Origin: Hamadaea flava
Lineage (GTDB): Bacteria; Actinomycetota; Actinomycetes; Mycobacteriales; Micromonosporaceae
Assembly: GCF_024172085.1 (NCBI RefSeq)
Contig: NZ_JAMZDZ010000001.1
Span: 8,060,001 to 8,124,000 of the forward strand
DNA: 64,000 bases
Direction: 5' to 3'
Shown: positions 1 through 64,000 of the stretch, in pieces
Numbering within the stretch: position 1 is the stretch's first letter
How the letters are laid out: every line of letters begins with the position of its first letter
Made by a program: the position numbers and the translations under genes
Notes under the pieces: generated by a model
Databases searched by the model: none
Told to the model about the DNA's origin: nothing
What the model saw: the letters and a program-made list of their open reading frames with translations, nothing else

Positions 1-873
1 CTCGTGTACGGCTTCGAGAACGGCTACGTGCGGCAGCTGTTCTGGCCGGGACCCGGGCCCACCGGTACGCCGGCGGTGACTGATCAGCTCAAGACGATCG
101 CCGGGGTGAGCGACGTGTTCTTCCTGCGCTCCAACCCCGGCTTCGGCCCGGATCAGCCCGGCAAGTATGGCGACCAGCCGTACGTGATCGCCTGCGCCGA
201 CCTGGCCCGTCATCCTGAACTGGGCAGCTGTCCCGCCGGCGCCGAAGCGGTAGCGATATCCGACTTCGGAATTCCGAAGGGCATGCCGGTGCCGCCCTGG
301 CCGGCGGCGGCGATCACCGCCGAGGAACTGGAGCGGCTGCCGATCGCCTCGATCCAGGTCGCCAACGACGGCTCCATCGGCGCGGTCGAACGGAGCCGGA
401 CGCTGCTCGAAGCCGCGTTCACCGGTGTGCACCGCCCGATCGCCGATCGCGACTACACCAAGGACACGACGAACATGTTCACCGGCTGGGTGCAGCTGGC
501 CAACGTGATCATCCTGGCCAGCCTGCCGATCGCCGGATGCAGCCTGGCCGCCAGCGTCGCCGGTGGCCTCAGCGACCGCAAGCGGCCCTTCAGCCTGCTG
601 CGGCTGACCGGCGTCTCGCTGCGCACGCTTCGGCGGGTCGTGCTGCTGGAGAGCGTCCTGCCGATGATGGTGGTGGCTGTCGTGGCCATCGGCGTGGGGT
701 TGCTGTCGGCCCAGCTGTTCCTGCGGGCGCAGATGCACACGACGCTCGTGCCGCCGGGCTGGGACTACTACGCCATGGTCGCGGTCGGCCTGGTCCTGTC
801 GCTCGCGGTCATCGGCGGCACCCTGCCGTTGCTGCGCCGGATGACCGGCCCGGAGGTCGCACGCAACGAGTGA
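1..873 (+). CDS. ABC transporter permease, FtsX type (3' part)
   Basis: The reading frame is open to the left edge, so this is the C-terminal part of a longer protein. About 160 extracytoplasmic residues are followed by three hydrophobic helices (about residues 165-190, 210-235 and 260-280) and a short basic tail. The loop after the first helix reads SDRKRPFSLLRLTGVS, the typical FtsX/MacB permease pattern in which a cytoplasmic loop precedes the last two helices. Such permeases work with an ABC ATPase in lipid or peptide export or in cell-envelope signalling; the partner would lie upstream, outside the window. The substrate cannot be told. Confidence 0.85.
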   Translation, partial: LVYGFENGYVRQLFWPGPGPTGTPAVTDQLKTIAGVSDVFFLRSNPGFGPDQPGKYGDQPYVIACADLARHPELGSCPAGAEAVAISDFGIPKGMPVPPWPAAAITAEELERLPIASIQVANDGSIGAVERSRTLLEAAFTGVHRPIADRDYTKDTTNMFTGWVQLANVIILASLPIAGCSLAASVAGGLSDRKRPFSLLRLTGVSLRTLRRVVLLESVLPMMVVAVVAIGVGLLSAQLFLRAQMHTTLVPPGWDYYAMVAVGLVLSLAVIGGTLPLLRRMTGPEVARNE

Positions 874-953
874 CACGCTGCTCACGGGCCAAAAGCGAGC
901 CACGGGTACGCCGTGGGATTCGAACAAATGTTCCCGACACGCGGGACCAGCTC

Positions 954-982
954 TTGACGGTGTCGTACCTGTGTTCGATAGT
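954..982 (+). promoter_or_regulatory. Sigma-70-type promoter for a probably leaderless mRNA
   Basis: TTGACG at 954-959 is followed after 17 nt by GATAGT at 977-982. Transcription would start near 989, where an in-frame GTG lies. No ribosome binding site precedes that GTG, so a leaderless transcript is likely. This is inference from spacing and motif match. Confidence 0.5.
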
Positions 983-988
983 CGTCGG

Positions 989-1294
989 GTGGACACGGAA
1001 CGGGAATCGACCCCCTGGTCCGACGGCACCCGACGGGTGCGCCGCTGGATCGGCCGGGGCAAGCTGTCTGATGAGAAGATGACGATCACGCTGGGCGTCC
1101 TGCCCGACGGCCGCTGGTTCGTCGGCTCGGCCCAGGCGAGCTGGACCATGTGGCAGCCGTTCGACCGGGAGCAGGACGCGGTCGCCGTGGCCGAGCGTCT
1201 CGCGGCCGGCATGCGCGAAGCGCCGGTGCACCGCGAGCCGGCGGTGTATCGCTCGGTGGCGGCCGTCCCCGATTTGGTCGGAGTCGCAGCCTAG
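989..1294 (+). CDS. Hypothetical protein, about 101 aa
   Basis: I do not recognise a family. The protein is small, soluble and charged, with two Trp-rich stretches (WIGRGK near residue 20 and ASWTMWQPFD near 50) and no signal peptide. The start was put at GTG 989 because it coincides with the expected transcription start of the promoter at 954-982; an upstream GTG at 971 lies between the -35 and -10 boxes, and ATG 1079 is a shorter alternative giving 71 aa. It ends 10 nt before the winged-helix gene, so the two may be co-transcribed. Codon use is ordinary for the window. Confidence 0.6.
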   Translation: MDTERESTPWSDGTRRVRRWIGRGKLSDEKMTITLGVLPDGRWFVGSAQASWTMWQPFDREQDAVAVAERLAAGMREAPVHREPAVYRSVAAVPDLVGVAA

Positions 1295-1304
1295 GCTGGA
1301 CCGG

Positions 1305-2417
1305 GTGATCATCACCTGGGACCGAGCATTCGCCTGGCGCATGCGCCGTCACCTGCTCGACCGTCCGGCTCGCGGCACCTCCGCCGTCGACGTCGCGCAT
1401 CGGCTCTGTGGCGTGCAGGCCCAGGTGGCCTCCAGCGCCGAGCAGGCGATCGCGGCCCGGCAGGCCACCGCGCCGGCCGGCCAGGTCGCCCAGGCGCTGC
1501 GGGACCGCAAGCTGGTGAAGACCTGGGCGATGCGGGGCACGCTGCACCTGCTGACCCCAGCCGACACTCCGGCCTTGCTGGCTCTGATGGCCGCGACCAA
1601 GACCTGGGAGAAACCGGTCTGGCAGCGCAACTTCGTTACCGCGGCCCAACTGGCCGCGATCACCGAGGCCGCCTGGACCGCCCTGGACGGCGCCGCCCTG
1701 ACCCGGGAGCAGCTCAGCCAGGCCGTCCTCGAGCGCAGCTCCGACCCCTCGCTCGCCGAGCATTTGGCATCCGGCTGGGGCGCGGTGCTCAAACCGCTGG
1801 CGTACCAGGGATTGCTCGTCTACGGGCCGAGCGACGGCAGCCGGGTCACCTTCACCCGGCCCGACACCTACCTCGACGGCTGGCCCGGCCTGCCCGACAC
1901 GGCTGAGGCTGCGCGCGTGGCCATCCCGGCCTACCTGGGTGCGTACGGTCCGGCCGCGCCCGAGGCATTCAATCAGTGGATCGCGCGCGGTGTGCTGCGC
2001 AAGACCGACCTCAAGAAGTGGTACGCCGACCTCACGGCCGACGGCGTGATCGCCGCGGTCGAAGTCGACGGGACTCCGGCGTACGCGGTGGCCGACCAGG
2101 TCGACGCGATCGCCTCGGCGAAGCCGTTCGATGAAGTACGCCTCCTGCCTGCTTTCGACCAATACGTGCTCGGCCCCGGTACGCAGGACGAGCGGCTGAT
2201 CGGACCCGGGCGGCGAGCCGAGGTCAGCAAGGCGGCCGGATGGATCTCACCCGTGGTGATCCACCGGGGCCGGGTGGCCGGAGTGTGGGACACCGACGGC
2301 GACACCGTGTCGGTGCGGCTGTTCCAGGAACGGTCGGCGGTTCCGAGGAAGCAGATCGAGGCTGAGGCGGCCCGGATCGCCGGTGGCACACCGAAGGTGG
2401 AGATCGCCGTCGGTTAG
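1305..2417 (+). CDS. Winged-helix DNA-binding domain protein (HTH_42/YcaQ-like)
   Basis: A 370-residue soluble protein of the HTH_42 (AlkZ/YcaQ-related) family. Supporting features are the N-terminal arginine-rich helix, the segment TWAMRGTLHLL near residue 67, the middle HTH-like part with TREQLSQAVL, and the C-terminal LLPAFDQYVLG motif, all usual in this family. Some members are DNA glycosylases acting on interstrand crosslinks; actinobacterial paralogues are mostly uncharacterised, so DNA repair is only a possible role. The GTG start at 1305 follows the preceding hypothetical gene by 10 nt. The end overlaps the opposing comB-like gene by 4 nt. Confidence 0.8.
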   Translation: MIITWDRAFAWRMRRHLLDRPARGTSAVDVAHRLCGVQAQVASSAEQAIAARQATAPAGQVAQALRDRKLVKTWAMRGTLHLLTPADTPALLALMAATKTWEKPVWQRNFVTAAQLAAITEAAWTALDGAALTREQLSQAVLERSSDPSLAEHLASGWGAVLKPLAYQGLLVYGPSDGSRVTFTRPDTYLDGWPGLPDTAEAARVAIPAYLGAYGPAAPEAFNQWIARGVLRKTDLKKWYADLTADGVIAAVEVDGTPAYAVADQVDAIASAKPFDEVRLLPAFDQYVLGPGTQDERLIGPGRRAEVSKAAGWISPVVIHRGRVAGVWDTDGDTVSVRLFQERSAVPRKQIEAEAARIAGGTPKVEIAVG

Positions 2418-3178
2418 ACCGGGACCGGGCGGAAGCTGTCGCCGTCCAGCACCGGAACCACGGTGCTACTGTCTACTTCGGACGCGATCTCGACGTCCTC
2501 CGGATAGCCGTAGCCGGCCAGCTCGATGCCGCTGGCACAGGCGTACAACGCGTCTCGCAGGTGGGGGGAGACATGGCGGTACGCCGCCGCCGCCAACTCG
2601 GCCTCGGGCGACAGACCGCCAAGCCCCTCGTCGAGCAGACCCTGAAGGAACGCGCCCGCGCCCCACAGATCTTCGATCGCCGGGCGCAGCGAGTCGTCGA
2701 TCTTCCACCGTTCGCCGGCCGGGACGACCGCGACGGCCGCGCCGCTGGGCAGCGTACGGGCGGTCCACGCGGCGGCGGCGCGAGCGTTGCGCAGCGATAC
2801 GCCGATGACGGTCGCGCCGGTCTCGGCCAGCCGCCGCGCGACGGTGGAGCCGTTGGGCGACGGCAGGACGAGCCGGGTGACACCGTGCGCGGCGCGGATC
2901 GTCGACGGCGACAGGCTGACCGGCTGCGCCGGGCCGACCTCGGACCGGCCGACGGCCAGCGTCGCGTTCTTCTCGGCGGCGAACGCGGCGGCCCGCTCGT
3001 CGCGCCAGCGGTAGGGGAAGACCTCGATGCCCTGGTCGGCCGCGACGGTGAGCGTGGTGGTGAAGGAGAGCACATCGACCACGGCCACCACGGCGGTGCC
3101 GGGACCGACCTCGTCCGCGCCGATCGGACCCCAGTCGCAGCGCACCGCGTACGGGGTCTGCGCGTATGGACTGATCAC
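2414..3178 (-). CDS. 2-phosphosulfolactate phosphatase family protein (ComB-like)
   Basis: A 254-residue protein resembling ComB. The N-terminal VVAVVDVLSFTTTLTVA with an acidic metal-binding Asp, the LPSPNGS segment and a GxSLRNA block are the usual signature. ComB removes phosphate from 2-phosphosulfolactate in coenzyme M synthesis, but many bacteria carry homologues without that pathway and the substrate here is unknown. The gene stands alone on the minus strand and converges with the winged-helix gene with a 4-nt overlap. The ATG start is preceded by a GC-rich spacer without a clear ribosome site. Confidence 0.75.
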   Translation of the reverse strand: MISPYAQTPYAVRCDWGPIGADEVGPGTAVVAVVDVLSFTTTLTVAADQGIEVFPYRWRDERAAAFAAEKNATLAVGRSEVGPAQPVSLSPSTIRAAHGVTRLVLPSPNGSTVARRLAETGATVIGVSLRNARAAAAWTARTLPSGAAVAVVPAGERWKIDDSLRPAIEDLWGAGAFLQGLLDEGLGGLSPEAELAAAAYRHVSPHLRDALYACASGIELAGYGYPEDVEIASEVDSSTVVPVLDGDSFRPVPV

Positions 3179-3356
3179 CGCGGAAGCCTACGACACCGGC
3201 CGCTCATCCCGGATCGCGCAGCCAGTTCCCCGCCGTCTCGTTCTCCATGGAGACGGCCCCTCGTTCGCCCGGTGCCGACGCCGCCTCGTCTTCTCAGGGG
3301 AGAAGCGGCAGAATGGGCGGCGAGTACGCCGGTCGCCTCGGGGAGGGGAGGGAACG

Positions 3357-3758
3357 GTGAGTGAGCTGCGTGCCCGGCTGGATGTGCCGTCTGGGGTCGA
3401 TGCCCCGCGCGGCGCTCGCAAGACCGTTCGGCAGTTGCTCACGGCGTGGGGGTTCACCGACGGCGATTGGCTGGACATCGCCGATCTGGTCGTCTCGGAG
3501 CTGGTGGCCAACGCCGTGCGCCACGGTGGCGGGCTGCTGGAGATCGCCGTGCAGGCGCACGAGACTCAGGTGACCATCAGTGCCGCCGACAGCACGTCGG
3601 TGTCGCCCCGGCGGCGTACGCCCGACGACACGGGCGGCTATGGGCTGGCCCTGATCGAACAGCTCGCCGCGGCGTGGGGCGTCGACGACTACGAGGGCGG
3701 CAAACTGGTCTGGGTGCGGCTGTGGTCGCATCCGGCGCCGCTGCGCCCCGTCACGTGA
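3357..3758 (+). CDS. Anti-sigma-type ATP-binding protein (HATPase_c_2)
   Basis: A 133-residue GHKL ATPase of the RsbW/SpoIIAB-like group. The N box is seen in LVVSELVANAVRHGGG (about residues 46-61) and the second motif in TGGYGLALIEQLA. Such proteins bind a sigma factor or STAS antagonist and can phosphorylate the latter. The GTG at 3357 was chosen because a purine-rich GGGGAGGGGAGGG run lies just upstream; the same frame extends further upstream but without coding character. It converges with the SpoIIE-type phosphatase gene, overlapping by 8 nt, and so lies beside the phosphatase and STAS proteins it could work with. No sigma factor gene is adjacent. Confidence 0.8.
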   Translation: MSELRARLDVPSGVDAPRGARKTVRQLLTAWGFTDGDWLDIADLVVSELVANAVRHGGGLLEIAVQAHETQVTISAADSTSVSPRRRTPDDTGGYGLALIEQLAAAWGVDDYEGGKLVWVRLWSHPAPLRPVT

Positions 3759-4950
3759 GGCGTACGCCGACCACGGCCACGTCGTCGTTGACTGCCTCGT
3801 TGTGCAGCATGTTCGCCGTCGCCGAGGCGCACAGGCCCTCGGCGTCGCTCCCGGCCAGCCCGGCCAGCAGCTTCCCGATACCGTCGTCGATCGACTGACG
3901 GCGTCGCTCCACCAGCCCGTCGGTGTAGAGCAGTAGGCCGGTCCGGGGCGTCAACGCCAGCGTGGTGGTCCGGCGGGCGGCGTCCGGCAGAGCGCCCAAC
4001 GGCAGGTCGACCGGGGCGTCGAGCAGGTGCCCACGCCCGCCCGGATCGAGGACGACCGGCATGAGGTGCCCGGCGACCGAGAACGTGACCGAGGTCCGGT
4101 CCGGCTCGACGACGCCGTACGCCGCAGTCGCCATCGCGCCCGGCTCGAAGAGCTGGATCTTGCGATCGAGCCGGGTGAGCACGTCGGCCGGGTCGGTCGA
4201 CTCCAACGCGTACGCCCGCAGCGCGCTGCGGATGCGGCCCATGACGACGGCCGACTGGAGACCGTTCCCGGCGACGTCGCCGATGACCAGGCCGACGTGA
4301 CCGGACGGCAGGGTGAACATGTCGTACCAGTCGCCGCCGACACCGACGGCGGCGCCGGGGATGTAGCGCACGGCGATGTCGAGGCCCGGGATCTCCGGCG
4401 GCCGGACGGGCAGCAGACTGCGTTGCAGGGCGAGGGTCGCCACACGTTCGGTCTGCGACAGCCGCGTGTTCGCGGCCACCCCGGCCCGGTCGGCGACCAG
4501 CCGCAGCAGTTCGATGTCGTCCTCGGTGAACGGCCGGGCCGCTATGCTGCCGACCCGCAGCACGCCGACGACGCGGCCCGCGAGCAGCACGGGGACGCCC
4601 GCCATCGAGGTCACGTGGTGGTCGATCAGCACATGGCTGAAGACGTCGCCGCGATCGACGTGCTCGATGATCAGCGACTCGCCGCTGGCCGCCACCCGCC
4701 CGGCGAAGCCGACGCCCATCGGCACCCGGATGTCGAGCTGCAACTCCTCCTCCAGACCGACGGTCGCGGCGGTGATCAGTTCCCGCCCGGTCGGGTCCAG
4801 CAGGAGGATGGTCGCGGTGTCGACGTCCAGCAACGCCCTCGTCCGCACGACGAGCTCGGTGAGCAGCGCGTCCGCGGGCAGGTGTGACAGTTCGGCGTCG
4901 GTGACCGCCCTGATGCGGTCGAGCATCTCGGGATCGCGGCTTGCCGTCAT
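3751..4950 (-). CDS. GAF-SpoIIE/PP2C serine phosphatase
   Basis: A 399-residue regulatory phosphatase. Residues about 28-163 form a GAF sensor domain and residues about 170-399 a PP2C/SpoIIE domain. Metal-binding motifs are visible: GGDWYD (205-210), GDVAGNG (224-230; Asn replaces the more usual His), YTDGLVERR, and NDDVAVVGVRL at the end. In partner switching such enzymes dephosphorylate a STAS anti-anti-sigma factor in response to a signal sensed by GAF. The STAS gene is directly upstream in the same operon with a 4-nt overlap, which supports that role. It is cytoplasmic, without membrane helices. Confidence 0.88.
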   Translation of the reverse strand: MTASRDPEMLDRIRAVTDAELSHLPADALLTELVVRTRALLDVDTATILLLDPTGRELITAATVGLEEELQLDIRVPMGVGFAGRVAASGESLIIEHVDRGDVFSHVLIDHHVTSMAGVPVLLAGRVVGVLRVGSIAARPFTEDDIELLRLVADRAGVAANTRLSQTERVATLALQRSLLPVRPPEIPGLDIAVRYIPGAAVGVGGDWYDMFTLPSGHVGLVIGDVAGNGLQSAVVMGRIRSALRAYALESTDPADVLTRLDRKIQLFEPGAMATAAYGVVEPDRTSVTFSVAGHLMPVVLDPGGRGHLLDAPVDLPLGALPDAARRTTTLALTPRTGLLLYTDGLVERRRQSIDDGIGKLLAGLAGSDAEGLCASATANMLHNEAVNDDVAVVGVRLT

Positions 4951-5258
4951 CCGTGGGCCTGCCCGGTGAGCAGCGGCCAGACGCCGGTCAGTACCATCAC
5001 CCGGCGGACGAGGTCGCCGGCGGCGACGACCCGGAAGGTCAGGCCCGCCTCGTCGGCCGCCCGGCGGCCGGTGAGCAGCGTCGACATGCCGGAGGAGTCG
5101 AGGAAGTCGACGCCGGACAGGTCGACCTCGACGCCCTGGTCCGCGTCGCGGACGGCGTCGGCGAGGCTCCGCCCGAGCTCCTCCCGGGAGAGCAGGTCCA
5201 CGTCACCGGTCACCGTGACGGCGACGATGCCGCCCTGCTGCGAAGTGGCGATCTCCAT
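4947..5258 (-). CDS. STAS-domain anti-sigma factor antagonist
   Basis: A 103-residue single STAS domain. The phosphorylation loop VDFLDSSGMSTLL contains the D54-S55-S56-G57 pattern in which a Ser is the usual kinase target. It is the first gene of an operon with the GAF-SpoIIE phosphatase, whose ATG overlaps its stop by 4 nt. Together with the ATPase gene at 3357 this gives kinase, phosphatase and antagonist of a partner-switching circuit. Its start is preceded by GGGGGAGCCC-type purine-rich sequence that can serve as ribosome site. Confidence 0.87.
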   Translation of the reverse strand: MEIATSQQGGIVAVTVTGDVDLLSREELGRSLADAVRDADQGVEVDLSGVDFLDSSGMSTLLTGRRAADEAGLTFRVVAAGDLVRRVMVLTGVWPLLTGQAHG

Positions 5259-5377
5259 GGGCTCCCCCCGTTCCTCGGTCGTGAGATCATTGTCCCCGCC
5301 GCGAACGGTATCGCATCCCCTGGTCGCTCGTTCTGCTCAGATTCCCCGCTCAAACCTGCTCATATCGTGCTCATATC

Positions 5378-5412
5378 GCGTCTCAGATCGACCTGACGCC
5401 GATCTGAGACGC
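5378..5412. repeat. Perfect 13-bp inverted repeat, 9-nt loop
   Basis: GCGTCTCAGATCG at 5378-5390 is mirrored by CGATCTGAGACGC at 5400-5412. No T-run follows on either strand, so an operator or mRNA leader hairpin is as likely as a terminator. It lies 120 bp upstream of the STAS operon. Confidence 0.75.
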
Positions 5413-5627
5413 AGGCAGCGGAGCGATCAGGTGCGTCGCCCATATGCGTGCCGCCGTAGCACGAACTCCGCCCCGACGCCGACTTCTTCCTCGGTCTCGA
5501 CCTGATTCTCGACGGGGTCGCCCAGCGGACCCGCGCGCTCCGCCGCCCCTCGGCGTAAGCCCCCGGCAATTCGGTTCTATCGATCAGCTCGGAGTCGCCT
5601 CAGAGCTGCCTTCAATCATAATCTTAT

Positions 5628-5647
5628 ATACAAGAGATCTTTTGTAT
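5628..5647. promoter_or_regulatory. AT-rich near-palindrome upstream of the RHS gene
   Basis: ATACAAGAGATCTTTTGTAT has AGATCT at its centre and only one mismatch per arm. It lies in the most AT-rich patch of the intergenic region, directly after TCTTATATA, which could serve as a -10 box. A regulator-binding site is an inference. Confidence 0.4.
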
Positions 5648-5779
5648 GCCCTCCAGCCATTCGTTACTACGCATGGTGATGGGCTCCATGGCGGGCCGTA
5701 AAAGTTGTCCTTGACGATCTTACGTTCATGCATTTACGGTCACCTAACTCATTCGGCACTCACTACGGGGGTAAGCGCC

Positions 5780-8700
5780 ATGTGTAGTACAGTCATACCC
5801 TTTTTCGACCGTCTGTATAGGACAGTCAGACCCAGAGCCTTGTGGCGGACCAGCTTCGTCATCGCGTCCATGCTGGTCTCGATGCTGGGCTGGACGCCCG
5901 AGGCGCACGCGGCGGCGCCTGATCTGCAGGCCGCGGCGGCGGAGGACCGCTCGGTCGCCGTTTCCGCGATCAAGACCTCGAAGTCGACCGCGCCCAAGAT
6001 GGAGCAGTACAAGGGCCACGCCACGAAGTGGCCGTCGGCCGGGACAGCGTCGGTCGACCTCCCCATGGGTGGCGACGGCCTGCGGCAATCCGGCTCGACC
6101 ACGGTGGGCGACCTGCCGGTGACCGTGACGCCGCTCGACGGCGACGGCAAGGCGCTGTCGCGATCCGCGCCCGGAAAGGCGGCCGAGGCGCCGGGGAAGG
6201 TCCGGCTGAGCGTCGTCGACCGCAAGCTCACCGAGCCCACGGGGAGCGCTTTGGCGTTCCAGGTCGGCCGCGAGGACGGCAAGCGCGGCGGTGCAGTCCG
6301 ACTTCGCGTCGACATCTCGTCCTTCTCGCACGCGTACGGCGCGGACTGGGCCTGGCGGCTCAAGGCGACCGCGGTTCCCGAGTGCTACCTGACAACTCCG
6401 ACGAAGCAAGGCTGCGCGGCGGGCAAGGTGGTGAAGTCCGCCGTTGACGGGGACGCTGGGGTGATCACCTTCGACGTCGCCCTCGACACCGCGTCGGCGG
6501 CAACCGAGACTGTGGTGGCGCTCGCCGCGTCGGGATCGTCGACCGAGACAGGCGACTTCACCAAGACCGACCTGAAGGAGTCGTCCACCTGGTCAGCCGG
6601 TGGAAACTCCGGCGACTTCACGTACTCGTATCCGCTCCAGGTCCCGCCGGTGCCCAGCAACCTCGTCCCCAGCGTCGCGTTCAACTACAGCTCGGGCGCG
6701 GTCGACGGGCAGACCGCCGGTTCCCACACTCAACCGAGTGAGATCGGCGAAGGCTGGTCCTACTCGCCGGGCTACATCGAGCGCACCTATCGGCCGTGCA
6801 TCCAGGACAACGACAACTCGCCGAACTGGACCATGGTCACTGCGGATCTGTGCTGGCGGCTGCCGAACGCGCAGATCATGCTCAACGGCAAGTCGAGCGA
6901 GATCGTGCTGGGCAGCGACAACGTCTGGCGGCTCGCGGACGACGACGGCGAGAAGGTCGAACTGCTGACCGGCGCGACGAACAACGACATCGACGGTGAG
7001 CACTGGAAGATCACCACGATGGACGGCACCCAGTACTGGTTCGGCCTGGAGGATCTGCCGAACGGCCGGACGGGCACGGGCTCGGTGATGACTGCACCGG
7101 TCTACTCGAACCGGTCCAACGAGCCTTGCTACAACTCGTCTGCCGCCATTTCGTCGCGGTGCAATCGACAGGCGTTGCGCTGGATGCTGGATTACGTCGT
7201 CGACCGCAACGGCAACGAGATCTCCTACTGGTACGGCCGGACCGCCAACAACACGGCGATGTTCAACGACTCGACCTTCACGACCGGCTACTACCGCGAA
7301 CTTCACCTGAACCGGATCGAGTACGGCACCCGTACGACGGATGCCGCGACGGTGACCGCACCGGCCCGAGTGGTATTCAACTACGGCGACCGCTGCGTGA
7401 CCACGTCCTGCACGACCCACAACGACACCAACTGGCCCGACACACCCTGGGACCTGGTGTGCACCGGCACGACGTGCGCCAACAACATGTCGCCTTCGTT
7501 CTTCTCCACGCTCCGGCTGGAGTCGGTGCAGACCCAGGTGCTCGTCAACTCGTCGTACTCGACGGTGGACAAATGGACGCTGGAGCACACCTTCCCCACC
7601 CCGGGTGACGCGTCAGCTGTCTTGTGGTTGGCCTCCATCTCGCACACCGGATATTCAGACACTTCGTCGATCGCCACGCCGCAGGTGTCGTTCAACGGCA
7701 CGCTGATGCAGAACCGCGCCGACTACGACGCCGGCGCCAGCATGCAGTCGCACAAGAAGTGGCGGATCTCCCAGGTTCTGACCGAAACCGGCAAGCAGAT
7801 CGACGTTACTTACGCCGCGAACGACGTGCACTGCGCAGCCGGGGACACGCCGAATCCGGACAACAACCCGAACCGATGTTTCCCGCAGTACTACACCAAC
7901 CCGTCCGGTGACTCCGGCTGGTCCTGGTGGCACAAACGGATCGTCAGCAGCGTCGTGGAGACCGACAGGGTCGGCGGTTCACCGGCGGTGGCGACGAACT
8001 ACGCCTATTCCACGGCAAGCACCAGCACGAATGTGCTCTGGGCGCACGGAGACGGCGCGGCCGTCTGGGGATCCTCGATCGACTACCGGTCGTGGTCGGA
8101 CTGGCGCGGCTACTCCGATGTCACCGTGACTACCGGCCCGGCGACGGGGACCAGGTCGCAGATGGGTTACGTCTACTTCCGCGGCTTGCACGGTGACCGC
8201 ACCGACACCGGAAATCGGACGGTGAGCCTTTCGCCCTACAGCGGGTCGTGGAGCGATCAGCAGCAGCGTGCCGGCCACCTCATGAACGAGATCACATACG
8301 ACCAGGCAGGCGGCACCGCAGAGAGGATCGTCCAGTACAACCCGTACGGGGCGGAGACTGGAACGCGGACGCTCACCGAGGCGTGGGCGATCCCGGCGAC
8401 CTTCAAGTCATACATCAACCGCACCGACAACGTCACTACGTACGAGGTCGACGACGCCGGCACCATGGCGAGCCGGTCCGGCACGGTGGACACCTTCGAC
8501 AGTCGGGGCCGCCTCGTCTCACGCTCGGACAAGGGCAACGTCGGCGTGGTCGACGAAACCTGCACGCTCTACGCGTACGCCCAGAACCCGGGTCTCTACT
8601 TGTACGCGTTCAAGCAGCGCGAACAGCAGTACTCGGGGGAATGCGACGCCAACGGCGCGGCGACTTCCACGGACCTGCTGTATGACCATGCCTGGCGGTT

Positions 8701-11700
8701 CGACGGCCAGACGTATGGCGCTGCGCCGTTGGAAGGCAACATCTCCCGGGACTACGTCTGGAATGTGGACGCCGTCAACGGGGTCACCGGTGAGTGGGTT
8801 TCCATCGCCGACAACGTGGTGTACGACAGCTACGGGCGTGTCACATCGTCGACCGACGGCGAGAACCACACGACCGCGACGGTCTTTACGGACAACGCCG
8901 ATCACCTGAACACGTCCAAGGCGGTCACCGTTCCCGGTGGCCTGACGACGACGACCACGTTCAACGTGCGTCGCAGCCTCCCATTGGCCATCACAGATGC
9001 CAACAGCAACGTGACCACGGCGACGTACGACGCGCTGGGCCGCCTGTTGACGGTCAAGAAGCCGGGCAACACGTCGTCGACCCCGAATGTCACGTACGCC
9101 TACAGCAACAGCCGTGACGCCGCACCGTGGATCAAGACCACCACGCTCGGCCCGAACGGTGGCAACGTCTACACCTTCGAGATCTACGACGGTCTGCTGC
9201 GACCCCGTCAGACGCAGACGACCACAGCCGACGGCAAACGGATGATCACCGACACCCAGTACGACGGCCGTGGTCTGGCGGTCAAGGTGACGACTTTCTA
9301 CAACGCGGAATCCGGTCCGTACTCGACGCTGGTGGCGTTCGCGGATACCGGCGTCGACCGCCAGACTCGGTACACCTATGACGGCCGAGGCCGTCAGCTC
9401 ACGGACGAGACCTGGTCCCAGAACGTGATGAAGTGGTATTCCGTCAGCAGCTACGGCTTCCACAGCGTCACCACTCAGCCGCCCATCGGCGGCACCGCGA
9501 CCCAGGAGCGTACCGACAGCCTGGGCAATCTGGTCGAGAAGCGCCAGTACCAGAGCTTCGCCGACTACACCGAGCTGGTCGCCGGTGACTTCACCAACGA
9601 CGGCAAGAACGACCTGTTCGGCATCCGCCCTGGTAGTGACCGTCGCATCCGATTCGTTGGCAACGGCGACGGCACCTTCGTTCCGAACACCGGCTCGGCG
9701 ACCACTGGCTGGTCCGCCTACCGCAACTGGGTGTCCGGCAACTTCGACACCGCCGGAAACCTCGACCTCATCGGCATCCGCAAATCCGATGGCGTGCTCA
9801 TGCGCTACCAAGGTGACGGCACCGGTGGATTCCCCTCGTCCGCCCAGGTGGGCGCCGGGTTCAGCGGCTACAGCGAACTGGCAGCCGGGGACTTCGACGG
9901 GGACGGCCTCACCGACCTTGTCGAAATCCGCAGCTCCGACGGCATGCTGCAGTATTCCCATTCCAAATCGACCGGCGGTGCCTTCGACACCCCGGTGGAT
10001 GTGAGCACCGGCTGGTCCGGCTATGAACACCTGGTCGCCGGGGACGCCAACGGCGATGGCAAGGTCGACCTGCTGGCGATCCGGAGCTCCGACCACGTGC
10101 TGCGTCGCTGGCTGGGCAACGGCAACGGCACGTTCGCTGCCGGAACGGATGTCTCCACGGGATGGAAGCGGGCCAACCTGGCCGCGGGCGACTTCACCGG
10201 AGACGGCAAGCTGGACCTGTTCGGGGCCTTCCCGCAGGACCAGGGCGACATTCACCTCAAGCGGTGGGCCGGCGACAACACGACCTTCACCTCGATGGGC
10301 TCCCTCGTCGCGACGAACGGTCAGGCGTGGGATAGCACGACCTACACCTACGACCGGCGGAACCAGCTGACCTCGACCAAGGGCCCGGACGGCGCCACTT
10401 GGACCTACACCTACGACCTGCTCGGCCGTAAGGTGCAGTCGGTGGATCCGGACACGGGCACCAGCACCACCAAGTACGACAAGGTCAACAACGTCATCTC
10501 CGCGACCGACGGCCGGGGCCAGCTACTGACCTACAGCTACGACGGTCTTGCTCGCAAGACGGCCATGTACAAGGACGCCGGCAAGACCGCCGCCGGTCAA
10601 CTCGCCTCCTGGACCTATTACCCCTCCGGCACCACCGGAAAGGCCGGCCAACTCGCAACCGCGACGCGGTACGTGGGTGGCAACCAGGTCGGCGGATCGG
10701 CGTACGTGCAGTCGATCACGAGTTACAACGCCGACTATCAGCCGGCACACGTAGATGTCACGGTTCCGGCCGCCGAAGGAGCGTTGGCCAATACCTACGG
10801 ATTCGACTACACGTACATGAACAACGGCCAGCCGAATACGGTGGTGTCCCCAGCGGCCGGTGGTCTCCCAGCGGAGACCCTGACCTACGGCTACGGCGCC
10901 TTCGGGCACCTCACCTCATTGGTCGCTGGATCGACGCGCATCATCGACAGCCAGACGTACACGTATGACGGCCAGGTCTACCAGCAGCTCCTGGGTACCT
11001 CGGGCAAGCAGGTTCGGCACACCTTCAGCTATGAAGCGTCCACCGGGCGCCTGCTGACCAGCCAGCTCGACACCCAGAACCAGACCACGCCGACGACCTG
11101 GGATGACAAGACAACGGACTCGTACGCCTTCGACGATGCCGGCAACGTCCGCAGCATCGCCACCAAGAACACGGGTACGCAAGACCAGGCCGAGTGCGTC
11201 ACCTATGACGGTCTCCGCCGGATGACGCAGGCGTGGACGGTCTCGACGTCGAGCTGTTCCAACGGTCCGCAGAAGGCCGGCGTCGACCCGTACCGCCTGA
11301 GCTGGACCTTCGACCTCGCGGGCAACCGCAAGACCGAAACCGGCTACAACGCCGACGGCAGCGTCGACTACCTGTCGACCTACACCTACGGCGGGACCGG
11401 CAAGCCGCTCCACTCCCTCGCCTCCGTCGTCACCACCGGCACCGGAGCGAGCACGAAGACGTACAACTACGACGCCGCAGGGAACACCACGAGCCGACCC
11501 GCCCCCGGCGGCAGCCAGCAGACCCTGAGCTGGACCGAGGACGGCAAGCTCTCCCTCGTCGACGATTCCAGCGACACCAGCATGGTCTACGACGCGAACG
11601 GCAACCGCATGATCCGCGTCGAACCCGGTGGCTACCGGACGCTCTACCTGCCAGACGGCAGCGAACTGCGAGCTAATAGCACCGGTGCAGTGGCGGCGAC

Positions 11701-12808
11701 CCGCTACTACGGTGGCGTCGCAGTCCGGTCGGCGAACACGGACTCGTCGGGCAACCTGACCAGTGGGACCACGCTGACCTGGACCATCGCCGACCACCAC
11801 GGCACCGGGTCCATCGTGGTCGACTCCTCGACGCTGTCGTGTCAGCGTCGACGGAGTACCCCGTTCGGTACGGCTCGTGGCAGCCAGCCCAATGGCTTCG
11901 GGAGCAAGGGCTTCGTCGGCGGCACCAACGACCCGACTGGGCTCGTCCATGTCGGAGCTCGAGAGTACGACCCTGTGCTCGGCCGTTTCATCAGCGTCGA
12001 CCCGATTTACGATCTCGGGGACCCGCAAAGCTGGAACGGATACGCCTACGCGAATAATGCTCCAGCTACTAGAAGCGACCCGAGTGGTACCTACGCTGTG
12101 GACGACAGTGAAGCGAATCCAGGCTCACACTCCAGTCAGAGTTGGGATCCTAAGAGCGTGGTCGCCGGGCTGCGTCAAAGCGAGGAGAATGCCAAAAGGG
12201 AAGAAAATGAGAATGCGAACAAGCCGACAGTGACTGTCTGTACCGCAACCTCGGTTTGTGTAATCAGTCCTGATGGCAAGGCAGGCCCGACAGTGTACAA
12301 CTGCAACGGCGTTGGCGCCTGCATAATCCGGAATGGGGGCTTGGGGCCGAAGACCAAATATTACTGCAATGTGCAGAACTCCTGCGACCTGACTGGCTCT
12401 CCCTATGGGGCCGTCGGTACGTTGGTTTGCAGGGCAAACCCCTGCCTCCTCACCCCGAAGCCTCAGCGAACGTTGTGTCAACGAGAGCCGGGATCGTTGG
12501 CCTGCACTTGGGATCATTTCACCTCATGGGACTATTTGGGCAAAGTTGCGAACGGAGCTGAGGCTGGGGCTACAGCGGGTGGAATCGCTGGATGCGCAGT
12601 AGGAGTCTGGGCACTTGGGGTGGGTTGCTTGGTCCTCGGTGAGCCCGGTGCAATGATCGGCGCTGTGGTTGGAGCGCTGAGCGCTACCGCTCTTGCGGGC
12701 AAGGAGTACGGCGAAGAAGACTCTAAAGTGACCTGGATTGACGGAGCATGTGGAACGCCAAGTACCTCGCCGTGTAATCCAGGTTCTCCTGAAGTGTTTA
12801 CTAGTTGA
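5780..12808 (+). CDS. Secreted RHS/YD-repeat protein, candidate polymorphic toxin
   Basis: A giant protein (2342 aa from ATG 5780; a TTG at 5705 would add 25). The N terminus has a basic region, a hydrophobic helix and a WTPEAHAA cleavage-like site, so Sec export is likely. A large beta-rich shell region follows, then YD repeats, then five FG-GAP/VCBS-like repeats (about residues 1268-1510, each with a GDFxxDGKxDL-type calcium loop), more YD repeats, and the RHS core end near 2050-2100 (GAREYDPVLGRFISVDP). The last 240 residues are unlike the rest: five C-x(4-8)-C pairs, then a glycine-zipper hydrophobic hairpin. GC and codon bias drop sharply there. In polymorphic toxins this position holds the toxin; the small gene at 12818 would be immunity. 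Toxic activity is inferred, not seen. Confidence 0.85.
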   Translation: MCSTVIPFFDRLYRTVRPRALWRTSFVIASMLVSMLGWTPEAHAAAPDLQAAAAEDRSVAVSAIKTSKSTAPKMEQYKGHATKWPSAGTASVDLPMGGDGLRQSGSTTVGDLPVTVTPLDGDGKALSRSAPGKAAEAPGKVRLSVVDRKLTEPTGSALAFQVGREDGKRGGAVRLRVDISSFSHAYGADWAWRLKATAVPECYLTTPTKQGCAAGKVVKSAVDGDAGVITFDVALDTASAATETVVALAASGSSTETGDFTKTDLKESSTWSAGGNSGDFTYSYPLQVPPVPSNLVPSVAFNYSSGAVDGQTAGSHTQPSEIGEGWSYSPGYIERTYRPCIQDNDNSPNWTMVTADLCWRLPNAQIMLNGKSSEIVLGSDNVWRLADDDGEKVELLTGATNNDIDGEHWKITTMDGTQYWFGLEDLPNGRTGTGSVMTAPVYSNRSNEPCYNSSAAISSRCNRQALRWMLDYVVDRNGNEISYWYGRTANNTAMFNDSTFTTGYYRELHLNRIEYGTRTTDAATVTAPARVVFNYGDRCVTTSCTTHNDTNWPDTPWDLVCTGTTCANNMSPSFFSTLRLESVQTQVLVNSSYSTVDKWTLEHTFPTPGDASAVLWLASISHTGYSDTSSIATPQVSFNGTLMQNRADYDAGASMQSHKKWRISQVLTETGKQIDVTYAANDVHCAAGDTPNPDNNPNRCFPQYYTNPSGDSGWSWWHKRIVSSVVETDRVGGSPAVATNYAYSTASTSTNVLWAHGDGAAVWGSSIDYRSWSDWRGYSDVTVTTGPATGTRSQMGYVYFRGLHGDRTDTGNRTVSLSPYSGSWSDQQQRAGHLMNEITYDQAGGTAERIVQYNPYGAETGTRTLTEAWAIPATFKSYINRTDNVTTYEVDDAGTMASRSGTVDTFDSRGRLVSRSDKGNVGVVDETCTLYAYAQNPGLYLYAFKQREQQYSGECDANGAATSTDLLYDHAWRFDGQTYGAAPLEGNISRDYVWNVDAVNGVTGEWVSIADNVVYDSYGRVTSSTDGENHTTATVFTDNADHLNTSKAVTVPGGLTTTTTFNVRRSLPLAITDANSNVTTATYDALGRLLTVKKPGNTSSTPNVTYAYSNSRDAAPWIKTTTLGPNGGNVYTFEIYDGLLRPRQTQTTTADGKRMITDTQYDGRGLAVKVTTFYNAESGPYSTLVAFADTGVDRQTRYTYDGRGRQLTDETWSQNVMKWYSVSSYGFHSVTTQPPIGGTATQERTDSLGNLVEKRQYQSFADYTELVAGDFTNDGKNDLFGIRPGSDRRIRFVGNGDGTFVPNTGSATTGWSAYRNWVSGNFDTAGNLDLIGIRKSDGVLMRYQGDGTGGFPSSAQVGAGFSGYSELAAGDFDGDGLTDLVEIRSSDGMLQYSHSKSTGGAFDTPVDVSTGWSGYEHLVAGDANGDGKVDLLAIRSSDHVLRRWLGNGNGTFAAGTDVSTGWKRANLAAGDFTGDGKLDLFGAFPQDQGDIHLKRWAGDNTTFTSMGSLVATNGQAWDSTTYTYDRRNQLTSTKGPDGATWTYTYDLLGRKVQSVDPDTGTSTTKYDKVNNVISATDGRGQLLTYSYDGLARKTAMYKDAGKTAAGQLASWTYYPSGTTGKAGQLATATRYVGGNQVGGSAYVQSITSYNADYQPAHVDVTVPAAEGALANTYGFDYTYMNNGQPNTVVSPAAGGLPAETLTYGYGAFGHLTSLVAGSTRIIDSQTYTYDGQVYQQLLGTSGKQVRHTFSYEASTGRLLTSQLDTQNQTTPTTWDDKTTDSYAFDDAGNVRSIATKNTGTQDQAECVTYDGLRRMTQAWTVSTSSCSNGPQKAGVDPYRLSWTFDLAGNRKTETGYNADGSVDYLSTYTYGGTGKPLHSLASVVTTGTGASTKTYNYDAAGNTTSRPAPGGSQQTLSWTEDGKLSLVDDSSDTSMVYDANGNRMIRVEPGGYRTLYLPDGSELRANSTGAVAATRYYGGVAVRSANTDSSGNLTSGTTLTWTIADHHGTGSIVVDSSTLSCQRRRSTPFGTARGSQPNGFGSKGFVGGTNDPTGLVHVGAREYDPVLGRFISVDPIYDLGDPQSWNGYAYANNAPATRSDPSGTYAVDDSEANPGSHSSQSWDPKSVVAGLRQSEENAKREENENANKPTVTVCTATSVCVISPDGKAGPTVYNCNGVGACIIRNGGLGPKTKYYCNVQNSCDLTGSPYGAVGTLVCRANPCLLTPKPQRTLCQREPGSLACTWDHFTSWDYLGKVANGAEAGATAGGIAGCAVGVWALGVGCLVLGEPGAMIGAVVGALSATALAGKEYGEEDSKVTWIDGACGTPSTSPCNPGSPEVFTS

Positions 12809-12817
12809 GGACCCGGC

Positions 12818-13021
12818 ATGTCACAGGATGGGCGTCAGGAATTGCGATTTCGTTTCGTGCTCTTTTGGTTGGCGATCCTTGGAGCATTGTCGGGTACGGT
12901 GGCGCTTTCGCTGACGCTGGTGGCTGCAGGCGGAGTGGTATTGACCTGCATGTTGTTCGGCATACTCGTACTGTCATCGCTCCTTGCTGCAATTGTTACG
13001 AGGTATTTTTCGCCTCGCTAA
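12818..13021 (+). CDS. Small two-helix membrane protein, candidate immunity protein
   Basis: A 67-residue protein with a charged N terminus (SQDGRQELRF) and two hydrophobic helices at about 14-36 and 39-61, ending in a short basic tail. It starts 9 nt after the RHS gene, with GAGGA 8-12 nt before its ATG. Its GC content and codon use are as low as those of the RHS C terminus, so the two look like one exchanged unit. Immunity genes of polymorphic toxins usually sit exactly here, and a membrane-embedded immunity protein would suit a pore-forming or membrane-active toxin. I recognise no family; the role is inferred from context. Confidence 0.65.
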   Translation: MSQDGRQELRFRFVLFWLAILGALSGTVALSLTLVAAGGVVLTCMLFGILVLSSLLAAIVTRYFSPR

Positions 13022-13061
13022 TCTGATAACAAGGTGAATTGGAGCATCGCCTCGGATCGCA

Positions 13062-13113
13062 GATGATGGGTAGGCCGACTTCGTGTCGGCGTACCCATCA
13101 TCTTTCATCTTTT
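13062..13113. terminator. Strong bidirectional terminator
   Basis: An 18-bp stem (13062-13079 with 13085-13102, one mismatch) with a TTCGT loop is followed by TTTCATCTTTT. It closes the RHS and small membrane gene unit and also faces the end of the opposing hydrolase gene. Confidence 0.85.
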
Positions 13114-13123
13114 CGGACCAGTG

Positions 13124-13960
13124 TTAGGCGGTTGCGGACGCCGCCTGCTGAATCACCCTCGCCACCACCTCCGCCTTCGTGATGAGCGCAAGGTGCCCCG
13201 CGCGTACCTCGGTGATCCGAGAACCGGCCCGCGTCGCCATGAACCGCTGGGCCGTCGGCGTGATGATCTGGTCTTGCGTCCCGAGCACATACCAGGACGG
13301 GATCGTCTTCCATGCCGGTACGCCGGCCGGGGTGAATCCGGCGCTCAACGCCAGCGGGCGCTGGGCGGCGTACAGGGACAAGGCTTTGGGCCGGGGGACA
13401 CCTGCCGCGAACGGGCCGAGGAAGGTGTCCTGCTTGAGGTAGAGGTCGACGTCGCCGGGCGGTGCGCCTGGGTAGGGCACGAAGTCGAAGACGGTGGCGG
13501 GGTCGACGTTGAGCGCCGAGTCTTCGCCCGCGAGCGGGAAGATCTGCTCGCCCTCGTCCGGCGCGAACGCGTCCTCGTAGACCAGTGCCTTGACGTTCGC
13601 GTTGCCGGTGGCGGCTTGGGTGATGACCGCGCCGCCGTAGGAGTGGCCCACCAGGACGATCGGCCCGGTGAGGGTGGCTAGGAAGTCCGCGATCGTCTGG
13701 CCGTCGGTGGTCAGGTTGCGCAGTGGGTTCGGCGGGATGCGCACGGGATACCCGGCTCGCCGCAGCCGGTCGCCGACGGCGGTCCACGACGAGCCGTCGG
13801 CCCACGCGCCGTGCACCAGGACGATGGTCGGCTTCGGCTGGGCGTGCCGGTCGCCGGCGGTGGCCCCGGCCGCGGGGAGCAGGACGGTCAGTGCCGCGGC
13901 GAGCAGGGCCGCGACGATGAGCCGGAGCCGCCGGGCACCCGTGCGTTGTGGTTCGGACAA
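13124..13960 (-). CDS. Secreted alpha/beta hydrolase
   Basis: A 278-residue protein with a clear signal peptide (basic start, hydrophobic core, cleavage near residue 36). The mature part is an alpha/beta hydrolase: oxyanion motif LVHGAW (48-53), nucleophile elbow GHSYGG with Ser107, an acid candidate in GTQDQIITP and the catalytic His in AGHLAL. It resembles the EstC/salicylate-esterase-like hydrolases often annotated simply as alpha/beta hydrolase; substrate unknown. It converges on the RHS unit across a shared terminator and diverges from the phosphoesterase operon. Confidence 0.85.
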   Translation of the reverse strand: MSEPQRTGARRLRLIVAALLAAALTVLLPAAGATAGDRHAQPKPTIVLVHGAWADGSSWTAVGDRLRRAGYPVRIPPNPLRNLTTDGQTIADFLATLTGPIVLVGHSYGGAVITQAATGNANVKALVYEDAFAPDEGEQIFPLAGEDSALNVDPATVFDFVPYPGAPPGDVDLYLKQDTFLGPFAAGVPRPKALSLYAAQRPLALSAGFTPAGVPAWKTIPSWYVLGTQDQIITPTAQRFMATRAGSRITEVRAGHLALITKAEVVARVIQQAASATA

Positions 13961-14132
13961 GAGGCACTCCTCGATCTACGGGGCGGGGTGGTGTCGCAAG
14001 CCGAAACGTGCCGCGCCGAACAACCGTGTCGTGCAATTTGTCGGTGATGTCAGGAGAATAGATGTCCGGACGGTGTTCGGCCGCGTTCACCCTTCGGACG
14101 TGGAGCATTCGCCCGCGCGGCATCGATTCACA

Positions 14133-14146
14133 ACGCATCGATGCGT
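14133..14146. promoter_or_regulatory. 14-bp perfect palindrome upstream of the phosphoesterase operon
   Basis: ACGCATCGATGCGT lies 38 nt before the ATG at 14184, in the divergent promoter region shared with the secreted hydrolase. A possible operator; no regulator is adjacent. Confidence 0.35.
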
Positions 14147-14183
14147 ACCATTTCATAAGGTGATCCGCCGACGAAGGAGTCCG

Positions 14184-15092
14184 ATGACCGTCAAACGCCT
14201 CACCGTAGTGCTGGCCGCCGTCGTGACGTTGGGCGTCGCGGGCGGCGCCTACGCGCTCCAGCACGGCCCCGGCAATGGCCCTGATCAGAGCGCCGGCCGC
14301 GGCCCTGATCCGGTGCCGGCGGCGGTGACCGCGGCCGCCGTGCCCCGGCCTGATCATGTCGTGCTGGTCATGTTCGAGAACAAGAAGTACTCGTCGATCA
14401 ACGGCAGCTCCAGCGCCCCCTACTTCAATTCGCTGGCCGCGCAGGGCGCGAAGTTCACCAAGTCCTTCGCCATCACCCACCCCAGCCAGCCCAACTACAT
14501 CGCGCTGTTCTCCGGCTCGGCTCAAGGTGTCACCGACGACAGCTGTCCGCGTACGTTCACCGGGAAGGAGAACCTCGGGCACCAGCTGATCGCCGCCGGG
14601 CTGAGTTTCACCGGGTACTCCGAGGCGATGCCGTCCGACGGCTACACCGGCTGCTCGAGCGGCACCTATCGGCGTAAGCACAACAGCTGGGTGGACTTCG
14701 ACAACGTCCCGGCCGCCAGCAACCTGCGGTACTCGAAGTTCCCGACCGACTTCACGACGCTGCCGACGGTCAGCTTCGTCACCCCGGACATGTGCAACGA
14801 CATGCATGACTGCTCCGTCGGCACGGGCGACACCTGGCTCAAAGCCAAGCTCGACGCGTACGCCCAATGGGCCAAGACCCACAACAGCCTGCTGATCGTC
14901 ACGTTCGACGAGGACAGCGGCACGTCGGTGAACCAGATCTTCACCGCGTTCGTCGGCCAGCACGTCAAGGTCGGCAGCTATGCCGAGACGATCAACCACT
15001 ACACGGTCCTGCGGACCATCGAGGACGCGTACGGGCTCACGCCGATCAACAACGCGGCGAGCGCCACGCCGATCACCGACATCTGGCAGTGA
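14184..15092 (+). CDS. Secreted phosphoesterase (AcpA/phospholipase C-like family)
   Basis: A 302-residue exported protein with an N-terminal hydrophobic signal segment (residues 6-25). The catalytic domain starts with HVVLVMFENKKYSSI and contains FAITHPSQPNYIALFSG, with the Asn/Thr-type nucleophile region of the PF04185 phosphoesterases, and ends with VTFDEDSG and NHYTVLRTIEDAYGL, all usual for the acid phosphatase branch. It probably hydrolyses phosphate esters outside the cell. ATG 14184 was chosen because AAGGAG lies 6-11 nt upstream and the signal segment begins there. It is the first gene of an operon; the MFS gene starts one base after its stop. Confidence 0.85.
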   Translation: MTVKRLTVVLAAVVTLGVAGGAYALQHGPGNGPDQSAGRGPDPVPAAVTAAAVPRPDHVVLVMFENKKYSSINGSSSAPYFNSLAAQGAKFTKSFAITHPSQPNYIALFSGSAQGVTDDSCPRTFTGKENLGHQLIAAGLSFTGYSEAMPSDGYTGCSSGTYRRKHNSWVDFDNVPAASNLRYSKFPTDFTTLPTVSFVTPDMCNDMHDCSVGTGDTWLKAKLDAYAQWAKTHNSLLIVTFDEDSGTSVNQIFTAFVGQHVKVGSYAETINHYTVLRTIEDAYGLTPINNAASATPITDIWQ

Positions 15093-15093
15093 C

Positions 15094-16347
15094 GTGTACC
15101 TGTCGACCGTAGATCGCCCGGCGGCGACCGGCGCGGGTCGCCGCTGGACGGCCATCGGGGCCAACGTCTTCGCGCTCGGTCTGGTCAGCCTGGTCACCGA
15201 CGTGTCGGCCGAGATGGTCACCGCCGTCCTGCCCGCGTACCTGGTGCTCGGGCTCGGGCTGACGCCACTGGCGTACGGGGCAGTCGACGGGCTCTACACG
15301 GGGGCGACCGCTGTGCTCCGGCTCGCCGGGGGCTGGCTCGCCGACCGTACGCGCCAACGCAAGACCGTCGCGGGCATCGGCTACGGCGTCTCCGCGGTCG
15401 CCAAGCTCGGCCTGCTCGTGATGGGTACGCAGACCGCCGCCATCGGCGGGGTGATCGCCGCCGACCGGATGGGCAAGGGACTGCGTACCGCGCCCCGGGA
15501 CGCGCTGATCACCCTGTCCGCCCCGCCGGGTCTGCTGGGCCGGGCGTTCGGCGTACACCGGACCCTGGACGCGGCGGGCGCCTTCCTCGGGCCGCTGGTC
15601 GCGCTCGGCGTCCTGACCGCCACCGGCTCCGCGGCGGTGACGGCCGCCTCGCGGGACGCGTTCGACGCCGTCTTCGTGTGCAGCTTCTGTGTCGCTGCCT
15701 TCGGCGTACTCCTGCTTGTGCTTTTCGTGAAGGAGCATCGCGACCCGCTGGCCGCGAGCCGGCCGCGCGCCCGTGACCTGGCCGCGCTGGCCGCTGATCC
15801 GCGAGCCCGGCGGCTGACCGCGGCCGGCTGCGTGCTGGGCTTGGCGACGATCGGCGACGGCTTCGTGTACCTGCTGTTGCAGCGGCGATCGGGCTTGGCG
15901 ATCGGCTGGTTCCCGATGCTCGCGGTCGGCACGAACCTGACCTATCTGCTGCTCGCGGGCCTGGCCGGGGCGACGGCCGACCGCCTCGGGCGGCAGCGCG
16001 TGCTGCTCGGCGGATACGTGCTGCTCGCAGCGATCTATCTGGTGCTGGCTACCCCGTGGCAGGGCACACCGATGATCGCAATCGTCCTGCTGCTCAATGG
16101 CGCCTTCTACGCGAGCACCGACGGCGTGCTCATGGCGTTGGCGGGTCCGGTGCTGCCCCAAACGCTGCGGACCACCGGCCTCGCGATGATCCAGACCGGG
16201 CAGGCCGTCGCCTACCTCGGCTCGTCGGTCCTGTTCGGCCTCGTCTGGCAGCGCTGGGACACGACCACCGCCGTGCTGGTCGCGTTCACGCTCACGCTGC
16301 TCGCCGGGGTCGCGACCGCCGTCCTGGTGCGGCCACGTGCGCGCTAA
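15094..16347 (+). CDS. MFS transporter
   Basis: A 417-residue major facilitator protein with about twelve hydrophobic segments. The loop GGWLADRTRQRK after the second helix is the conserved MFS loop motif, and a related ATADRLGRQR occurs in the second half. The GTG at 15094 was chosen because it follows the stop of the phosphoesterase gene by one base, and the first helix starts shortly after. The subfamily resembles multidrug or sugar-phosphate permeases; the substrate cannot be told. Position between a secreted phosphatase and a secreted propeller suggests uptake of a product released outside the cell, which is speculative. Confidence 0.85.
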   Translation: MYLSTVDRPAATGAGRRWTAIGANVFALGLVSLVTDVSAEMVTAVLPAYLVLGLGLTPLAYGAVDGLYTGATAVLRLAGGWLADRTRQRKTVAGIGYGVSAVAKLGLLVMGTQTAAIGGVIAADRMGKGLRTAPRDALITLSAPPGLLGRAFGVHRTLDAAGAFLGPLVALGVLTATGSAAVTAASRDAFDAVFVCSFCVAAFGVLLLVLFVKEHRDPLAASRPRARDLAALAADPRARRLTAAGCVLGLATIGDGFVYLLLQRRSGLAIGWFPMLAVGTNLTYLLLAGLAGATADRLGRQRVLLGGYVLLAAIYLVLATPWQGTPMIAIVLLLNGAFYASTDGVLMALAGPVLPQTLRTTGLAMIQTGQAVAYLGSSVLFGLVWQRWDTTTAVLVAFTLTLLAGVATAVLVRPRAR

Positions 16348-17266
16348 GCTCCTGCTCACGGCGGCGGCCTTCGCACTGCTGATCGCGGTGACGGCCGGCG
16401 TCATCCGGCACGCGCGCCACCCGGCCGTCTACGGCTCCGCGCCACTCACGCTCCATTCCGGCTTGTACGCCGTGAGCACCGCACCGGCGACGCAAGGCCA
16501 CCTGATCTCCGGCGGCGAGGTGGCCGCCCTGACGTGCAGCCGCTTCTACGCCGCCGCGGGGACGGGAATCTGTCTGCGCCCGGACGGGCCGCTGGCGACG
16601 TACCAGGTCGTGCAGGTCGACGCCCAGTTGCGGGAGAAGGACAAGTTCCCGCTGGTCGGCGTACCGAACCGGGCTCGGGTCTCACCCAGCGGCCGGCTGC
16701 TCGCCTGGACCGTCTTCGTCGCCGGAGACTCCTACAACAACGGCAAGTTCTCCACCCGCGCCGGCATCCTCGACACCGTCAGCGGCGACCTCGTCGGCAC
16801 GCTCGAAGACTTCACGGTCACGCCCCCGGCGGCGGCCGACCGCAACTTCTGGGGTGTCACGTTCACCGCCGACGACGACCACTTCTACGCCACGATGTCG
16901 ACGCGCAACCATCGCTACCTGGTGTACGGCTCTGTGTCGCAGCAGGCCGTGGCCGTTGTGCGCGACGGCGTCGAGTGCCCATCCCTGTCGCCCGACGGTA
17001 CGCGCATCGCGTACAAGTCCGCCGTGGCCGGCGATCCCGCGCGGGGCTGGCGTTTGTCAGTGCTGACCCTGTCCACCGGCCGCGTCGTGCCGCTCGCCGA
17101 GACCCGCAGCGTCGACGACCAGGCGATCTGGCTCTCCGCCGACTCCCTGGGGTATGCCCTCCGCCGCCCGGGTGGTGCGGACGTCTGGTCCGTCCCCGCC
17201 GACGGCACCGGTACGCCGTCGCTGCTGCTGGCCGACGCGGAATCGCCCGTCATGCTCGCGCCCTGA
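16337..17266 (+). CDS. Secreted or anchored TolB-like beta-propeller protein
   Basis: A 309-residue protein with an N-terminal hydrophobic helix (5-23) and then repeats of the PD40/TolB type, such as RVSPSGRLLAWTVF and SLSPDGTRIAYKSA, spaced as blades of a propeller. The GTG start overlaps the MFS gene by 11 nt, so translation is probably coupled. It may bind a ligand or partner at the cell surface; no enzyme motif is visible. The stop codon lies inside the first copy of a 15-bp tandem repeat, so the C terminus could vary with repeat rearrangement. Confidence 0.75.
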   Translation: MRAKLLLTAAAFALLIAVTAGVIRHARHPAVYGSAPLTLHSGLYAVSTAPATQGHLISGGEVAALTCSRFYAAAGTGICLRPDGPLATYQVVQVDAQLREKDKFPLVGVPNRARVSPSGRLLAWTVFVAGDSYNNGKFSTRAGILDTVSGDLVGTLEDFTVTPPAAADRNFWGVTFTADDDHFYATMSTRNHRYLVYGSVSQQAVAVVRDGVECPSLSPDGTRIAYKSAVAGDPARGWRLSVLTLSTGRVVPLAETRSVDDQAIWLSADSLGYALRRPGGADVWSVPADGTGTPSLLLADAESPVMLAP

Positions 17267-17364
17267 CCCCGGTCGCCCTGACCCCGGTCGCCCTGACCCC
17301 GGTCGCCCTGACCCCGGCCGCCCTGACCCCGGTCGCCCTGACCCGGGCCGCCCTGACCCGGGCG
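17260..17364 (+). repeat. 15-bp tandem repeat, seven copies
   Basis: The unit GCCCTGACCCCGGTC runs seven times, with copies 4, 6 and 7 slightly changed. The first copy supplies the stop codon of the propeller gene. The array is a minisatellite and may vary between strains. Reading frames through it give simple proline- or alanine-rich peptides that I take as fortuitous. Confidence 0.9.
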
Positions 17365-17386
17365 TCGCCCGCCCGGGGCGGCTCGT

Positions 17387-17436
17387 TGATCTTGAACGAA
17401 AAGTGCTGCCATGGCGACGCTTTCTGTTCAAGGTCA
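17387..17436. repeat. Interspersed palindrome, type C
   Basis: Two 24-nt arms (17387-17410 and 17413-17436) match at 18 positions around a CCATGG centre. TGATCTTGAACGAAAAGTG and its mirrored partner give a long imperfect hairpin between two convergent genes. It may act as terminator or be a mobile REP-like element. Confidence 0.65.
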
Positions 17437-17455
17437 GGTGGTGCGGCCGGCATGG

Positions 17456-17776
17456 TCAGCCTCGCTCGCGTCCGGGCAGCGGACTCCCGTCGAGGAACGC
17501 CTGATACACCCCGCGGACGTCGTCGTCGACGATCGGCTGGATGTTGCTGTATCGCGTGTCGCCGCGGTCGCGACGCGGCCCGGACAGCCAGTACTCGTCC
17601 TGGGTGGCCACGTCGTAGAAGTTCGCGTCGATCAACCCGGGGAACCGCCGCAGTGTCAGTCCGTGCCAGTAGGCGGTCTTCCATGTCCGGTTGAAGCGCA
17701 CCCAGCTGATCCAGGCCGGACCTCGGTCGGTTCCGTGCCCGGTCTTCAGGTGCACGAACATCACGCGCGTCGCCAT
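17456..17776 (-). CDS. Conserved-looking hypothetical protein, 106 aa
   Basis: I recognise no family. The protein is soluble and rich in Trp and Tyr (WISWVRFNRTWKTAYWHG near residues 22-39, then FYDVATQDEYWLSGP), with a periodic acidic C-terminal part. The ATG at 17776 was chosen because upstream sequence in the frame lacks coding character, and MATRVMFVHLKTG begins a well-composed sequence. It is divergent from a 38-residue membrane peptide gene. Composition suggests a folded domain rather than a shadow frame. Confidence 0.6.
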   Translation of the reverse strand: MATRVMFVHLKTGHGTDRGPAWISWVRFNRTWKTAYWHGLTLRRFPGLIDANFYDVATQDEYWLSGPRRDRGDTRYSNIQPIVDDDVRGVYQAFLDGSPLPGRERG

Positions 17777-17896
17777 GACAGCATGGTCGCCGAGGCGCGT
17801 ACGGGCCGCAACGCAATTGGGATCAAGGGCTGTCGGCGGGGTCGGTCCGGGGAGCGGTGGCGCGATACGCTGGCGCGCGTCGAAGGGGGAACGCGG

Positions 17897-18013
17897 ATGG
17901 GCGGGCTCAAGCCGTGGCACGTGCTGATGCTGCTGTGCTGCATGGTCGGGGTGACGGGCATCGTCGCCGCCGTCGTGGCCATCGTGTTCGCCACGAAGAA
18001 GAACCGCCGGTAG
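17897..18013 (+). CDS. Small single-helix membrane protein, 38 aa
   Basis: The sequence starts GLKPWH after the initiator, continues with a hydrophobic helix (about residues 8-32, with a Cys-Cys pair) and ends in KKNRR, so the C terminus should be cytoplasmic. AAGGGGGA lies 7-14 nt before the ATG. Proteins of this kind, with a GLKPWH start and one helix, occur repeatedly in Micromonosporaceae as far as I recall. The function is unknown. Confidence 0.6.
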   Translation: MGGLKPWHVLMLLCCMVGVTGIVAAVVAIVFATKKNRR

Positions 18014-18019
18014 CGACTC

Positions 18020-18556
18020 TCAGTGGGCGCTGAAATACCAGGCGGCCGAGGTGAGGACGGTTCCGACGAGCACAGTGAAGACCGTGCCGCCCAGGACGGG
18101 CAGCACCCAGCCGGCCACCCCGGGCTTGGTCAGCACCAGCATCTTCACCGTGAAGACGCCGAAGAACAGGCAGCCCAGCAGGGAGTGCACGAACACCCGC
18201 GCGTCGTACGCCTGGAAGCCGATGCCGTAGAGGCAGAAGACGGCGACCGGGACGGCGATGAAGAAGGCGAGCCGGCCGGACCAGCGATGCAGGACACCGA
18301 TCCACGACGGCGCGCGGATCGCCTTGATCCTGCCGTACATGATCAGCGCCGACGCGGCCTGGACGAGCGCGAAGACGCCGGCCGCCACGGCCATCCAGCT
18401 CTTCACCTTGATCAGGTCTTCGAAGCCGGAGACCTTGAAGACGATGCTGTCGCCCTTGTGCTGCCCGCCGTAGACGCCGAGCGCGACCGACACCAGGGCG
18501 CCGATCAGCAGTGGGACGAGAAGCTTGCTGTTGTTCTTGGTGGACGTGGTCGTCAT
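18020..18556 (-). CDS. Membrane protein, DUF6529-like, with possible haem ligands
   Basis: A 178-residue protein with about five hydrophobic helices. LHRWSGR in one helix and FVHSLLG in a later one give a pair of intramembrane His residues with spacing reminiscent of cytochrome b561-type domains, so haem binding is possible. ATG 18556 was chosen because it overlaps the stop of the upstream 46-residue protein gene and the preceding frame is not protein-like. It resembles the DUF6529 family. No partner enzyme is adjacent apart from the small protein. Confidence 0.7.
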   Translation of the reverse strand: MTTTSTKNNSKLLVPLLIGALVSVALGVYGGQHKGDSIVFKVSGFEDLIKVKSWMAVAAGVFALVQAASALIMYGRIKAIRAPSWIGVLHRWSGRLAFFIAVPVAVFCLYGIGFQAYDARVFVHSLLGCLFFGVFTVKMLVLTKPGVAGWVLPVLGGTVFTVLVGTVLTSAAWYFSAH

Positions 18557-18693
18557 CGGGCCACCGCCACGGGAGCCGGCGCGCCGTAGGGCTCGGTCGG
18601 CTTCTCGGGCTTGGCCCGGACGCTGAGGATCGCGACGATCACAGCGATCAGAACGCCCACCAGCAGAGTGACGATGGGGGTCGGGACCTTCAT
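18553..18693 (-). CDS. Small single-helix membrane protein, 46 aa
   Basis: It begins MKVPTPIVTLLVGVLI, has one transmembrane helix (about 6-27) and a hydrophilic, Pro-rich tail. Its stop overlaps the start of the DUF6529-like gene, so the two are probably translated together and may form one complex. No family is recognised. The start is supported by the overlap arrangement and the compact hydrophobic segment. Confidence 0.55.
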   Translation of the reverse strand: MKVPTPIVTLLVGVLIAVIVAILSVRAKPEKPTEPYGAPAPVAVAR

Positions 18694-18726
18694 CCACCCG
18701 ATTATTCCCGCGATCGGCCATGATCG

Positions 18727-18771
18727 TTGCGTTCTCGCATACCTAGAAGTATTATGCATTGAATCTCTAGG
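18727..18771 (+). promoter_or_regulatory. padR promoter with flanking inverted repeat
   Basis: TTGCGT at 18727-18732 and TATTAT at 18750-18755 are 17 nt apart. The -10 box is flanked by CCTAGA (18742-18747) and TCTAGG (18766-18771), a mirror pair that could be the operator for self-repression by the PadR protein encoded just downstream. Confidence 0.5.
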
Positions 18772-18774
18772 CTT

Positions 18775-19149
18775 ATGGGAGACGGCGTGCACATCACGAA
18801 GGACCTGGTCGCGGCATCGGCGACGCCGCTCGTCCTCGGCATCCTCGCCGACGGGGAGAGCTACGGCTACGCCATCCTCAAACAGATCGGCGACCTGTCC
18901 GGCGGCCGTCTGGAATGGACGGACGGACTGCTCTACCCGCTGCTGCACCGGCTGGAGCGGCTGGGCCATGTCGAGTCGGTGTGGCGCGGCCCCGAAGGCG
19001 GGCGGCGCCGCAAGTACTACCGCATCACCGACCAGGGACTGGGCGAGCTGGCCGAGCAACGCAGGCAGTGGTCAGCCGTCGTCGACGCGCTGCAGAACAT
19101 CTGGAACGACGCTCAGTCGAGCGGCCCGCGACTCGCCTGGGAGGGGTGA
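18775..19149 (+). CDS. PadR-family transcriptional regulator
   Basis: A 124-residue PadR protein. The winged helix is seen in TPLVLGILADGESYGYAILKQ, then LYPLLHRLERLGHVES (recognition part) and RRRKYYRITDQG (wing). PadR proteins usually repress their own operon and respond to small molecules or envelope stress. The partner gene starts 3 nt after the stop and encodes a membrane protein with a permease prefix domain, a common PadR arrangement. ATG 18775 would give a short leader without ribosome site; GTG 18787, preceded by GGGAG, is an alternative. Confidence 0.9.
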   Translation: MGDGVHITKDLVAASATPLVLGILADGESYGYAILKQIGDLSGGRLEWTDGLLYPLLHRLERLGHVESVWRGPEGGRRRKYYRITDQGLGELAEQRRQWSAVVDALQNIWNDAQSSGPRLAWEG

Positions 19150-19152
19150 CCG

Positions 19153-20559
19153 GTGGATACCGAGGGCACCGTCCCGGAGGCGGGCACGGGGCAGGACGTC
19201 GCCGACGACCCCGCGCTGGAGGCGCAGATCGGCGAATGGGTGGCGTATATGCGCCGCCGTCGCGAGCTGAGCGCCGCCGACGCCGACGAACTCGAAGACC
19301 ACCTGCGCAACCGGATCGACGAACTGACCGAGGCCGGGCTCCAGCCGGACGAGGCCTTCCTCATCGCCGTCAAGCGCATGGGCAGCCTGGACGAGGTGTC
19401 GCGCGAGTTCGCCCGGGAGCACTCCGAGCGGCTCTGGAAGCAATTGGTGCTCGCCGGTGGCGGCGAGCCGGCCAAGACCGGGCCGGCCCGCAAAGACCTG
19501 TTGATCATGATCGCCTGCGCTGCCGTCGCGGCGATCGGGGTGAAGATCCCCGGCCTGTTCGGGCAGACCTTCGAGCACGACTTCGGCTTCTTCGCCCGCA
19601 ACATCAGTCTTTTCGCGCTGGTGCCGCTGGCGGCGTACTTCGTGTGGCGGCGGCAGGTGCGCCCGGCCGTCGTCGGCGTGCTCGCGCTGCTGTTCGTGCT
19701 CGGGGCGATCGGGGCGAACGTCTACCCGCTGGCCGACGACGCGGACACCACCATCCTCACCGGCATTCATCTGCCGATCGCGTTGTGGCTGGTCGTCGGC
19801 GTCGCGTACGCCGGGGGCGACTGGCGGTCCGGCTCACGGCGGATGGACTTCATCCGGTTCACCGGCGAGTTCTTCATCTACTACGTTCTCATCGCCTTGG
19901 GCGGTGGGGTGCTGACCGCGTTCACCGCCGGGGTGTTCAACGCGATCGGGGTCGATGCCGAGACGTTCCTCGGCGAATGGATGTTGCCCTGCGGCGCGAT
20001 GGCGGCCGTGGTCGTGGCGGCCTGGCTCGTGGAGGCCAAGCAAAGCGTCATCGAGAACATGGCGCCGGTGCTGACCCGAGTGTTCACCCCGCTGTTCGCG
20101 GTCGCGCTGCTGGCCTTCCTGGCGGCGATCGTCTGGACCGGCAACGGCATCGACATCGAACGGGACGTCCTGATCCTGTTCAACCTGGTGCTCGTCGCGG
20201 TCCTCGGGCTGCTGCTCTACGGCATCTCGGCCCGGGAACCCGCGGCTCCCCGGGGCTGGTTCGACCGGCTGCAGTTCGTGCTGGTGGTCAGTGCTCTGGT
20301 GATCGACGTACTGGTGCTGCTCGCCGTCAACACCCGGATCGCCGAGTTCGGCTTCAGCGCGAACAAGACGGCCGCGCTGGGGGAGAACGTCGTCCTGCTG
20401 GCCAACCTGGGCTGGTCGGCCTGGCTGCTGTACGGGTTCCTCTGGCGGCGGGCGCCGTTCGCCCGGCTGGAGAGATGGCAGACCGGCTACCTCGTCGTGT
20501 ACGCCGCCTGGGCCTGGTTCGTGGTGCTGGCCTTCCCCCCGCTCTTCGACTTCGTCTAG
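19153..20559 (+). CDS. Permease prefix domain membrane protein
   Basis: A 468-residue protein. The first about 95 residues form a helical, charged permease-prefix domain (WVAYMRRRRELSAADADELEDHLRNRI cut to its core: ELEDHLRNRIDEL). The rest contains about eleven hydrophobic helices resembling DUF4153-type membrane proteins. Such proteins are typically paired with PadR regulators, as here (gap 3 nt). The biochemical role is unknown; sensing or export linked to envelope stress is possible. The GTG start at 19153 fits the short gap. Confidence 0.8.
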   Translation: MDTEGTVPEAGTGQDVADDPALEAQIGEWVAYMRRRRELSAADADELEDHLRNRIDELTEAGLQPDEAFLIAVKRMGSLDEVSREFAREHSERLWKQLVLAGGGEPAKTGPARKDLLIMIACAAVAAIGVKIPGLFGQTFEHDFGFFARNISLFALVPLAAYFVWRRQVRPAVVGVLALLFVLGAIGANVYPLADDADTTILTGIHLPIALWLVVGVAYAGGDWRSGSRRMDFIRFTGEFFIYYVLIALGGGVLTAFTAGVFNAIGVDAETFLGEWMLPCGAMAAVVVAAWLVEAKQSVIENMAPVLTRVFTPLFAVALLAFLAAIVWTGNGIDIERDVLILFNLVLVAVLGLLLYGISAREPAAPRGWFDRLQFVLVVSALVIDVLVLLAVNTRIAEFGFSANKTAALGENVVLLANLGWSAWLLYGFLWRRAPFARLERWQTGYLVVYAAWAWFVVLAFPPLFDFV

Positions 20560-20683
20560 CCGCCGGAGCCGGGGTCAGCCCGACCAACCAGGATTTGTGG
20601 CTGCCCAGCACGCGAGTACCCCCGAACTCAAGCGGCGCCGGGCGGCCACGTCCTTCAGCGTACCCCTGTCTGAGCTGGGCAAA

Positions 20684-20712
20684 CGTGGACCCGGCGGCGT
20701 GCCGGGTCCACG
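20684..20712. terminator. Perfect 12-bp stem terminator between convergent genes
   Basis: CGTGGACCCGGC (20684-20695) pairs with GCCGGGTCCACG (20701-20712) around GGCGT. It sits between the PadR operon end and the beta-helix gene end. No T-run is present, as often in high-GC organisms. Confidence 0.75.
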
Positions 20713-20720
20713 ACGGGTGA

Positions 20721-21890
20721 TCAGACCCCGGCGCTGACCGTGACGCCGGTGCCGACGGTGCGGGCGGTGCCCACCGAGGTGACGACGTTGCCGGTGGAGG
20801 CCACGGTGAGCGCGGTCCCGCTGCCCTTCTGGTAGTTGAGGCCGGTCTCGCGGGTGGTGCCCTTGCCCAGGACGCCGTTGCCGGTGACGCTGACGAAGCC
20901 GGTTCCGCCGCCGTTGACCCCGTCCAATCCGATGTAGACGAAGGTGCCGGTGCTCGGGAAGGTCCCGAACTGGTTGATCGTGTTGCCGCTGATCGAGGAC
21001 GGTGCCTTGTCCTGGACCGTGCACCGGATGCCGTAGTAGGTGGTGCCCGAGGTGCCCTGCGAGCCGAAGTCCTCGATGTAGTTGTCGTGGATGCCGGTGT
21101 TGTAGCAGCGGTTGGCGTCGATGCCGTTCTTGGTCACCTCGTAGAGGTGGAGGTCGCGGATCTGCCAGCCGGCCGCGTTGTCGGTGGCGACCGCGCTGCC
21201 ACCGGTGCCGGCGATCCAGCTGCGTTCGATCACGGTGTCGGTGAGCAGGTTGGCCGGGTCGTGGCCGTGGATGCCCGAGCCGCCGGCACCCTCGATGTAG
21301 ATGTCGCTGAGGACGTTGTTCACCGCGGTGTTGGTGATCTGCGTGCCGTTGGCCGTCACGGTGGTCAGCAGGATGGCGTCGACCGGGGCGTTGTAGACCC
21401 GGATGTCGTAGACCCGGCTGTCCCAGGTCTGGAGGACCAGCGGCGAGGTGCCGGTGTTGTTGGCCGAGTTGCCGTCGAGGGTGAGCCGCTCGACGCGTAC
21501 GCCGGAGCCAACCCAGGTGTTGTTGGCGACCCAGGGTGCGGAGGCGAGCATCGCCTTCAGGTTCGCCCCGTTGGCCTGCTTGAGCGTGGTGCCGGCGCCG
21601 TCGCCGCGGTAGGTGCGGTCGTCGGCGAGGCTGATCGTGGCGTTGATCAGGCAGGGCCCCTTGATGACGATCTCATCGCCGGCCGCCGAGGAGTTGATCG
21701 CGGTCTGGATGGTCGCCGCGTCCGCGGTGGTGTTCGCACAGGTCGCGTTGACCCGGGCGGCGTGGGCGGGCGGCACGTCGCCGGCGAGGACGGCCGCGCC
21801 GGTCAGCGCCAGCAGGGCCGCGCCGGCGGCGAGGTGGCGTACGCCGAGGTGGAGTCGGGTGGGGGAGAGCTCGTTCGGGGAGGCGATCAT
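20721..21890 (-). CDS. Secreted right-handed beta-helix protein
   Basis: A 389-residue protein with a signal peptide (hydrophobic core about 20-37, cleavage near AHAA). The mature part carries repeated beta-helix turns such as SRVYDIRVYNAPVDAILL, SDIYIEGAGGSGIHG and GIHDNYIEDFGS, with many Asn and Gly. This is the PbH1 fold of pectate lyases and related polysaccharide-active proteins. No catalytic set could be assigned, so it may be a lyase, hydrolase or surface adhesin. The gene is monocistronic, with GGAGGAC just before the ATG. A second secreted beta-helix protein occurs at 55837. Confidence 0.8.
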   Translation of the reverse strand: MIASPNELSPTRLHLGVRHLAAGAALLALTGAAVLAGDVPPAHAARVNATCANTTADAATIQTAINSSAAGDEIVIKGPCLINATISLADDRTYRGDGAGTTLKQANGANLKAMLASAPWVANNTWVGSGVRVERLTLDGNSANNTGTSPLVLQTWDSRVYDIRVYNAPVDAILLTTVTANGTQITNTAVNNVLSDIYIEGAGGSGIHGHDPANLLTDTVIERSWIAGTGGSAVATDNAAGWQIRDLHLYEVTKNGIDANRCYNTGIHDNYIEDFGSQGTSGTTYYGIRCTVQDKAPSSISGNTINQFGTFPSTGTFVYIGLDGVNGGGTGFVSVTGNGVLGKGTTRETGLNYQKGSGTALTVASTGNVVTSVGTARTVGTGVTVSAGV

Positions 21891-22104
21891 GCTGGCGTGT
21901 CCTCCTTGGACTGATCAACTGAGGGGCTTCGATGGTAGGAAGATCACCTTCAGTCCGCCTACAGCTTCTCTACACGGGCTCGTACCTCTTTGGTGGTAAC
22001 AGTGGCATATATCGGATAAGTCAGGCCATGCTGGGGAATTGGTCGACGGCCTCATCTCGTCCTTTCCGGTCGTCGATCCACTTCTCTCGAAAGGCGGGTA
22101 TGAC

Positions 22105-22536
22105 ATGACCGCCCCGAACACCGCCCCCAACCACCGGCTGTCCCTGCGCAACGGCGTCCTCGTGGTCACCACCGACGTGGTCCACGGCCGCACCGTCCAG
22201 CACGTCCTCGGTCAGGTTCTCGGCATCGCGGCGCGGTCGAAGAACCCGTACGGCGAGGGTTTCGTCAATCTGCGTACCGGCGGCAGCAACGGCGCCGAAG
22301 TGCGCCGGGATCTGCTCGTCGCCTGCCGGTGGGAGGCGGTCGACGACATGACGGCCGCCGCCGCCCAGTTCGGGGCGGACGCCGTCATCGCCATGCGCTT
22401 CGATCATCGCCAGGTCACCGAGAGCTGGTTCGAGGTGTGCGCGTACGGGACCGCCGTCATCCTCACCCCGCCGCCGACCGACATTCCAGTAGCTCGTCGG
22501 GCACCCGCGTACGCGGAGGCCACACGCCGGCAGTGA
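22105..22536 (+). CDS. YbjQ family (UPF0145) protein
   Basis: A 143-residue protein. The typical family features are VLVVTTDVVHGRTVQHVLGQVLGI (here only its core quoted: TTDVVHGRTVQHVLG), a middle helix, AAAQFGADAVIAMRFD and EVCAYGTAVIL near the end. The family forms a pentameric beta barrel and is sometimes called heavy-metal-binding, though its role is unproven. ATG 22105 is preceded by GAAAGGCGGG and matches the usual N-terminal length; a longer upstream extension in the frame was rejected. Monocistronic. Confidence 0.85.
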   Translation: MTAPNTAPNHRLSLRNGVLVVTTDVVHGRTVQHVLGQVLGIAARSKNPYGEGFVNLRTGGSNGAEVRRDLLVACRWEAVDDMTAAAAQFGADAVIAMRFDHRQVTESWFEVCAYGTAVILTPPPTDIPVARRAPAYAEATRRQ

Positions 22537-22774
22537 TTCGCCCGCACTTTTCTGAGAGATTCGCGAAGTGCGGTTTGCCGCGAAACCGCACGGGGTACCG
22601 CGCTCGCGTTCGGGCTCACGGTTCCCCACGGAACGTGACCCTATTGTCATGGAAAGTAGTACCTCGACCGACATAGGTGAAAACCGTGGTTGGCCGCTAT
22701 TGTCGGCGCAACAACGGCCTACGCGTCATGGCGGTGACGCGTCCATCGGGGGTGAACGGGAGGAGCGGGCAATC

Positions 22775-23320
22775 ATGTCCGACCAAGCGGACGGCGGCTC
22801 CACAGCCGACCGCGTAGCAGGAGCGCGCCTGGTGCCGGAGCAGGCGGAGAGCCTGCTCGACATCGGGTTCGCCGCCGGCCAGCTGTACCAGGTGAGGCAG
22901 ACCGTCGTGGCGCACGCCCAATCGGGCGGGGCCGGGCCGACGACGGTCGAGGCGGTTCTGCTGATCGCGAGCGAACTGGCCGTCAACGCGATCCGCCACG
23001 GCGGCGGACGCGGGCGGCTACGGCTGTGGCGGACCAACGACGCCGTCTACTGCCAGGTCGAGGATGCCGGTCCGGGCATCGCCGAACCCGAGTCGGCGGG
23101 AGCGGATCCGTCCGTGGCCGCGGACTCGGCTGAGACCGGCCAGGCCGGCCGTCGCGGGCTGTGGATCGTCCGCATGGTCGCCGACGACGTCGACATCGAG
23201 ACCGGACCGGCCGGGACGACGGTCACCACCCGCGTACGCCTGCGGGGTCCCGGCGACCGTAATCACGGGCGCGGCGGGCTGCGTACGTCGGTCTTCGACG
23301 ACTCGCGAGCGAGGGCCTGA
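22775..23320 (+). CDS. ATP-binding regulatory protein (HATPase_c_2)
   Basis: A 181-residue GHKL ATPase. The N box is in LIASELAVNAIRHGGG (about 68-83), the G1 box in VEDAGPGI, and the last motif in RRGLWIVRMVADDVD. It belongs to the single-domain anti-sigma kinase-like proteins common in actinobacteria. GGGAGGAG lies 9 nt before the ATG at 22775, which decides the start. No STAS or phosphatase gene is adjacent, so its partner is unknown; the set at 3.4-5.3 kb is one candidate. The extended acidic loop between the G1 and last motif is longer than in its paralogue at 3357. Confidence 0.8.
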   Translation: MSDQADGGSTADRVAGARLVPEQAESLLDIGFAAGQLYQVRQTVVAHAQSGGAGPTTVEAVLLIASELAVNAIRHGGGRGRLRLWRTNDAVYCQVEDAGPGIAEPESAGADPSVAADSAETGQAGRRGLWIVRMVADDVDIETGPAGTTVTTRVRLRGPGDRNHGRGGLRTSVFDDSRARA

Positions 23321-23325
23321 CCGCG

Positions 23326-23370
23326 CGATAAACGACACCCCGATAAACGACACCCCGATAAACGACGCCT
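23326..23370. repeat. 15-bp tandem repeat, three copies
   Basis: CGATAAACGACACCC occurs three times, the last copy with two changes. The third copy overlaps the stop codon of the protein kinase gene. Like the array at 17260 it has a 15-bp period and sits at gene ends. Confidence 0.85.
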
Positions 23371-24908
23371 CAGCCCCTGCCCTTGCCCCGATTGCCGTGA
23401 CTGCCCTTGCCGTTGCCATTGGCCGCCACGGAGGACCCCTCCGAGGACGGCGCCGACGTCTGACTCGGCGTCACCATCGGGGCCACCACCCCCAGAACGG
23501 TCGGTACGCAGCTCGCCACAGCGTCCGCGTCGCGCAGGGTGAACGCGACCGGCAACTGGTTGCCGCCGGTGTAGCGGCCGGTCACCGAGAGCTTCGCCGT
23601 CCCGCCGGCGGCCAGCGCCTGGGTCTGGACTCGGGAGCTGACGGTCGTCCCGTCCTGCTCCCACCACTGCGCCAGCGCCTCGTCGACCTGCTGCCGGCCG
23701 GGCAGTTGGAAGGTCAGCCGCCAGTCGCGTACCGGGTCGGGTCCGGTGTTGGTCACCGTCACCGCGGCGGTGAAGCGTTCCCCGGTGTCCCCGAGCACCT
23801 GATAGGTGACCTGACAGGCCGGGGGCGCCGGGGTGTTCGTCCATTCCGGAGTCCCGGCCGCCTGCGGGCCGACTGCCGGCAGCCGCGCCGCGGCGAGCCA
23901 GACCAGCGCCACCACCGCGATCGCCGCGACCGATCCCACCACGGCTCGCGCGGAGCGCCGCGACGATCCGGCGACGACCAGCGTCGGCCACGCGAGAACG
24001 CGAGTCACCGTCTCTGACGACTCCCGAGTCGGGTACGTGTCCAGCAGCGTGAGCCCGTCCACCGGGGCCGCTTCGCCCAGGATGCGGGCGAGGTCGGCGG
24101 CGGACGGCCGGTCGGCGGGATTCTTCGCCAGACAGGCGTGGCACGCCTGCGCGACGGACTCCGGCAGCCCGTCGATCTCGGGCAACGGCTCCGGGGCCAG
24201 GTTCCGGTGCGCCGACAGCAGCTCCAGCAGGGACGCCGGCCGCCAGGGCAGCCGCCCGGCGAGCATCAGGTAGAGCATGACGCCGACGGCGTACACGTCG
24301 GCTGAGGGATGGACCGGCGCGCCGTCGAGCCGCTCAGGTGCGGTGTACGCGGGCGTCCCGACGACCTCCGCGCCGGGCTCGCCGCCCGGCTCGTCCTGGA
24401 ACGCGCTGATCCCGAAGTCGATCACCTTGACGTCGTCGGCGGTGAGCAACACGTTGCGGGGACTGACGTCGCGGTGCACCACGCCGCGGGAGTGGGCCGC
24501 CGCGAGCGCCTCGGCCATCCGGGCGGCGACGGTCACCGCCGACCCCCACGGCAGCGGCCGCCCGGCCAGCAGGTCGGCCAGCGGCACGCCGTCGACCACC
24601 TCCATCACCAGGAACGGGACCGGCTGCCCGGTTCGTGTGGAGACTGCGACGCCGTAGTCGTGGATCACCGCGATCGACGGGTGCGACAGCCGGGCCAGCA
24701 CGCGGGCCTCCGCGCCCAGCCGGGCCCGCGACATCGGGTCGCTGAGCAGCTTGCGGTCGAGGGCCTTCACCGCCACCACCCGGCCCAGGCGTTCGTCGCG
24801 CGCCCGCCAGACCGTCGCCGTGCCGCCCGAGGCGATCGGCTCGATCAGGCGATAACGGTCCTCCAGCAGGTCGCCCGCCTCGAAGATCTCCTCTGGTACG
24901 CCGGTCAT
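23370..24908 (-). CDS. Membrane Ser/Thr protein kinase with CBM2-like extracellular domain
   Basis: A 512-residue receptor-like kinase. Kinase residues are present: Gly loop IASGGTATV, Lys48 in VAVK, HRDVSPRN (145-152; Ser stands where Lys is usual), DFG (164-166), and TPAYTAPE. A single transmembrane helix lies at about 323-342. Outside, residues 362-475 resemble a CBM2-type beta sandwich: NTGPDPVRDWRLTFQLP, further Trp415-Trp416, and Cys365/Cys467 that could pair as in CBM2. A low-complexity GNGKGSHG tail ends the protein. ATG 24908 is preceded by GGAGGAG. A signal from polysaccharide binding is possible. Confidence 0.85.
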   Translation of the reverse strand: MTGVPEEIFEAGDLLEDRYRLIEPIASGGTATVWRARDERLGRVVAVKALDRKLLSDPMSRARLGAEARVLARLSHPSIAVIHDYGVAVSTRTGQPVPFLVMEVVDGVPLADLLAGRPLPWGSAVTVAARMAEALAAAHSRGVVHRDVSPRNVLLTADDVKVIDFGISAFQDEPGGEPGAEVVGTPAYTAPERLDGAPVHPSADVYAVGVMLYLMLAGRLPWRPASLLELLSAHRNLAPEPLPEIDGLPESVAQACHACLAKNPADRPSAADLARILGEAAPVDGLTLLDTYPTRESSETVTRVLAWPTLVVAGSSRRSARAVVGSVAAIAVVALVWLAAARLPAVGPQAAGTPEWTNTPAPPACQVTYQVLGDTGERFTAAVTVTNTGPDPVRDWRLTFQLPGRQQVDEALAQWWEQDGTTVSSRVQTQALAAGGTAKLSVTGRYTGGNQLPVAFTLRDADAVASCVPTVLGVVAPMVTPSQTSAPSSEGSSVAANGNGKGSHGNRGKGRG

Positions 24909-25122
24909 CGCGCTCCTCCACGGCTGTTCCTTCACCGGCGGCCACCGGGCTCCTACTAGTACCCGGCCTCGGCGCTCGTCATACGACGGTCCGGATAACG
25001 GATACGTATCGCTATTAGTAGTCGTGTCGCTACCAAACGTTGCGATCGCGGCGTGGCAGGCTTTTCTCGCATCCCTCGCGACATGTGCCAGGCGTCGGCC
25101 TGGTCAGCGAAGGGTGGCACCG

Positions 25123-27792
25123 TTGCGCCGACCGTCTTCCGGCCGCCTCGCGGCGTACGCCGTCGTGCTCGCCGTGCTCGCCAGTCCGACGCTGTGGACG
25201 TTGTGGCGATCCGGCCCGGCCGAGGCGGCAGCGGGCGCCACCATCACCATCGAGAAGGGCGCGGACCGCACCGGCGCGCAGACCGTGTCCGGATTGGCCG
25301 GGGCGACCTTCGACCTGTACGCCGGACTGTCGACCGGGTCGCCGAGCGGTACCCCGGCCGCGACCTGCACGACGGGCGCCGACGGCACCTGCACTGTCAC
25401 CGTGCCCGCCCGTACCGGCAACAACCAGGGGTACTGGGTGGTCGAACGGACCGCCCCGGCGGGCTACTCGATCATCTCTCAGCTCAACACCGGCGGCGGC
25501 AGCACGACGCCGACGACCTACAACCAGTACTTCACCGGCAACGTCAGCAACAATCAGAGCTACCAGGTGCCGAATCCGGCGACCGGTAACACGAACGCGA
25601 CGGCCCGCGGCGACTTCTGGGCCGACGTTCGCGACAACCCGTCGGTGCCCGACCGTTGCGGGCTGAACATCGCGCTGCTCGTGGACGTGTCCGGGTCGAT
25701 CGCGGCGTCCCTGCCGACCGTGCAGGACGCCGCGAACGGGTTCGTCGACGCGCTCACCGGCACGCCGTCGCGGATCGCCGTCTACAGCTTCGCCACCAAT
25801 GCGAGCGCGCTGCTGGGACCGACCGCGGTGCCGGACAGCGGATCGGCGCAGACCGTCAAGAACGTGATCAACGGCCTGACCGCCGGCGGCGGCACGAACT
25901 GGGACTCCGGCCTGTGGACGATCGCCGCCGCGACCACCACCTTCGACGCGGTCGTCATGCTCACCGACGGCAACCCGACGTTCTACGGGCCGAACGCCGA
26001 CGGCCCCGGCAACTTCACCCGCTTTCGCGAGGTCGAGAACGGCATCTTCTCCGCCAACGCGCTGAAGGCACTCGGAACCAAGGTCGTCGCGGTCGGAGTG
26101 GGCGCCGGGATCAGCGGCTCACCCCTCAACCTTCAGGCGATCTCCGGGCCGGTCGAGGGCACGGACTACGTGCAGACCGGCTACGACCAACTCGCCGCGG
26201 TCTTCCGCGAGATCGCGCTGCGGACCTGCTCGGGGTCGATCAGTGTGGTCAAGCGGATCGTGCCGCCCCTCGGCACGATCGACGACGGCGTTCCGGCCGG
26301 TGGCTGGGAGTTCACCACCACGACGTCCGGCGTCACCCCGGCGTCGGGCACGACCGCCGGCGACTCCGGTGCGGTCAGCTTCGAGGCCGACCTCGCGGGC
26401 GCGCCGTCGCTGCCGGTCACGCTGACCGAGACGCCGCAGGCCGGTTTCACCTTGGTGCAGAACGAGGGCCAGAACGCCACCTGCACTTCGGACGGCGACA
26501 CCATCACGTCGACGAATGCGGGCGCGACCGGCTTCACCGTGCCCGCCATCAGCAACGCGATCGTCACCTGCACCGTCTACAACCGAGCCCCGGAGCCGCC
26601 CGCCACGGTGACCGTGAACAAGAAGTGGGTCATCCAGGGCACCCCGTACGACGAGCCCAGCCAGCCCGCCGAGTTCCAGGCGGCGCTGACCCTGACGGGG
26701 CAGACCACACCGGTCTGGGGCCAGACCTACGGCGGCTACCTCACGGATGACGTGGTCACGATCGGGGAGACCGTGAACATGGACCTGCTGCCGCCGGGCT
26801 GCTCGGTCAGTGCGACCCAGGGCGACATCGGTACCAAGACCCTGGTGGCCGGAGACAACGTCTTCACCGTCACGAACACGGTCACCTGCGAGACCACGCT
26901 GAAGCTGGTCAAGAACGTGATCAACCCCTATTCCGACGCCGAACCCGCCGACAGCTGGACGCTCACCGCGTACGCCGAGGACGGGACCGTCGTCTTCAGC
27001 GGAACCACGGGCGTCCAGTCGGCGATCAATCCCGGCACCCTCCACCTGCTCGGTGAGACCACCGTGACCGGGTACGCCCAGGACCGGGGTCCCCACGCGG
27101 TGATCGTGCCGCCGTCCACCGGCAGTTGGAGTTGCGCGCTGCGGCAGCGTGACGGCACGCTCGGCCCGGAGTACGACGGGCTCAACGGCGGCGTCACAGT
27201 CCAGCTGGGACAGCAGGCCGAGTGCACGGCGACCAACCGCGCTCAGCGCGCCAAGCTGACCCTGCGCAAGCAGGTCGACAACACCGGCGGCGGCGACGCC
27301 GAGCCGGCGGACTGGCGCCTCAACGCGGTGGCGGGCGGCGGCGCGACCGCGATCACCGGCCGCGACGGCGACGCATCGGTCACCGCCGCCGACGCGGTTC
27401 CGGGCGCCGTGTACGCCCTGAGCGAGATCGACGGCCCCACCGATTACACACTGAACTCGGTGACATGTGTGCTCACGGGAACCGACACCGTCGTGCCGAC
27501 GCCGGGTGACACGCTGACCCCGGGTATCGGGCAGGACATCACCTGCACCTTCGCCAACGCGTTCGTGGCCCCGACGCCGACGCCGACCGAATCGCCGTCC
27601 CCATCGGAGTCTCCGTCGCCGTCTGAGTCGCCGTCCCCGTCGGACTCGGCTTCGCCGAGCGTGAGCAGCACGACGCCGCCACCCATTCCCGTGACGGGAA
27701 CCCCGACGGGACGGATGGCGGCGTACGCGGTGGGTCTGCTGGCGCTCGGCGCCGGGTTGCTGCTGCTGGCCCGCTTGCGACGGCGTACCTGA
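25123..27792 (+). CDS. Sortase-anchored VWA/SpaA-like surface protein
   Basis: An 889-residue surface protein. A signal segment (about 8-35) is followed by a SpaA-like prealbumin domain (GATFDLYAG...VVERTAPAGYS in outline), then a VWA domain with MIDAS DVSGS from Asp188 and MLTDGNP, then four or five further SpaA/Cna-B-like domains. A Pro/Ser/Glu stalk leads to IPVTG (855-859), a hydrophobic helix and RLRRRT, a class E-like sortase signal. The TTG at 25123 was chosen because codons before it lose the GC-rich third position and AAGGG lies suitably upstream; GTG 25024 and 25114 are alternatives. It may be a pilus tip or adhesin. No sortase gene is in the window. Confidence 0.85.
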   Translation: MRRPSSGRLAAYAVVLAVLASPTLWTLWRSGPAEAAAGATITIEKGADRTGAQTVSGLAGATFDLYAGLSTGSPSGTPAATCTTGADGTCTVTVPARTGNNQGYWVVERTAPAGYSIISQLNTGGGSTTPTTYNQYFTGNVSNNQSYQVPNPATGNTNATARGDFWADVRDNPSVPDRCGLNIALLVDVSGSIAASLPTVQDAANGFVDALTGTPSRIAVYSFATNASALLGPTAVPDSGSAQTVKNVINGLTAGGGTNWDSGLWTIAAATTTFDAVVMLTDGNPTFYGPNADGPGNFTRFREVENGIFSANALKALGTKVVAVGVGAGISGSPLNLQAISGPVEGTDYVQTGYDQLAAVFREIALRTCSGSISVVKRIVPPLGTIDDGVPAGGWEFTTTTSGVTPASGTTAGDSGAVSFEADLAGAPSLPVTLTETPQAGFTLVQNEGQNATCTSDGDTITSTNAGATGFTVPAISNAIVTCTVYNRAPEPPATVTVNKKWVIQGTPYDEPSQPAEFQAALTLTGQTTPVWGQTYGGYLTDDVVTIGETVNMDLLPPGCSVSATQGDIGTKTLVAGDNVFTVTNTVTCETTLKLVKNVINPYSDAEPADSWTLTAYAEDGTVVFSGTTGVQSAINPGTLHLLGETTVTGYAQDRGPHAVIVPPSTGSWSCALRQRDGTLGPEYDGLNGGVTVQLGQQAECTATNRAQRAKLTLRKQVDNTGGGDAEPADWRLNAVAGGGATAITGRDGDASVTAADAVPGAVYALSEIDGPTDYTLNSVTCVLTGTDTVVPTPGDTLTPGIGQDITCTFANAFVAPTPTPTESPSPSESPSPSESPSPSDSASPSVSSTTPPPIPVTGTPTGRMAAYAVGLLALGAGLLLLARLRRRT

Positions 27793-27811
27793 CGGGACGG
27801 GCCGGTCGCGG

Positions 27812-28264
27812 TCAGAAGACCGGACCGTGACCGGTCGCCCCGGTGATCGTGATGATCATGATGGTGCGGCGGCGACGCCGGGTCATCACGGCGAACACGG
27901 CGCTGAGCACGACCAGTTCGAGATCCGGCCAGTCACCGGTGACCTTGACCTGGGCCTCGCCCCGGGAGAACGCCGGCAGCCGCAGCTCGATGGTCCGGCC
28001 GTCGCGCTCCAAGCGGGCGCCCCGGCGGCCGATCTGCCACCGGACCGGGCCACCGGGACCGGGCACGTGCGAGTTCTGCGGATGCAACCGCACGGCCGGG
28101 CCGCTGCCGGCCTGCGCCGTGACGCCGATCCGATAACGGTCGGTGGGATGGACGGTCCATTCGCGGTCACCGAGCCGGATGACGGCCCGCCGCCACCCCA
28201 CCCCCGTACGCAGTGTCGCCGCACCGAAGTGATACAAGCCGTGGCTCTTGCGTACCTCGGTCAT
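27812..28264 (-). CDS. Hypothetical protein, 150 aa
   Basis: I recognise no family. The protein has a beta-rich, charged N-terminal two thirds (HGLYHFGAATLRTG, IELRLPAFS) and a hydrophobic segment near 115-128, then a run of basic residues RRRRRT and an Ile-rich end. The ATG at 28264 overlaps the stop of the DUF6069-like gene by 4 nt, which supports translation and an operon. It could be a membrane-associated protein with one helix. Function unknown. Confidence 0.6.
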   Translation of the reverse strand: MTEVRKSHGLYHFGAATLRTGVGWRRAVIRLGDREWTVHPTDRYRIGVTAQAGSGPAVRLHPQNSHVPGPGGPVRWQIGRRGARLERDGRTIELRLPAFSRGEAQVKVTGDWPDLELVVLSAVFAVMTRRRRRTIMIITITGATGHGPVF

Positions 28265-28641
28265 CGGGCGCTCCAGCGCAGGCCCGGGATCACCACGGCG
28301 CCGACCGCGAGGTGCAGCGCTGCCAGACCGAGCTTGGCCGCACCGGACACTCCGCCGGTCGGCCCCAGCAGGAGCGACAGCAGCAGGAACCCGCTGGCGA
28401 TCAGGGTCCAGATCAGCAGCGCCCGGCCGGTCACACGTTCCAGCAGGGCGAGCAGGCCCCAGCCGGCGAGGGCGGAGACGGCGCCGGCGATCAGCGCAGC
28501 GGCGAGCGTCACCTCCATGGTCGAGGTGCCGGTCTGCACGGCGAGGTCGATTCCGGCCGGTCCGGACAGCAGGGCGAACCCCGCTCCGGCGACGGCGACG
28601 GCGGCGGCGGTGACGCTGAGGCGGCGTACTGATTTCGTCAT
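28261..28641 (-). CDS. DUF6069-like membrane protein
   Basis: A 126-residue protein with four hydrophobic helices and short loops, ending LHLAVGAVVIPGLRW. The four-helix layout and the final motif resemble the actinobacterial DUF6069 family, whose function is unknown. ATG 28641 was chosen over an upstream start because the first helix follows directly. It is the first gene of a two-gene operon and lies divergent from a NarL-type two-component system, possibly its target, which is an inference from the shared promoter region. Confidence 0.65.
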   Translation of the reverse strand: MTKSVRRLSVTAAAVAVAGAGFALLSGPAGIDLAVQTGTSTMEVTLAAALIAGAVSALAGWGLLALLERVTGRALLIWTLIASGFLLLSLLLGPTGGVSGAAKLGLAALHLAVGAVVIPGLRWSAR

Positions 28642-28769
28642 GCCGGAAGCTTCGCCCCGGCGCACCGGGCGGGTCATCGGTCCGCAAGCCGCCCCGTCTC
28701 CTGCTTTGGTCGCGCGCCTACTTCTTAAGTAGGTGGTCGCCGGGCTCCGTCCCTGGTTAGCCTGCCAGC

Positions 28770-29876
28770 GTGAACGCCCGAAAAGCCGGCCTGACGATCA
28801 CGCTCGCCGTGATCGGCGCTCTGATCGCGTACGCCCTGTGGGGTGCGAGCCAGAACGACCCCGACAGCTTCCCGCTCGACGTGATCGTCGCGCTCGTGTC
28901 GCTCGGCGTCACCGCGTGGCTCTACCGGCAGCCGTTCGCCGGTGGGGTGACCGCCGCAGTGCTCGCCGCGGTCTCCCCGGTCGCGACGCCGGTCGCCAGC
29001 TTCGCCGCGTTCCACACCGCCCGGCGACGGCCGTTCCGCGAAGCGCTCGTCGTCACCGTGCTCGGCATACTCGCCCAGGCGGTGCAGGGGATCTGGCGTA
29101 CTCCGGCAGGGGTTTCCTACGGGTGGTGGCTGCTGCTGATGACGGCGGCGTACGCGGCGCTGCTGGGCTGGGGAACGTGGGCGCAGGCCCGCGCGAACCT
29201 GCTCCGGGCGTTGCACGAACGGGCTCGGCGAGCCGAGGAGGAGCAGGAACGCCGGATCGGCGAGGCCCGCCGGGCCGAACGCAACCGCATCGCTCGCGAG
29301 ATGCACGACGTTCTCGCCCACCGGCTGTCGTTGCTGGCCACCTACGCGGGCGCGGTCGAGTATCGGCCGGACGCCCCGCCCGAGCGGCTGACCGAGGCCG
29401 CCCGGGTCATCCGGGCCGGCGCCCACCAGGCCCTCGAGGATCTGCGCGAGGTGATCACCCTGATGCGCTCCGGCGACGACGACAACCCGGACGCCCCCGC
29501 CGGACAGACCCTCGCCGACCTGCCCGGACTGCTCGCCGAGGCGCGGGCGGCCGGCCAGCGCGTCGACTTCGACGACGGCCTCGACCTGGACGGCATGCCG
29601 CCGGCACTCGGGCGGTGTGCGTATCGCGTGGTGCAGGAAGGACTGACGAACGCGCGCAAGCACGCCCCCGGGCAGGCGGTGACGCTCCAGCTCACGTCCC
29701 ACCCGGCGACCATCGTGGTACGCAACAAGACGGTCCCGGGCGAGTCGGGACCGGGAGCCGGGACCGGGCTGGCCGGGCTGACCGAGCGGGTGACCCTGGT
29801 CGGCGGCGAGCTGGAGCACGAGATCGACGCCGACGGCGAGTTCCGGCTCACCGTGCGACTACCGTGGCCGTCATGA
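28770..29876 (+). CDS. Sensor histidine kinase, NarL/DesK type
   Basis: A 368-residue membrane kinase. Four or five hydrophobic helices fill residues 1-140, with no large external domain. The dimerisation and phosphotransfer helix reads RIAREMHDVLAHRLSLL, with the phosphoacceptor His in EMHDV. The ATPase domain has VVQEGLTNARKHA (N box) and GAGTGLAGLTERV (G box). The membrane layout suggests sensing within the membrane, as in DesK-like or LiaS-like kinases. The response regulator gene overlaps its end by 4 nt. The GTG start at 28770 begins just before the first helix. Confidence 0.9.
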   Translation: MNARKAGLTITLAVIGALIAYALWGASQNDPDSFPLDVIVALVSLGVTAWLYRQPFAGGVTAAVLAAVSPVATPVASFAAFHTARRRPFREALVVTVLGILAQAVQGIWRTPAGVSYGWWLLLMTAAYAALLGWGTWAQARANLLRALHERARRAEEEQERRIGEARRAERNRIAREMHDVLAHRLSLLATYAGAVEYRPDAPPERLTEAARVIRAGAHQALEDLREVITLMRSGDDDNPDAPAGQTLADLPGLLAEARAAGQRVDFDDGLDLDGMPPALGRCAYRVVQEGLTNARKHAPGQAVTLQLTSHPATIVVRNKTVPGESGPGAGTGLAGLTERVTLVGGELEHEIDADGEFRLTVRLPWPS

Positions 29877-30517
29877 TCAGAGTGGTGATCGTCGACGACG
29901 ACCCGTTGGTACGCGGGGCGCTGACGATGATGCTGGACGGCGCGGACGGCATCGCGGTCGTCGGCGAGGCCGCCGACGGCGCGCAGGCGCTGACGGCGGT
30001 CGAGCGGCACGGCCCGGACGTGGTGCTGATGGACATCCGGATGCCCGGCGTGAGCGGCATCGCCGCGACCGAGCGGATCCGGCGGCGCGCCCGGCCGCCC
30101 GAGATCATCATGCTGACCACGTTCGACTCCGACGACCACATCGTGCGTGCGCTGCGTGCGGGCGCGAGCGGTTTCCTGCTCAAGGACACCCCGCCGGACC
30201 GCATCGCGGCCGCCGTCCGCAGCGTGGCCGCCGGGGAGCCGATCCTGTCGCCGAGCGTGACCCGCCGCCTGGTCGACCAGGTGACGACGGGCGCGGCGGC
30301 GGGCGAGAGCGCGCGTGCGACCCTGGCCGCCCTCACCCCGCGCGAACGGGACGTCGTCCTCGCGATCGCCCAAGGACGCTCGAACGCCGAAATCGCCGGA
30401 GAACTGCTGATGAGCCTCACGACGGTCAAAGCGCACGTGTCGCACATCCTCACCAAACTCGACCTGACCAACCGTACGCAGATCGCTCTGCTCGCCCACG
30501 ACGCCGGCCTGATCTGA
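29873..30517 (+). CDS. NarL/FixJ-family response regulator
   Basis: A 214-residue regulator. The receiver starts RVVIVDDDPLVRG, has the phosphoacceptor Asp in VLMDIRMPG, a Thr in MLTTFDSDD and a conserved Lys in FLLKDTPP. The C-terminal LuxR helix-turn-helix reads LTPRERDVVLAIAQGRSN followed by VKAHVSHILTKL. It is translated with the kinase through an ATGA overlap, so the two form a pair. The divergent DUF6069-like operon could be controlled by it. Confidence 0.93.
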   Translation: MIRVVIVDDDPLVRGALTMMLDGADGIAVVGEAADGAQALTAVERHGPDVVLMDIRMPGVSGIAATERIRRRARPPEIIMLTTFDSDDHIVRALRAGASGFLLKDTPPDRIAAAVRSVAAGEPILSPSVTRRLVDQVTTGAAAGESARATLAALTPRERDVVLAIAQGRSNAEIAGELLMSLTTVKAHVSHILTKLDLTNRTQIALLAHDAGLI

Positions 30518-30561
30518 CCGAACCCGCACCTGCGTGCTCGGGATGGCATAGCGTCGAAATC

Positions 30562-30849
30562 ATGATCGGCACGATTTTGTGGGGGATCATCGGCGGCGCC
30601 ATCGTGGGCATCCTCGCCCGTCTGCTGCTGCCGGGCAAGCAACACATTTCCATGCTCGTGACAGTGATCGTCGGTATCGTCGCCGCGACGCTGGGCGGGC
30701 TGATCGCCGACTGGATCGGGGTGGGCGACACCAAGGGCATCGACTGGATCCGGCACTTCATCCAGATCGCCCTGGCCATCCTGTTCGTGTGGCTCGCCGA
30801 CCGGATGTTCAGCAGCCGGCGTTCGCCACCGGCCGTTCCGGCCCGCTAG
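30562..30849 (+). CDS. GlsB/YeaQ/YmgE-like small membrane protein
   Basis: A 95-residue protein with three hydrophobic helices. The start GTILWGIIGGAIVGILARLLLPG and the later IVGIVAATLGGLIADWIG are close to the transglycosylase-associated protein pattern (quoted cores: GGAIVGILARLLLPG). Family members are induced by general stress; the biochemical role is unknown. The gene stands alone, 44 nt after the response regulator gene, and ends 15 nt before the end of the opposing membrane protein gene. Confidence 0.85.
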   Translation: MIGTILWGIIGGAIVGILARLLLPGKQHISMLVTVIVGIVAATLGGLIADWIGVGDTKGIDWIRHFIQIALAILFVWLADRMFSSRRSPPAVPAR

Positions 30850-30864
30850 CCGGATTCACGGGTA

Positions 30865-32199
30865 TCACCAGACTGTGTGCAGCAGGTGGTTCACGGCCAA
30901 CGCCGTGACCGCCTGCGCCACGAGCCACGCTTTCCGCCTCGGCAGCAGTGCGGCTGCGGCCGGCAGCCAGATCGCGAACGGCAGCCAGATTCGTTCCACC
31001 TCGGCTTTGCTCAGGCCGGACAGGTCCGCCACGACGATCGCCGCGACCGCGCCCAGCGCCAGGATCGCGACCTTCTGCGCTGGATCAGGGTTCTCGGTCG
31101 AATCTTGGCCCAAGATTCGACCCGGAACCCTGATCCAATGCGGGCTGCGAGCGCGGCGAGCCCAGCGAGTGGCGTGGCGAGCGGCTGCGGCGACGGCGGC
31201 GTACCCGGCTGGGCCGGCGCTGAACGCCAACGCCGCGAGGTTCGCCCACACCCAGTACCAGTAGGGACGCTGGGCGGCGATGCCCTGGTAGTAGCGCACA
31301 CGGACAGCGGCGTACCCGTCGAACCACCAGAACCCGGCGGCGGCGAACGCGGCGATCGGGAGCACCGCGCCAGCCGACGCCCACAGCAGCGGTCGCCAGC
31401 GCCGGGCGGCGACGGCGACCGCCACGGCGAGGAAGGCCATCAGGACCAATCCGTACGACAGGAACACCGCGTATCCGAAGAGTAATCCGGCCGGCAGCGC
31501 CCAGACCGCACGGCCGGTGGCCAGCAGGGCGACCGCGACCGACGTGACCCCGAGGAACAGGCCGTCGGCGGAGACGCCGACCCAGACCGCGCCCGGGAAC
31601 AGGATCACGAAGGGCACGGCGGCGCGAGCGACCTCGGGAGAGCCCAACGAGCGGAGCGTGGCCGGGACGGCCACCGCAGCCAGTGATCCGACCGCGATGC
31701 ACACCAACGCCGCAGGTACGCCGCCCGCCAACCCGATCCGGTCGAGCCCGGCGAAGACCAGCAATGCCCCGGGTGGATGCCCGGCCGCCTGCGTGTTCCA
31801 CGAATCGGGCTGGAAGTCCAGGATGCGGTCGGCGTACCCGCGGATCATCGAGGGGATATCCCCGGTGTGGGGGAGCGCGGCGAGGTATTCCGCGTCGACG
31901 GTCAGCCGGGTGGCGACCCCGTCGTGCCAGCCGTCCACCAGCGCCAGGCTCAGCGTCCAGCCGAATGCGGCGGCGTAGGACACCGCCATGAGGCGACCCC
32001 ACGGCCAGGACGTGGGCAGCGCGAAGATCACCAGCGCTGCGATCACGACGGCGGGGATGGTTCCGGGACCTGCATGGGGATCCCGGAGGGCGTACAGGGG
32101 AGCGGTGGCGGCCTGGACGTCGACGTGCTGTCCGACGAGGACCGCCGCCACGACCAGCGCGATCGTGCCGGCCAGGACGAGGAGGTCAGGCCGCCGCAA
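30865..32199 (-). CDS. Polytopic membrane protein, possible GT-C glycosyltransferase
   Basis: A 444-residue protein with about eleven hydrophobic helices. The large first loop contains DSWNTQAAGHPPGALLVF; acidic and Pro/His-rich loops after the early helices are usual in GT-C mannosyl- or arabinosyltransferase-like proteins, but no firm signature is visible. A cytoplasmic or external loop near residues 355-375 is encoded by a 57-bp palindromic repeat that is in frame. The gene overlaps the epimerase gene by 14 nt and so is co-expressed with a sugar nucleotide enzyme, which supports a glycosylation role. Confidence 0.7.
   Translation of the reverse strand: MRRPDLLVLAGTIALVVAAVLVGQHVDVQAATAPLYALRDPHAGPGTIPAVVIAALVIFALPTSWPWGRLMAVSYAAAFGWTLSLALVDGWHDGVATRLTVDAEYLAALPHTGDIPSMIRGYADRILDFQPDSWNTQAAGHPPGALLVFAGLDRIGLAGGVPAALVCIAVGSLAAVAVPATLRSLGSPEVARAAVPFVILFPGAVWVGVSADGLFLGVTSVAVALLATGRAVWALPAGLLFGYAVFLSYGLVLMAFLAVAVAVAARRWRPLLWASAGAVLPIAAFAAAGFWWFDGYAAVRVRYYQGIAAQRPYWYWVWANLAALAFSAGPAGYAAVAAAARHATRWARRARSPHWIRVPGRILGQDSTENPDPAQKVAILALGAVAAIVVADLSGLSKAEVERIWLPFAIWLPAAAALLPRRKAWLVAQAVTALAVNHLLHTVW
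31081..31137. repeat. Interspersed palindrome, type A, inside a coding sequence
   Basis: Two 28-nt arms (31081-31108 and 31110-31137) match at 26 positions. The element is 57 bp, that is 19 codons, and keeps the membrane protein frame open. The arms begin TGGATCAGGGTTC and end GGTCGAATCTTGG. A second copy lies at 38319-38412. Confidence 0.85.
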
Positions 32200-33178
32200 A
32201 CTCCGCCATCCCCTCCTCGAACGGGACGGCCGCAGTGAAGCCGAGTTCGGTGCCCGCGCGGGCGGGTGAGGCGACGATGTGCCGGACGTCGCCCGCCCGG
32301 AACTGCCCGGTGACGACCGGATCCGGCCCGGCCATCACGCCGGCCAACGCGATGGCCAGATCGCCGACCGTCCGGGGCGCGCCTGAGGCGATGTTGAACG
32401 CCCGGAACGACGCGGTCGCCGGATCATCCACCCAGGACAGTGCGGCCAGGTTGGCGGCGGCGACGTCGCGTACGTGGACGAAGTCGCGGCGCTGGCCGCC
32501 GTCCTCGAACACCTGTGGCGCACGCCCTGCGGCCAGCGCTGACCGGAACAACGCGGCGACCCCGGCGTACGGGGTATCGCGGGGCATCCCGGGACCGTAG
32601 ACGTTGTGGTAGCGCAGGGCGGCGCACCGGCTGCCCGACGCGTGCGCCCAGGCAGCCGCGAGGTGCTCCTGCGCCAGCTTCGTGGCCGCGTACACGCTGC
32701 GGGGGTCGAGCGCCGCGTCCTCGTCGATCACCTCCGGCGTCACGCCCGCGCCACACCGCGGGCAGGTGGGCTCGAACAGGCCCGCGCTCAGATCCTGCTC
32801 GTGGCGCACTCCCGCCCGCACCGGGCCGTGCTCCAGGCACGTGTACGCGCCATCGCCGTACACCACCATGGAGGACGCGAGCACCAGCCGGCGTACGCCG
32901 TGCCGGGCCATCGCCGCCAGCAGCACGGCGGTGCCCAGGTCGTTGCAGCCCGCGTACTCGGGCAAGTCCTGCAGGTCGACGCCGAGGCCGACCATGGCCG
33001 CCTGATGGACGACGGCGTCGACGCCGGAGACCGCTCGGTCCATGGCGGCGGGGTCGCGGAGGTCCGCTCCGCCGGGCAGCGCCCGGTCGAAGACGCGGAC
33101 GTCGTGTCCGGACGCGGTCAGCAGATCGACGACGGAACGGCCGATGAACCCGGCCCCGCCGGTCACGAGAACCTTCAC
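32186..33178 (-). CDS. NAD-dependent sugar epimerase with zinc-site-like insert
   Basis: A 330-residue extended short-chain dehydrogenase. NAD binding: GGAGFIG (7-13); catalytic Tyr163 and Lys167 in YAATK, with Ser102-Ser103 upstream. Between strand and active site an insert holds Cys114-x2-His117 and Cys139-x2-Cys142 (TCLEH and CPRC), a possible zinc site. The same type of insert is known to me from dTDP-L-rhamnose 4-epimerase-like proteins, so a nucleotide-sugar epimerase is likely; the exact substrate is unsure. It leads an operon with the GT-C-like gene and is divergent from a glycosyltransferase operon. Confidence 0.85.
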   Translation of the reverse strand: MKVLVTGGAGFIGRSVVDLLTASGHDVRVFDRALPGGADLRDPAAMDRAVSGVDAVVHQAAMVGLGVDLQDLPEYAGCNDLGTAVLLAAMARHGVRRLVLASSMVVYGDGAYTCLEHGPVRAGVRHEQDLSAGLFEPTCPRCGAGVTPEVIDEDAALDPRSVYAATKLAQEHLAAAWAHASGSRCAALRYHNVYGPGMPRDTPYAGVAALFRSALAAGRAPQVFEDGGQRRDFVHVRDVAAANLAALSWVDDPATASFRAFNIASGAPRTVGDLAIALAGVMAGPDPVVTGQFRAGDVRHIVASPARAGTELGFTAAVPFEEGMAEFAAA

Positions 33179-33291
33179 GCCACTGACGGTAAGGGCCGCG
33201 GAGCGCCGCGCCGGGGAGGTGTCACGGGTTCGTAAGGATTTCGCCGGAGTCGTTAAGAATATGCGGCGGACTTCGACGGTACTTTGCCTTC

Positions 33292-33942
33292 ATGGTCGAC
33301 ATAATATTGCCGTGCCTCAATGAAGCTGCCGCATTGCCGCTGGTGCTGACCGGTCTGCCGACCGGCTATCGAGCCATCGTGGCGGACAACGGATCGACCG
33401 ACGACTCGGTCGCGGTGGCCCGCGCGTTCGGCGCCGAGGTGGTCCACGTGCCGCAGCGCGGGTTCGGCGCGGCCGTCCACGCTGGACTCGAAGCGGCCAC
33501 CGCCGACGTGGTCTGCATAGTGGACGCCGATGGCTCGTTCGACCTGCGCGACCTGCCCCGGGTCGTCGAACCGGTGGTCGCCGGGCAGGCCGACCTGATG
33601 CTCGGCCGGCGTACGCCCGGCCCCGGCGCCTGGCCATGGCACGCCCAGCAGGCCAACCGGCTGCTCGCCTGGTGGCTGCGCGGCGAACTGGACGTCGACA
33701 TCCACGATCTCGGTCCGATGCGGGCCGCCCGCCGAACGGAGTTGCTGGGTCTCGGTCTGCGGGACCGGCGGTTCGGCTATCCACTGGAGATGATCGTCGC
33801 CGCCGCCCGGGCCGGCTGGCGCATCGCCGAGGTGCCCGTCGCGTACGCCCCGCGCGCCGAGGGCACGAAGTCGAAGGTGACCGGCACCGTGCTCGGCACC
33901 GCCCGCACCGTCCGGGACATGACCAAGGTGCTGGCCGGATGA
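33292..33942 (+). CDS. Glycosyltransferase family 2 (DPM1-like)
   Basis: A 216-residue soluble GT-A enzyme. It begins VDIILPCLNEAAALP, has a nucleotide-binding VADNGSTDDS and the metal-binding DADGS (about 80-84), as in family 2 polyprenyl-phosphate sugar transferases. There are no transmembrane helices, so it resembles the short DPM1 form. It is the first of five genes joined by 4-nt overlaps or longer, so its product probably works with the DUF2064, methyltransferase and oxidoreductase proteins. The donor sugar is not known. Confidence 0.88.
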   Translation: MVDIILPCLNEAAALPLVLTGLPTGYRAIVADNGSTDDSVAVARAFGAEVVHVPQRGFGAAVHAGLEAATADVVCIVDADGSFDLRDLPRVVEPVVAGQADLMLGRRTPGPGAWPWHAQQANRLLAWWLRGELDVDIHDLGPMRAARRTELLGLGLRDRRFGYPLEMIVAAARAGWRIAEVPVAYAPRAEGTKSKVTGTVLGTARTVRDMTKVLAG

Positions 33943-34562
33943 GGGCGCAGGTGCTCGTACTGGCCAAGGAGCCGGTGCCGGGCCGGGTGAAGACCCGCCT
34001 CTGCCCGCCGTGCACGCCCGAACAGGCGGCGGCGTTGGCGTACGCGGCGATCGAGGACACGCTCGACGCCGTCGACGGCAGCTCGGCACGCCGACGGACG
34101 CTGGTCGCCGACGGAGTCCTGCGACCGCGTACGAGGTGGCGTCTCGTCCCGCAGAGCGCCGGTGACCTCGACGTACGCCTCGCGCACGCGTTCTCGCGTA
34201 CCGCCGCGCCGGCAACGGCGACGCTGCTGATCGGCATGGACACGCCGCAGGCGACGCCGGCCCTGCTGGACGAGGCGGCGAAGGCGGTCGAGGACGCGGA
34301 CGCCGCGCTCGGGCTGGCCGAGGACGGCGGCTGGTGGGCGCTGACTCTGCGCGATCCGGCCCACGCCGAGCTGCTGCGGGGCATCCCGACCTCTCGGCCG
34401 GACACCGGCGAGCGGACGCTGCGGCGGCTGCGGGCCACCGGGCTGAGCGTCGTCGACCTGCCTGTGCTGCGCGACGTCGACACCGCCGCCGACGCCGTGG
34501 AGGTCGCCCAGCAGTGTCCGGACGGCCGCTTCGCCGCCGCCGTAGCGAAGTGCCTCGGATGA
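33939..34562 (+). CDS. DUF2064/TIGR04282-like nucleotidyl or glycosyl transferase
   Basis: A 207-residue protein. AKEPVPGRVKTRLCP near the start is the family signature and resembles CofC/MobA-type nucleotidyltransferases; IGMDTPQATPALLDEA and LGLAEDGGWWALTL are further family blocks. Members are annotated as glycosyltransferases in arsenosugar synthesis or as uncharacterised nucleotidyltransferases. The ATG overlaps the GT2 stop by 4 nt, and its own stop overlaps the methyltransferase start. It may activate a sugar for the neighbouring GT2. Confidence 0.85.
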   Translation: MRAQVLVLAKEPVPGRVKTRLCPPCTPEQAAALAYAAIEDTLDAVDGSSARRRTLVADGVLRPRTRWRLVPQSAGDLDVRLAHAFSRTAAPATATLLIGMDTPQATPALLDEAAKAVEDADAALGLAEDGGWWALTLRDPAHAELLRGIPTSRPDTGERTLRRLRATGLSVVDLPVLRDVDTAADAVEVAQQCPDGRFAAAVAKCLG

Positions 34563-35197
34563 TCACCGCCCTCGCCCTCTACGGTGGAGCGCTGCGGCGC
34601 GACACCCGGTTGCACGTGCTCGACCTGGCCGGGCGTTCGCTGCGGCACCTCGACACCGGCGCGTGGCACCGGCTGCGTCCCGGTGACCGCGGTGTCCTCG
34701 ACCGGTGCGGCGGTCCGACGCTGGACGTCGGCTGCGGACCGGGCCGGCTGGCCGCCGCCCTCGGCGCGACCGGGATCGCCGCGCTCGGCATCGACGTCAG
34801 CCCGACCGCCGTACGCCTAGCCCGCCGCCGCGGCGCGACCGCCGTGCACGCCGACGTCTTCGGCCCCGTCCCCGGGGCGGGAACCTGGCGGCACGCGCTG
34901 CTCATCGACGGCAACATCGGCATCGGTGGCGACCCGGCACGGCTGCTGCGCCGGTGCGCCGAACTGGTCGGCTCGACCGGTACGGTGCTGGTGGAGACCG
35001 ATCCGCCCGGGACCGCCTGCTGGTCCGGCCCGGTCGTGCTGCACGACGGCGACCGCGAGAGCACGCCGTTCCCGTGGGCCCTGGTCGCGGCGGACCGGCT
35101 CGGCGGGCCGGCGGCCGAAGCGGGCCTGCGCGTTTACGAGACCTGGCATGAGACCGGGCACGAGGAGGGTCGATGGTTCACCTGCCTCGGGCGGTGA
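34559..35197 (+). CDS. SAM-dependent methyltransferase (class I)
   Basis: A 212-residue class I methyltransferase. The SAM motif is TLDVGCGPGRLAAAL (about 54-68), followed by GIDVSPTAVRLARRRG and the acidic motif HADVFGPVPGAG. The later VETDPPGTACW block is specific to its subgroup. Its ATG overlaps the DUF2064 gene and its end overlaps the oxidoreductase gene by 25 nt, so it belongs to the five-gene operon. The acceptor is unknown; sugar or lipid methylation would fit the operon. Confidence 0.85.
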   Translation: MITALALYGGALRRDTRLHVLDLAGRSLRHLDTGAWHRLRPGDRGVLDRCGGPTLDVGCGPGRLAAALGATGIAALGIDVSPTAVRLARRRGATAVHADVFGPVPGAGTWRHALLIDGNIGIGGDPARLLRRCAELVGSTGTVLVETDPPGTACWSGPVVLHDGDRESTPFPWALVAADRLGGPAAEAGLRVYETWHETGHEEGRWFTCLGR

Positions 35198-36297
35198 GCC
35201 GCCTGCGGTCGCCCCGGCTGACCAGCCAGCTCGGCCTGATGCTCGGCGTCGCGTTCGCGATCTGCCTGCTCACCGGGTATCTCAGCCATGCGATCCAGCA
35301 CCCGCCCGGCTGGTTCTTCTGGCCGCCGCGGCCGGTCGGCCTCTACCGGGTCACCCAAGGCCTCCACGTCGCGACCGGCATCGCGATCGTCCCGCTGCTC
35401 GGCGCGAAGATCTGGTCGGTCTACCCCAAGCTCTTCCGCTGGCCACCCGCCCGCGACGTCGCGCACGGCCTCGAACGGCTGAGCCTCGCGTTGCTCGTGG
35501 CTGCGGCCGGCTTCCAGGTGCTCACCGGCCTGCTCAACATCGCCAGATGGTACGCGCCGATGGGGTTCTTCTTCACCGTCGCTCACTTCTGGACCGCCTG
35601 GATCGCCGCAGGCGCGATCGCAATCCACATCGGAGTGAAGCTGCCCGTGATCCGCCGCGCCCTGACGGCCAAGGTACGCCCGGCTCCGGCCGATGACGGG
35701 TGGACCCGGCGCGGTTTCCTCGCCACCGTCGGGGCGGCGATCGGCGTCGTCACCGTGGCCACGGTCGGCCAGACGGTACGCCCGCTGGCCGGGATCTCCG
35801 TGCTCGCGCCGCGCGATCCCCGGGTCGGAGTCCAGGGTGTGCCGGTCAACGGGTCCGCCGCGGCGGCCGGCGTACGCGACCGGGCGCTGCATTCGGCGTA
35901 CCAGCTGGAAGTGATCGGCCCGAGCGGCACGAAGCGGTTGTCGCTCGCGGACCTGACGGCTCTGCCGCAGCGGGCCGCAAGCCTGCCGATCACCTGTGTG
36001 GAGGGCTGGAGCGCGGACGCCGTGTGGACCGGAGTGCGGCTGCGCGACCTGGTGGCGCTGGTCGGCGGGGGACCGGACGACACGGTGACGGTGGAGTCGT
36101 TACAGGAGAACGGCCCCTATCGGCTGTCAACTGTGGAGCCGCCGCACGCGCGCGATCCGCTGACGCTGGTGGCGTTGCGATTGCACGGCGAACCGCTGGA
36201 TCTGGACCACGGCTACCCGTGCCGGCTGATCGCGCCGAACCGGCCCGGCGTCCTGCAGACCAAATGGCTCGCCCGGATCACGGTAGGCGTGGCATGA
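35173..36297 (+). CDS. Membrane molybdopterin-dependent oxidoreductase
   Basis: A 374-residue protein in two parts. Residues 15-165 hold about four helices with conserved His residues (LHVATGIAIVP, HFWTAWIAAGAIAIHIG in outline), a cytochrome b561-like domain. After a TRRGFLATVG Tat-like junction, residues 225-374 form a sulfite-oxidase-type molybdopterin domain with the Cys ligand in ITCVEGWS. The RRGF segment in the middle suggests Tat-dependent export of the catalytic part. It may pass electrons between the outside and the quinone pool. It overlaps the methyltransferase gene, which is unusual company for such an enzyme. Confidence 0.85.
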   Translation: MVHLPRAVSRLRSPRLTSQLGLMLGVAFAICLLTGYLSHAIQHPPGWFFWPPRPVGLYRVTQGLHVATGIAIVPLLGAKIWSVYPKLFRWPPARDVAHGLERLSLALLVAAAGFQVLTGLLNIARWYAPMGFFFTVAHFWTAWIAAGAIAIHIGVKLPVIRRALTAKVRPAPADDGWTRRGFLATVGAAIGVVTVATVGQTVRPLAGISVLAPRDPRVGVQGVPVNGSAAAAGVRDRALHSAYQLEVIGPSGTKRLSLADLTALPQRAASLPITCVEGWSADAVWTGVRLRDLVALVGGGPDDTVTVESLQENGPYRLSTVEPPHARDPLTLVALRLHGEPLDLDHGYPCRLIAPNRPGVLQTKWLARITVGVA

Positions 36298-36719
36298 CCC
36301 TGATCCGCCGCCTGCTCGTCGCCTCGGGCGTCGTCCTCGTAGTGGTCGGCGCGGTCGGCGTCCTGCGCTCGGCCTCGGTCGGGCTGTGGCCCTACCTCCG
36401 GTTCCTCGTCGTCAGCGCGCTGTACGCCGACCTGCTGGTGATGCCGCTCGTGCTGCTCGCGGGAGTGCTCGCGACGCGGCTCCTGCCGCCGTGGCTGCGG
36501 GTGCCCGTGCAGGGTGCGCTCTACGTCTCCGCCGTCGTCACGTTCGTCTCGCTCCCGCTGCTCCTGGGCTACGGGCGGGACGTCAGACTGCCGTCCGCGC
36601 TGCCCCGCGACTACCCGCGCGGCCTGCTTCTCGTGCTGGCCGCCGTGTGGACCGTCGCCCTCCTCCTCGCCCTGTACCGCCTCCTCCGCCGTCCTCCCGC
36701 GCGCCCTCCCGCGCGCTGA
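36294..36719 (+). CDS. Membrane protein, 141 aa
   Basis: Four hydrophobic helices with a basic N terminus and a Pro/Arg-rich tail (RLLRRPPARPPAR). No family is recognised. The ATG overlaps the stop of the oxidoreductase gene by 4 nt, so it is the last gene of the operon and may be an accessory membrane subunit. The Pro-rich end runs into GC-rich simple sequence downstream, which could make the C terminus variable. Confidence 0.65.
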   Translation: MTLIRRLLVASGVVLVVVGAVGVLRSASVGLWPYLRFLVVSALYADLLVMPLVLLAGVLATRLLPPWLRVPVQGALYVSAVVTFVSLPLLLGYGRDVRLPSALPRDYPRGLLLVLAAVWTVALLLALYRLLRRPPARPPAR

Positions 36720-36729
36720 CCTCCGCCGC

Positions 36730-36775
36730 CCTCCCGGGCGCCCCTCCCGGGCGCCCCTCCCGGGCCGCCCTCCCG
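36730..36775. repeat. 13-bp tandem repeat, three and a half copies
   Basis: CCTCCCGGGCGCC is repeated from 36730, with the third copy slightly changed and a partial fourth. It lies between the membrane protein gene and a long palindrome. Confidence 0.8.
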
Positions 36776-36784
36776 ACGCTCTGG

Positions 36785-36845
36785 TGCAGATCACGGTTAC
36801 GCAGGCTTCCCCAGCCCGTTTTTGCCTGCGTAACCGTGATCTGCA
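36785..36845. repeat. Interspersed palindrome, type B, perfect 22-bp arms
   Basis: Arms at 36785-36806 and 36824-36845 match completely; the outer part reads TGCAGATCACGGTTACGC. The 17-nt loop contains a T-run. It lies between convergent genes and could act as a terminator. A related degenerate copy occurs at 43980-44040. Confidence 0.88.
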
Positions 36846-36856
36846 ACGATCCCGGC

Positions 36857-37306
36857 TTACCAGGTCTTGCCGGCCTGCTCCCGGATCGTCCGGTTGATCC
36901 GGTTAAAGAAGTTGGTCAGCGCGATATTGAGGATGATCGCCGAGAGCTGCTTGTCCCCGAAGTGGGCGGCGGCGTCAGCCCAGATCTCGTCGGTGACTCC
37001 TGCCGCGCCGTCCTGAATCCGGGTGGCCGCCTCGGTCAACGCCAGCGCCGCCCGCTCCGGCTCGGAGTAGAACGGCGTCTCGCGCCAGGTGACCACGTTG
37101 TGCAGGCGCTCGTCGGTCTCCCCGTTCTTCTTCGCCGTCGCGACGGCGGCGTACACGCACGGGCTGCACCCGTTGATCTGGCTCGCGCGCAGGTGAACCA
37201 GCTCCAGTACGCGCGGATCGACGCCGCCGGAGTGGATCTCCTTGTACAGGTGCTGGATGGCGGTCATCACATCGGGACTCGCCGCGCTCTTCAGCCGTGC
37301 TTCCAT
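36857..37306 (-). CDS. Carboxymuconolactone decarboxylase family protein (AhpD-like)
   Basis: A 149-residue helical protein. LRASQINGCSPCVYAAVATAK contains the CxxC redox pair (quoted core: INGCSPCVYA), and ETPFYSEPERAALALTEA is the usual second block. Members reduce peroxide-linked disulfides or act as decarboxylases. This family is the classic genetic partner of ECF41 sigma factors, and here the ECF41 gene is divergent, 83 bp away. A promoter of ECF41 type faces this gene (37361-37387), so it is probably a direct target of the neighbouring sigma factor. Confidence 0.9.
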   Translation of the reverse strand: MEARLKSAASPDVMTAIQHLYKEIHSGGVDPRVLELVHLRASQINGCSPCVYAAVATAKKNGETDERLHNVVTWRETPFYSEPERAALALTEAATRIQDGAAGVTDEIWADAAAHFGDKQLSAIILNIALTNFFNRINRTIREQAGKTW

Positions 37307-37324
37307 CGAACTGCTCCCTCATTC

Positions 37325-37351
37325 GGTTACCTGAGCCCTTCCGGGCCCGTC
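37325..37351 (+). promoter_or_regulatory. ECF41-type promoter towards the sigma factor gene
   Basis: GGTTACC (37325-37331), 16 nt, then CGTC (37348-37351), 39 nt before the ATG of the sigma gene. The pattern is close to the TGTCACA-16-CGTC type reported for ECF41 sigma factors. Confidence 0.55.
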
Positions 37352-37360
37352 ATCACCCAT

Positions 37361-37387
37361 GACGGAGCGGTTCTGAGGAAGGTAACA
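37361..37387 (-). promoter_or_regulatory. ECF41-type promoter towards the decarboxylase gene
   Basis: On the minus strand TGTTACC (37387-37381), 16 nt, then CGTC (37364-37361). It mirrors the promoter at 37325-37351 and starts transcription about 45 nt before the decarboxylase ATG. Confidence 0.6.
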
Positions 37388-37389
37388 AC

Positions 37390-38271
37390 ATGCCCGACAC
37401 CAGCCCGGCGGACCTTGTGGCCGCGGCCTTCGAAGCTCAGCGCGATCGACTGCACGCGGTGGCGTACCGCATGCTCGGGTCGCACGCGGACGCCGACGAC
37501 GTGGTTCAGGAGGCCTGGCTGCGGCTCTCCCGCCAGGACACGGACGTCATCCAGAACCTCGCCGCCTGGTTGACCACCGTCGTCGGCCGGATCAGCCTCG
37601 ACGTGCTGCGTTCGCGTCAGACCCGGCCGGAGGCCGCCTACGACGGGCTGACCGATCTCGTGGTGACCGCCGACGACGGCGGCGATCCGGAAGAGGACGC
37701 CGCACTGGCCGATTCGGTCGGGCTCGCGCTGCTCGTCGTCCTTGAATCGCTGGGACCGAGCGAGCGGCTGGCCTTCGTGCTGCACGACCTGTTCGGGGTG
37801 CCGTTCGACGAGATCGCCCAGATCCTCGGCAAGTCCACCGACGCCGCCAAGATGATGGCCAGCCGCGCCCGTCGGAAGGTACGGGCGAACGAGCCACCGT
37901 CGTCCGCGCCACCGGAGCAGCGTGCGGTCGTCGACGCGTTCCTGACGGCGGCCCGGAACGGGGACTTCGCGGGCCTGCTGCGCGTCCTGGATCCCGAGGT
38001 GAGACTGACCATCGACGCCCCGGGCGGCGAGATCGTCGTGCTCGGCGCGACGAAGGTCGCCACCGGCGCGCAGCTCGGCGTCGGAGCCGGCGCGGCCTCG
38101 GCGGGCCGTTCGGTGCTGGTCGACGGCCGCCCCGGAATGCTGGTCTGGCGGGCGAACGGCAGCCCGATGTCGCTGCTCGCGTTCACGGTCGTGGACGGTC
38201 GCATCGCGGCCATCCTCGCGGTCACCGACCCGGCCCGGCTCGCCTCCCTGGACCTCCCCGAGCCCCTGTGA
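37390..38271 (+). CDS. ECF41-family RNA polymerase sigma factor (SigJ-like)
   Basis: A 293-residue sigma factor. Region 2 is seen in RLHAVAYRMLGSHADADDVVQEAW, region 4 in LGPSERLAFVLHDLFGVPFDEI, then AKMMASRARRKV. After residue about 170 a SnoaL-like domain follows (VVDAFLTAARNGDF, VDGRPGMLVWRANGSP); this C-terminal extension replaces an anti-sigma factor in ECF41 proteins and controls activity. The divergent decarboxylase gene is the expected partner. A mirror-image promoter pair in the 83-bp spacer suggests autoregulation. Confidence 0.93.
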   Translation: MPDTSPADLVAAAFEAQRDRLHAVAYRMLGSHADADDVVQEAWLRLSRQDTDVIQNLAAWLTTVVGRISLDVLRSRQTRPEAAYDGLTDLVVTADDGGDPEEDAALADSVGLALLVVLESLGPSERLAFVLHDLFGVPFDEIAQILGKSTDAAKMMASRARRKVRANEPPSSAPPEQRAVVDAFLTAARNGDFAGLLRVLDPEVRLTIDAPGGEIVVLGATKVATGAQLGVGAGAASAGRSVLVDGRPGMLVWRANGSPMSLLAFTVVDGRIAAILAVTDPARLASLDLPEPL

Positions 38272-38318
38272 CCCGCTTGCCGTCGGCCGCTCGTTGGCCG
38301 CTGCCGCTTGTTAGGCGC

Positions 38319-38412
38319 TGGATCAGGGTTCCCGGTCGAATCTCGCCGGGGAGCCTCTCGGGCGAGCCGCCAGGAGTGCAGTCAGCCAAGATTCGACACG
38401 GATCCCTGATCC
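38319..38412. repeat. Interspersed palindrome, type A, with internal spacer
   Basis: Arms at 38319-38343 and 38387-38412 share the type A sequence of 31081-31137 (TGGATCAGGGTTCCCGG and its mirror) but are split by about 43 nt that contain a smaller hairpin. It lies between two convergent genes. Confidence 0.8.
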
Positions 38413-38434
38413 GGTGCCCGGACGAGCGGTGCGC

Positions 38435-39442
38435 CTAGGCGGGGAGGCGTACCTCGAAGCGGCAGCCGTCGCCCGCGTTGCGCGCCGCCACGGTGCCGCC
38501 GTGCGCTTCGACCAGTCCGCGGACGATCGCCAACCCGAGGCCGCCGCCCGCGCCGGTGTCCGGCGTACGCGCGCGTGACCCTCGGAAGGCCACGTCGAAG
38601 ACCCGGTCGAGGTCGGCCTCGGGGATGCCGCCGCAGGTGTCGCTCACGGCCAGCCAGGGTCCGGCGGCGTCCCGCCCGCCGTCGATGGTGACGGTGCCGT
38701 CCGGCGGCGTGTAGCGCACGGCGTTGAGCACCAGGTTCGCCACGACCCGGCCTAGTTCCCGCTCGCTGGCCTTCACCGTCGGCCAGGCCGCGTGGACCGG
38801 CGTACGCAGTCGCACGCTGCGGCTCGTGGCGATGGGCGAGGCGGCGGCGAGGGCGTCGGAGACGACGTCGCCGAGCCCGACGTCGGCCACCGTCAGATTC
38901 AGCGCCCCGGCGTGGATGCGCGACAACTCGAAGAGGTCGTCGACCAGCCGGGCCATCCGGTCGGCTTCCATGCGCAGCCGGTGGTGGTACTCCCGCATCG
39001 ACTCGGCGTCGTCGACCACGCCGTCCTCGAGCGCCTCGGCCATCGCCCGCATCCCGGCCAGCGGCGTACGCAGATCGTGGCTGACCCACGCGATGAGCTG
39101 CCGGCGGCTCGCCTCCAGCTCCCGCTCCCGGTGGCGGGCGTCGGCGGCCCACACGGCGGCACGCGCCATGCGGCGGCCCATCCAGAGCCCGATCGCGAGG
39201 GACAGCACTCCGGCGATCGGCACCACGATGAGGACGACCTGAAGGTCGTGGCCGGAGATGAACATCTCCTCGGCGACGGCGAGCACACCGGCCGCGACCG
39301 CCAGCACCACCACCAGCACCAGTACGCCGACGTTGGCGGTGATGGAGCGTCGCTGCAGGAACCGCAGCGCGATCGCGCCCGGTACGCACACGACCAGCGC
39401 GCCGAGCAGCGCGGCCAGCCCGATGAGCAGGACGTCACGCAT
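38435..39442 (-). CDS. Sensor histidine kinase, HisKA type
   Basis: A 335-residue membrane kinase with two or three helices at 5-28, 38-58 and 68-90 and little between them. The phosphoacceptor is in WVSHDLRTPLAGM; ATPase motifs are VVANLVLNAVRYTP (N box), VSDTCGGIPE (G1) and GGGLGLAIVRGLVEAHGG (G2). DTCGG replaces the usual DxGxG spelling by a Cys, still plausible. Its start overlaps the OmpR regulator gene by 8 nt, so the two form one operon with the regulator first. Confidence 0.9.
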   Translation of the reverse strand: MRDVLLIGLAALLGALVVCVPGAIALRFLQRRSITANVGVLVLVVVLAVAAGVLAVAEEMFISGHDLQVVLIVVPIAGVLSLAIGLWMGRRMARAAVWAADARHRERELEASRRQLIAWVSHDLRTPLAGMRAMAEALEDGVVDDAESMREYHHRLRMEADRMARLVDDLFELSRIHAGALNLTVADVGLGDVVSDALAAASPIATSRSVRLRTPVHAAWPTVKASERELGRVVANLVLNAVRYTPPDGTVTIDGGRDAAGPWLAVSDTCGGIPEADLDRVFDVAFRGSRARTPDTGAGGGLGLAIVRGLVEAHGGTVAARNAGDGCRFEVRLPA

Positions 39443-40145
39443 CGGCCGCCACCGGTTCGTAGCGGTAGCCGATGCCCCACACCGTCTGGATGCGGGCCGG
39501 GCTGGCCGGATCCGGCTCGATCTTCTCCCTGAGTCGTCTGATGTGGACGGTCACGGTGGACTGGTCGCCGAAGGTCCAGCCCCAGACCTGGTCCAGCAGC
39601 TGCGCCCGTTTCAGGGCGACGCCCGGCTGCGACATGAGCGCGGCGAGCAGATCGAATTCGCGTACGGTCAGCGACAGCGGCATTCCGCCGAGCGCTGCGG
39701 TCCGGCGCGCCGGGTCCACCACGAGGTCGCCGTCGCGCAACAAGTCCCGTGGCTGCTGCGGCTGCGCCACCGTACGCCGCAACACCGACTGCACTCGCAG
39801 CACCAGTTCCCGTGGCGAGAACGGCTTGGTGACGTAGTCGTCCGCGCCGAGCTGCAGGCCGACGATCCGATCGATCTCCTCGCCCATCGCGGTCAGCATG
39901 ATGATCGGCAGGTCGGCCGAGGACTGCCGCATCCGCCGGCACACCTCCAGCCCGTCGACGCCGGGCAGCATCAGGTCCAGCACGACCAGGTCCGGCGGGC
40001 GGGCGGCGTACGCGGCCAGGGCGGTGTCGCCGTCGGCGGCCAGCTCGACCGTCATCCCGGCCCGTTCGAGGTAGCGGCGGACGACGTCGGCGACGGTGGG
40101 ATCGTCGTCGACGACGAGGATGCTGGGCGCGCCGGGTCTGGTCAC
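39435..40145 (-). CDS. OmpR-family response regulator
   Basis: A 236-residue regulator. The receiver begins SILVVDDDPTVADV, has the phosphoacceptor in VVLDLMLPG and Lys in YVTKPFSPREL. The winged helix holds LTVREFDLLAALM and the C-terminal VTVHIRRLREKI. It is the first gene of the operon with the kinase downstream. Its upstream region faces the SMR efflux gene (about 93 bp between starts), so it could also affect that gene, although a TetR site there is the more obvious control. Confidence 0.92.
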   Translation of the reverse strand: MTRPGAPSILVVDDDPTVADVVRRYLERAGMTVELAADGDTALAAYAARPPDLVVLDLMLPGVDGLEVCRRMRQSSADLPIIMLTAMGEEIDRIVGLQLGADDYVTKPFSPRELVLRVQSVLRRTVAQPQQPRDLLRDGDLVVDPARRTAALGGMPLSLTVREFDLLAALMSQPGVALKRAQLLDQVWGWTFGDQSTVTVHIRRLREKIEPDPASPARIQTVWGIGYRYEPVAADA

Positions 40146-40217
40146 CCGACCAGCGTAGGTCCGCCGGGGTCGCGAACGGGGTCGCCGCCCGGTTCCGTCA
40201 GCGCTTCGTAAGACGCT

Positions 40218-40235
40218 CTTGTACTATCGTACAAG
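40218..40235. promoter_or_regulatory. TetR-type operator overlapping the SMR -10 region
   Basis: CTTGTAC-TATC-GTACAAG is a perfect 7-bp inverted repeat ending 3 nt before the SMR ATG. TACTAT inside it can be the -10 box, so the mRNA would begin at or near the ATG without a leader. The TetR gene is second in the same operon. Confidence 0.65.
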
Positions 40236-40238
40236 TCC

Positions 40239-40565
40239 ATGGGCTACCTCTACCTGCTCGGCGCCATCACCGCCGAGGTCATCGCGACCAGTCTGCTGAA
40301 AGCGACCGAGGGCTTCAGCAAGCTGTGGCCGACCGTCGCGGTCCTGGTCGGCTACGCACTCGCCTTCGTGGCCCTCTCCCAAGTGGTCAAGTCCGTCCCG
40401 GTCGGCGTCGCGTACGCGGTCTGGTCGGGGCTGGGCACGGCGGCGATCGTCGCCATCGGCGCGGTCTTCCTGGGCGAGCCGATCACCGTCGTGAAGGTGA
40501 TCGGCATCGGCCTGATCGTGGCGGGCGTGGTGATCCTCAACGTCGGCGGGGCGGCGGCCCATTGA
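40239..40565 (+). CDS. SMR-family small multidrug efflux pump
   Basis: A 108-residue protein with four helices. The membrane-embedded Glu of EmrE-like pumps is present in LGAITAEVIATSLLK (Glu13), and WSGLGTAAIVAIG and VVKVIGIGLIVAGVVILN are the usual later blocks. It exports cationic drugs against protons, as a dimer. The ATG lies 3 nt after a perfect palindrome, so no ribosome site is available and translation is probably leaderless. The TetR gene starts on its stop codon. Confidence 0.93.
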   Translation: MGYLYLLGAITAEVIATSLLKATEGFSKLWPTVAVLVGYALAFVALSQVVKSVPVGVAYAVWSGLGTAAIVAIGAVFLGEPITVVKVIGIGLIVAGVVILNVGGAAAH

Positions 40566-41131
40566 GCGCGGCACCGCGGCGGGCGCAGCGACCCCGTGAC
40601 CCGCAGGCCCGTCGCGACGCCCTCGCGGCGGCCGTCATCGACAGCATCGCCGAGGTCGGCCTCGGGCGTACGACGCATCGCAGCGTGGCCAACCGGGCCG
40701 CATTGCCGCTCGGTGCGACGACCTACTACTTCCCGACGCTCGACGACCTGATCGAGGCCGGGCTCCGGCAGGCGCTCGACGACCTCGACCGCGAACTGGG
40801 GCAGTGGAAGGAACGGCTGTGCGCCGCCGCCGGCGCTGCCGATCTCGCCGGGGAACTGGCACTGCTCGCCGCGCAGCACGCCGCCGATCCGCGCCGAGTC
40901 CGGGTCGAATACGAGTTGTACGCGGCCGCGATGCGCGATCCGCGGCTGCGCCCGCTGGCGCGGCGCCGGCTCGACGGCGTACGCGAGCTGCTCGAACCCC
41001 GGCTCGGCGGGTCGATCGCGGAGGCCGTCGCAGCCTTGCTGGACGGTGTCGTCCTGCGAGCGGCGACGACCGGCGAACCAGTGGACCAGGCGGCCCTCGC
41101 CGCCGCTGTTCGCCGGGTCGCCACCGAATGA
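40562..41131 (+). CDS. TetR/AcrR-family regulator
   Basis: A 189-residue regulator. The N-terminal helix-turn-helix is seen in DSIAEVGLGRTTHRSVANRA and the following PLGATTYYFPTLDDL, and a ligand-binding domain follows with WKERLCAAAG and EYELYAAAMRDP. The TTG start overlaps the SMR stop (TTGA), so the regulator is made together with the pump and probably represses the operon through the palindrome at 40218. The frame also stays open upstream inside the SMR gene, but the overlap start fits best. Confidence 0.85.
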   Translation: MSAAPRRAQRPRDPQARRDALAAAVIDSIAEVGLGRTTHRSVANRAALPLGATTYYFPTLDDLIEAGLRQALDDLDRELGQWKERLCAAAGAADLAGELALLAAQHAADPRRVRVEYELYAAAMRDPRLRPLARRRLDGVRELLEPRLGGSIAEAVAALLDGVVLRAATTGEPVDQAALAAAVRRVATE

Positions 41132-41214
41132 CGCGATGCCACGCCACGAGCGGAGGCCCGTCCGCACTATCGTCCGTCCGTGAACCCACCTGCCCCGATC
41201 GGGCATGAACAAGT

Positions 41215-41787
41215 GTGACCGAACTACGACTGCCGCCCGCGGACAGCGTCGACGAGGCGCTCATCCGCGAGTCGATCGACGTTCCGGAACGGTTCGCGCC
41301 GCTGTTCGACCGGCACGCCGCAGCCGTACATCGCTATCTGAGCCGGCGGATCGGCGAACCGGCAGACGATCTTCTGGCGGAGACGTTTCTGGTCGCGTTC
41401 CGGCGAAGAACCTCCTTCGAGCCGATCCGGCTCGACGCGAGGGCATGGCTGTTCGGCATCGCCACGAACGTCTTACGGCGGCACGTCCGGCAGGAAGAGC
41501 GCCGGTACCGTGCTATGGCCCGATCGGCCGGGCTGGTCGCGCACGTACACGTCGACGAGCCGACGGACGACCGACTCGACGCGCAAGCCTTGCGTGCCGC
41601 GCTCGCGGCGGCGCTCGCAGCGCTCAAGCCACCGGACCGGGACGCGCTCCTGCTTCTTGCCTGGGCCGAGCTCACGTACGCGGAGATCGCCGCCGCGCTC
41701 GGCATACCCCTCGGGACGGTGCGCTCGAGGATCAATCGGGCCCGCCGCCTGACCCGTTCCGCGCTCGATCTACCGGAGGAACCGTGA
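41215..41787 (+). CDS. ECF-family RNA polymerase sigma factor
   Basis: A 190-residue sigma-70 factor with region 2 in RFAPLFDRHAAAVHRYLSRR and ADDLLAETFLVAFRRR, and region 4 in LKPPDRDALLLLAWAELTYAEI followed by TVRSRINRARR. The GTG start at 41215 is not preceded by a clear ribosome site. The next gene starts by a GTGA overlap and encodes a CU044_5270-type protein with one transmembrane helix, a common partner that could act as the anti-sigma factor. The signal is unknown. Confidence 0.88.
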   Translation: MTELRLPPADSVDEALIRESIDVPERFAPLFDRHAAAVHRYLSRRIGEPADDLLAETFLVAFRRRTSFEPIRLDARAWLFGIATNVLRRHVRQEERRYRAMARSAGLVAHVHVDEPTDDRLDAQALRAALAAALAALKPPDRDALLLLAWAELTYAEIAAALGIPLGTVRSRINRARRLTRSALDLPEEP

Positions 41788-42806
41788 ACGAGATCTCGCT
41801 GTTGAACGCGTACGGACCGCAAGCCGCCGAATTGTCCGACGCGGCGCGGCGCGCGGCCCGCGAGCGGCTTCTCGCCGAATGCCGTGCGCCGGGCATGGCG
41901 GGCGACGGGATCGCCCTGGGCGGAGCCCTGGGTAAAGGCACCCGGATCGGCACCGGCCGCGGGCTCCGCCGTCGCACGCCTCGCTGGGCGTTCGTGAGCG
42001 TGGGCCTGGCCATCGCAGCCATGACGGCCGGGGTCCTGCTACCCGCGCTCTGGCGCACCGCATCGCCTGGGCAGACAGCCGACCCGATCCGGCTGGTCGC
42101 GGCGGCGGCCTTCGAATTCCCCTACGCCCTCCCGGGACTTGGCAAGCCCTCGTTCACCGCCGAGCCGGGCGGACCCATCATGGCCGTCTACCCCGAGCCC
42201 GACGGGAGTGAAGTCGTCCTCACCACCACGACCGCACCGACGGGCGAAGCCGGCCGGGGAGAGCGGGAGATCACCCTGGACGGGCGTCCAGGCCGCATCA
42301 CCGTCGGGACGAAGGAGTCGGGCGTCGTCATGTTCGTGGCGCTCACCTGGGAACACCGTCCTGGGGTGTGGTTGTCGCTGACCCGGGCCGGCGAGAACGC
42401 CACCGAAAAGGTCGTCCTGACGCTCGCCCGTGAGGTGACCGATCAGCCGCAGGAAGTCGGCTTGATGCTCACCGTGGGCCTCGTGCCGGACGGATGGCGT
42501 CTCGGAATGTTCAAGGATGACGGTGCGATCCTGTCCTACATCGACCCGGCTGTCCCGAGCCGAGCGCTGACGGTCTGGCGTACGCCTCAGCCCGACACCA
42601 GTCCCGACGCCGAGATCGAGGGATTCGAGGCTGCTCAGGCCGTGACCGTCGGGGGCAGGCCGGCGAGACTGGTGCGGACCGCCGATTTCTGGCGGTTGAC
42701 CGCCACACTGCCCGACGGGTCTGGCGTCAACCTGATGGCACCCCGCTCGTTCCGCTCGGAACAGGTGGTCGCCGTGGCCGAGAGCGTGAGATTGACGATG
42801 CCGTAG
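41784..42806 (+). CDS. CU044_5270-like membrane protein, probable anti-sigma partner
   Basis: A 340-residue protein. The cytoplasmic N terminus (about 70 residues) is followed by a transmembrane helix (about 72-92) and a 245-residue extracytoplasmic part with beta-rich repeats (GEREITLDGRPGRITVG, VTVGGRPARLV). Proteins of this type usually follow ECF sigma genes in actinobacteria and may hold the sigma factor at the membrane; this is inferred from order. The GTG start is preceded by GGAGGA and overlaps the sigma stop. Confidence 0.75.
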   Translation: MNEISLLNAYGPQAAELSDAARRAARERLLAECRAPGMAGDGIALGGALGKGTRIGTGRGLRRRTPRWAFVSVGLAIAAMTAGVLLPALWRTASPGQTADPIRLVAAAAFEFPYALPGLGKPSFTAEPGGPIMAVYPEPDGSEVVLTTTTAPTGEAGRGEREITLDGRPGRITVGTKESGVVMFVALTWEHRPGVWLSLTRAGENATEKVVLTLAREVTDQPQEVGLMLTVGLVPDGWRLGMFKDDGAILSYIDPAVPSRALTVWRTPQPDTSPDAEIEGFEAAQAVTVGGRPARLVRTADFWRLTATLPDGSGVNLMAPRSFRSEQVVAVAESVRLTMP

Positions 42807-42903
42807 CGGAAGGCCACCGGCCCGCTTCGAGCTGCGTAAACGACTGATGCCGCCCGGTCGGGCCGGTTAAGGTGAGGCGAAGCCGAGCGGACGGGGGCGT
42901 GCG

Positions 42904-43941
42904 ATGCGGGCTTTGCAGCTGGTCTCACCTGGCAAGATCGAGGTACGCGAGGTCGACGTGCCGGAGATCGCCTCCGACGAAGTGCTCGTGAAGGTCGCCG
43001 GGGCCGGGTTGTGCCACTCCGACGTCCACGTGCTGCACGCGCCGGAGTGGCCGATCCCGAACATGACCCTGGGCCATGAGACCTCCGGGCATGTGGAGAA
43101 GCTGGGCGACACGGTGACGGGGTTCGCCAAGGGCGACGCTGTGCTCGTCTACCTGATCTGGGCCTGCGGCGTGTGCCGGCCGTGCATCGAGGGCCGCGAC
43201 AACGTGTGCGTGAACCAGGGCGGCCGGTATGCGTACCCGCCGTGCCCGGGGCTCGGGCCGAACGGCGGCATGGCCGAGTACATGAAGGTCAAGGCGCGGT
43301 ACCTGGAACCTCTGGGCGACCTGGATCCGGTGCAGGCCGCGCCGCTGGCCGATGCCGGGCTGACCCCGATGCACGCGATCAACGGCGCGCGCCATCGGCT
43401 CGGACCGGGCTCGACCGCGGTCGTCATCGCGGTCGGCGGGCTGGGGCACGTGGGCTTGCAGATCTTGGCCGCCACGACCTCGGCGCGCATCATCGCGGTG
43501 GATTCCAGCGAGCAGAAGCTGGAGCTCGCCAAGGAACACGGGGCGGATCTCGTGCTCAAGAGCGACGAGATGGCCGTGAAGCGGATCCTGGAGGAGACCG
43601 GCGGCTACGGGGCCGACGCGGTCTTCGACTTCGTCGGCGTCCAGCCGACCATCGACCTGGCCACTCACACGATCGCGCCGGACGGTGCGTTGCGCTTCGT
43701 CGGCCTGGGCGGCGGCAAGTTCACCTACGAGGCGAACGGGGCGGCCGAGCCGCTGCCGTGGGGTGTCGACGTTCGCCGTTCCTTCGGCGGGACGCGTACC
43801 GATCAACGGCAGGTCATCTCGCTGGCCCAGCAGGGCAAGATCAGCGTGGAGGTCCAGACCTATCCGCTGGTCGACGGCCTCAAGGCGTTCGCCGATCTCG
43901 AAGCGGGCAGGGTGCCTGGACGCGCCGTCCTCGTCCCCTGA
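42904..43941 (+). CDS. Zinc-dependent NAD(P) alcohol dehydrogenase
   Basis: A 345-residue medium-chain dehydrogenase. Catalytic zinc ligands lie in GLCHSDVH and LGHETSG; the structural zinc site is CGVCRPCIEGRDNVC (about 88-102). The Rossmann motif is VGGLGHVGLQI, followed by VDSSEQKLELA. It oxidises alcohols or reduces aldehydes; the substrate cannot be told. ATG 42904 is preceded by GGACGGGGGCGTGCG, a weak ribosome site. Monocistronic, followed by a degenerate type B palindrome. Confidence 0.92.
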   Translation: MRALQLVSPGKIEVREVDVPEIASDEVLVKVAGAGLCHSDVHVLHAPEWPIPNMTLGHETSGHVEKLGDTVTGFAKGDAVLVYLIWACGVCRPCIEGRDNVCVNQGGRYAYPPCPGLGPNGGMAEYMKVKARYLEPLGDLDPVQAAPLADAGLTPMHAINGARHRLGPGSTAVVIAVGGLGHVGLQILAATTSARIIAVDSSEQKLELAKEHGADLVLKSDEMAVKRILEETGGYGADAVFDFVGVQPTIDLATHTIAPDGALRFVGLGGGKFTYEANGAAEPLPWGVDVRRSFGGTRTDQRQVISLAQQGKISVEVQTYPLVDGLKAFADLEAGRVPGRAVLVP

Positions 43942-43979
43942 CGCGGTCCTGACGACGTCTGGCGTCCCGTGGCGTCACC

Positions 43980-44040
43980 TGCGGATCACGGATGCGCAGC
44001 CCAAAAGCGCGGCCGGAAGCACGCGTAACCGTGATCTGCA
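43980..44040. repeat. Interspersed palindrome, type B, degenerate copy
   Basis: Arms at 43980-43997 and 44023-44040 match at 15 of 18 positions. The right arm GCGTAACCGTGATCTGCA is identical to the outer part of the right arm at 36824-36845. Confidence 0.75.
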
Positions 44041-44071
44041 CCCCAAACAGGGAGCGCGGGCTTAACAAACC

Positions 44072-44083
44072 GTACGTTCGTAC
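44072..44083. promoter_or_regulatory. 12-bp palindrome before the MFS gene
   Basis: GTACGTTCGTAC lies 16 nt before the GTG start and could be an operator. No regulator gene is adjacent on the same strand. Confidence 0.35.
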
Positions 44084-44098
44084 TGTTACGCTGCCCGC

Positions 44099-45310
44099 GT
44101 GCTGCTCCCACCCCGCGGCAACGCCCGCATCCTCATCGGCGCCCACTTCGTCAACACCCTCGGCAACGGCGCGTACCTGACGACGAGCACGCTGTTCCTC
44201 ACGCGCTCGATCGGGCTGAGCCCGGCCGAGGTCGCGCTCGGGCTCGCGATCGCGGCCGGGGCTGGGATGGCGCTGAGCACCCCGATGGGCTACGTCGCCG
44301 ACAGGTACGGCCCGAAGCGCGTCATGCTCGGGCTGCTGATCCTGCAGGCGGTGTGCTTCGCCGGCCTGATCGGCGTACGCGGGCTGTGGTCGTTCGCCCC
44401 GATCGCCGGCCTCATCGCGGTCGGGGAGTCCGGCGCGAAGGCGGCCAACGGCGCGATGATCGCCGCCGCCGTCGAACCGGCCCAGCGGCTGCGCGTACGC
44501 GCTTTCCTGCGCTCGGCCAACAACGCCGGGATCGGCTTGGGGGCTTTGATCGGCAGCATCCCGCTGATGCTCGACACCCGCTCGGCGTACGCCGTGATGC
44601 TGCTGGCGAACTCGGTCACCTTCCTGCTTGCGGCAGCCGTGCTGACCCGGGTGCGACTGGACAAGCCGGTCGCCGCACGCCCGGCCGAACAGCCGCGCCT
44701 GGTCGCCTTGCGCGACCGCCCGTTCCTCAGCTTCGCGCTGGTCGACGGGCTCGTCGCCGCGCTCTACAACGAGCTGCTCACGCTCGGGCTGCCGTTGTGG
44801 CTCACCGTGCACACGGGCGGTCCATTGTGGTTGGTGTCGGCCGCCTTGCTCATCAACACCACCGGTTGCGTCCTGTTGCAGGTGTGGGCGTCCGGCGGCA
44901 CCGACGGGTTGGCGAGCGCCGCGCGTACGGGGCGCCGGGGCGCGCTGATCATCGCCGTGGCGTGTGTCCTCTTCGGAGCGTCGACCGGGATGCCCACGTG
45001 GGCGGTCTGCGTCGGCGTCCTGGCGGCGGCGTGCGTACACGTGCTGGGTGAACTGTTCAGCTCCACGGCCACCTGGGCCGTGATCTTCGGAATGGCCCCC
45101 GACTGGGCGCAGGGCCAGTACCAAGGGGCCTACCTGACCGGTCGGCAGATCGGCAACATGGTCACGCCACCGCTGCTCACGGCTCTGGTCGTGGGTGGTG
45201 GCGGACCAGGTTGGCTGGTTGTCGGGGTACTGTTCGCGGTCGCTGGTACGGCGTACCCGTCGCTGGTTCGGTGGGGCGAGCGGACCCGCGCCGAGCCGGT
45301 GACGGCCTGA
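44099..45310 (+). CDS. MFS transporter
   Basis: A 403-residue protein with twelve hydrophobic helices. The loop YVADRYGPKR after helix 2 is the MFS loop motif. Helix 1 begins IGAHFVNTLGNGAYLTTSTLFL. It resembles actinobacterial drug or metabolite exporters; no substrate can be assigned. The GTG start lies 16 nt after a palindrome and no ribosome site is visible, so it may be leaderless. It is followed by the separate potassium-related pair. Confidence 0.85.
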   Translation: MLLPPRGNARILIGAHFVNTLGNGAYLTTSTLFLTRSIGLSPAEVALGLAIAAGAGMALSTPMGYVADRYGPKRVMLGLLILQAVCFAGLIGVRGLWSFAPIAGLIAVGESGAKAANGAMIAAAVEPAQRLRVRAFLRSANNAGIGLGALIGSIPLMLDTRSAYAVMLLANSVTFLLAAAVLTRVRLDKPVAARPAEQPRLVALRDRPFLSFALVDGLVAALYNELLTLGLPLWLTVHTGGPLWLVSAALLINTTGCVLLQVWASGGTDGLASAARTGRRGALIIAVACVLFGASTGMPTWAVCVGVLAAACVHVLGELFSSTATWAVIFGMAPDWAQGQYQGAYLTGRQIGNMVTPPLLTALVVGGGGPGWLVVGVLFAVAGTAYPSLVRWGERTRAEPVTA

Positions 45311-45389
45311 GGACTGAGGGCACCCTTACCGTGCATCGATGTCGATATGCGATCATGGGGGGCCGACGAGGCGAAAGGGGCTGATCTAG

Positions 45390-45872
45390 GTGGAGGTCGA
45401 GCGGACGGCGCTGCCGGGGATCGGGCTGCGGCACGAGTTCCGGACTGCGCGGGGACAGCACGCCGCAGTGATCTCTCACCACAACGGTCGCCGGGATCTG
45501 GTGGTGTACGACCCACGAGATCCAGATACCACCCTGGCCGCCCTCGCGCTGACGAACGAGGAGGCCAACGGAGTCGCCGAGTTGCTCGGCACCGCGCGGC
45601 TCGTCGAGCGGCTCGCGGATCTGCAGCGGCAGGTGACCGGCCTGGTCACCGTCCAGATCCAGGTGGCCGAGGGCTCGCCCTACGCCGGTCGCTTCATGGG
45701 CGACGCCCGGGTGCGTACGCGCACCGGCGCCTCGATCGTCGCGATCGTGCGCGACGCGGAGGTCGTCGCGAGCCCTGGTCCGGATACCCGTCTGCGGTCC
45801 GGTGACCTCGTGGTGATAGTCGGCACCGCCGACGGCACCGCGGGAGCCGCCGAGATCTTCACGCGCGGATAG
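45390..45872 (+). CDS. TrkA-C (RCK_C) domain regulator of a cation antiporter
   Basis: A 160-residue cytoplasmic protein. The C-terminal half is a TrkA-C domain (GSPYAGRFMGDARVRTRTGASIVAIVRD in outline; end LRSGDLVVIVGTADG). This is the KhtT-like partner of CPA2 antiporters, which it controls through ion or nucleotide binding. The antiporter gene follows by 8 nt. GTG 45390 was chosen because GAAAGGGG lies 9 nt upstream. Confidence 0.85.
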   Translation: MEVERTALPGIGLRHEFRTARGQHAAVISHHNGRRDLVVYDPRDPDTTLAALALTNEEANGVAELLGTARLVERLADLQRQVTGLVTVQIQVAEGSPYAGRFMGDARVRTRTGASIVAIVRDAEVVASPGPDTRLRSGDLVVIVGTADGTAGAAEIFTRG

Positions 45873-45880
45873 GCCGGCGT

Positions 45881-47128
45881 ATGGAAGCTGCCTTCACGCT
45901 GATCGAGATCGGCGCCATCATCCTTGCCCTCGGGCTGCTCGGCGCGCTGTCACTGCGCTGGAGCATCTCTCCCATTCCGCTGTACCTGCTCGCCGGGCTG
46001 GCCTTCGGCCACGGTGGCATCCTGCCGCTCACGACGAGCGAGGAGTTCACCGCGACCGGCGCCGAGATCGGCGTCATCCTGCTGCTGTTCACGCTGGGCC
46101 TGGAATACACCGCGCCCGAACTCGTGGGCACCTTGCGTACCAACGCTCCGGCCGGCCTGGTCGACCTCGTCCTCAACTCGCTGCCCGGCGTCGCCGTCGC
46201 GCTGTTGATGGGCTGGGGCCCGGTCGCGGCCGTCGCGCTCGGCGGCATCACCTACGTCACCTCGTCCGGCATCACCGCCAAGGTGATGGCCGACCTCGAC
46301 TGGCTCGGTAACCGGGAAGTCCCGGTCGTGCTGTCGCTGCTGGTCTTCGAAGACCTCACGATGGCCGTCTACCTGCCGATCCTGACCGCGATGCTGGCCG
46401 GGGCCGGGTTCCTCACCGGCGCCATCACCCTCGGCATCGCCGCCGCGACCATCACCGTGATCCTCATCGTGGCGCTGCGCTTCGGCCACATCGTGGAGAG
46501 GCTGGTCGCCTCGCCCAGCCAGGAAGTGCTGCTGCTGAAGGTGCTCGGCCTGACCGTGCTGGTCGCCGGGGTCGCCCAGATGCTTCAGGTCTCGGCCGCG
46601 GTGGGCGCGTTCCTGGTCGGCATCGCGCTGTCCGGGCCGCTCGCGCATCAGGCCCGCGAACTGCTCACGCCCCTGCGAGATCTGTTCGCGGCGGTCTTCT
46701 TCGTGTTCTTCGGCCTGCACACCAACCCCAGGGATCTGCCGCCGGTGGCGGGCATCGCGATCGCCCTGGCGATCGTGGGCATGCTGACGAAGATGGCCAC
46801 CGGCTGGTGGGCCGCCCGCCGGGCCGGTGTCTCGACGCTCGGCCGGTTGCGCGCCGGGGCGGCGTTGCTGCCGCGTGGCGAGTTCAACATCGTCATCGCC
46901 GGGCTCGCGGTCACCGCCGGGGTCAATTCCGAACTCGGCCCGCTGGCGGCGGCTTACGTGCTGGTGCTCGCGGTCACCGGTCCGCTTACGGCCCGAGCCA
47001 TCATTCCGATCGCCAAGCGGTACGCCAAACGCCGTGCACCGGTTCTGGAGAATCCGTCGCCGGCGCCGACGGTGCCTCATCAGGCGACCGCCCCGGAGGA
47101 GCTGACGCCGGATCACAGTCCCGGTTGA
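45881..47128 (+). CDS. CPA2-family cation:proton antiporter
   Basis: A 415-residue membrane protein with about twelve helices. Early blocks LRWSISPIPLYLLAGLAFG and LLLFTLGLEYTAPEL, and a middle AVGAFLVGIALSGPL and the DLFAAVFFVFFGLHTNP segment, are typical of KefB/KhtU-type K+/H+ antiporters. There is no C-terminal nucleotide domain; the separate TrkA-C protein encoded just upstream supplies it, as in KhtTU. It would remove K+ or Na+ in exchange for protons. Confidence 0.9.
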   Translation: MEAAFTLIEIGAIILALGLLGALSLRWSISPIPLYLLAGLAFGHGGILPLTTSEEFTATGAEIGVILLLFTLGLEYTAPELVGTLRTNAPAGLVDLVLNSLPGVAVALLMGWGPVAAVALGGITYVTSSGITAKVMADLDWLGNREVPVVLSLLVFEDLTMAVYLPILTAMLAGAGFLTGAITLGIAAATITVILIVALRFGHIVERLVASPSQEVLLLKVLGLTVLVAGVAQMLQVSAAVGAFLVGIALSGPLAHQARELLTPLRDLFAAVFFVFFGLHTNPRDLPPVAGIAIALAIVGMLTKMATGWWAARRAGVSTLGRLRAGAALLPRGEFNIVIAGLAVTAGVNSELGPLAAAYVLVLAVTGPLTARAIIPIAKRYAKRRAPVLENPSPAPTVPHQATAPEELTPDHSPG

Positions 47129-47150
47129 GCCCGGCCCGTAACATGTCGGC

Positions 47151-48116
47151 ATGCGGCCGGTGCTCGGGTTGTTCCTGTTGGCGCCCTTCGTCGGAGAGTT
47201 CCTGCTCGGCAACCTGACGGTCGATTCGCTGTGGGTGGGCGTGCTGCTGATCCCGTTGTACGGGTGCGGTGCGGTGCTCGTCCGCGAACTCGGCCGTCGG
47301 GCCGGCGGCTGGCCGACGATGGCGTTGCTGGCGGTGGCGTACGCGTTGATCGAAGAGGGGCCGGTCGATCAGCTGCTCTGGACGGACGCGTACGCCGGGC
47401 ACGACTACCTCGCCGGTCCGGCGTTCGTGCCGTGGCTCGGGATGAACGTGCAGACGACGCTGATCATCATCGCGCTGCACGCGGTGTGGAGCATCAGCGT
47501 GCCGATCGCCCTCGTCGAGTCGCTGACCCCCGCCCGGCGTACGACGCCGTGGCTGGGCGGCTTCGGGCTGACCGTCGTGGGCGTCCTGTACGCAGTCGGC
47601 TGCGTCCTGGTGTTCTACGGCAACTACCTGGACACCCGGTTCCTTGCCTCGCCGGCTCAGCAGATCGGCATGGCGGTCGTCATCGCCGGAGTGATCGTGG
47701 CGGCTTTCCTGCTTCCGCGCCGCATCCGGTTGCCGCGCTTGACCGGTCGGCGGCCGGAACCAGGGGGCGCCGCACTGTCCGCCTTCTTCTTGACTAGTGC
47801 GTTCTGGGCTCCGGCGGTGCTGGTCACCGCGGCCTGGTATCAGTGGGTGACCGTGGCCGCCTGGTTGGTCGTCGCCGTGACCGGGATCACCGCCGTCTCC
47901 CGGTGGTCGCGCCGCGACGGTTGGAGCCAGCAGCACGTCTGCGCCCTCGCGATCGGGGCGGCCGCGACCTACACCTGGGTGGCGTTCCCGCAGCGTCCGG
48001 AGGAGGGCGGCCCGCTGGTCACCGACCTCGCCACCAACGTGATGTGCGCGGCGATCATCGGGGTGGTCGTGGTGCTGGCGGCCCGTAAAGCGCGTGAGAA
48101 TACGATGCTCGGGTAA
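47151..48116 (+). CDS. Polytopic membrane protein, 321 aa
   Basis: About nine hydrophobic helices. An acidic motif ALIEEGPVDQ near residue 65 and later His in IIIALHAVW recall CPBP-type membrane proteases, but the full CPBP signature is not present, so this is not assigned. The gene starts 22 nt after the antiporter gene and may be in the same transcript. Its stop codon lies inside a perfect palindrome at 48107-48125. Function unknown. Confidence 0.7.
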   Translation: MRPVLGLFLLAPFVGEFLLGNLTVDSLWVGVLLIPLYGCGAVLVRELGRRAGGWPTMALLAVAYALIEEGPVDQLLWTDAYAGHDYLAGPAFVPWLGMNVQTTLIIIALHAVWSISVPIALVESLTPARRTTPWLGGFGLTVVGVLYAVGCVLVFYGNYLDTRFLASPAQQIGMAVVIAGVIVAAFLLPRRIRLPRLTGRRPEPGGAALSAFFLTSAFWAPAVLVTAAWYQWVTVAAWLVVAVTGITAVSRWSRRDGWSQQHVCALAIGAAATYTWVAFPQRPEEGGPLVTDLATNVMCAAIIGVVVVLAARKARENTMLG

Positions 48117-48125
48117 TACCCGAGC
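48107..48125. terminator. Short perfect palindrome at gene end
   Basis: GCTCGGGT-AAT-ACCCGAGC covers the stop codon of the membrane protein gene. It may be a terminator or an operator for the GntR gene 42 bp further on. Confidence 0.45.
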
Positions 48126-48166
48126 TAGCGTGTACGCTTCTGTATACGATCGACTCTTCGGCAGGA

Positions 48167-48817
48167 ATGGGACAAGGAATGGCCGCGCGCAGCACCGAGT
48201 TCATGGCGGACGTCGTGCACGAGCGGCTTCGCGAGGCGATCCTGTCCGCGCAGTTCCGCCCGAACCACCGCCTCGTGGAGGAGGAGTTGGCGGACTGGCT
48301 CAAGGTCAGCCGCACCCCCGTCCGCGAAGCGCTGCTGCGGCTGCGCCAGGAAGGCTTGGTCGAACAGCGCCGGGGCTGGATCGTCCGCGACCACGCCCCC
48401 GAGGAGATGCTGGAGATCATCGAGGCGCGGGCCGGCATCGAGGCGCACGCGGCGTACCTGGCGGCCGGCCGCCTCAAGCAGGACGACTTCGCCCGGCTCG
48501 ACGAGCTGCTGGAGCTGATGGAGCAGCCGGGCGCCTCCCGGGTCCGGCTCAACGAGCTGAACACCGAGTTCCACGACCTCGTCACCAAGGCCGCCGCCAA
48601 CACTCTGGTGAGCCAGTTCTACCGGCGTACCAAGGTGAACTACTGGAACTTCCACCAGCCGGTCGTCTTCACCCCGACCGACGATGAGATCGTCAACCGG
48701 CAGCACCGGGACCTCGTGGCCGCGCTGCGGGCGCAGGACGGCGAGGCGGCCGCGAAGATCGCCCGCGAGCACGTCGAGAACACGGCCCGCATCATCATGT
48801 CGGCGCTCGGCCGCTGA
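48167..48817 (+). CDS. GntR-family regulator, FadR/FCD type
   Basis: A 216-residue regulator. The N-terminal winged helix holds LREAILSAQFRPNHRLVEEELA and VSRTPVREALLRLRQEGLVEQ, and the helical FCD domain follows with IEARAGIEAHAAYLA, FHDLVTKAAAN and a metal-site-like HRDLVAAL. FCD regulators bind small organic acids and often a metal. The start could be ATG 48167, 48179 or 48203. TGTATAC at 48140-48146 in the leader is a possible self-operator. No catabolic gene is adjacent. Confidence 0.88.
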   Translation: MGQGMAARSTEFMADVVHERLREAILSAQFRPNHRLVEEELADWLKVSRTPVREALLRLRQEGLVEQRRGWIVRDHAPEEMLEIIEARAGIEAHAAYLAAGRLKQDDFARLDELLELMEQPGASRVRLNELNTEFHDLVTKAAANTLVSQFYRRTKVNYWNFHQPVVFTPTDDEIVNRQHRDLVAALRAQDGEAAAKIAREHVENTARIIMSALGR

Positions 48818-48853
48818 CACCGTTTTAACAACGCCTTGGGTACGCTCGGCCCG

Positions 48854-49480
48854 GTGACCCGCCGCCGCATCATCTGGGCGATCGCCATCGCCGCCGCCAC
48901 CACCTTGCTGACCGCCACCGCGATCGTGGTCGTGCCGATGCTCCTGCCGCCCGGGCCACGCCCGCTGTTCCAGCTGCCGGTCGCATGTGGAGAGACGTGG
49001 GAACTGGGCACCTATCCCGGCCACGACGACTTCGACCTCGACATGTTCCCCACCAAGGGCTCCGCCTGGGGCCGTCCCGTGTACGCCTCCTTCGGCGGCA
49101 CCGTGATCGAAGCCGGAGTAAACGGCGAACTGGGCGGGCGTACGCAGCAGAACCCGAAGGGGCCCAAAGGGCGCGGCGGCGGCTACTGGGTGAAGATCGA
49201 CCACGGTGGGAAGTGGACGACGCAGTACCTGCACATGATCGAGATGCCGATGGTGGAGGTCGGCGACAAGGTGGTGCAGGGGCAGCAGCTCGGCAAGGTC
49301 GGCAGCACCGGCAACTCCGGGGCTCCGCACCTGCACTACGAGCAGCACCGGGGCTGGGAGAAGGTGGAGGCCTACTTCGACGGCCAGCCGTCCGGCATCA
49401 CCACCGACGATCACGAATACACCGTGAAGCGGACGAGCAAGAACTGCCCGGGAGTATCCTCCCGTGGTGTCCCTGACTGA
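48854..49480 (+). CDS. M23-family metallopeptidase, membrane-anchored
   Basis: A 208-residue protein with an N-terminal hydrophobic helix (about 6-28) and an external LytM domain. Zinc ligands are visible: His and Asp in GHDDFDLD and HxH in PHLHYE, with the catalytic His in YLHMIE. It probably cuts peptidoglycan cross-links or peptide stems. GTG 48854 begins directly before the basic TRRRIIWAI; a TTG at 48836 is an alternative. Its end overlaps the next gene by 17 nt, so the two are linked. Confidence 0.85.
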   Translation: MTRRRIIWAIAIAAATTLLTATAIVVVPMLLPPGPRPLFQLPVACGETWELGTYPGHDDFDLDMFPTKGSAWGRPVYASFGGTVIEAGVNGELGGRTQQNPKGPKGRGGGYWVKIDHGGKWTTQYLHMIEMPMVEVGDKVVQGQQLGKVGSTGNSGAPHLHYEQHRGWEKVEAYFDGQPSGITTDDHEYTVKRTSKNCPGVSSRGVPD

Positions 49481-50246
49481 TCATGGAGTCGCCCTCGCGG
49501 CGGCCGAAGCCGGCGCCGCGATCGTCCGGGCGAAGTTCGGCGGATCGCTCGCCCGGCAGGCCAAGGGCCCCGGCGACTTCGCGACCGAGGCCGACCTCGC
49601 CGCCGAACAGGCGATCCTCGGCGTACTGCGGGAGACCCGGCCGGACGACGCGGTGCTCGGCGAGGAGACCGGCGGCGTCATCGGCGACCGCACCTGGTTC
49701 GTCGACCCGCTCTGCGGCACCCTCAACTACGCCGCCGAGACGACCATGGTCGCCGTCAACGTCGCACTGCGTACCGGATCGGCGGTCACCGCGGCCGCCA
49801 GCGCCGACCCCTTCACCGGCGAGACCTTCTGGACCGACGGCCACCGCGCCTCGGTACGCCGCGGCGGCGAGGACCGGCCGGCCGTTCCGTCGGCCGAATC
49901 GCGCCTGGTCGACATCAACCTCGACCCGCATCCGGACAGCCCCGAGTTCTCCGCGACCGCGCTGCTCGCCGACGTCGAGTTCAACCGGCTCTTCCGGCCC
50001 CGCGTCCTGTCCACCACGCTGGCGGTCGCCTGGGTCGGCGCGGGGCGGCGGGCGGCGTACCTGACGGCGGGGGACCTGCGCGACAGCGTGCACTTCGCGG
50101 CCGGCATCGCCTTCTGCCGGGCCGCCGGTTGCGTCGTCACCGGCATCCAGGGTCAGCCGCTGCACACCGGGGTCGGCGGGCTCCTCGTCGCGGCAGACGA
50201 AGCCACGCACGCGTCTCTGCTGGCGCTGCTGCGCCGGCCCGCGTAG
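49464..50246 (+). CDS. Inositol monophosphatase-like protein with altered active site
   Basis: A 260-residue protein of the IMPase fold. The GEE motif (67-69) is present, but the metal motif usually written DPxDGT reads DPLCGT (Cys84 for Asp), and the WDxAAG motif reads VHFAAG (His210 for Asp). Two of the metal ligands are thus changed, so the classical magnesium-dependent reaction may be lost. The GTG start is preceded by GGGAG at good spacing. It overlaps the M23 peptidase gene, which may mean a shared envelope role. It could bind another metal or act as a regulator. Confidence 0.8.
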   Translation: MVSLTDHGVALAAAEAGAAIVRAKFGGSLARQAKGPGDFATEADLAAEQAILGVLRETRPDDAVLGEETGGVIGDRTWFVDPLCGTLNYAAETTMVAVNVALRTGSAVTAAASADPFTGETFWTDGHRASVRRGGEDRPAVPSAESRLVDINLDPHPDSPEFSATALLADVEFNRLFRPRVLSTTLAVAWVGAGRRAAYLTAGDLRDSVHFAAGIAFCRAAGCVVTGIQGQPLHTGVGGLLVAADEATHASLLALLRRPA

Positions 50247-50265
50247 TCACGCCTCGGCCGGCTCG

Positions 50266-50302
50266 GCGCCCCGACCCCTCCAGAGGAGACGGATCGGGGC
50301 GC
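50266..50302. terminator. Terminator between convergent genes
   Basis: GCGCCCCGA (50266-50274) pairs with TCGGGGCGC (50294-50302), with a small inner stem. It separates the IMPase-like gene from the small secreted protein gene. Confidence 0.65.
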
Positions 50303-50311
50303 TGGCGTCGC

Positions 50312-50575
50312 TCAGTAGCGGGTGTACACGAGGAAGGCGTATCCCACGACCTTGGTGCCGGCCGAGTTGTACATCGGGTAGCACGGGCCTGGCGACGTCC
50401 ACGTCGAGACGTAGTGCGGCCGTGCGGCCTTGCACTTGGCCATCGTCGAGTACAGCGGGCTGGTGTAGTTGGCCTGAGCGGGCGAGGCCATCCCCAGCAC
50501 CACACCACCGGCGACGGCGACGGCGCCGAGCGCGGCGCCGACCCGAGCGCCGAGGCGGCGACGAGGCATTCGCAT
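50312..50575 (-). CDS. Small secreted protein, 87 aa
   Basis: A signal peptide (RRRLGARVGAALGAVAV and on to cleavage near AQA, residue 35) is followed by about 52 mature residues with two Cys (AKCKAARPHY and GPCYPMY) that could form one disulfide, and many Tyr. No family recognised. The gene is single, with a spacer of about 280 bp upstream that holds its promoter. It may be a secreted peptide or inhibitor; this cannot be decided from sequence. Confidence 0.7.
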   Translation of the reverse strand: MRMPRRRLGARVGAALGAVAVAGGVVLGMASPAQANYTSPLYSTMAKCKAARPHYVSTWTSPGPCYPMYNSAGTKVVGYAFLVYTRY

Positions 50576-50853
50576 ATCTACTCCTAACAGTTGCTTTCGG
50601 CCGGATCGGCCGTTCGCGGCAAGACCTTATAGCACCGGAGCAAAACCACCGGTCGCCGCAAATGCCGCACCGCGTACAAGCTGCGAGCAACGTGCCCGTG
50701 ACCTGCAGGTCCAGCTGATCTTGCCGTTCAAGTGCTGCTCAGCCGGGCCGCGCGGTGTTCACGTGCGGTCGGCCCACTCGGGGTGCGCGCGAACGAGGGT
50801 GATCGAGCTCTATCTCGGCACGCCGGCCGCCGACTGACGGTACATTCCGGATT

Positions 50854-51204
50854 GTGGTTCAGATAAAGCGCATATATGACCCGCCGGCCGACGACGACGG
50901 CCGGCGGGTCCTGGCCGACCGGCTCTGGCCGCGCGGCATCAGCAAGGACGAGGCCGACGTCGACGAGTGGGTCAAGGACGTCACGCCGTCGACGGAGCTG
51001 CGCAAGTGGTATCACGAGGATCCCCAGACACGGCACGCCGAGTTCGTCCGGCGCTACGAGCGGGAGCTGGCCGGGCCGGAACAGCAGGCTGGGCTCACCC
51101 AACTCCGGGATCTGGCCGCCCACGGCACGGTGACCCTGCTGACCTCGTCGAAGGACTTGCCACACAGCCACCTCGCGGTGCTCGCCGACGTACTGTCGCA
51201 CTAA
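50854..51204 (+). CDS. DUF488 family protein
   Basis: A 116-residue protein. KRIYDPPADDDGRRVLADRLWPRGISK is the family hallmark (quoted core: RVLADRLWPRGISK), followed by LRKWYHEDPQ and TLLTSSKDLPHSHLAVL near the end. Function unknown; the family is linked in places to stress or nucleic-acid processing, without firm evidence. The GTG start lies in a stretch with no clear ribosome site. The end overlaps the opposing kinase gene by 4 nt. Confidence 0.88.
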   Translation: MVQIKRIYDPPADDDGRRVLADRLWPRGISKDEADVDEWVKDVTPSTELRKWYHEDPQTRHAEFVRRYERELAGPEQQAGLTQLRDLAAHGTVTLLTSSKDLPHSHLAVLADVLSH

Positions 51205-52370
51205 TCGGATGCCCCGGGGCGGGTCGGCAGGGTGAGCACGACCTCGAAGCCGCCCTCGGGCCGCCGTCCGGCGGTCAGCGTGCCGCCGTAGACCTGCGCC
51301 CGTTCGCGCATGCCGAGGATGCCGTGCCCGCCCGGGGCCGCCCCGGCGGCTGCGCTCGGCGTACGCCGTCGCCCGTTGTCCAGGATCCGCACGACCAGGG
51401 CGTCGGGGCGGTACTCCAGGCGTACCTGGGCCTGGGCGGGTGACGCGTGCTTGATCACGTTGGTCAGCGACTCCTGGATGACGCGGAAGACGCAGCCGTC
51501 CACGGCGCCGCTCAGCTCCCGTTCGGCCCCGGTGACGATGACGTCGACCTCGACGCCGGCCGCCGCCGTCTGCTGCACCAGATCGTCCAGCCGCCGCAGA
51601 CCGGGCAGCGGCTCCGGGGTCTCGCCGTCGGCGCCCAGCCGTAGCAACGCCAGCATGTGCCGCATCTCGTCCAGGGCCTGGTGACTGGTCTCGGCGATGG
51701 TCTTCACTGCGCCGCGCGCGGTCGAGGGATCGGTCGACAGCACATAGTCGGCCAGTCCGGCCTGGACGGAGATCACCGACATGTGATGGGCCACCACGTC
51801 GTGCAGCTCCCGGGCGATCCGCAGACGTTCCTCGCCGATCGCCTGCCGGGCCCGCTGCGCCTGTTCGGCCCGGAGCCGGCGGGTCAGCACCGCGAGATTA
51901 CGGGTGTTGTTGCCGAACATCCATGCGACGCCCGGCGCGACGATCGCCTGGCCGAGCGCCAACTCCAGGGATAGGTCGGCCGCGATCGCGCTCGTGAAGA
52001 TCGGCACGGCGGCGGCTGTCGCGCTGACCCCGGTGACGAAGGCCGGCCGCTGCGCGGCGACGGAGTACAGCGCCAGCAGCGGGCCGAACAAGTTGAGCGT
52101 GGGCACATAACCGGCGAGCAGGTACACCTCGAGGCTGACGCAGGTCACCACGAGGACGGCCACCGGAGCCTTGCGGCGCAACGCCAGCGGCAGATAGCAG
52201 CCCAGCGTCAGCAGTACGCCCACGAGGTCGAACGGAACCGAGCCGGGCAGCCGGACCTGCGGGGCGATGACCAAGGTGACCGCGATGCACGCGACGGCGA
52301 GCGTCGAATCGCCCAGCACCGGTTGCATCCGCCGAAGTCGATCCAGCAACGCGGCCACGAGTCCGGCCAT
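51201..52370 (-). CDS. Sensor histidine kinase, NarL/DesK type
   Basis: A 389-residue kinase with about five helices in residues 20-150. The phosphoacceptor helix is RIARELHDVVAHHMSVI; the ATPase domain has VIQESLTNVIKHA (N box), ILDNGRRRTPS and GGHGILGMRERAQ (G box). It is the last of three genes in a kinase-regulator-kinase arrangement; the regulator gene is upstream with a 35-bp gap. The missing large external domain suggests membrane or intramembrane sensing. Confidence 0.9.
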   Translation of the reverse strand: MAGLVAALLDRLRRMQPVLGDSTLAVACIAVTLVIAPQVRLPGSVPFDLVGVLLTLGCYLPLALRRKAPVAVLVVTCVSLEVYLLAGYVPTLNLFGPLLALYSVAAQRPAFVTGVSATAAAVPIFTSAIAADLSLELALGQAIVAPGVAWMFGNNTRNLAVLTRRLRAEQAQRARQAIGEERLRIARELHDVVAHHMSVISVQAGLADYVLSTDPSTARGAVKTIAETSHQALDEMRHMLALLRLGADGETPEPLPGLRRLDDLVQQTAAAGVEVDVIVTGAERELSGAVDGCVFRVIQESLTNVIKHASPAQAQVRLEYRPDALVVRILDNGRRRTPSAAAGAAPGGHGILGMRERAQVYGGTLTAGRRPEGGFEVVLTLPTRPGASD

Positions 52371-52405
52371 CGCGACAGGCTAGCAGCGGAAGCACGGATG
52401 CGCCG

Positions 52406-53053
52406 CTACGCGGAAGTGGGACCAGCCCGCAGGTACGCGAGCACGGCGAGCACCCGGCGGTGGTCCTCATCGGAGCCGGAGCTGGTCAGCCCCAGTTTGT
52501 TCATGATCGAGCCGACGTGCGTCTCGACGGTGCGATCGGTCAGCCACAGCCGCCGGGCGATGCCGACGTTGGTCCGGCCTTCGGCCATCAAGGCCAGCAC
52601 TTCGCGTTCGCGGGCGGTCAGGCCCGGCAGCGGCGGCCCGCCCAGCAACCGAGTGACGACCTCGGGGTCGAGCGCGCAGCCGCCCGCGGCCACCCGGCGC
52701 AGCGCCTCCAGGAAGTCGTCGACGTCGAAGACACGGTCCTTGAGCAGGTAGCCGAACCCGCCCCGGGCCACCAGCTCGACGCTGTGCCGGGTCTCGATCT
52801 GCTGGGACAGCAGCAGGATGCCCAGCTTCGGCCACCGGTCGCGGAGCGTACGCGCGGCACGGGCGCCATCGTCGGTGTGATCCGGCGGCATCCGAATATC
52901 CACAATGGCCATGTCTGGCTCGTGGGCGGCGACCGCCTCGACGAGCGCGACAGCGTCGCCGGTCTTCGCGACGATCTCGTGCCCGGCGTCGGCCAGCAGC
53001 CGGGCCAGGCCCTCCCGGAACAAGGCGGAGTCCTCGCCGATCACGATGCGCAT
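52406..53053 (-). CDS. NarL/FixJ-family response regulator
   Basis: A 215-residue regulator. The receiver begins [14 protein letters not shown], with the phosphoacceptor Asp in [10 protein letters not shown] and Lys in [10 protein letters not shown]. The LuxR helix-turn-helix is [18 protein letters not shown] followed by [12 protein letters not shown]. Its start overlaps the end of the large kinase gene by 13 nt, so that kinase is translated with it; the second kinase follows 35 bp downstream. One regulator may thus take phosphate from two kinases. Confidence 0.92.
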
Positions 53054-55050
53054 GGCAGCACCGCCTGGATCGTGGTGCCCCGCCCGCTCGGGCTGTGCAC
53101 CTGCAACGCGCCGCCGGCGGCGGCCACCCGGTCGGCGAGCCCGGCCAGCCCGGAACCCGGCCGCAGTTGCGCACCGCCCCGGCCGTCGTCGCGTACCTGC
53201 ACCGACAGGGTCGCGTCCTCCTGGATCAGTCGCAGCCCGATCCAGCCGGCGTCGGCGTGCTTCATCGCGTTCGTCACCGCCTCACTGACCACGTAGTACG
53301 CCGTCGTGGCGAGGTCGTCGGCGATCGGCCCGGTCTCCACCTCGACCGTGACGGGCAACCGCAGCGATCCGGCGAGGGTGCGTACGGCGACGTCCAGGCC
53401 GTCGTCGAGACTGCTCGGCCGCAACCCGTGCGCGATCGCCCGCAGCTCCGCCACCGCGGTGCCCAGCTCGGCGACGCTCTGGTCGAGCAGCCCGTCGACG
53501 TCCACCGTGCCGTCGCCGAGGTGCCGCTGCGCCAGTCGCAACGACAGGCCCAGCGCTACCAGCCGCTGCTGCGCGCCGTCGTGCAGGTCGCGTTCCAGCC
53601 GGCGACGCTCCGAATAGCCCGCCGCCAGCAGTCGCGCGCGACTCGACGCCACGTCGCGCAACGCCGCCGACAGCCCGATCCGCAGCCGGGTCACCTCCAC
53701 CAGCAACGCGCTCGCCGCGGCGATCTCCCGGAGCAACTCGCGGCTCGTGGCGTCGCCGCCCCGGATCACCGCGCCGATCTCCTGACCGTGCAACACGATC
53801 GGGGTCGCGCCGCCGGGGTCCGCGATCGGCTCCCCGGTCGAGTCCACGAGCAGTTCTTCGCCCGGCAACTTGTACGCCAGAAGCAGCGTCCGGTCCGGCA
53901 AAGCGGTTCGCAGCACCGCCTGCAACTCCTCCGGCTGGCTGTCGCCGATGTCGATGCGCCGCCGCAACGCGGCGATGGCGTCGAGCGCGGCGCGGCGTTG
54001 CGGATACAGCCGCCGGTCGACGACGCGCTGGATCCGGGTGCGTACCGGGGTCAGCGCCGCGGCGCAGACGGCGGTCGCGCCCGCCGCGACGACCGCGCTG
54101 CCGCCGCCGGCCACCAGCCCGCCGGTGAACGAGATCGCGGTGTAGAGCCCGAGCAGCACCGTCGTCACCGTGCTGTAGGTGACGGTGGCGGCGATCGCCT
54201 TGTCGACGTCGTAGAGGTCGTGCCGCAGCATGGCGATCGTGGTGCCGACCGGGATGGTGATGAACAGCCCGAACAGGCCGATCATCGCCAGGTCGGGCAT
54301 GCCCATCAGGAGATAGCTCGTCCAGCACAGCAGCAGCGACACCGGCAGCCACAGGCCGGCAAGGGCGAACCATTTCAGCTGGGCACGCTCGCTCGGGCGG
54401 GTCGTGCGGCGGAACCGGCCGATCATCGAACCGGCGCTGGCGATCAGCAGGACGAGCAGCAGGAACGGCAGCGCGATGACGAACGGGAACGCGGCGTCGG
54501 GCAGCACACCCAGCGCGTGCGGCGCGTTCTCGAACGGCGGCGGGTACGCCCCGGGTGCCATCCCGGCCACGCCGACGAACACGATCAGCACAGCGGCCAG
54601 CCCACCGGCGACCCAGCGCCAGCCCGGACCGGGCAGCCGTCCCTCGGGGAAGAACAGCACCAGCAGGGCGACCGGGACGTACATGAGCATCCAGGAGCCC
54701 TGGTCCAGCGTTCCCACGACGGCGGGCATCGGCAGGCCGGCCGCGTACGCCGCCGTCGCGTAGGTCTCGACGGACGGGATCACCGCGATCGACAACCCGA
54801 CGAGGGCCAGCAGTGCACCGACCGGATTCTGCGGCCGCCGCCGCGCGATCACATACCCCAGCGCGATCGACGGCACGCTCAGGACGACGCCGGACGCGTA
54901 CCAGAGGACGGTCGGCAGATCGGCGTCTGTGCCGAGCCGGATCAGCCCGGCCGCGCCCGCGACCAGGAACGCGGCGGCCAGCCCGGCGATCGCGACGCTC
55001 ACCCGGCGATACATGCGCTCAGCGTACGGATCGGGGGCGTGGCGGGACAT
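53041..55050 (-). CDS. Large membrane sensor histidine kinase
   Basis: A 669-residue kinase with about nine helices in the first 340 residues, a cytoplasmic coiled or GAF-like part (about 350-470), and a HisKA_3 kinase core. The phosphoacceptor reads [19 protein letters not shown]; ATPase motifs are [13 protein letters not shown] and [16 protein letters not shown]. The membrane part with several PEGRLP-type loops is like that of actinobacterial kinases with many helices and no external domain. It is first in the operon. The start at 55050 lacks a good ribosome site; ATG 55014 is an alternative. Confidence 0.88.
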
Positions 55051-55163
55051 CCGTGCCAGCCCGGAGGAGCCTTCCGGGGTCGCTCCGATGTGCGACCCGC
55101 CCCGGTGGGCCGACGCTGGGTCCCATCGAACCGAGTCATCGAGTTGAAGCTCAGGAGGACATC

Positions 55164-55715
55164 ATGACCAAGGTGTGGGGGAGCGTCGGAGTCGCCGCCG
55201 CGCTGCTGTGGGCGGCCGGCATCCTGATCCAGTACGCCGACGCCGACAGCAAGCCCGGTGAGCTGCTGATCGATGCCGGCTTCATCGGCATCGCGGCGAT
55301 GATCGCCGGCCTGCTCGTCACGGGCGTCGCCGGCCGGGGCGTGTTTCCGGCGATCGGGCTGGGCGTCTGGTCGTTCGGGCATCTGAGCATCGCCCTCGGC
55401 GGTTTCGTCGAAATGGCCACCGGCAACGCCGACAACGCGTTCTATCCGCTCGGCGGCCTCGCGCAGATCGTCGGGGGCGTCCTGGCGGCGGTCGCGTTGG
55501 CCCGCGCCGGGGTGCTGACCGGCTGGCGGCGGTGGATGCCGGTCGCCTGGGTCGTGACCTACCTGGGCGTGTTCGCGACGCTGATCACCGCCGGTGACGA
55601 CGTGCAGGCGTGGCAGCTCGCGCCGTTCGGGCTGTGGCTGGCGACGATCGCGTTGACCGGGGTCGCCGCCGCGACCGCGACGCCGGCCGCCGGTGCGGTG
55701 GCGCGTACGGCGTGA
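55164..55715 (+). CDS. Membrane protein, 183 aa
   Basis: Six hydrophobic helices with short loops; the third and fourth hold FGHLSIALGGF and PLGGLAQIVGG. No family recognised with confidence. AGGAGGAC lies 3-10 nt before the ATG. The gene diverges from the kinase-regulator-kinase operon (113 bp between starts), so it may be its target. A perfect terminator follows the gene. Confidence 0.65.
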   Translation: MTKVWGSVGVAAALLWAAGILIQYADADSKPGELLIDAGFIGIAAMIAGLLVTGVAGRGVFPAIGLGVWSFGHLSIALGGFVEMATGNADNAFYPLGGLAQIVGGVLAAVALARAGVLTGWRRWMPVAWVVTYLGVFATLITAGDDVQAWQLAPFGLWLATIALTGVAAATATPAAGAVARTA

Positions 55716-55787
55716 TCGTCGACTGCGGAATGTCGACCGCGCAGTATCGACTGCACCGGTCGACTGTGGAATCCGGTTCCGGGGGGT

Positions 55788-55815
55788 GGGCACGCCGTCG
55801 TGTGACGGCGTGCCC
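55788..55815. terminator. Perfect 12-bp stem terminator between convergent genes
   Basis: GGGCACGCCGTC (55788-55799) pairs with GACGGCGTGCCC (55804-55815) around GTGT, followed by CTTCAG-type sequence on the plus strand. Confidence 0.85.
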
Positions 55816-55836
55816 TTCAGCGTTCCGGTGCGCCGC

Positions 55837-57054
55837 TCAGCCGGTGTAGTCGGTGCTCTTCGCCGAGTTCGACGGCCACAGGTACTTGCCGTTGTCGGAC
55901 GCCTTGAAGTGCGAGTTGTCGTCGCCGGCGCGTACCTGGAGCCGGTTGTTCCGCCAGGTCGAGCCGCGCGATCTGCCGCCCCAGATCCCGCCGTAGTTGA
56001 ACCCGTAGAGCTGGCTCAGCTCCGCCGAGAAGACGTTGCCCGTGACGGTGATGTTCGTGGCGTTGTTCCGGGTGCCGATGCAGACGGCGTACCCCCAGCC
56101 GGAGACGTAGTTGTTCGTGAACGACACGTGGTCGTAGACGCCGGTTCCCTGTAACGCCAAGCCGTTCGTGTTGCCCAGCGACGCGATCGTGTTGTGGTCG
56201 ACGATCATCGGCCCGCCGTCGCCCTCGCTCTGCGGCCCGATGCCGTCGTGGTGATACTCGTCGTGCGACGTGTCGGCCAGGTCGTGCAGGTAGTTGTTGG
56301 TCCAGCGCGACGGCTTGCCGGGCCGCCCGGTGGTCATCTCCAGCCCGGCGTTGCCCCAGATGTCGTTGTGGTCCATCGTCGCCACCGCGCCCTTCATCGT
56401 GGTGACGAGCTGCCACGACTTGTCGAACGGCGTACCGGGCGGGTTGGGGGCCGACGACACCTTTCCGTTGTTGCCCGGCGGGCGGGCGTACGAGTTGGGT
56501 TTGAACGTCGAGTAACGGAACGTGATCGCGGTGTCGGCGTAGATCTGGACCAGGTTGTCGTTGGGGATGGTGCCCTCGAAGAGGCAGCCGATGAAGGTCA
56601 GGTTGTCGCCGTAGATGGTCACCTTGAGCGCGAGGAACCGCTGGAAGGTGATCACGCTGTTGTCGGGGAACTCGAGGCGGAGCGGCTTGGCGGCGCTCAT
56701 TCCCGAGGCGTGGTCTTTCAGCTTGCCCGGGTACCCGCCCTTGCCGAGCCCGCCCGCGTTCGCCGGGGTGTGCGCGTACCCGGTGTTGGAGAAGTCCGGC
56801 CAGTAGCCGGTGCCGTCGTTGGGTCGCGACGCCAACGCGGAACCCTGCTTGGTCACCGAGGGTGACGGCGCGGCCGACGCCGACGTGGACGGGGACGGAT
56901 CCAGCGGGCTCGCCGATCCGGAGGGGTCGGCGTCGGGCGCGGCCGCGACGCGGATGTCGGAACCGGAGTCGTGCGCGGTGAGGTATCCGGCGCCCGCGCC
57001 GATCACGATCGCGACCACCGCCCCCACGGCCAGCCAGCGCATCGGTAGCCGCAT
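55837..57054 (-). CDS. Secreted or anchored right-handed beta-helix protein
   Basis: A 405-residue protein with one N-terminal helix (about 8-26), then a Ser/Pro-rich linker, and a beta-helix domain with turns such as DNLTFIGCLFEG, GAVATMDHNDIWGN, GPMIVDHNTIASLG and VSFTNNYVSGWG. The fold is as in pectate lyases and chondroitinase-like enzymes. DEYHHDGIG may be part of an active site or metal site, but this is unproven. The helix could be an uncleaved anchor. It is divergent from the RpiR/NgcEFG locus. Confidence 0.78.
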   Translation of the reverse strand: MRLPMRWLAVGAVVAIVIGAGAGYLTAHDSGSDIRVAAAPDADPSGSASPLDPSPSTSASAAPSPSVTKQGSALASRPNDGTGYWPDFSNTGYAHTPANAGGLGKGGYPGKLKDHASGMSAAKPLRLEFPDNSVITFQRFLALKVTIYGDNLTFIGCLFEGTIPNDNLVQIYADTAITFRYSTFKPNSYARPPGNNGKVSSAPNPPGTPFDKSWQLVTTMKGAVATMDHNDIWGNAGLEMTTGRPGKPSRWTNNYLHDLADTSHDEYHHDGIGPQSEGDGGPMIVDHNTIASLGNTNGLALQGTGVYDHVSFTNNYVSGWGYAVCIGTRNNATNITVTGNVFSAELSQLYGFNYGGIWGGRSRGSTWRNNRLQVRAGDDNSHFKASDNGKYLWPSNSAKSTDYTG

Positions 57055-57390
57055 CGTGCCTCCGGTCAGCCCGGACGCCGGGGACCGACGTCCGTCGAAG
57101 TTGGACAGATCAGGTGAGGATGATACTCGGCGCGACCCGGCCGCCGTCCGGATCGATCCGCGTCATCCGGTCAGCTCGCCGATCCCTGGCCGAACGGCTC
57201 GCGGTCAGCATTCTTACCAACCCTGGTTTTGGGCGTTCTCGCTGCTCATGGCAGGCGTTGATCAAGTAACGGTAAGGAAACTTTACGAGACCTATTGACA
57301 ACTATGCCCTCGCAGTAAGAACTTTTACCGCAACAGTTAACAGTCCTTGCCATTATCACGTATGTATACCCGTGAAGGGGCGTGCCAGCG
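57055..57390. other. Divergent regulatory region, beta-helix gene and rpiR-like gene
   Basis: 336 bp without a gene. It is AT-rich for this genome between 57250 and 57370. TTGACA at 57295-57300 with a weak TAAGAA at 57316-57321 points to the RpiR gene. The stretches GTAAGGAAACTTTAC (57271-57285) and GTATGTATAC (57359-57368) contain short mirror repeats that a regulator could bind. These are readings by eye. Confidence 0.5.
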
Positions 57391-58305
57391 ATGGATCGCG
57401 AGGTGACCGTCAGTGCGGCGCACGACGACGCTGACGCGCTGCTGCCCCAGATCCAGGTACGCCTGACCGAGTTCACGGGGGCGTTGCGTCGGGTCGCTGA
57501 TCATGTTCTGGCGGATCCGGCGGCGGCGGCGCGGGCGACGATCGTGGAGTTGGCGGAGCGTAGTGGGACCTCGCCGGCGACGGTGACCCGGTTCTGCCGG
57601 GCGTTGGGTTTCGACGGGTACGCGGATCTGCGGTTGGGGATCGCGGGGGAGACCGGCCGGTTGGCTCGGTCGGCCGGGTGGCAGGTCGACATCGGGCGGG
57701 AGATTCAGCCGACCGATCCGCTGGAGCGGGTGTTGTCGCAGTTGATGGCGGCGGACACGTTGGCGATGCGGGATACGGCGGCGCGGATCGATCTGTCGGC
57801 GGTGGAGCGGGCGGCGGATGCGATCGCGGCGGCGTCGCGGGTGGACATCTACGGGGCGTCGGGTAGTGCCCTGGTGGGTGAGGAGCTGCAGTTCTCGTTG
57901 CATCGGATCGGGATCGCGGCGTGGGCGTGGACCGACATCCACAACGGTCTGGCTTCGGCGGCTTTGCTGGGGCCGGGGGATGTGGCGTTGGGGATCTCGC
58001 ACTCGGGGCAGACGCGGGAGACGATCGAGATGATCGCCGAGGCGGGCAGTCACGGTGCGACCACGATCGCGTTGACCAGCTTCCCGCGTTCCCCGCTGAC
58101 GGACGTCGCCGACGATCTCCTCCTCACCGCCACCCAGGCGACCACGTTCCGGCCGGACGCGCTGTCGGCGCGGCATCCGCAGCTGGTGGTGCTGGACCTG
58201 TTGTACATCGCGGTGGCGCAGCGCACGCATGAGCGCTCGCACGCGGCCTTTCAGCGTACGGCTCGTGCGGTAGAGGCCCATCGGATCAAGGAGGTCGCCG
58301 AATGA
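57391..58305 (+). CDS. MurR/RpiR-family regulator with SIS domain
   Basis: A 304-residue regulator. The N-terminal helix-turn-helix is visible in ATIVELAERSGTSPATVTRFCR, and the SIS domain (about 130-265) has VDIYGASGSALVGEEL and LGISHSGQTRETIEM, which bind phosphosugars. It probably senses N-acetylamino-sugar phosphate and controls the importer genes that follow 82 nt downstream. ATG 57391 fits AAGGGG upstream better than GTG 57382. Codons in 57480-58060 end in G much more often than in the neighbours, an odd local pattern. Confidence 0.88.
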   Translation: MDREVTVSAAHDDADALLPQIQVRLTEFTGALRRVADHVLADPAAAARATIVELAERSGTSPATVTRFCRALGFDGYADLRLGIAGETGRLARSAGWQVDIGREIQPTDPLERVLSQLMAADTLAMRDTAARIDLSAVERAADAIAAASRVDIYGASGSALVGEELQFSLHRIGIAAWAWTDIHNGLASAALLGPGDVALGISHSGQTRETIEMIAEAGSHGATTIALTSFPRSPLTDVADDLLLTATQATTFRPDALSARHPQLVVLDLLYIAVAQRTHERSHAAFQRTARAVEAHRIKEVAE

Positions 58306-58387
58306 AGAGCCTCCACACACAAGCTTCGGCGCGGCGGCCCGCCGAGCCGGGAACCCCCACCAACGAATCCCTTACTGAGGAGACACC

Positions 58388-59806
58388 ATGTCCCACACCA
58401 GCCTGAGCCGCCGCACGGTGCTTCGCCGTGCCGCGGCAGCGGGTCTGCTGGCGACGCCGGCCGCCGGGTTCCTCGCGGCCTGCGCCTCCAGCGACACCTC
58501 CGGCGACACCGGCAGCGGCACGACCGGCAAGACGAAGGACAACCCCTTCGGCGTCGACGCCAAGAAGAACGTCGACGCGGTCGTCTTCGACGGCGGCTTC
58601 GGCCAGGAGTACGCGAAGGGCTACGCGTCGCTCTACGAGCAGAAGTACAGCGGCTCCAAGGTCGGCATCACCTGGTCCAAGGAGATCCTGACCGACATGC
58701 AGCCCCGGTTCACGGGTAACACCGCACCGGACGTCATCAACAACTCCTCGCCGAAGACGCTCGACCTGGCGACCATCGTCGACCAGCTCACCGACCTCAC
58801 CGAGCTGTACGACGCGCCGAGCATCGACGACCCGAACGTGAAGATCCGCGACACCCTGCTCGCCGGCACCATCGAGTCGGGCCTGTTCAACGACAAGCCC
58901 TACACGCTGAACGCCGCGTACACGGTGTACGGCTTCTTCCACGACCAGACCCTGTTCGACGCCAAGGGCTGGAAGGTGCCGACCACGTGGGAGGAGTTCC
59001 TGGCGCTGGCCGAGAACGCCAAGAAGGAGGGCATCGCCGCCTTCACCCACCAGGGCAAGTACCCGTGGTACATGTACAACGTCATCACCGACTGGATCTG
59101 GAAGGTGGGCGGCAAGGAGGCGATCTTCGCGATCGACAACCTGGAGCCGGGCGCCTGGCAGTCCGACGCGGTGAAGACCGTCATCGACCACATCCACGAG
59201 ATGCTGGGCAAGGGCTACGTCCAGGCCGGCGCGGCCGCCCTCGACCACACCACCACCCAGCAGGCGGTCATCGACCGCAAGGCGCTGTTCATCCCCTGCG
59301 GCACCTGGCTCGAAGGCGAGATGGCCAAGACCCTGAGGTCGGACACCAAGCTCGAGGTCAGCGCGCAGTGGCGCCTGACGGCGTCGGACAAGAGCCCCTA
59401 CGGCACCGTACGCGCGGCCGCCGGCGAGGGCTGGATCGTCCCGAAGACCGGCAAGAACCCGGCCGGTGGCCTGGAGTTCCTGCGGATCATGCTGTCCAAG
59501 GCCGGCGCCCGCAAGTTCGCCGAGCTGACCAAGTCGCTGCCGGTCGTCAAGGGCGCGGCCGACGGCCTGACCGGCTCGTCGCAGTTCGTCTCGGCGAACA
59601 AGGTCCTGTCCGCCGCCAACGGCAACGTCGTCAGCGTCCGCTTCGACGGCTGGTACAAGGATCTCTACACCGCGCTGGAAGGTGCGATCACCAACCTGAT
59701 GTCGGGCAAGGGCGGCGCCGCCGAGTTCACCACCGCGATGCAGAAGGCGGCCGACAAGATCGCGGCCGACCCGAACGTCAAGAAGCAGCCCAAGCGCACG
59801 GCCTGA
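58388..59806 (+). CDS. ngcE: Sugar ABC transporter substrate-binding lipoprotein (NgcE-like)
   Basis: A 472-residue lipoprotein. The N terminus has a twin-arginine motif SRRTVL and a lipobox ending at Cys32 (LAAC). The body is a cluster B-type extracellular binding protein; TTWEEFLALAENAKKEGI and GTWLEGEMAKTL are usual in the N-acetylglucosamine/chitobiose-binding NgcE group of Streptomyces, to which the layout ngcE-F-G also fits. It catches N-acetylglucosamine or chitobiose outside the cell. The RpiR-like gene is directly upstream. GAGGAGA lies before the ATG. A stem-loop follows the gene. Confidence 0.85.
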   Translation: MSHTSLSRRTVLRRAAAAGLLATPAAGFLAACASSDTSGDTGSGTTGKTKDNPFGVDAKKNVDAVVFDGGFGQEYAKGYASLYEQKYSGSKVGITWSKEILTDMQPRFTGNTAPDVINNSSPKTLDLATIVDQLTDLTELYDAPSIDDPNVKIRDTLLAGTIESGLFNDKPYTLNAAYTVYGFFHDQTLFDAKGWKVPTTWEEFLALAENAKKEGIAAFTHQGKYPWYMYNVITDWIWKVGGKEAIFAIDNLEPGAWQSDAVKTVIDHIHEMLGKGYVQAGAAALDHTTTQQAVIDRKALFIPCGTWLEGEMAKTLRSDTKLEVSAQWRLTASDKSPYGTVRAAAGEGWIVPKTGKNPAGGLEFLRIMLSKAGARKFAELTKSLPVVKGAADGLTGSSQFVSANKVLSAANGNVVSVRFDGWYKDLYTALEGAITNLMSGKGGAAEFTTAMQKAADKIAADPNVKKQPKRTA

Positions 59807-59814
59807 TCACCCAC

Positions 59815-59850
59815 GGTCTCGCCGGGGTCCTCGTGGACCTCGGCGAGACC
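59815..59850 (+). terminator. Stem-loop between ngcE-like and ngcF-like genes
   Basis: Sixteen-nt arms at 59815-59830 and 59835-59850 match at 15 positions around TCGT. It is probably a partial terminator or mRNA-stabilising hairpin that gives more binding protein than permease. Confidence 0.75.
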
Positions 59851-59867
59851 CGACCTAAGGATTCGCC

Positions 59868-60854
59868 ATGAACCACGGCAGAGCCCGCTTCATCGTGGGC
59901 TTCCTGTTCTTCCCCGTGCTGCTGTACGTGGTCTATGTGATCTGGCCGTATCTCCAGACCATCGGCTACTCGCTGACGGACTGGAACGGCTTCACGCCGG
60001 AGGTGCCGTACGCCGGCTTCGGCAACTACGCCGATCTGCTCAAAGACGAGACCTTCCTGCGATCGCTGTACCACAACGCCGTGATCCTCGTGGTCTATCC
60101 GATCGTCACCATCCTGCTGGCGCTGTTCTTCGCGTTCATGCTCAACGTCGGCGGACGCGGCGACAAGGCGGGCGTACGCGGGGTGGCCGGATCCGGGCTC
60201 TACAAGACGATCTTCTTCTTCCCGCAGCTGCTGTCGATCGCGATCGTGGCGATCCTGTGGAGCCGCATCTTCGAAAGCTCCACCGACACCGGCTTCCTCA
60301 ACGCGCTGCTGGCGAAGGTCGGCATCGTCGACCCGCAGCATCCGCTGCTGTTCCTGGGCGAGACGAACTCCTGGCTGATACCCGGCATCCCGTTCGGCGA
60401 CACCGTCCTGGACGCGCCGGTGGTCCTCTGGTGCTTGATCGTCATCGCCGTCTGGGGCGGCGTCGGTTTCTACCTCGTGCTCTTCTCGGCCGGCATGCAG
60501 TCCGTCCCGAAGGACATCTTCGAGGCCGCGCTGCTCGACGGTTCCACCCGGGGCCAGACCTTCTTCCGGATCACGCTGCCGCTGCTGTGGGAGCAGATCT
60601 CGGTCGCCTGGGTCTACCTGGGCATCGCCGCGCTGGACTTCTTCCTGCTCGCGTACGCGATCGCGCCGCCGAGCATGCAGGCGACCGGGGCGAGCCACGT
60701 GATGAGTTCATGGATCTATCACACCGCGTTCGGCAGCAGCCGCTACGACAAGTTCGGGTACGCCTGCGCGATGGCGGTCGCGATGGCGGCGTTCACCTTC
60801 ATCTTCGCGCTGATCCAGTTGCGGATCACGCGCCGGGAAAAGATCGAGTTCTAG
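59868..60854 (+). CDS. ngcF: Sugar ABC transporter permease (NgcF-like)
   Basis: A 328-residue membrane protein with six helices. The EAA loop that contacts the ATPase is IFEAALLDGSTRGQTFFRITLP (quoted core: EAALLDGSTRGQTFF). The early SLTDWNGFTPE is typical of MalF-like permeases. It pairs with the NgcG-like permease 10 bp downstream. AAGGA lies 9 nt before the ATG. No ATPase gene is in the locus; as with Streptomyces sugar importers, a shared MsiK-type ATPase elsewhere would serve it. Confidence 0.87.
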   Translation: MNHGRARFIVGFLFFPVLLYVVYVIWPYLQTIGYSLTDWNGFTPEVPYAGFGNYADLLKDETFLRSLYHNAVILVVYPIVTILLALFFAFMLNVGGRGDKAGVRGVAGSGLYKTIFFFPQLLSIAIVAILWSRIFESSTDTGFLNALLAKVGIVDPQHPLLFLGETNSWLIPGIPFGDTVLDAPVVLWCLIVIAVWGGVGFYLVLFSAGMQSVPKDIFEAALLDGSTRGQTFFRITLPLLWEQISVAWVYLGIAALDFFLLAYAIAPPSMQATGASHVMSSWIYHTAFGSSRYDKFGYACAMAVAMAAFTFIFALIQLRITRREKIEF

Positions 60855-60864
60855 GGCGGCCGGG

Positions 60865-61809
60865 ATGACCACGACAACCTCGAAACACGCGCTTCCGACC
60901 GCGCCCGGACCGGTGGCGGAGCCGCCGCCGAAGAGCAAGGGCGAGGGCCGCCTCCTCACCGGCTTCTCCCACGTGTTCCTCGCCGTGTGGGGCCTGATGG
61001 TCGGTGTGCCGCTGCTCTGGGCGACGGTGCAGTCGTTCCGGTCCGACGACGAGATCCTGCACCAGCCGTTGAGCCTGCCCGGTTCGTGGCACATCGGCGC
61101 GTTCGGCCGGGCCTGGACCAAGGGCCACATCGGGGAGTACTTCTTCAACACCATCGTCGTGATGACGTTCAGCGTGACGTTGAGCATGCTGCTCGGCGCG
61201 ATGGTGGCGTACGTGCTGGCCCGGTATCGCTTCCCCGGCAACCGGATCGTCTACTACCTGTTCTTCACCGGGCTGGTCATGCCGATCTTCCTCGGGCTGA
61301 TCCCGCTCTACAAGACGGTGCAGAACCTGGCCGCGATGCTCGGCCTGTCCAGCGTCATCGGCCTGAACACCTACGGCGGCCTGATCCTGGTCTACATCGC
61401 GTACTCGCTGCCGTTCACGGTGTTCTTCCTGCACTCGTTCTTCCGTACGCTGTCCACCGACGTCGCGGAGGCGGGCCTGATCGACGGGGCGAGCCACACC
61501 ACGCTGTTCTTCCGCGTGATGCTGCCGATGGCCAAGCCCGGCCTGGTCAGCATCGGCCTGTTCAACATCATCGGCCAGTGGAACCAGTTCATCCTGCCCA
61601 ACCTGCTCATGAAGCCGCAGAGCGGGTTCGAGGAGGGCAAGTTCGTGCTGACCCAGGGCCTGCTCAACCTCGTGAACAACTCGAAGTACGAGACCGACTG
61701 GGCGCGGCTGTTCGCCGGCATGACGCTGGCGATGCTGCCGATCCTGGTGACCTACCTCGTCTTCAACCGCCAGATCCAGGCCGGTCTGACCGGCTCGATC
61801 ACCAAATAG
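60865..61809 (+). CDS. ngcG: Sugar ABC transporter permease (NgcG-like)
   Basis: A 314-residue protein with six helices after a Pro/Lys-rich cytoplasmic start. The EAA loop is VAEAGLIDGASHTTLFFRVMLP (core: AEAGLIDGASHTTLFF). MalG-type partner of the NgcF-like permease. The start is 10 nt after the preceding stop, with GGGCGGCCGGG before the ATG as ribosome site. A terminator follows at 61817, closing the operon. Confidence 0.87.
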   Translation: MTTTTSKHALPTAPGPVAEPPPKSKGEGRLLTGFSHVFLAVWGLMVGVPLLWATVQSFRSDDEILHQPLSLPGSWHIGAFGRAWTKGHIGEYFFNTIVVMTFSVTLSMLLGAMVAYVLARYRFPGNRIVYYLFFTGLVMPIFLGLIPLYKTVQNLAAMLGLSSVIGLNTYGGLILVYIAYSLPFTVFFLHSFFRTLSTDVAEAGLIDGASHTTLFFRVMLPMAKPGLVSIGLFNIIGQWNQFILPNLLMKPQSGFEEGKFVLTQGLLNLVNNSKYETDWARLFAGMTLAMLPILVTYLVFNRQIQAGLTGSITK

Positions 61810-61816
61810 CGCGGAC

Positions 61817-61846
61817 GCTGTGCCCGGCTCACAGGCTGGGCACAGC
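61817..61846 (+). terminator. Terminator of the NgcEFG-like operon
   Basis: GCTGTGCCC (61817-61825) pairs with GGGCACAGC (61838-61846), with a small inner GGC/GCT pairing; followed by AAAC on the plus strand, so no T-run. Confidence 0.7.
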
Positions 61847-61890
61847 AAACCCTTAGCGGGCACATACGCGGCTCCGGGATCGTCGACGGC

Positions 61891-63240
61891 GTGAAGATGA
61901 AGCGCTGGTGGGCCGACGTGGCGGGGTTCGCCGCCGGGCTGACCGTGATCATGGTCGTGGCGCTGTGGGTCGCTCAAGGCGGCGTACAGGAGGTCGCCGG
62001 GGGCGGCTGGGGCGCGGTCGCGGCGGTCGGGCGGCTGACCGGGCTGGTGGCCTCGGACCTGATGCTGCTGCAGGTGCTGCTGCTGGCCCGGATTCCCTGG
62101 GTCGAGCGGGCCTTCGGGCAGGACCAGCTGGCCCGGTGGCACCGCTGGGTCGGGTTCACCTCGTTCCATCTCATGCTCGCCCACATCGTGCTCATCACCC
62201 TCGGCTACGCCGGGCCGGTGCACGACAACGTGCTGCACACGTTCTGGAACCTGATCACCACCTATCCCGGGATGCTGCTCGCGCTGGCGGGCGCGGCGGC
62301 GATCGTCATGGTCGTGGTGACCTCGATCAAGGCGGCCCGGCGCCGGCTGCGCTACGAGTCGTGGCACCTGCTGCACCTGTACGCGTACCTCGGCGTGGGG
62401 TTGGCGCTGCCGCACCAGTTGTGGACCAGCGCAGACTTCCTCGCTTCCCCGGTCGCGCGGGCGTACTGGTGGACGCTGTGGGCGGCGACGGCCGCGGCGA
62501 TCCTGATCTTCCGTGTCGGACTGCCGGCCTGGCGTACCGCCCGGCATCGGCTGGAGGTCGTCGAGGTGGTCGCCGAAGGGCCGGGCCTCACCTCGGTGTA
62601 CCTCAAGGGCCGGTTCCTGGACCGGCTGCCGGTCCAGGCCGGGCAGTTCTTCCAGTGGCGGTTCCTCGACGGGCCCGGCTGGTCGCGGGCGCACCCGTAC
62701 TCGTTGTCGGGGCCGCCGCGCGAAGACCGGTTGCGGATCACCGTCAAGGATCTCGGCGACGGCAGCGCGCGCGTCGCCACCCTGCGGCCCGGCACCCGCG
62801 TCCTGGTCGAAGGGCCGTACGGCCGGCTCACGGGCGAGGCGTATCGGGGCGGTCCGGTCACGATGATCGCCTGCGGCATCGGCATCACCCCACTCCTCGC
62901 GCTGCTGTGGGACCTGCCCTACCGCGACGGCGAAGCCACGCTCGTCTATCGCGCTCGGTCCGTGCAAGAGCTGGCCTTCCGGTCGGAGATCGAGTGGCTC
63001 GCCGCGCGGCGCGGGCTCCGCGTCGTCACACTCCTCGGTCCGCGCGCCCAGGATTCCTGGTTGCCTCACGGGTACGCCGAGAGCGGCGACCTGGCGGCGC
63101 TGCGTCGCATCGTCCCGGACGCGCGCGGACAGCACCTCTACATCTGCGGCCCCGACGACTGGACCGCCCGGGTGCGGCGCACGGCGGCCGAGGCCGGAGT
63201 CGCGCCGGACCGGGTTCACGTCGAGCACTTCGCCTGGTGA
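61891..63240 (+). CDS. Membrane ferric/flavo-reductase-like protein
   Basis: A 449-residue protein. Residues 1-210 hold six helices with His residues spaced for two haems (RWHRWVGFTSFHLMLAHIV and WHLLHLYAYLGVG), as in ferric reductase-like and NOX-like domains. Residues 215-449 form a ferredoxin-NADP reductase-like unit: FAD motif RAHPYSLSGPP, NAD-binding MIACGIGITPLLALL and the end YICGPDDWTARVRR. It moves electrons from NAD(P)H across the membrane. It heads a cassette with an FMN-binding protein and ApbE, which supports an outward flavin acceptor. Confidence 0.88.
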   Translation: MKMKRWWADVAGFAAGLTVIMVVALWVAQGGVQEVAGGGWGAVAAVGRLTGLVASDLMLLQVLLLARIPWVERAFGQDQLARWHRWVGFTSFHLMLAHIVLITLGYAGPVHDNVLHTFWNLITTYPGMLLALAGAAAIVMVVVTSIKAARRRLRYESWHLLHLYAYLGVGLALPHQLWTSADFLASPVARAYWWTLWAATAAAILIFRVGLPAWRTARHRLEVVEVVAEGPGLTSVYLKGRFLDRLPVQAGQFFQWRFLDGPGWSRAHPYSLSGPPREDRLRITVKDLGDGSARVATLRPGTRVLVEGPYGRLTGEAYRGGPVTMIACGIGITPLLALLWDLPYRDGEATLVYRARSVQELAFRSEIEWLAARRGLRVVTLLGPRAQDSWLPHGYAESGDLAALRRIVPDARGQHLYICGPDDWTARVRRTAAEAGVAPDRVHVEHFAW

Positions 63241-63272
63241 GACTGAGTAGCAGGAAGCGGTAGGAGGAAGAG

Positions 63273-63779
63273 ATGCGGCGGATCACGCTATGGCTGCTGT
63301 CCACTGTGGCGGCGGTGGTGCTGTTGTTCAGCTACCGCACCAGCACCATGGGCTCCGGCGGTGGTGACACGGTCGCGGTGACGCCCGCGAACACCGCGGG
63401 GGCTGCCAGGGCCACCGGTTCGGGTTCGACCACGCAGCAGCAGACGAAGAGCGGCACGACTAGCGGTGGCACCACGAACGGCACGACCACCACCTCGGGC
63501 AGCAAGACCTACGACGGCTCGGTCGCGCAGACGCGCTGGGGTCCGGTGCAGGTGCGGATCACCGTCGCCAACGGCAAGATCACCGACGTCGAGGCGGTCG
63601 AGTACCCCACCGAGAACCATCGGGACCAGGAGATCAACCAGTACGCCCTGCCGATCCTGCACGACTCGGTGATCTCGCAGCAGAGCGCGAACATCGACAC
63701 CGTCTCCGGCGCGACGGTCACCAGCGAGGGCTACATCCAGTCGTTGCAGGCGGCCCTCGACGCCGCCCACCTGTCATGA
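63273..63779 (+). CDS. Extracytoplasmic FMN-binding domain protein
   Basis: A 168-residue protein with one N-terminal helix (3-20), a long Thr/Gly/Ser-rich linker (about 25-78) and an FMN_bind domain. The covalent flavin site DTVSGAT (142-148) is a clear Dxx(S/T)GAT motif, with Thr148 the expected FMN attachment residue. ApbE, encoded next, is the enzyme that attaches FMN at such sites. It should lie outside the membrane, receiving electrons from the reductase encoded upstream. AGGAGGAAG stands before the ATG. Confidence 0.92.
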   Translation: MRRITLWLLSTVAAVVLLFSYRTSTMGSGGGDTVAVTPANTAGAARATGSGSTTQQQTKSGTTSGGTTNGTTTTSGSKTYDGSVAQTRWGPVQVRITVANGKITDVEAVEYPTENHRDQEINQYALPILHDSVISQQSANIDTVSGATVTSEGYIQSLQAALDAAHLS

Positions 63780-64000
63780 CCGTGCCGGCGGCTGGGTTCG
63801 TCCAGCGGGCCTGGGTCGAGCAGATCATGGGATTGCCGATCAGCGTCCACCTGCGGGGCGCCGATCCGGCCACGCCCGCTGTCGAGGCCGCGGTGACGGC
63901 GTATTTCGCCGAACTGCGGCGTGCCGACGACATCTTCAGCACCTATCGCGCCGACAGCGAGATCAGCCGCTGGCAGCGCGGCGAGCTGACCCTGGCCGCT
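63776..64000 (+). CDS. apbE: FAD:protein FMN transferase (ApbE), 5' part
   Basis: The frame opens at ATG 63776, overlapping the stop of the FMN-binding gene by 4 nt, and runs out of the window, so only the first 75 residues are seen. The segment EQIMGLPISVHLRG, then AELRRADDIFSTYRADSEISRWQRGE (core: DDIFSTYRADSEISRW) is the typical ApbE N terminus. It transfers FMN from FAD to Thr in Dxx(S/T)GAT motifs, which its neighbour carries. Confidence 0.85.
   Translation, partial: MTVPAAGFVQRAWVEQIMGLPISVHLRGADPATPAVEAAVTAYFAELRRADDIFSTYRADSEISRWQRGELTLAA

What the first reader, a model, noticed from the sequence alone, without database searches (positions are those of the whole stretch)
11950..13113. 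Candidate new toxin-immunity module: Cys-ladder plus glycine-zipper RHS terminus with a two-helix immunity protein
The last 240 residues of the RHS protein differ from the rest. Five C-x(4-8)-C pairs occur in a row (CTATSVC, CNGVGAC, CNVQNSC, CRANPC, CQREPGSLAC), three of them preceded by an aromatic or aliphatic residue and a further hydrophobic residue after the pair. A glycine-zipper hairpin (GATAGGIAGCAVGVWALG and a second helix) and a Cys-containing tail follow. GC and codon bias fall in this part and in the 67-aa two-helix gene 9 nt downstream, and a strong terminator closes both. By family knowledge, polymorphic toxins end in exchangeable toxin domains with immunity genes next door. I infer a disulfide-stabilised, membrane-active toxin neutralised inside the membrane. 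I know no described toxin with this repeat-plus-zipper layout.
Basis: partly seen in the sequence, partly recalled or inferred. Interest (0 to 1): 0.8.

Follow-up and report, generated by a model that had tools for sequence, protein, structure and literature searches.

The report
RHS membrane toxin cassette with immunity
A soil actinomycete carries a large secreted protein whose swapped-in tail most likely pokes holes in the membranes of rival bacteria, next to a tiny membrane protein that probably protects the producer; the kind is known, but the cysteine-repeat arm in front of the hole-making part seems to be new.

Summary
After the RHS core (ends at DPSG, 12088) come a 239-aa tail with 21-residue Cys repeats and a Gly-zipper hydrophobic hairpin, then, 9 nt on, a 67-aa membrane protein. 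Third-position GC falls from 0.87 to 0.58. Relatives decide what it is. Four toxin-carrier tails found by similarity share the hairpin: M. gifhornensis (repeats + hairpin), two RHS tails (hairpin only), one umbrella-type ALF-repeat protein. All four have a small membrane-protein gene directly downstream, against 2 of 140 other assessable RHS tails (p 9e-7). Other RHS cores of the genus carry other tails. That kind is known (Tse5/Tsi5, EsxX, CDI ionophores, predicted pore-forming umbrella toxins): a new variant. New here: a hairpin shared by RHS and umbrella-type carriers, and a Cys repeat found in only two genomes and matching no family model searched. The repeat is probably a stalk or entry domain (inference). 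A similar hairpin also occurs inside other RHS tails, so a translocation role remains a rival. Toxicity, disulfides and immunity are untested.

The parts
5780..12088 (+). RHS carrier: signal-peptide-like N-end, SpvB, FG-GAP and YD/RHS repeats, Rhs-associated core (open frame starts at TTG 5705)
   Evidence: Pfam SpvB, FG-GAP, RHS_repeat; TIGR03696 residues 2052-2128 of the 5705 frame; N-end judged by eye
12062..12088 (+). core-end motif PATRSDPSG (P-x4-DPxG), the boundary at which tails differ between RHS genes
   Evidence: sequence; tails of other RHS genes of the genus differ after DPxG (by eye)
12227..12466 (+). Cys repeat: units 12227-12289, 12290-12352, 12353-12412, 12416-12466; 21-residue step, C-x5-C (last C-x4-C)
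   Evidence: shared with M. gifhornensis L004/L059
12476..12505 (+). fifth Cys pair (CQREPGSLAC), outside the 21-residue register
12524..12709 (+). Gly-zipper hydrophobic hairpin with GC-x2-G-x7-C (invariant in 5 of 5 aligned tails); proposed membrane toxin
   Evidence: alignment A2; hydrophobic run residues 162-205; low-confidence model gives helices 146-175 and 180-207
12749..12775 (+). C-terminal Cys pair (tail residues 221/229), not in the M. gifhornensis tail
   Evidence: alignment
12818..13021 (+). 67-aa membrane protein (one hydrophobic run of 54 residues); proposed immunity protein
   Evidence: same position and type of gene in four relatives
13061..13103 (+). strong stem-loop after the small gene, possible terminator
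   Evidence: fold z -5.2; consensus scan found none

Best explanation
An exchangeable C-terminal cassette on a secreted RHS carrier. Shown by sequence: RHS carrier, other tails after DPxG in related genes, hairpin homologous on different carriers, small membrane-protein gene next door. Inferred: the RHS shell is exported through Sec and holds the tail; the tail is released at the P-x4-DPSG motif (known release site of RHS toxins, recalled); outside the cell the 21-residue Cys units oxidise into a chain of disulfide-pinned beta-hairpins that acts as a stalk or entry domain at the target surface; the Gly-zipper hairpin inserts into the target cytoplasmic membrane, packs with itself through GxxxG faces and dissipates the membrane potential; in the producer the 67-aa protein sits in the membrane and pairs with the incoming hairpin.
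For: Tail exchange: 27 core matches in 4 genomes of the genus; I read 26 loci, the window among them; the other 25 show other tails by eye, including the two closest cores (61-62% identical, L033 and L036), whose own hydrophobic stretches are not measurably related to the window hairpin (local z 1.5 and -0.2). The own genome holds no second copy (two weak hits, E 0.04 and 0.7). Low third-position GC of tail and small gene. Hairpin homology: shuffle z 7.7, 8.7, 6.7, 7.7 between the window and L004, L005, L008, L020. All 4 of these have a gene of at most 130 aa with two hydrophobic runs, or one run of 34 or more, within 200 nt, against 2 of 140 other assessable RHS tails (Fisher p 8.7e-7; with the three RHS relatives of the same family alone, 3 of 3, p 2.1e-5). 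One of those 2, L187, is itself a 65-aa hairpin-only tail. L005, L008 and L187 show that a hairpin suffices as the end of the protein. Different carriers: RHS and a protein with eight ALF-repeat stretches (L210), the UmbC layout. The neighbours diverge faster than the hairpins except in the closest pair (L005/L008: z 18.3 and 13.6), as reported for CDI ionophores (PMC11630599, abstract and passages). Where a similar hairpin is internal (L122), the next gene encodes a protein without a hydrophobic run: the neighbour's type follows what ends the tail.
Against: No function is tested. The tail model is poor (mean pLDDT 39), and the small protein was modelled as one continuous helix 3-64 (pLDDT 91, single sequence). 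Of 148 other RHS tails the best BLAST match to the window tail is the internal hairpin of L122, ahead of a HINT-like and a further domain (38.8% over 67 aa, E 0.007), so such hairpins also serve in places where they are not the final toxin. L187's hairpin is only weakly similar (z 3.8). Short hydrophobic tails L118 and L127 have no such small gene, and only 2 of 12 assessable tails of my loose 'terminal hydrophobic' class have it. The relatives' small proteins are not recognisably homologous to the window's (z 0.5-2.4). The class-wide hairpin search gave 17 other genomes with marginal hits that looked like chance by eye.
Confidence: 0.72

Rival explanations
1. The hairpin is a translocation (pre-toxin) element and the Cys repeat is the toxin proper, acting at the cell surface or inside the target.
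For: Gly-rich hydrophobic stretches occur ahead of HINT-like and other domains in RHS tails (L043, L052, L041, L049, by eye), and the best BLAST match of the window tail among 148 other tails is such an internal stretch (L122, E 0.007).
Against: RHS tails L005, L008 and L187 consist of a hairpin alone and still have the small membrane-protein gene, while internal-hairpin L122 has a neighbour without a hydrophobic run; the immunity candidate is a membrane protein; toxin domains usually come last (family knowledge).
Confidence: 0.16
2. Not a weapon: the hairpin anchors the RHS protein in the producer's own envelope and the small gene is an assembly partner.
For: Small membrane proteins can be assembly partners (general knowledge); no toxicity data exist.
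Against: The tail is patchy (repeat in 1 of 160 Micromonospora genomes) and differs in base composition from its carrier; the hairpin occurs on unrelated carriers and the neighbours diverge fast.
Confidence: 0.07
3. A decayed tail that has lost a C-terminal enzymatic domain; the small gene is a leftover.
For: Only about 30 residues follow the hairpin; GC change shows recombination; a similar hairpin is internal in L122.
Against: Tails end soon after the hairpin also in L004, L005, L008, L020 and L187; the M. gifhornensis tail keeps repeat and hairpin at 29% identity over 164 residues.
Confidence: 0.05

Closest known systems
Tse5/Tsi5 of P. aeruginosa (PMC9637101, passages)
   Same: RHS carrier, pore-forming C-terminal tail, immunity protein with two predicted transmembrane regions
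   Different: T6SS delivery with a PAAR-like N-terminus; Tse5-CT has several putative transmembrane and amphipathic helices; no Cys repeat in the passages read; sequence relation not tested
LXG glycine-zipper toxins EsxX, TelE, TspA (PMC12744356, passages)
   Same: glycine zipper near the C-end, membrane depolarisation, membrane immunity proteins (ExiCD, TsaI)
   Different: T7SS LXG carrier; ExiC/ExiD have six predicted helices each, and EsxX also has soluble DUF5085 immunity proteins
CDI ionophore toxins, EC93 type (PMC11630599, abstract and passages)
   Same: variable entry domain followed by an ionophore domain; hydrophobic, highly variable immunity proteins; putative glycine zipper
   Different: predicted five-helix bundle, CdiA carrier
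Umbrella toxins, UmbC, including predicted pore-forming UmbC2 / 4TM tox (PMC11062931, passages)
   Same: actinobacterial secreted polymorphic toxins; a relative of this hairpin (L020/L210) ends a protein with eight ALF-repeat stretches
   Different: the window's carrier is RHS; 4TM tox is a four-helix toxin; relation not tested because its profile is not held
Tox-WTIP and two-helix immunity families Imm17 and Imm-CdiI (PMC3482391, passages)
   Same: predicted two-helix pore-forming toxin, RHS among its carriers; two-helix immunity proteins
   Different: RxxR and Wx[ST]IP signatures absent here

Membership tests
RHS polymorphic toxins | RHS/YD repeats and Rhs-associated core before a variable tail | tested here: met
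   other tails after DPxG in the genus
RHS polymorphic toxins | cognate immunity gene directly downstream | tested here: inconclusive
   position and type met in window and 4 of 4 relatives; protection not tested
Tse5-type RHS pore-formers | PAAR-like N-terminus / T6SS delivery | tested here: not met
   Pfam finds SpvB, FG-GAP and RHS repeats, no PAAR; N-end looks like a signal peptide
Tse5-type RHS pore-formers | membrane depolarisation by the tail | not testable with these tools
   needs expression
Tse5-type RHS pore-formers | tail homologous to Tse5-CT | not tested
   Tse5 sequence was not fetched
LXG glycine-zipper toxins | LXG domain | tested here: not met
LXG glycine-zipper toxins | repeated GxxxG in a C-terminal hydrophobic segment | tested here: met
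   7 GxxxG in residues 141-215; 77 of 20000 shuffles reach it
CDI ionophore toxins | five-helix ionophore bundle | tested here: inconclusive
   two helices in a low-confidence model
[quoted passage not shown]
   none in the window protein; the relative L210 has eight ALF stretches
Tox-WTIP | RxxR in helix 1 and Wx[ST]IP in helix 2 | tested here: not met
   absent from the hairpin sequence, by eye
Colicin-type pore-forming domain | sequence match to the solved domain | tested here: not met
   colicin A is the best hit but at chance level, E 0.18

The most novel reading that the evidence does not exclude
The 21-residue Cys repeat is a new delivery or entry domain, a disulfide-pinned beta-hairpin chain folded only after export, that brings a minimal two-helix pore-former to the membrane of Gram-positive rivals; the two-helix pore-former is a shared warhead of RHS and umbrella toxins in actinobacteria.
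Probability: 0.3. Interest if true: 0.7.

Novelty: new variant of a known kind. Interest (0 to 1): 0.52.

Why it matters
RHS genes are abundant in this family (49 of 51 genomes searched have the core), but how their secreted toxins enter Gram-positive targets is open to my knowledge. A cassette that occurs with and without the Cys repeat, and on two unrelated carriers, offers a minimal system: about 65 residues of toxin, about 60 of immunity, and an optional arm whose role can be tested by removing it.

Tried and rejected
Family and fold leads: Pfam, NCBIfam, PHROGs and PADLOC gave no match over a cut-off, or none at all, for the tail or small protein; solved-structure searches gave chance-level hits. 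No fold search was run because the tail model is of low confidence. Plasmids and viral contigs: nothing. The Cys repeat: the first scan of genome contigs (84,980 species) found nothing, the second, with other patterns, only M. gifhornensis; none in the 393 other genomes of the class sample (394 searched, own included); 1 of 160 Micromonospora genomes (a second, G286 = L005, has the hairpin only). These scans use short patterns or score few candidates per genome, so relatives can be missed. L158 looked repeat-like by eye but scores E 0.79. Class-wide hairpin hits L061-L077 look like housekeeping membrane proteins, transferases or wrong-frame stretches by eye. L021-L029 are secreted proteins with a C-terminal glycine zipper and no toxin carrier. 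L007 and L030 were judged chance by eye. L006 (frame with three TGA) was not followed up. The small protein alone had no hit below E 0.017 in the 100 other genomes. A toxin/immunity co-variation test over 15 pairs was not significant (Spearman 0.41, p 0.13); only the closest pair agrees.

Control set: the match list was capped; I fetched 100 of its matches that had no locus, used the 30 loci it gave, and 23 of the 27 genus matches (left out: L035, L039, L048, L058). Four tails without a stop codon in the held stretch fell out; 149 remained. One gene (L040 = L160) is in twice. Eight have less than 400 nt downstream, leaving 141 with the window. The rule for the neighbour (two hydrophobic runs, or one of 34 or more, at most 130 aa, within 200 nt) is my own; in the window, L005, L008 and L187 it is met by one long run. 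L033's 70-aa neighbour and L040's neighbour are near misses that looser rules would count. L020 comes from another family and another carrier than the control set.

Full report
What is there. The window lies in an 8.86-Mb actinomycete genome. The frame 5705-12808 encodes an RHS protein (SpvB, FG-GAP, RHS repeats, Rhs-associated core) with a signal-peptide-like start at ATG 5780 (by eye). The core ends at PATRSDPSG, nt 12088. The tail of 239 residues has 14 Cys. The first four pairs step by 21 residues: VTVCTATSVCVI, VYNCNGVGACII, KYYCNVQNSCDL, LVCRANPCLL. A low-confidence model puts short strands next to some of the pairs and two helices over residues 146-207. The hydrophobic run 162-205 lies in a stretch rich in GxxxG. 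Nine nt later follows a 67-aa protein with one hydrophobic run of 54 residues, then a strong stem-loop.

Is it acquired? Third-position GC is 0.865 in the core and 0.58 in tail and small gene; no 239-codon stretch of the core is below 0.82. The fall begins shortly before DPSG, as expected if the exchange ran through the conserved core end. RHS genes in the genus carry other tails: 27 core matches in 4 genomes, 26 loci read including the window, 25 others with different tails by eye. The two closest cores (61-62%) switch to other sequence directly after DPxG; both have hydrophobic stretches of their own, not measurably related to the window's (z 1.5 and -0.2).

Relatives of the tail. A search of 300 genomes of the family with the tail gave L004, E 2e-9, repeat and hairpin in a 2103-aa RHS frame, and four weaker hits: L005 and L008 are RHS tails made of the hairpin alone, L007 looks like chance, L006 was not followed up. 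A profile search in 397 genomes of the order gave 11 further genomes; one, L020, has the hairpin at the end of a protein with eight ALF-repeat stretches, the layout of UmbC in umbrella toxins (PMC11062931, passages). The others are nine secreted glycine-zipper proteins (L021-L029) and one chance hit (L030). L005's frame covers only the end of the RHS core, so it is an orphan cassette or a disrupted gene. The hairpins align with an invariant GC-x2-G-x7-C (5 of 5) and shuffle z-scores of 6.7-8.7 to the window.

Neighbour gene. By one automatic rule (at most 130 aa, two hydrophobic runs or one of 34 or more, within 200 nt) all four relatives have the small membrane-protein gene. Among 149 RHS tails from the family, 141 assessable, three have it: the window, L187 and L204. 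L187 is a 65-aa hairpin-only tail, weakly similar to the window's hairpin (z 3.8). Four of 4 against 2 of 140 gives p 8.7e-7; the three RHS relatives of the same family alone give p 2.1e-5. Against this stand L118 and L127, hydrophobic short tails that lack it; they carry an extra W-containing segment and may be another type, perhaps like the four-helix-looking umbrella tails L219/L220 (by eye only).

So hairpins of this sort can also be translocation parts. L122's neighbour, however, has no hydrophobic run, whereas the four hairpin-terminal relatives have a membrane-protein neighbour. I read this as a translocation hairpin that became a toxin where it ends the protein, and moved the odds slightly (0.75 to 0.72; rival 0.12 to 0.16, anchor rival 0.08 to 0.07).

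What it does. The hairpin is the shared part, stands at or near the end of five relatives, and travels with a membrane protein: it is most likely a membrane-inserting, depolarising toxin with a membrane immunity protein. Precedents: Tse5 makes pores and its immunity protein Tsi5 has two predicted transmembrane regions (PMC9637101, passages); EsxX depolarises through a C-terminal domain with a glycine zipper (PMC12744356, passages); CDI ionophores combine a variable entry domain with an ionophore domain and have hypervariable immunity proteins (PMC11630599, abstract and passages); UmbC2 is predicted to form pores (PMC11062931, passages). By analogy the Cys repeat is an entry or stalk domain. 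Repeat plus hairpin moved as one unit between window and M. gifhornensis: the similarity starts at residue 45 of both tails, while the preceding linker of M. gifhornensis resembles by eye that of another RHS tail, L157.

Novelty. The toxin-immunity idea is known; Tse5, EsxX and others precede it. I found no description of this Cys repeat, or of this hairpin on RHS carriers of actinobacteria, in the listings and passages of seven searches of the open-access library. Papers outside it and all supplements were not seen, including the list of 77 umbrella toxin families, where this hairpin may already be named. PMC10684867 and PMC12909789 were seen only in the search listing; PMC3482391, PMC13274773 and PMC5380434 in passages.

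Limits. No activity, disulfide or protection has been measured. Repeat carriers are two genomes only. The tail model is not reliable, and the small protein was modelled as one long helix.

Noticed in passing
L204 (G039:C1:6548266-6550902): RHS tail with 16 Cys in 244 residues (highest Cys fraction of 149 tails) and a 103-aa gene with two hydrophobic runs overlapping its end; L040 has similar CxxxxC..YxGG features by eye and a membrane-protein neighbour.
   Followed up: no
L122 (G044:C2:65861-68488): RHS tail whose internal Gly-rich hairpin is the best BLAST match to the window tail among 148 tails (E 0.007), followed by a HINT-like and a further domain; next gene without a hydrophobic run.
   Followed up: partly
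L157 (G037:C1:6506896-6509529): RHS tail that shares the linker of the M. gifhornensis tail by eye but has a different Gly-rich hydrophobic end and a downstream 135-aa protein with about four hydrophobic segments.
   Followed up: no
L158 (G018:C88): RHS tail with Cys pairs resembling the 21-residue units by eye (profile E 0.79), followed by a soluble, enzyme-like stretch.
   Followed up: partly
L045, L048 (own genome, C1:2147935 and C1:1887905): Short frames holding only an RHS core end plus a tail: orphan cassettes or remnants, one with a TGA inside the match.
   Followed up: no
own genome C1:5911983-5914217 and on (L215): An ALF-repeat, umbrella-type gene (1346-aa frame) with another C-terminal region: the same genome carries both RHS and umbrella-type carriers.
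   Followed up: no
L021-L029 (genomes of family f8): Secreted proteins of roughly 200-270 aa with a C-terminal glycine zipper and no toxin carrier; in L021, L024 and L025 what looks like a cobalamin-pathway reductase gene follows.
   Followed up: partly
L118, L127, L036 and umbrella-type tails L219, L220: Another recurrent tail type by eye: Gly-rich hairpin followed by a W/F-containing amphipathic segment and further hydrophobic residues, without a small membrane-protein gene meeting my rule next door.
   Followed up: partly
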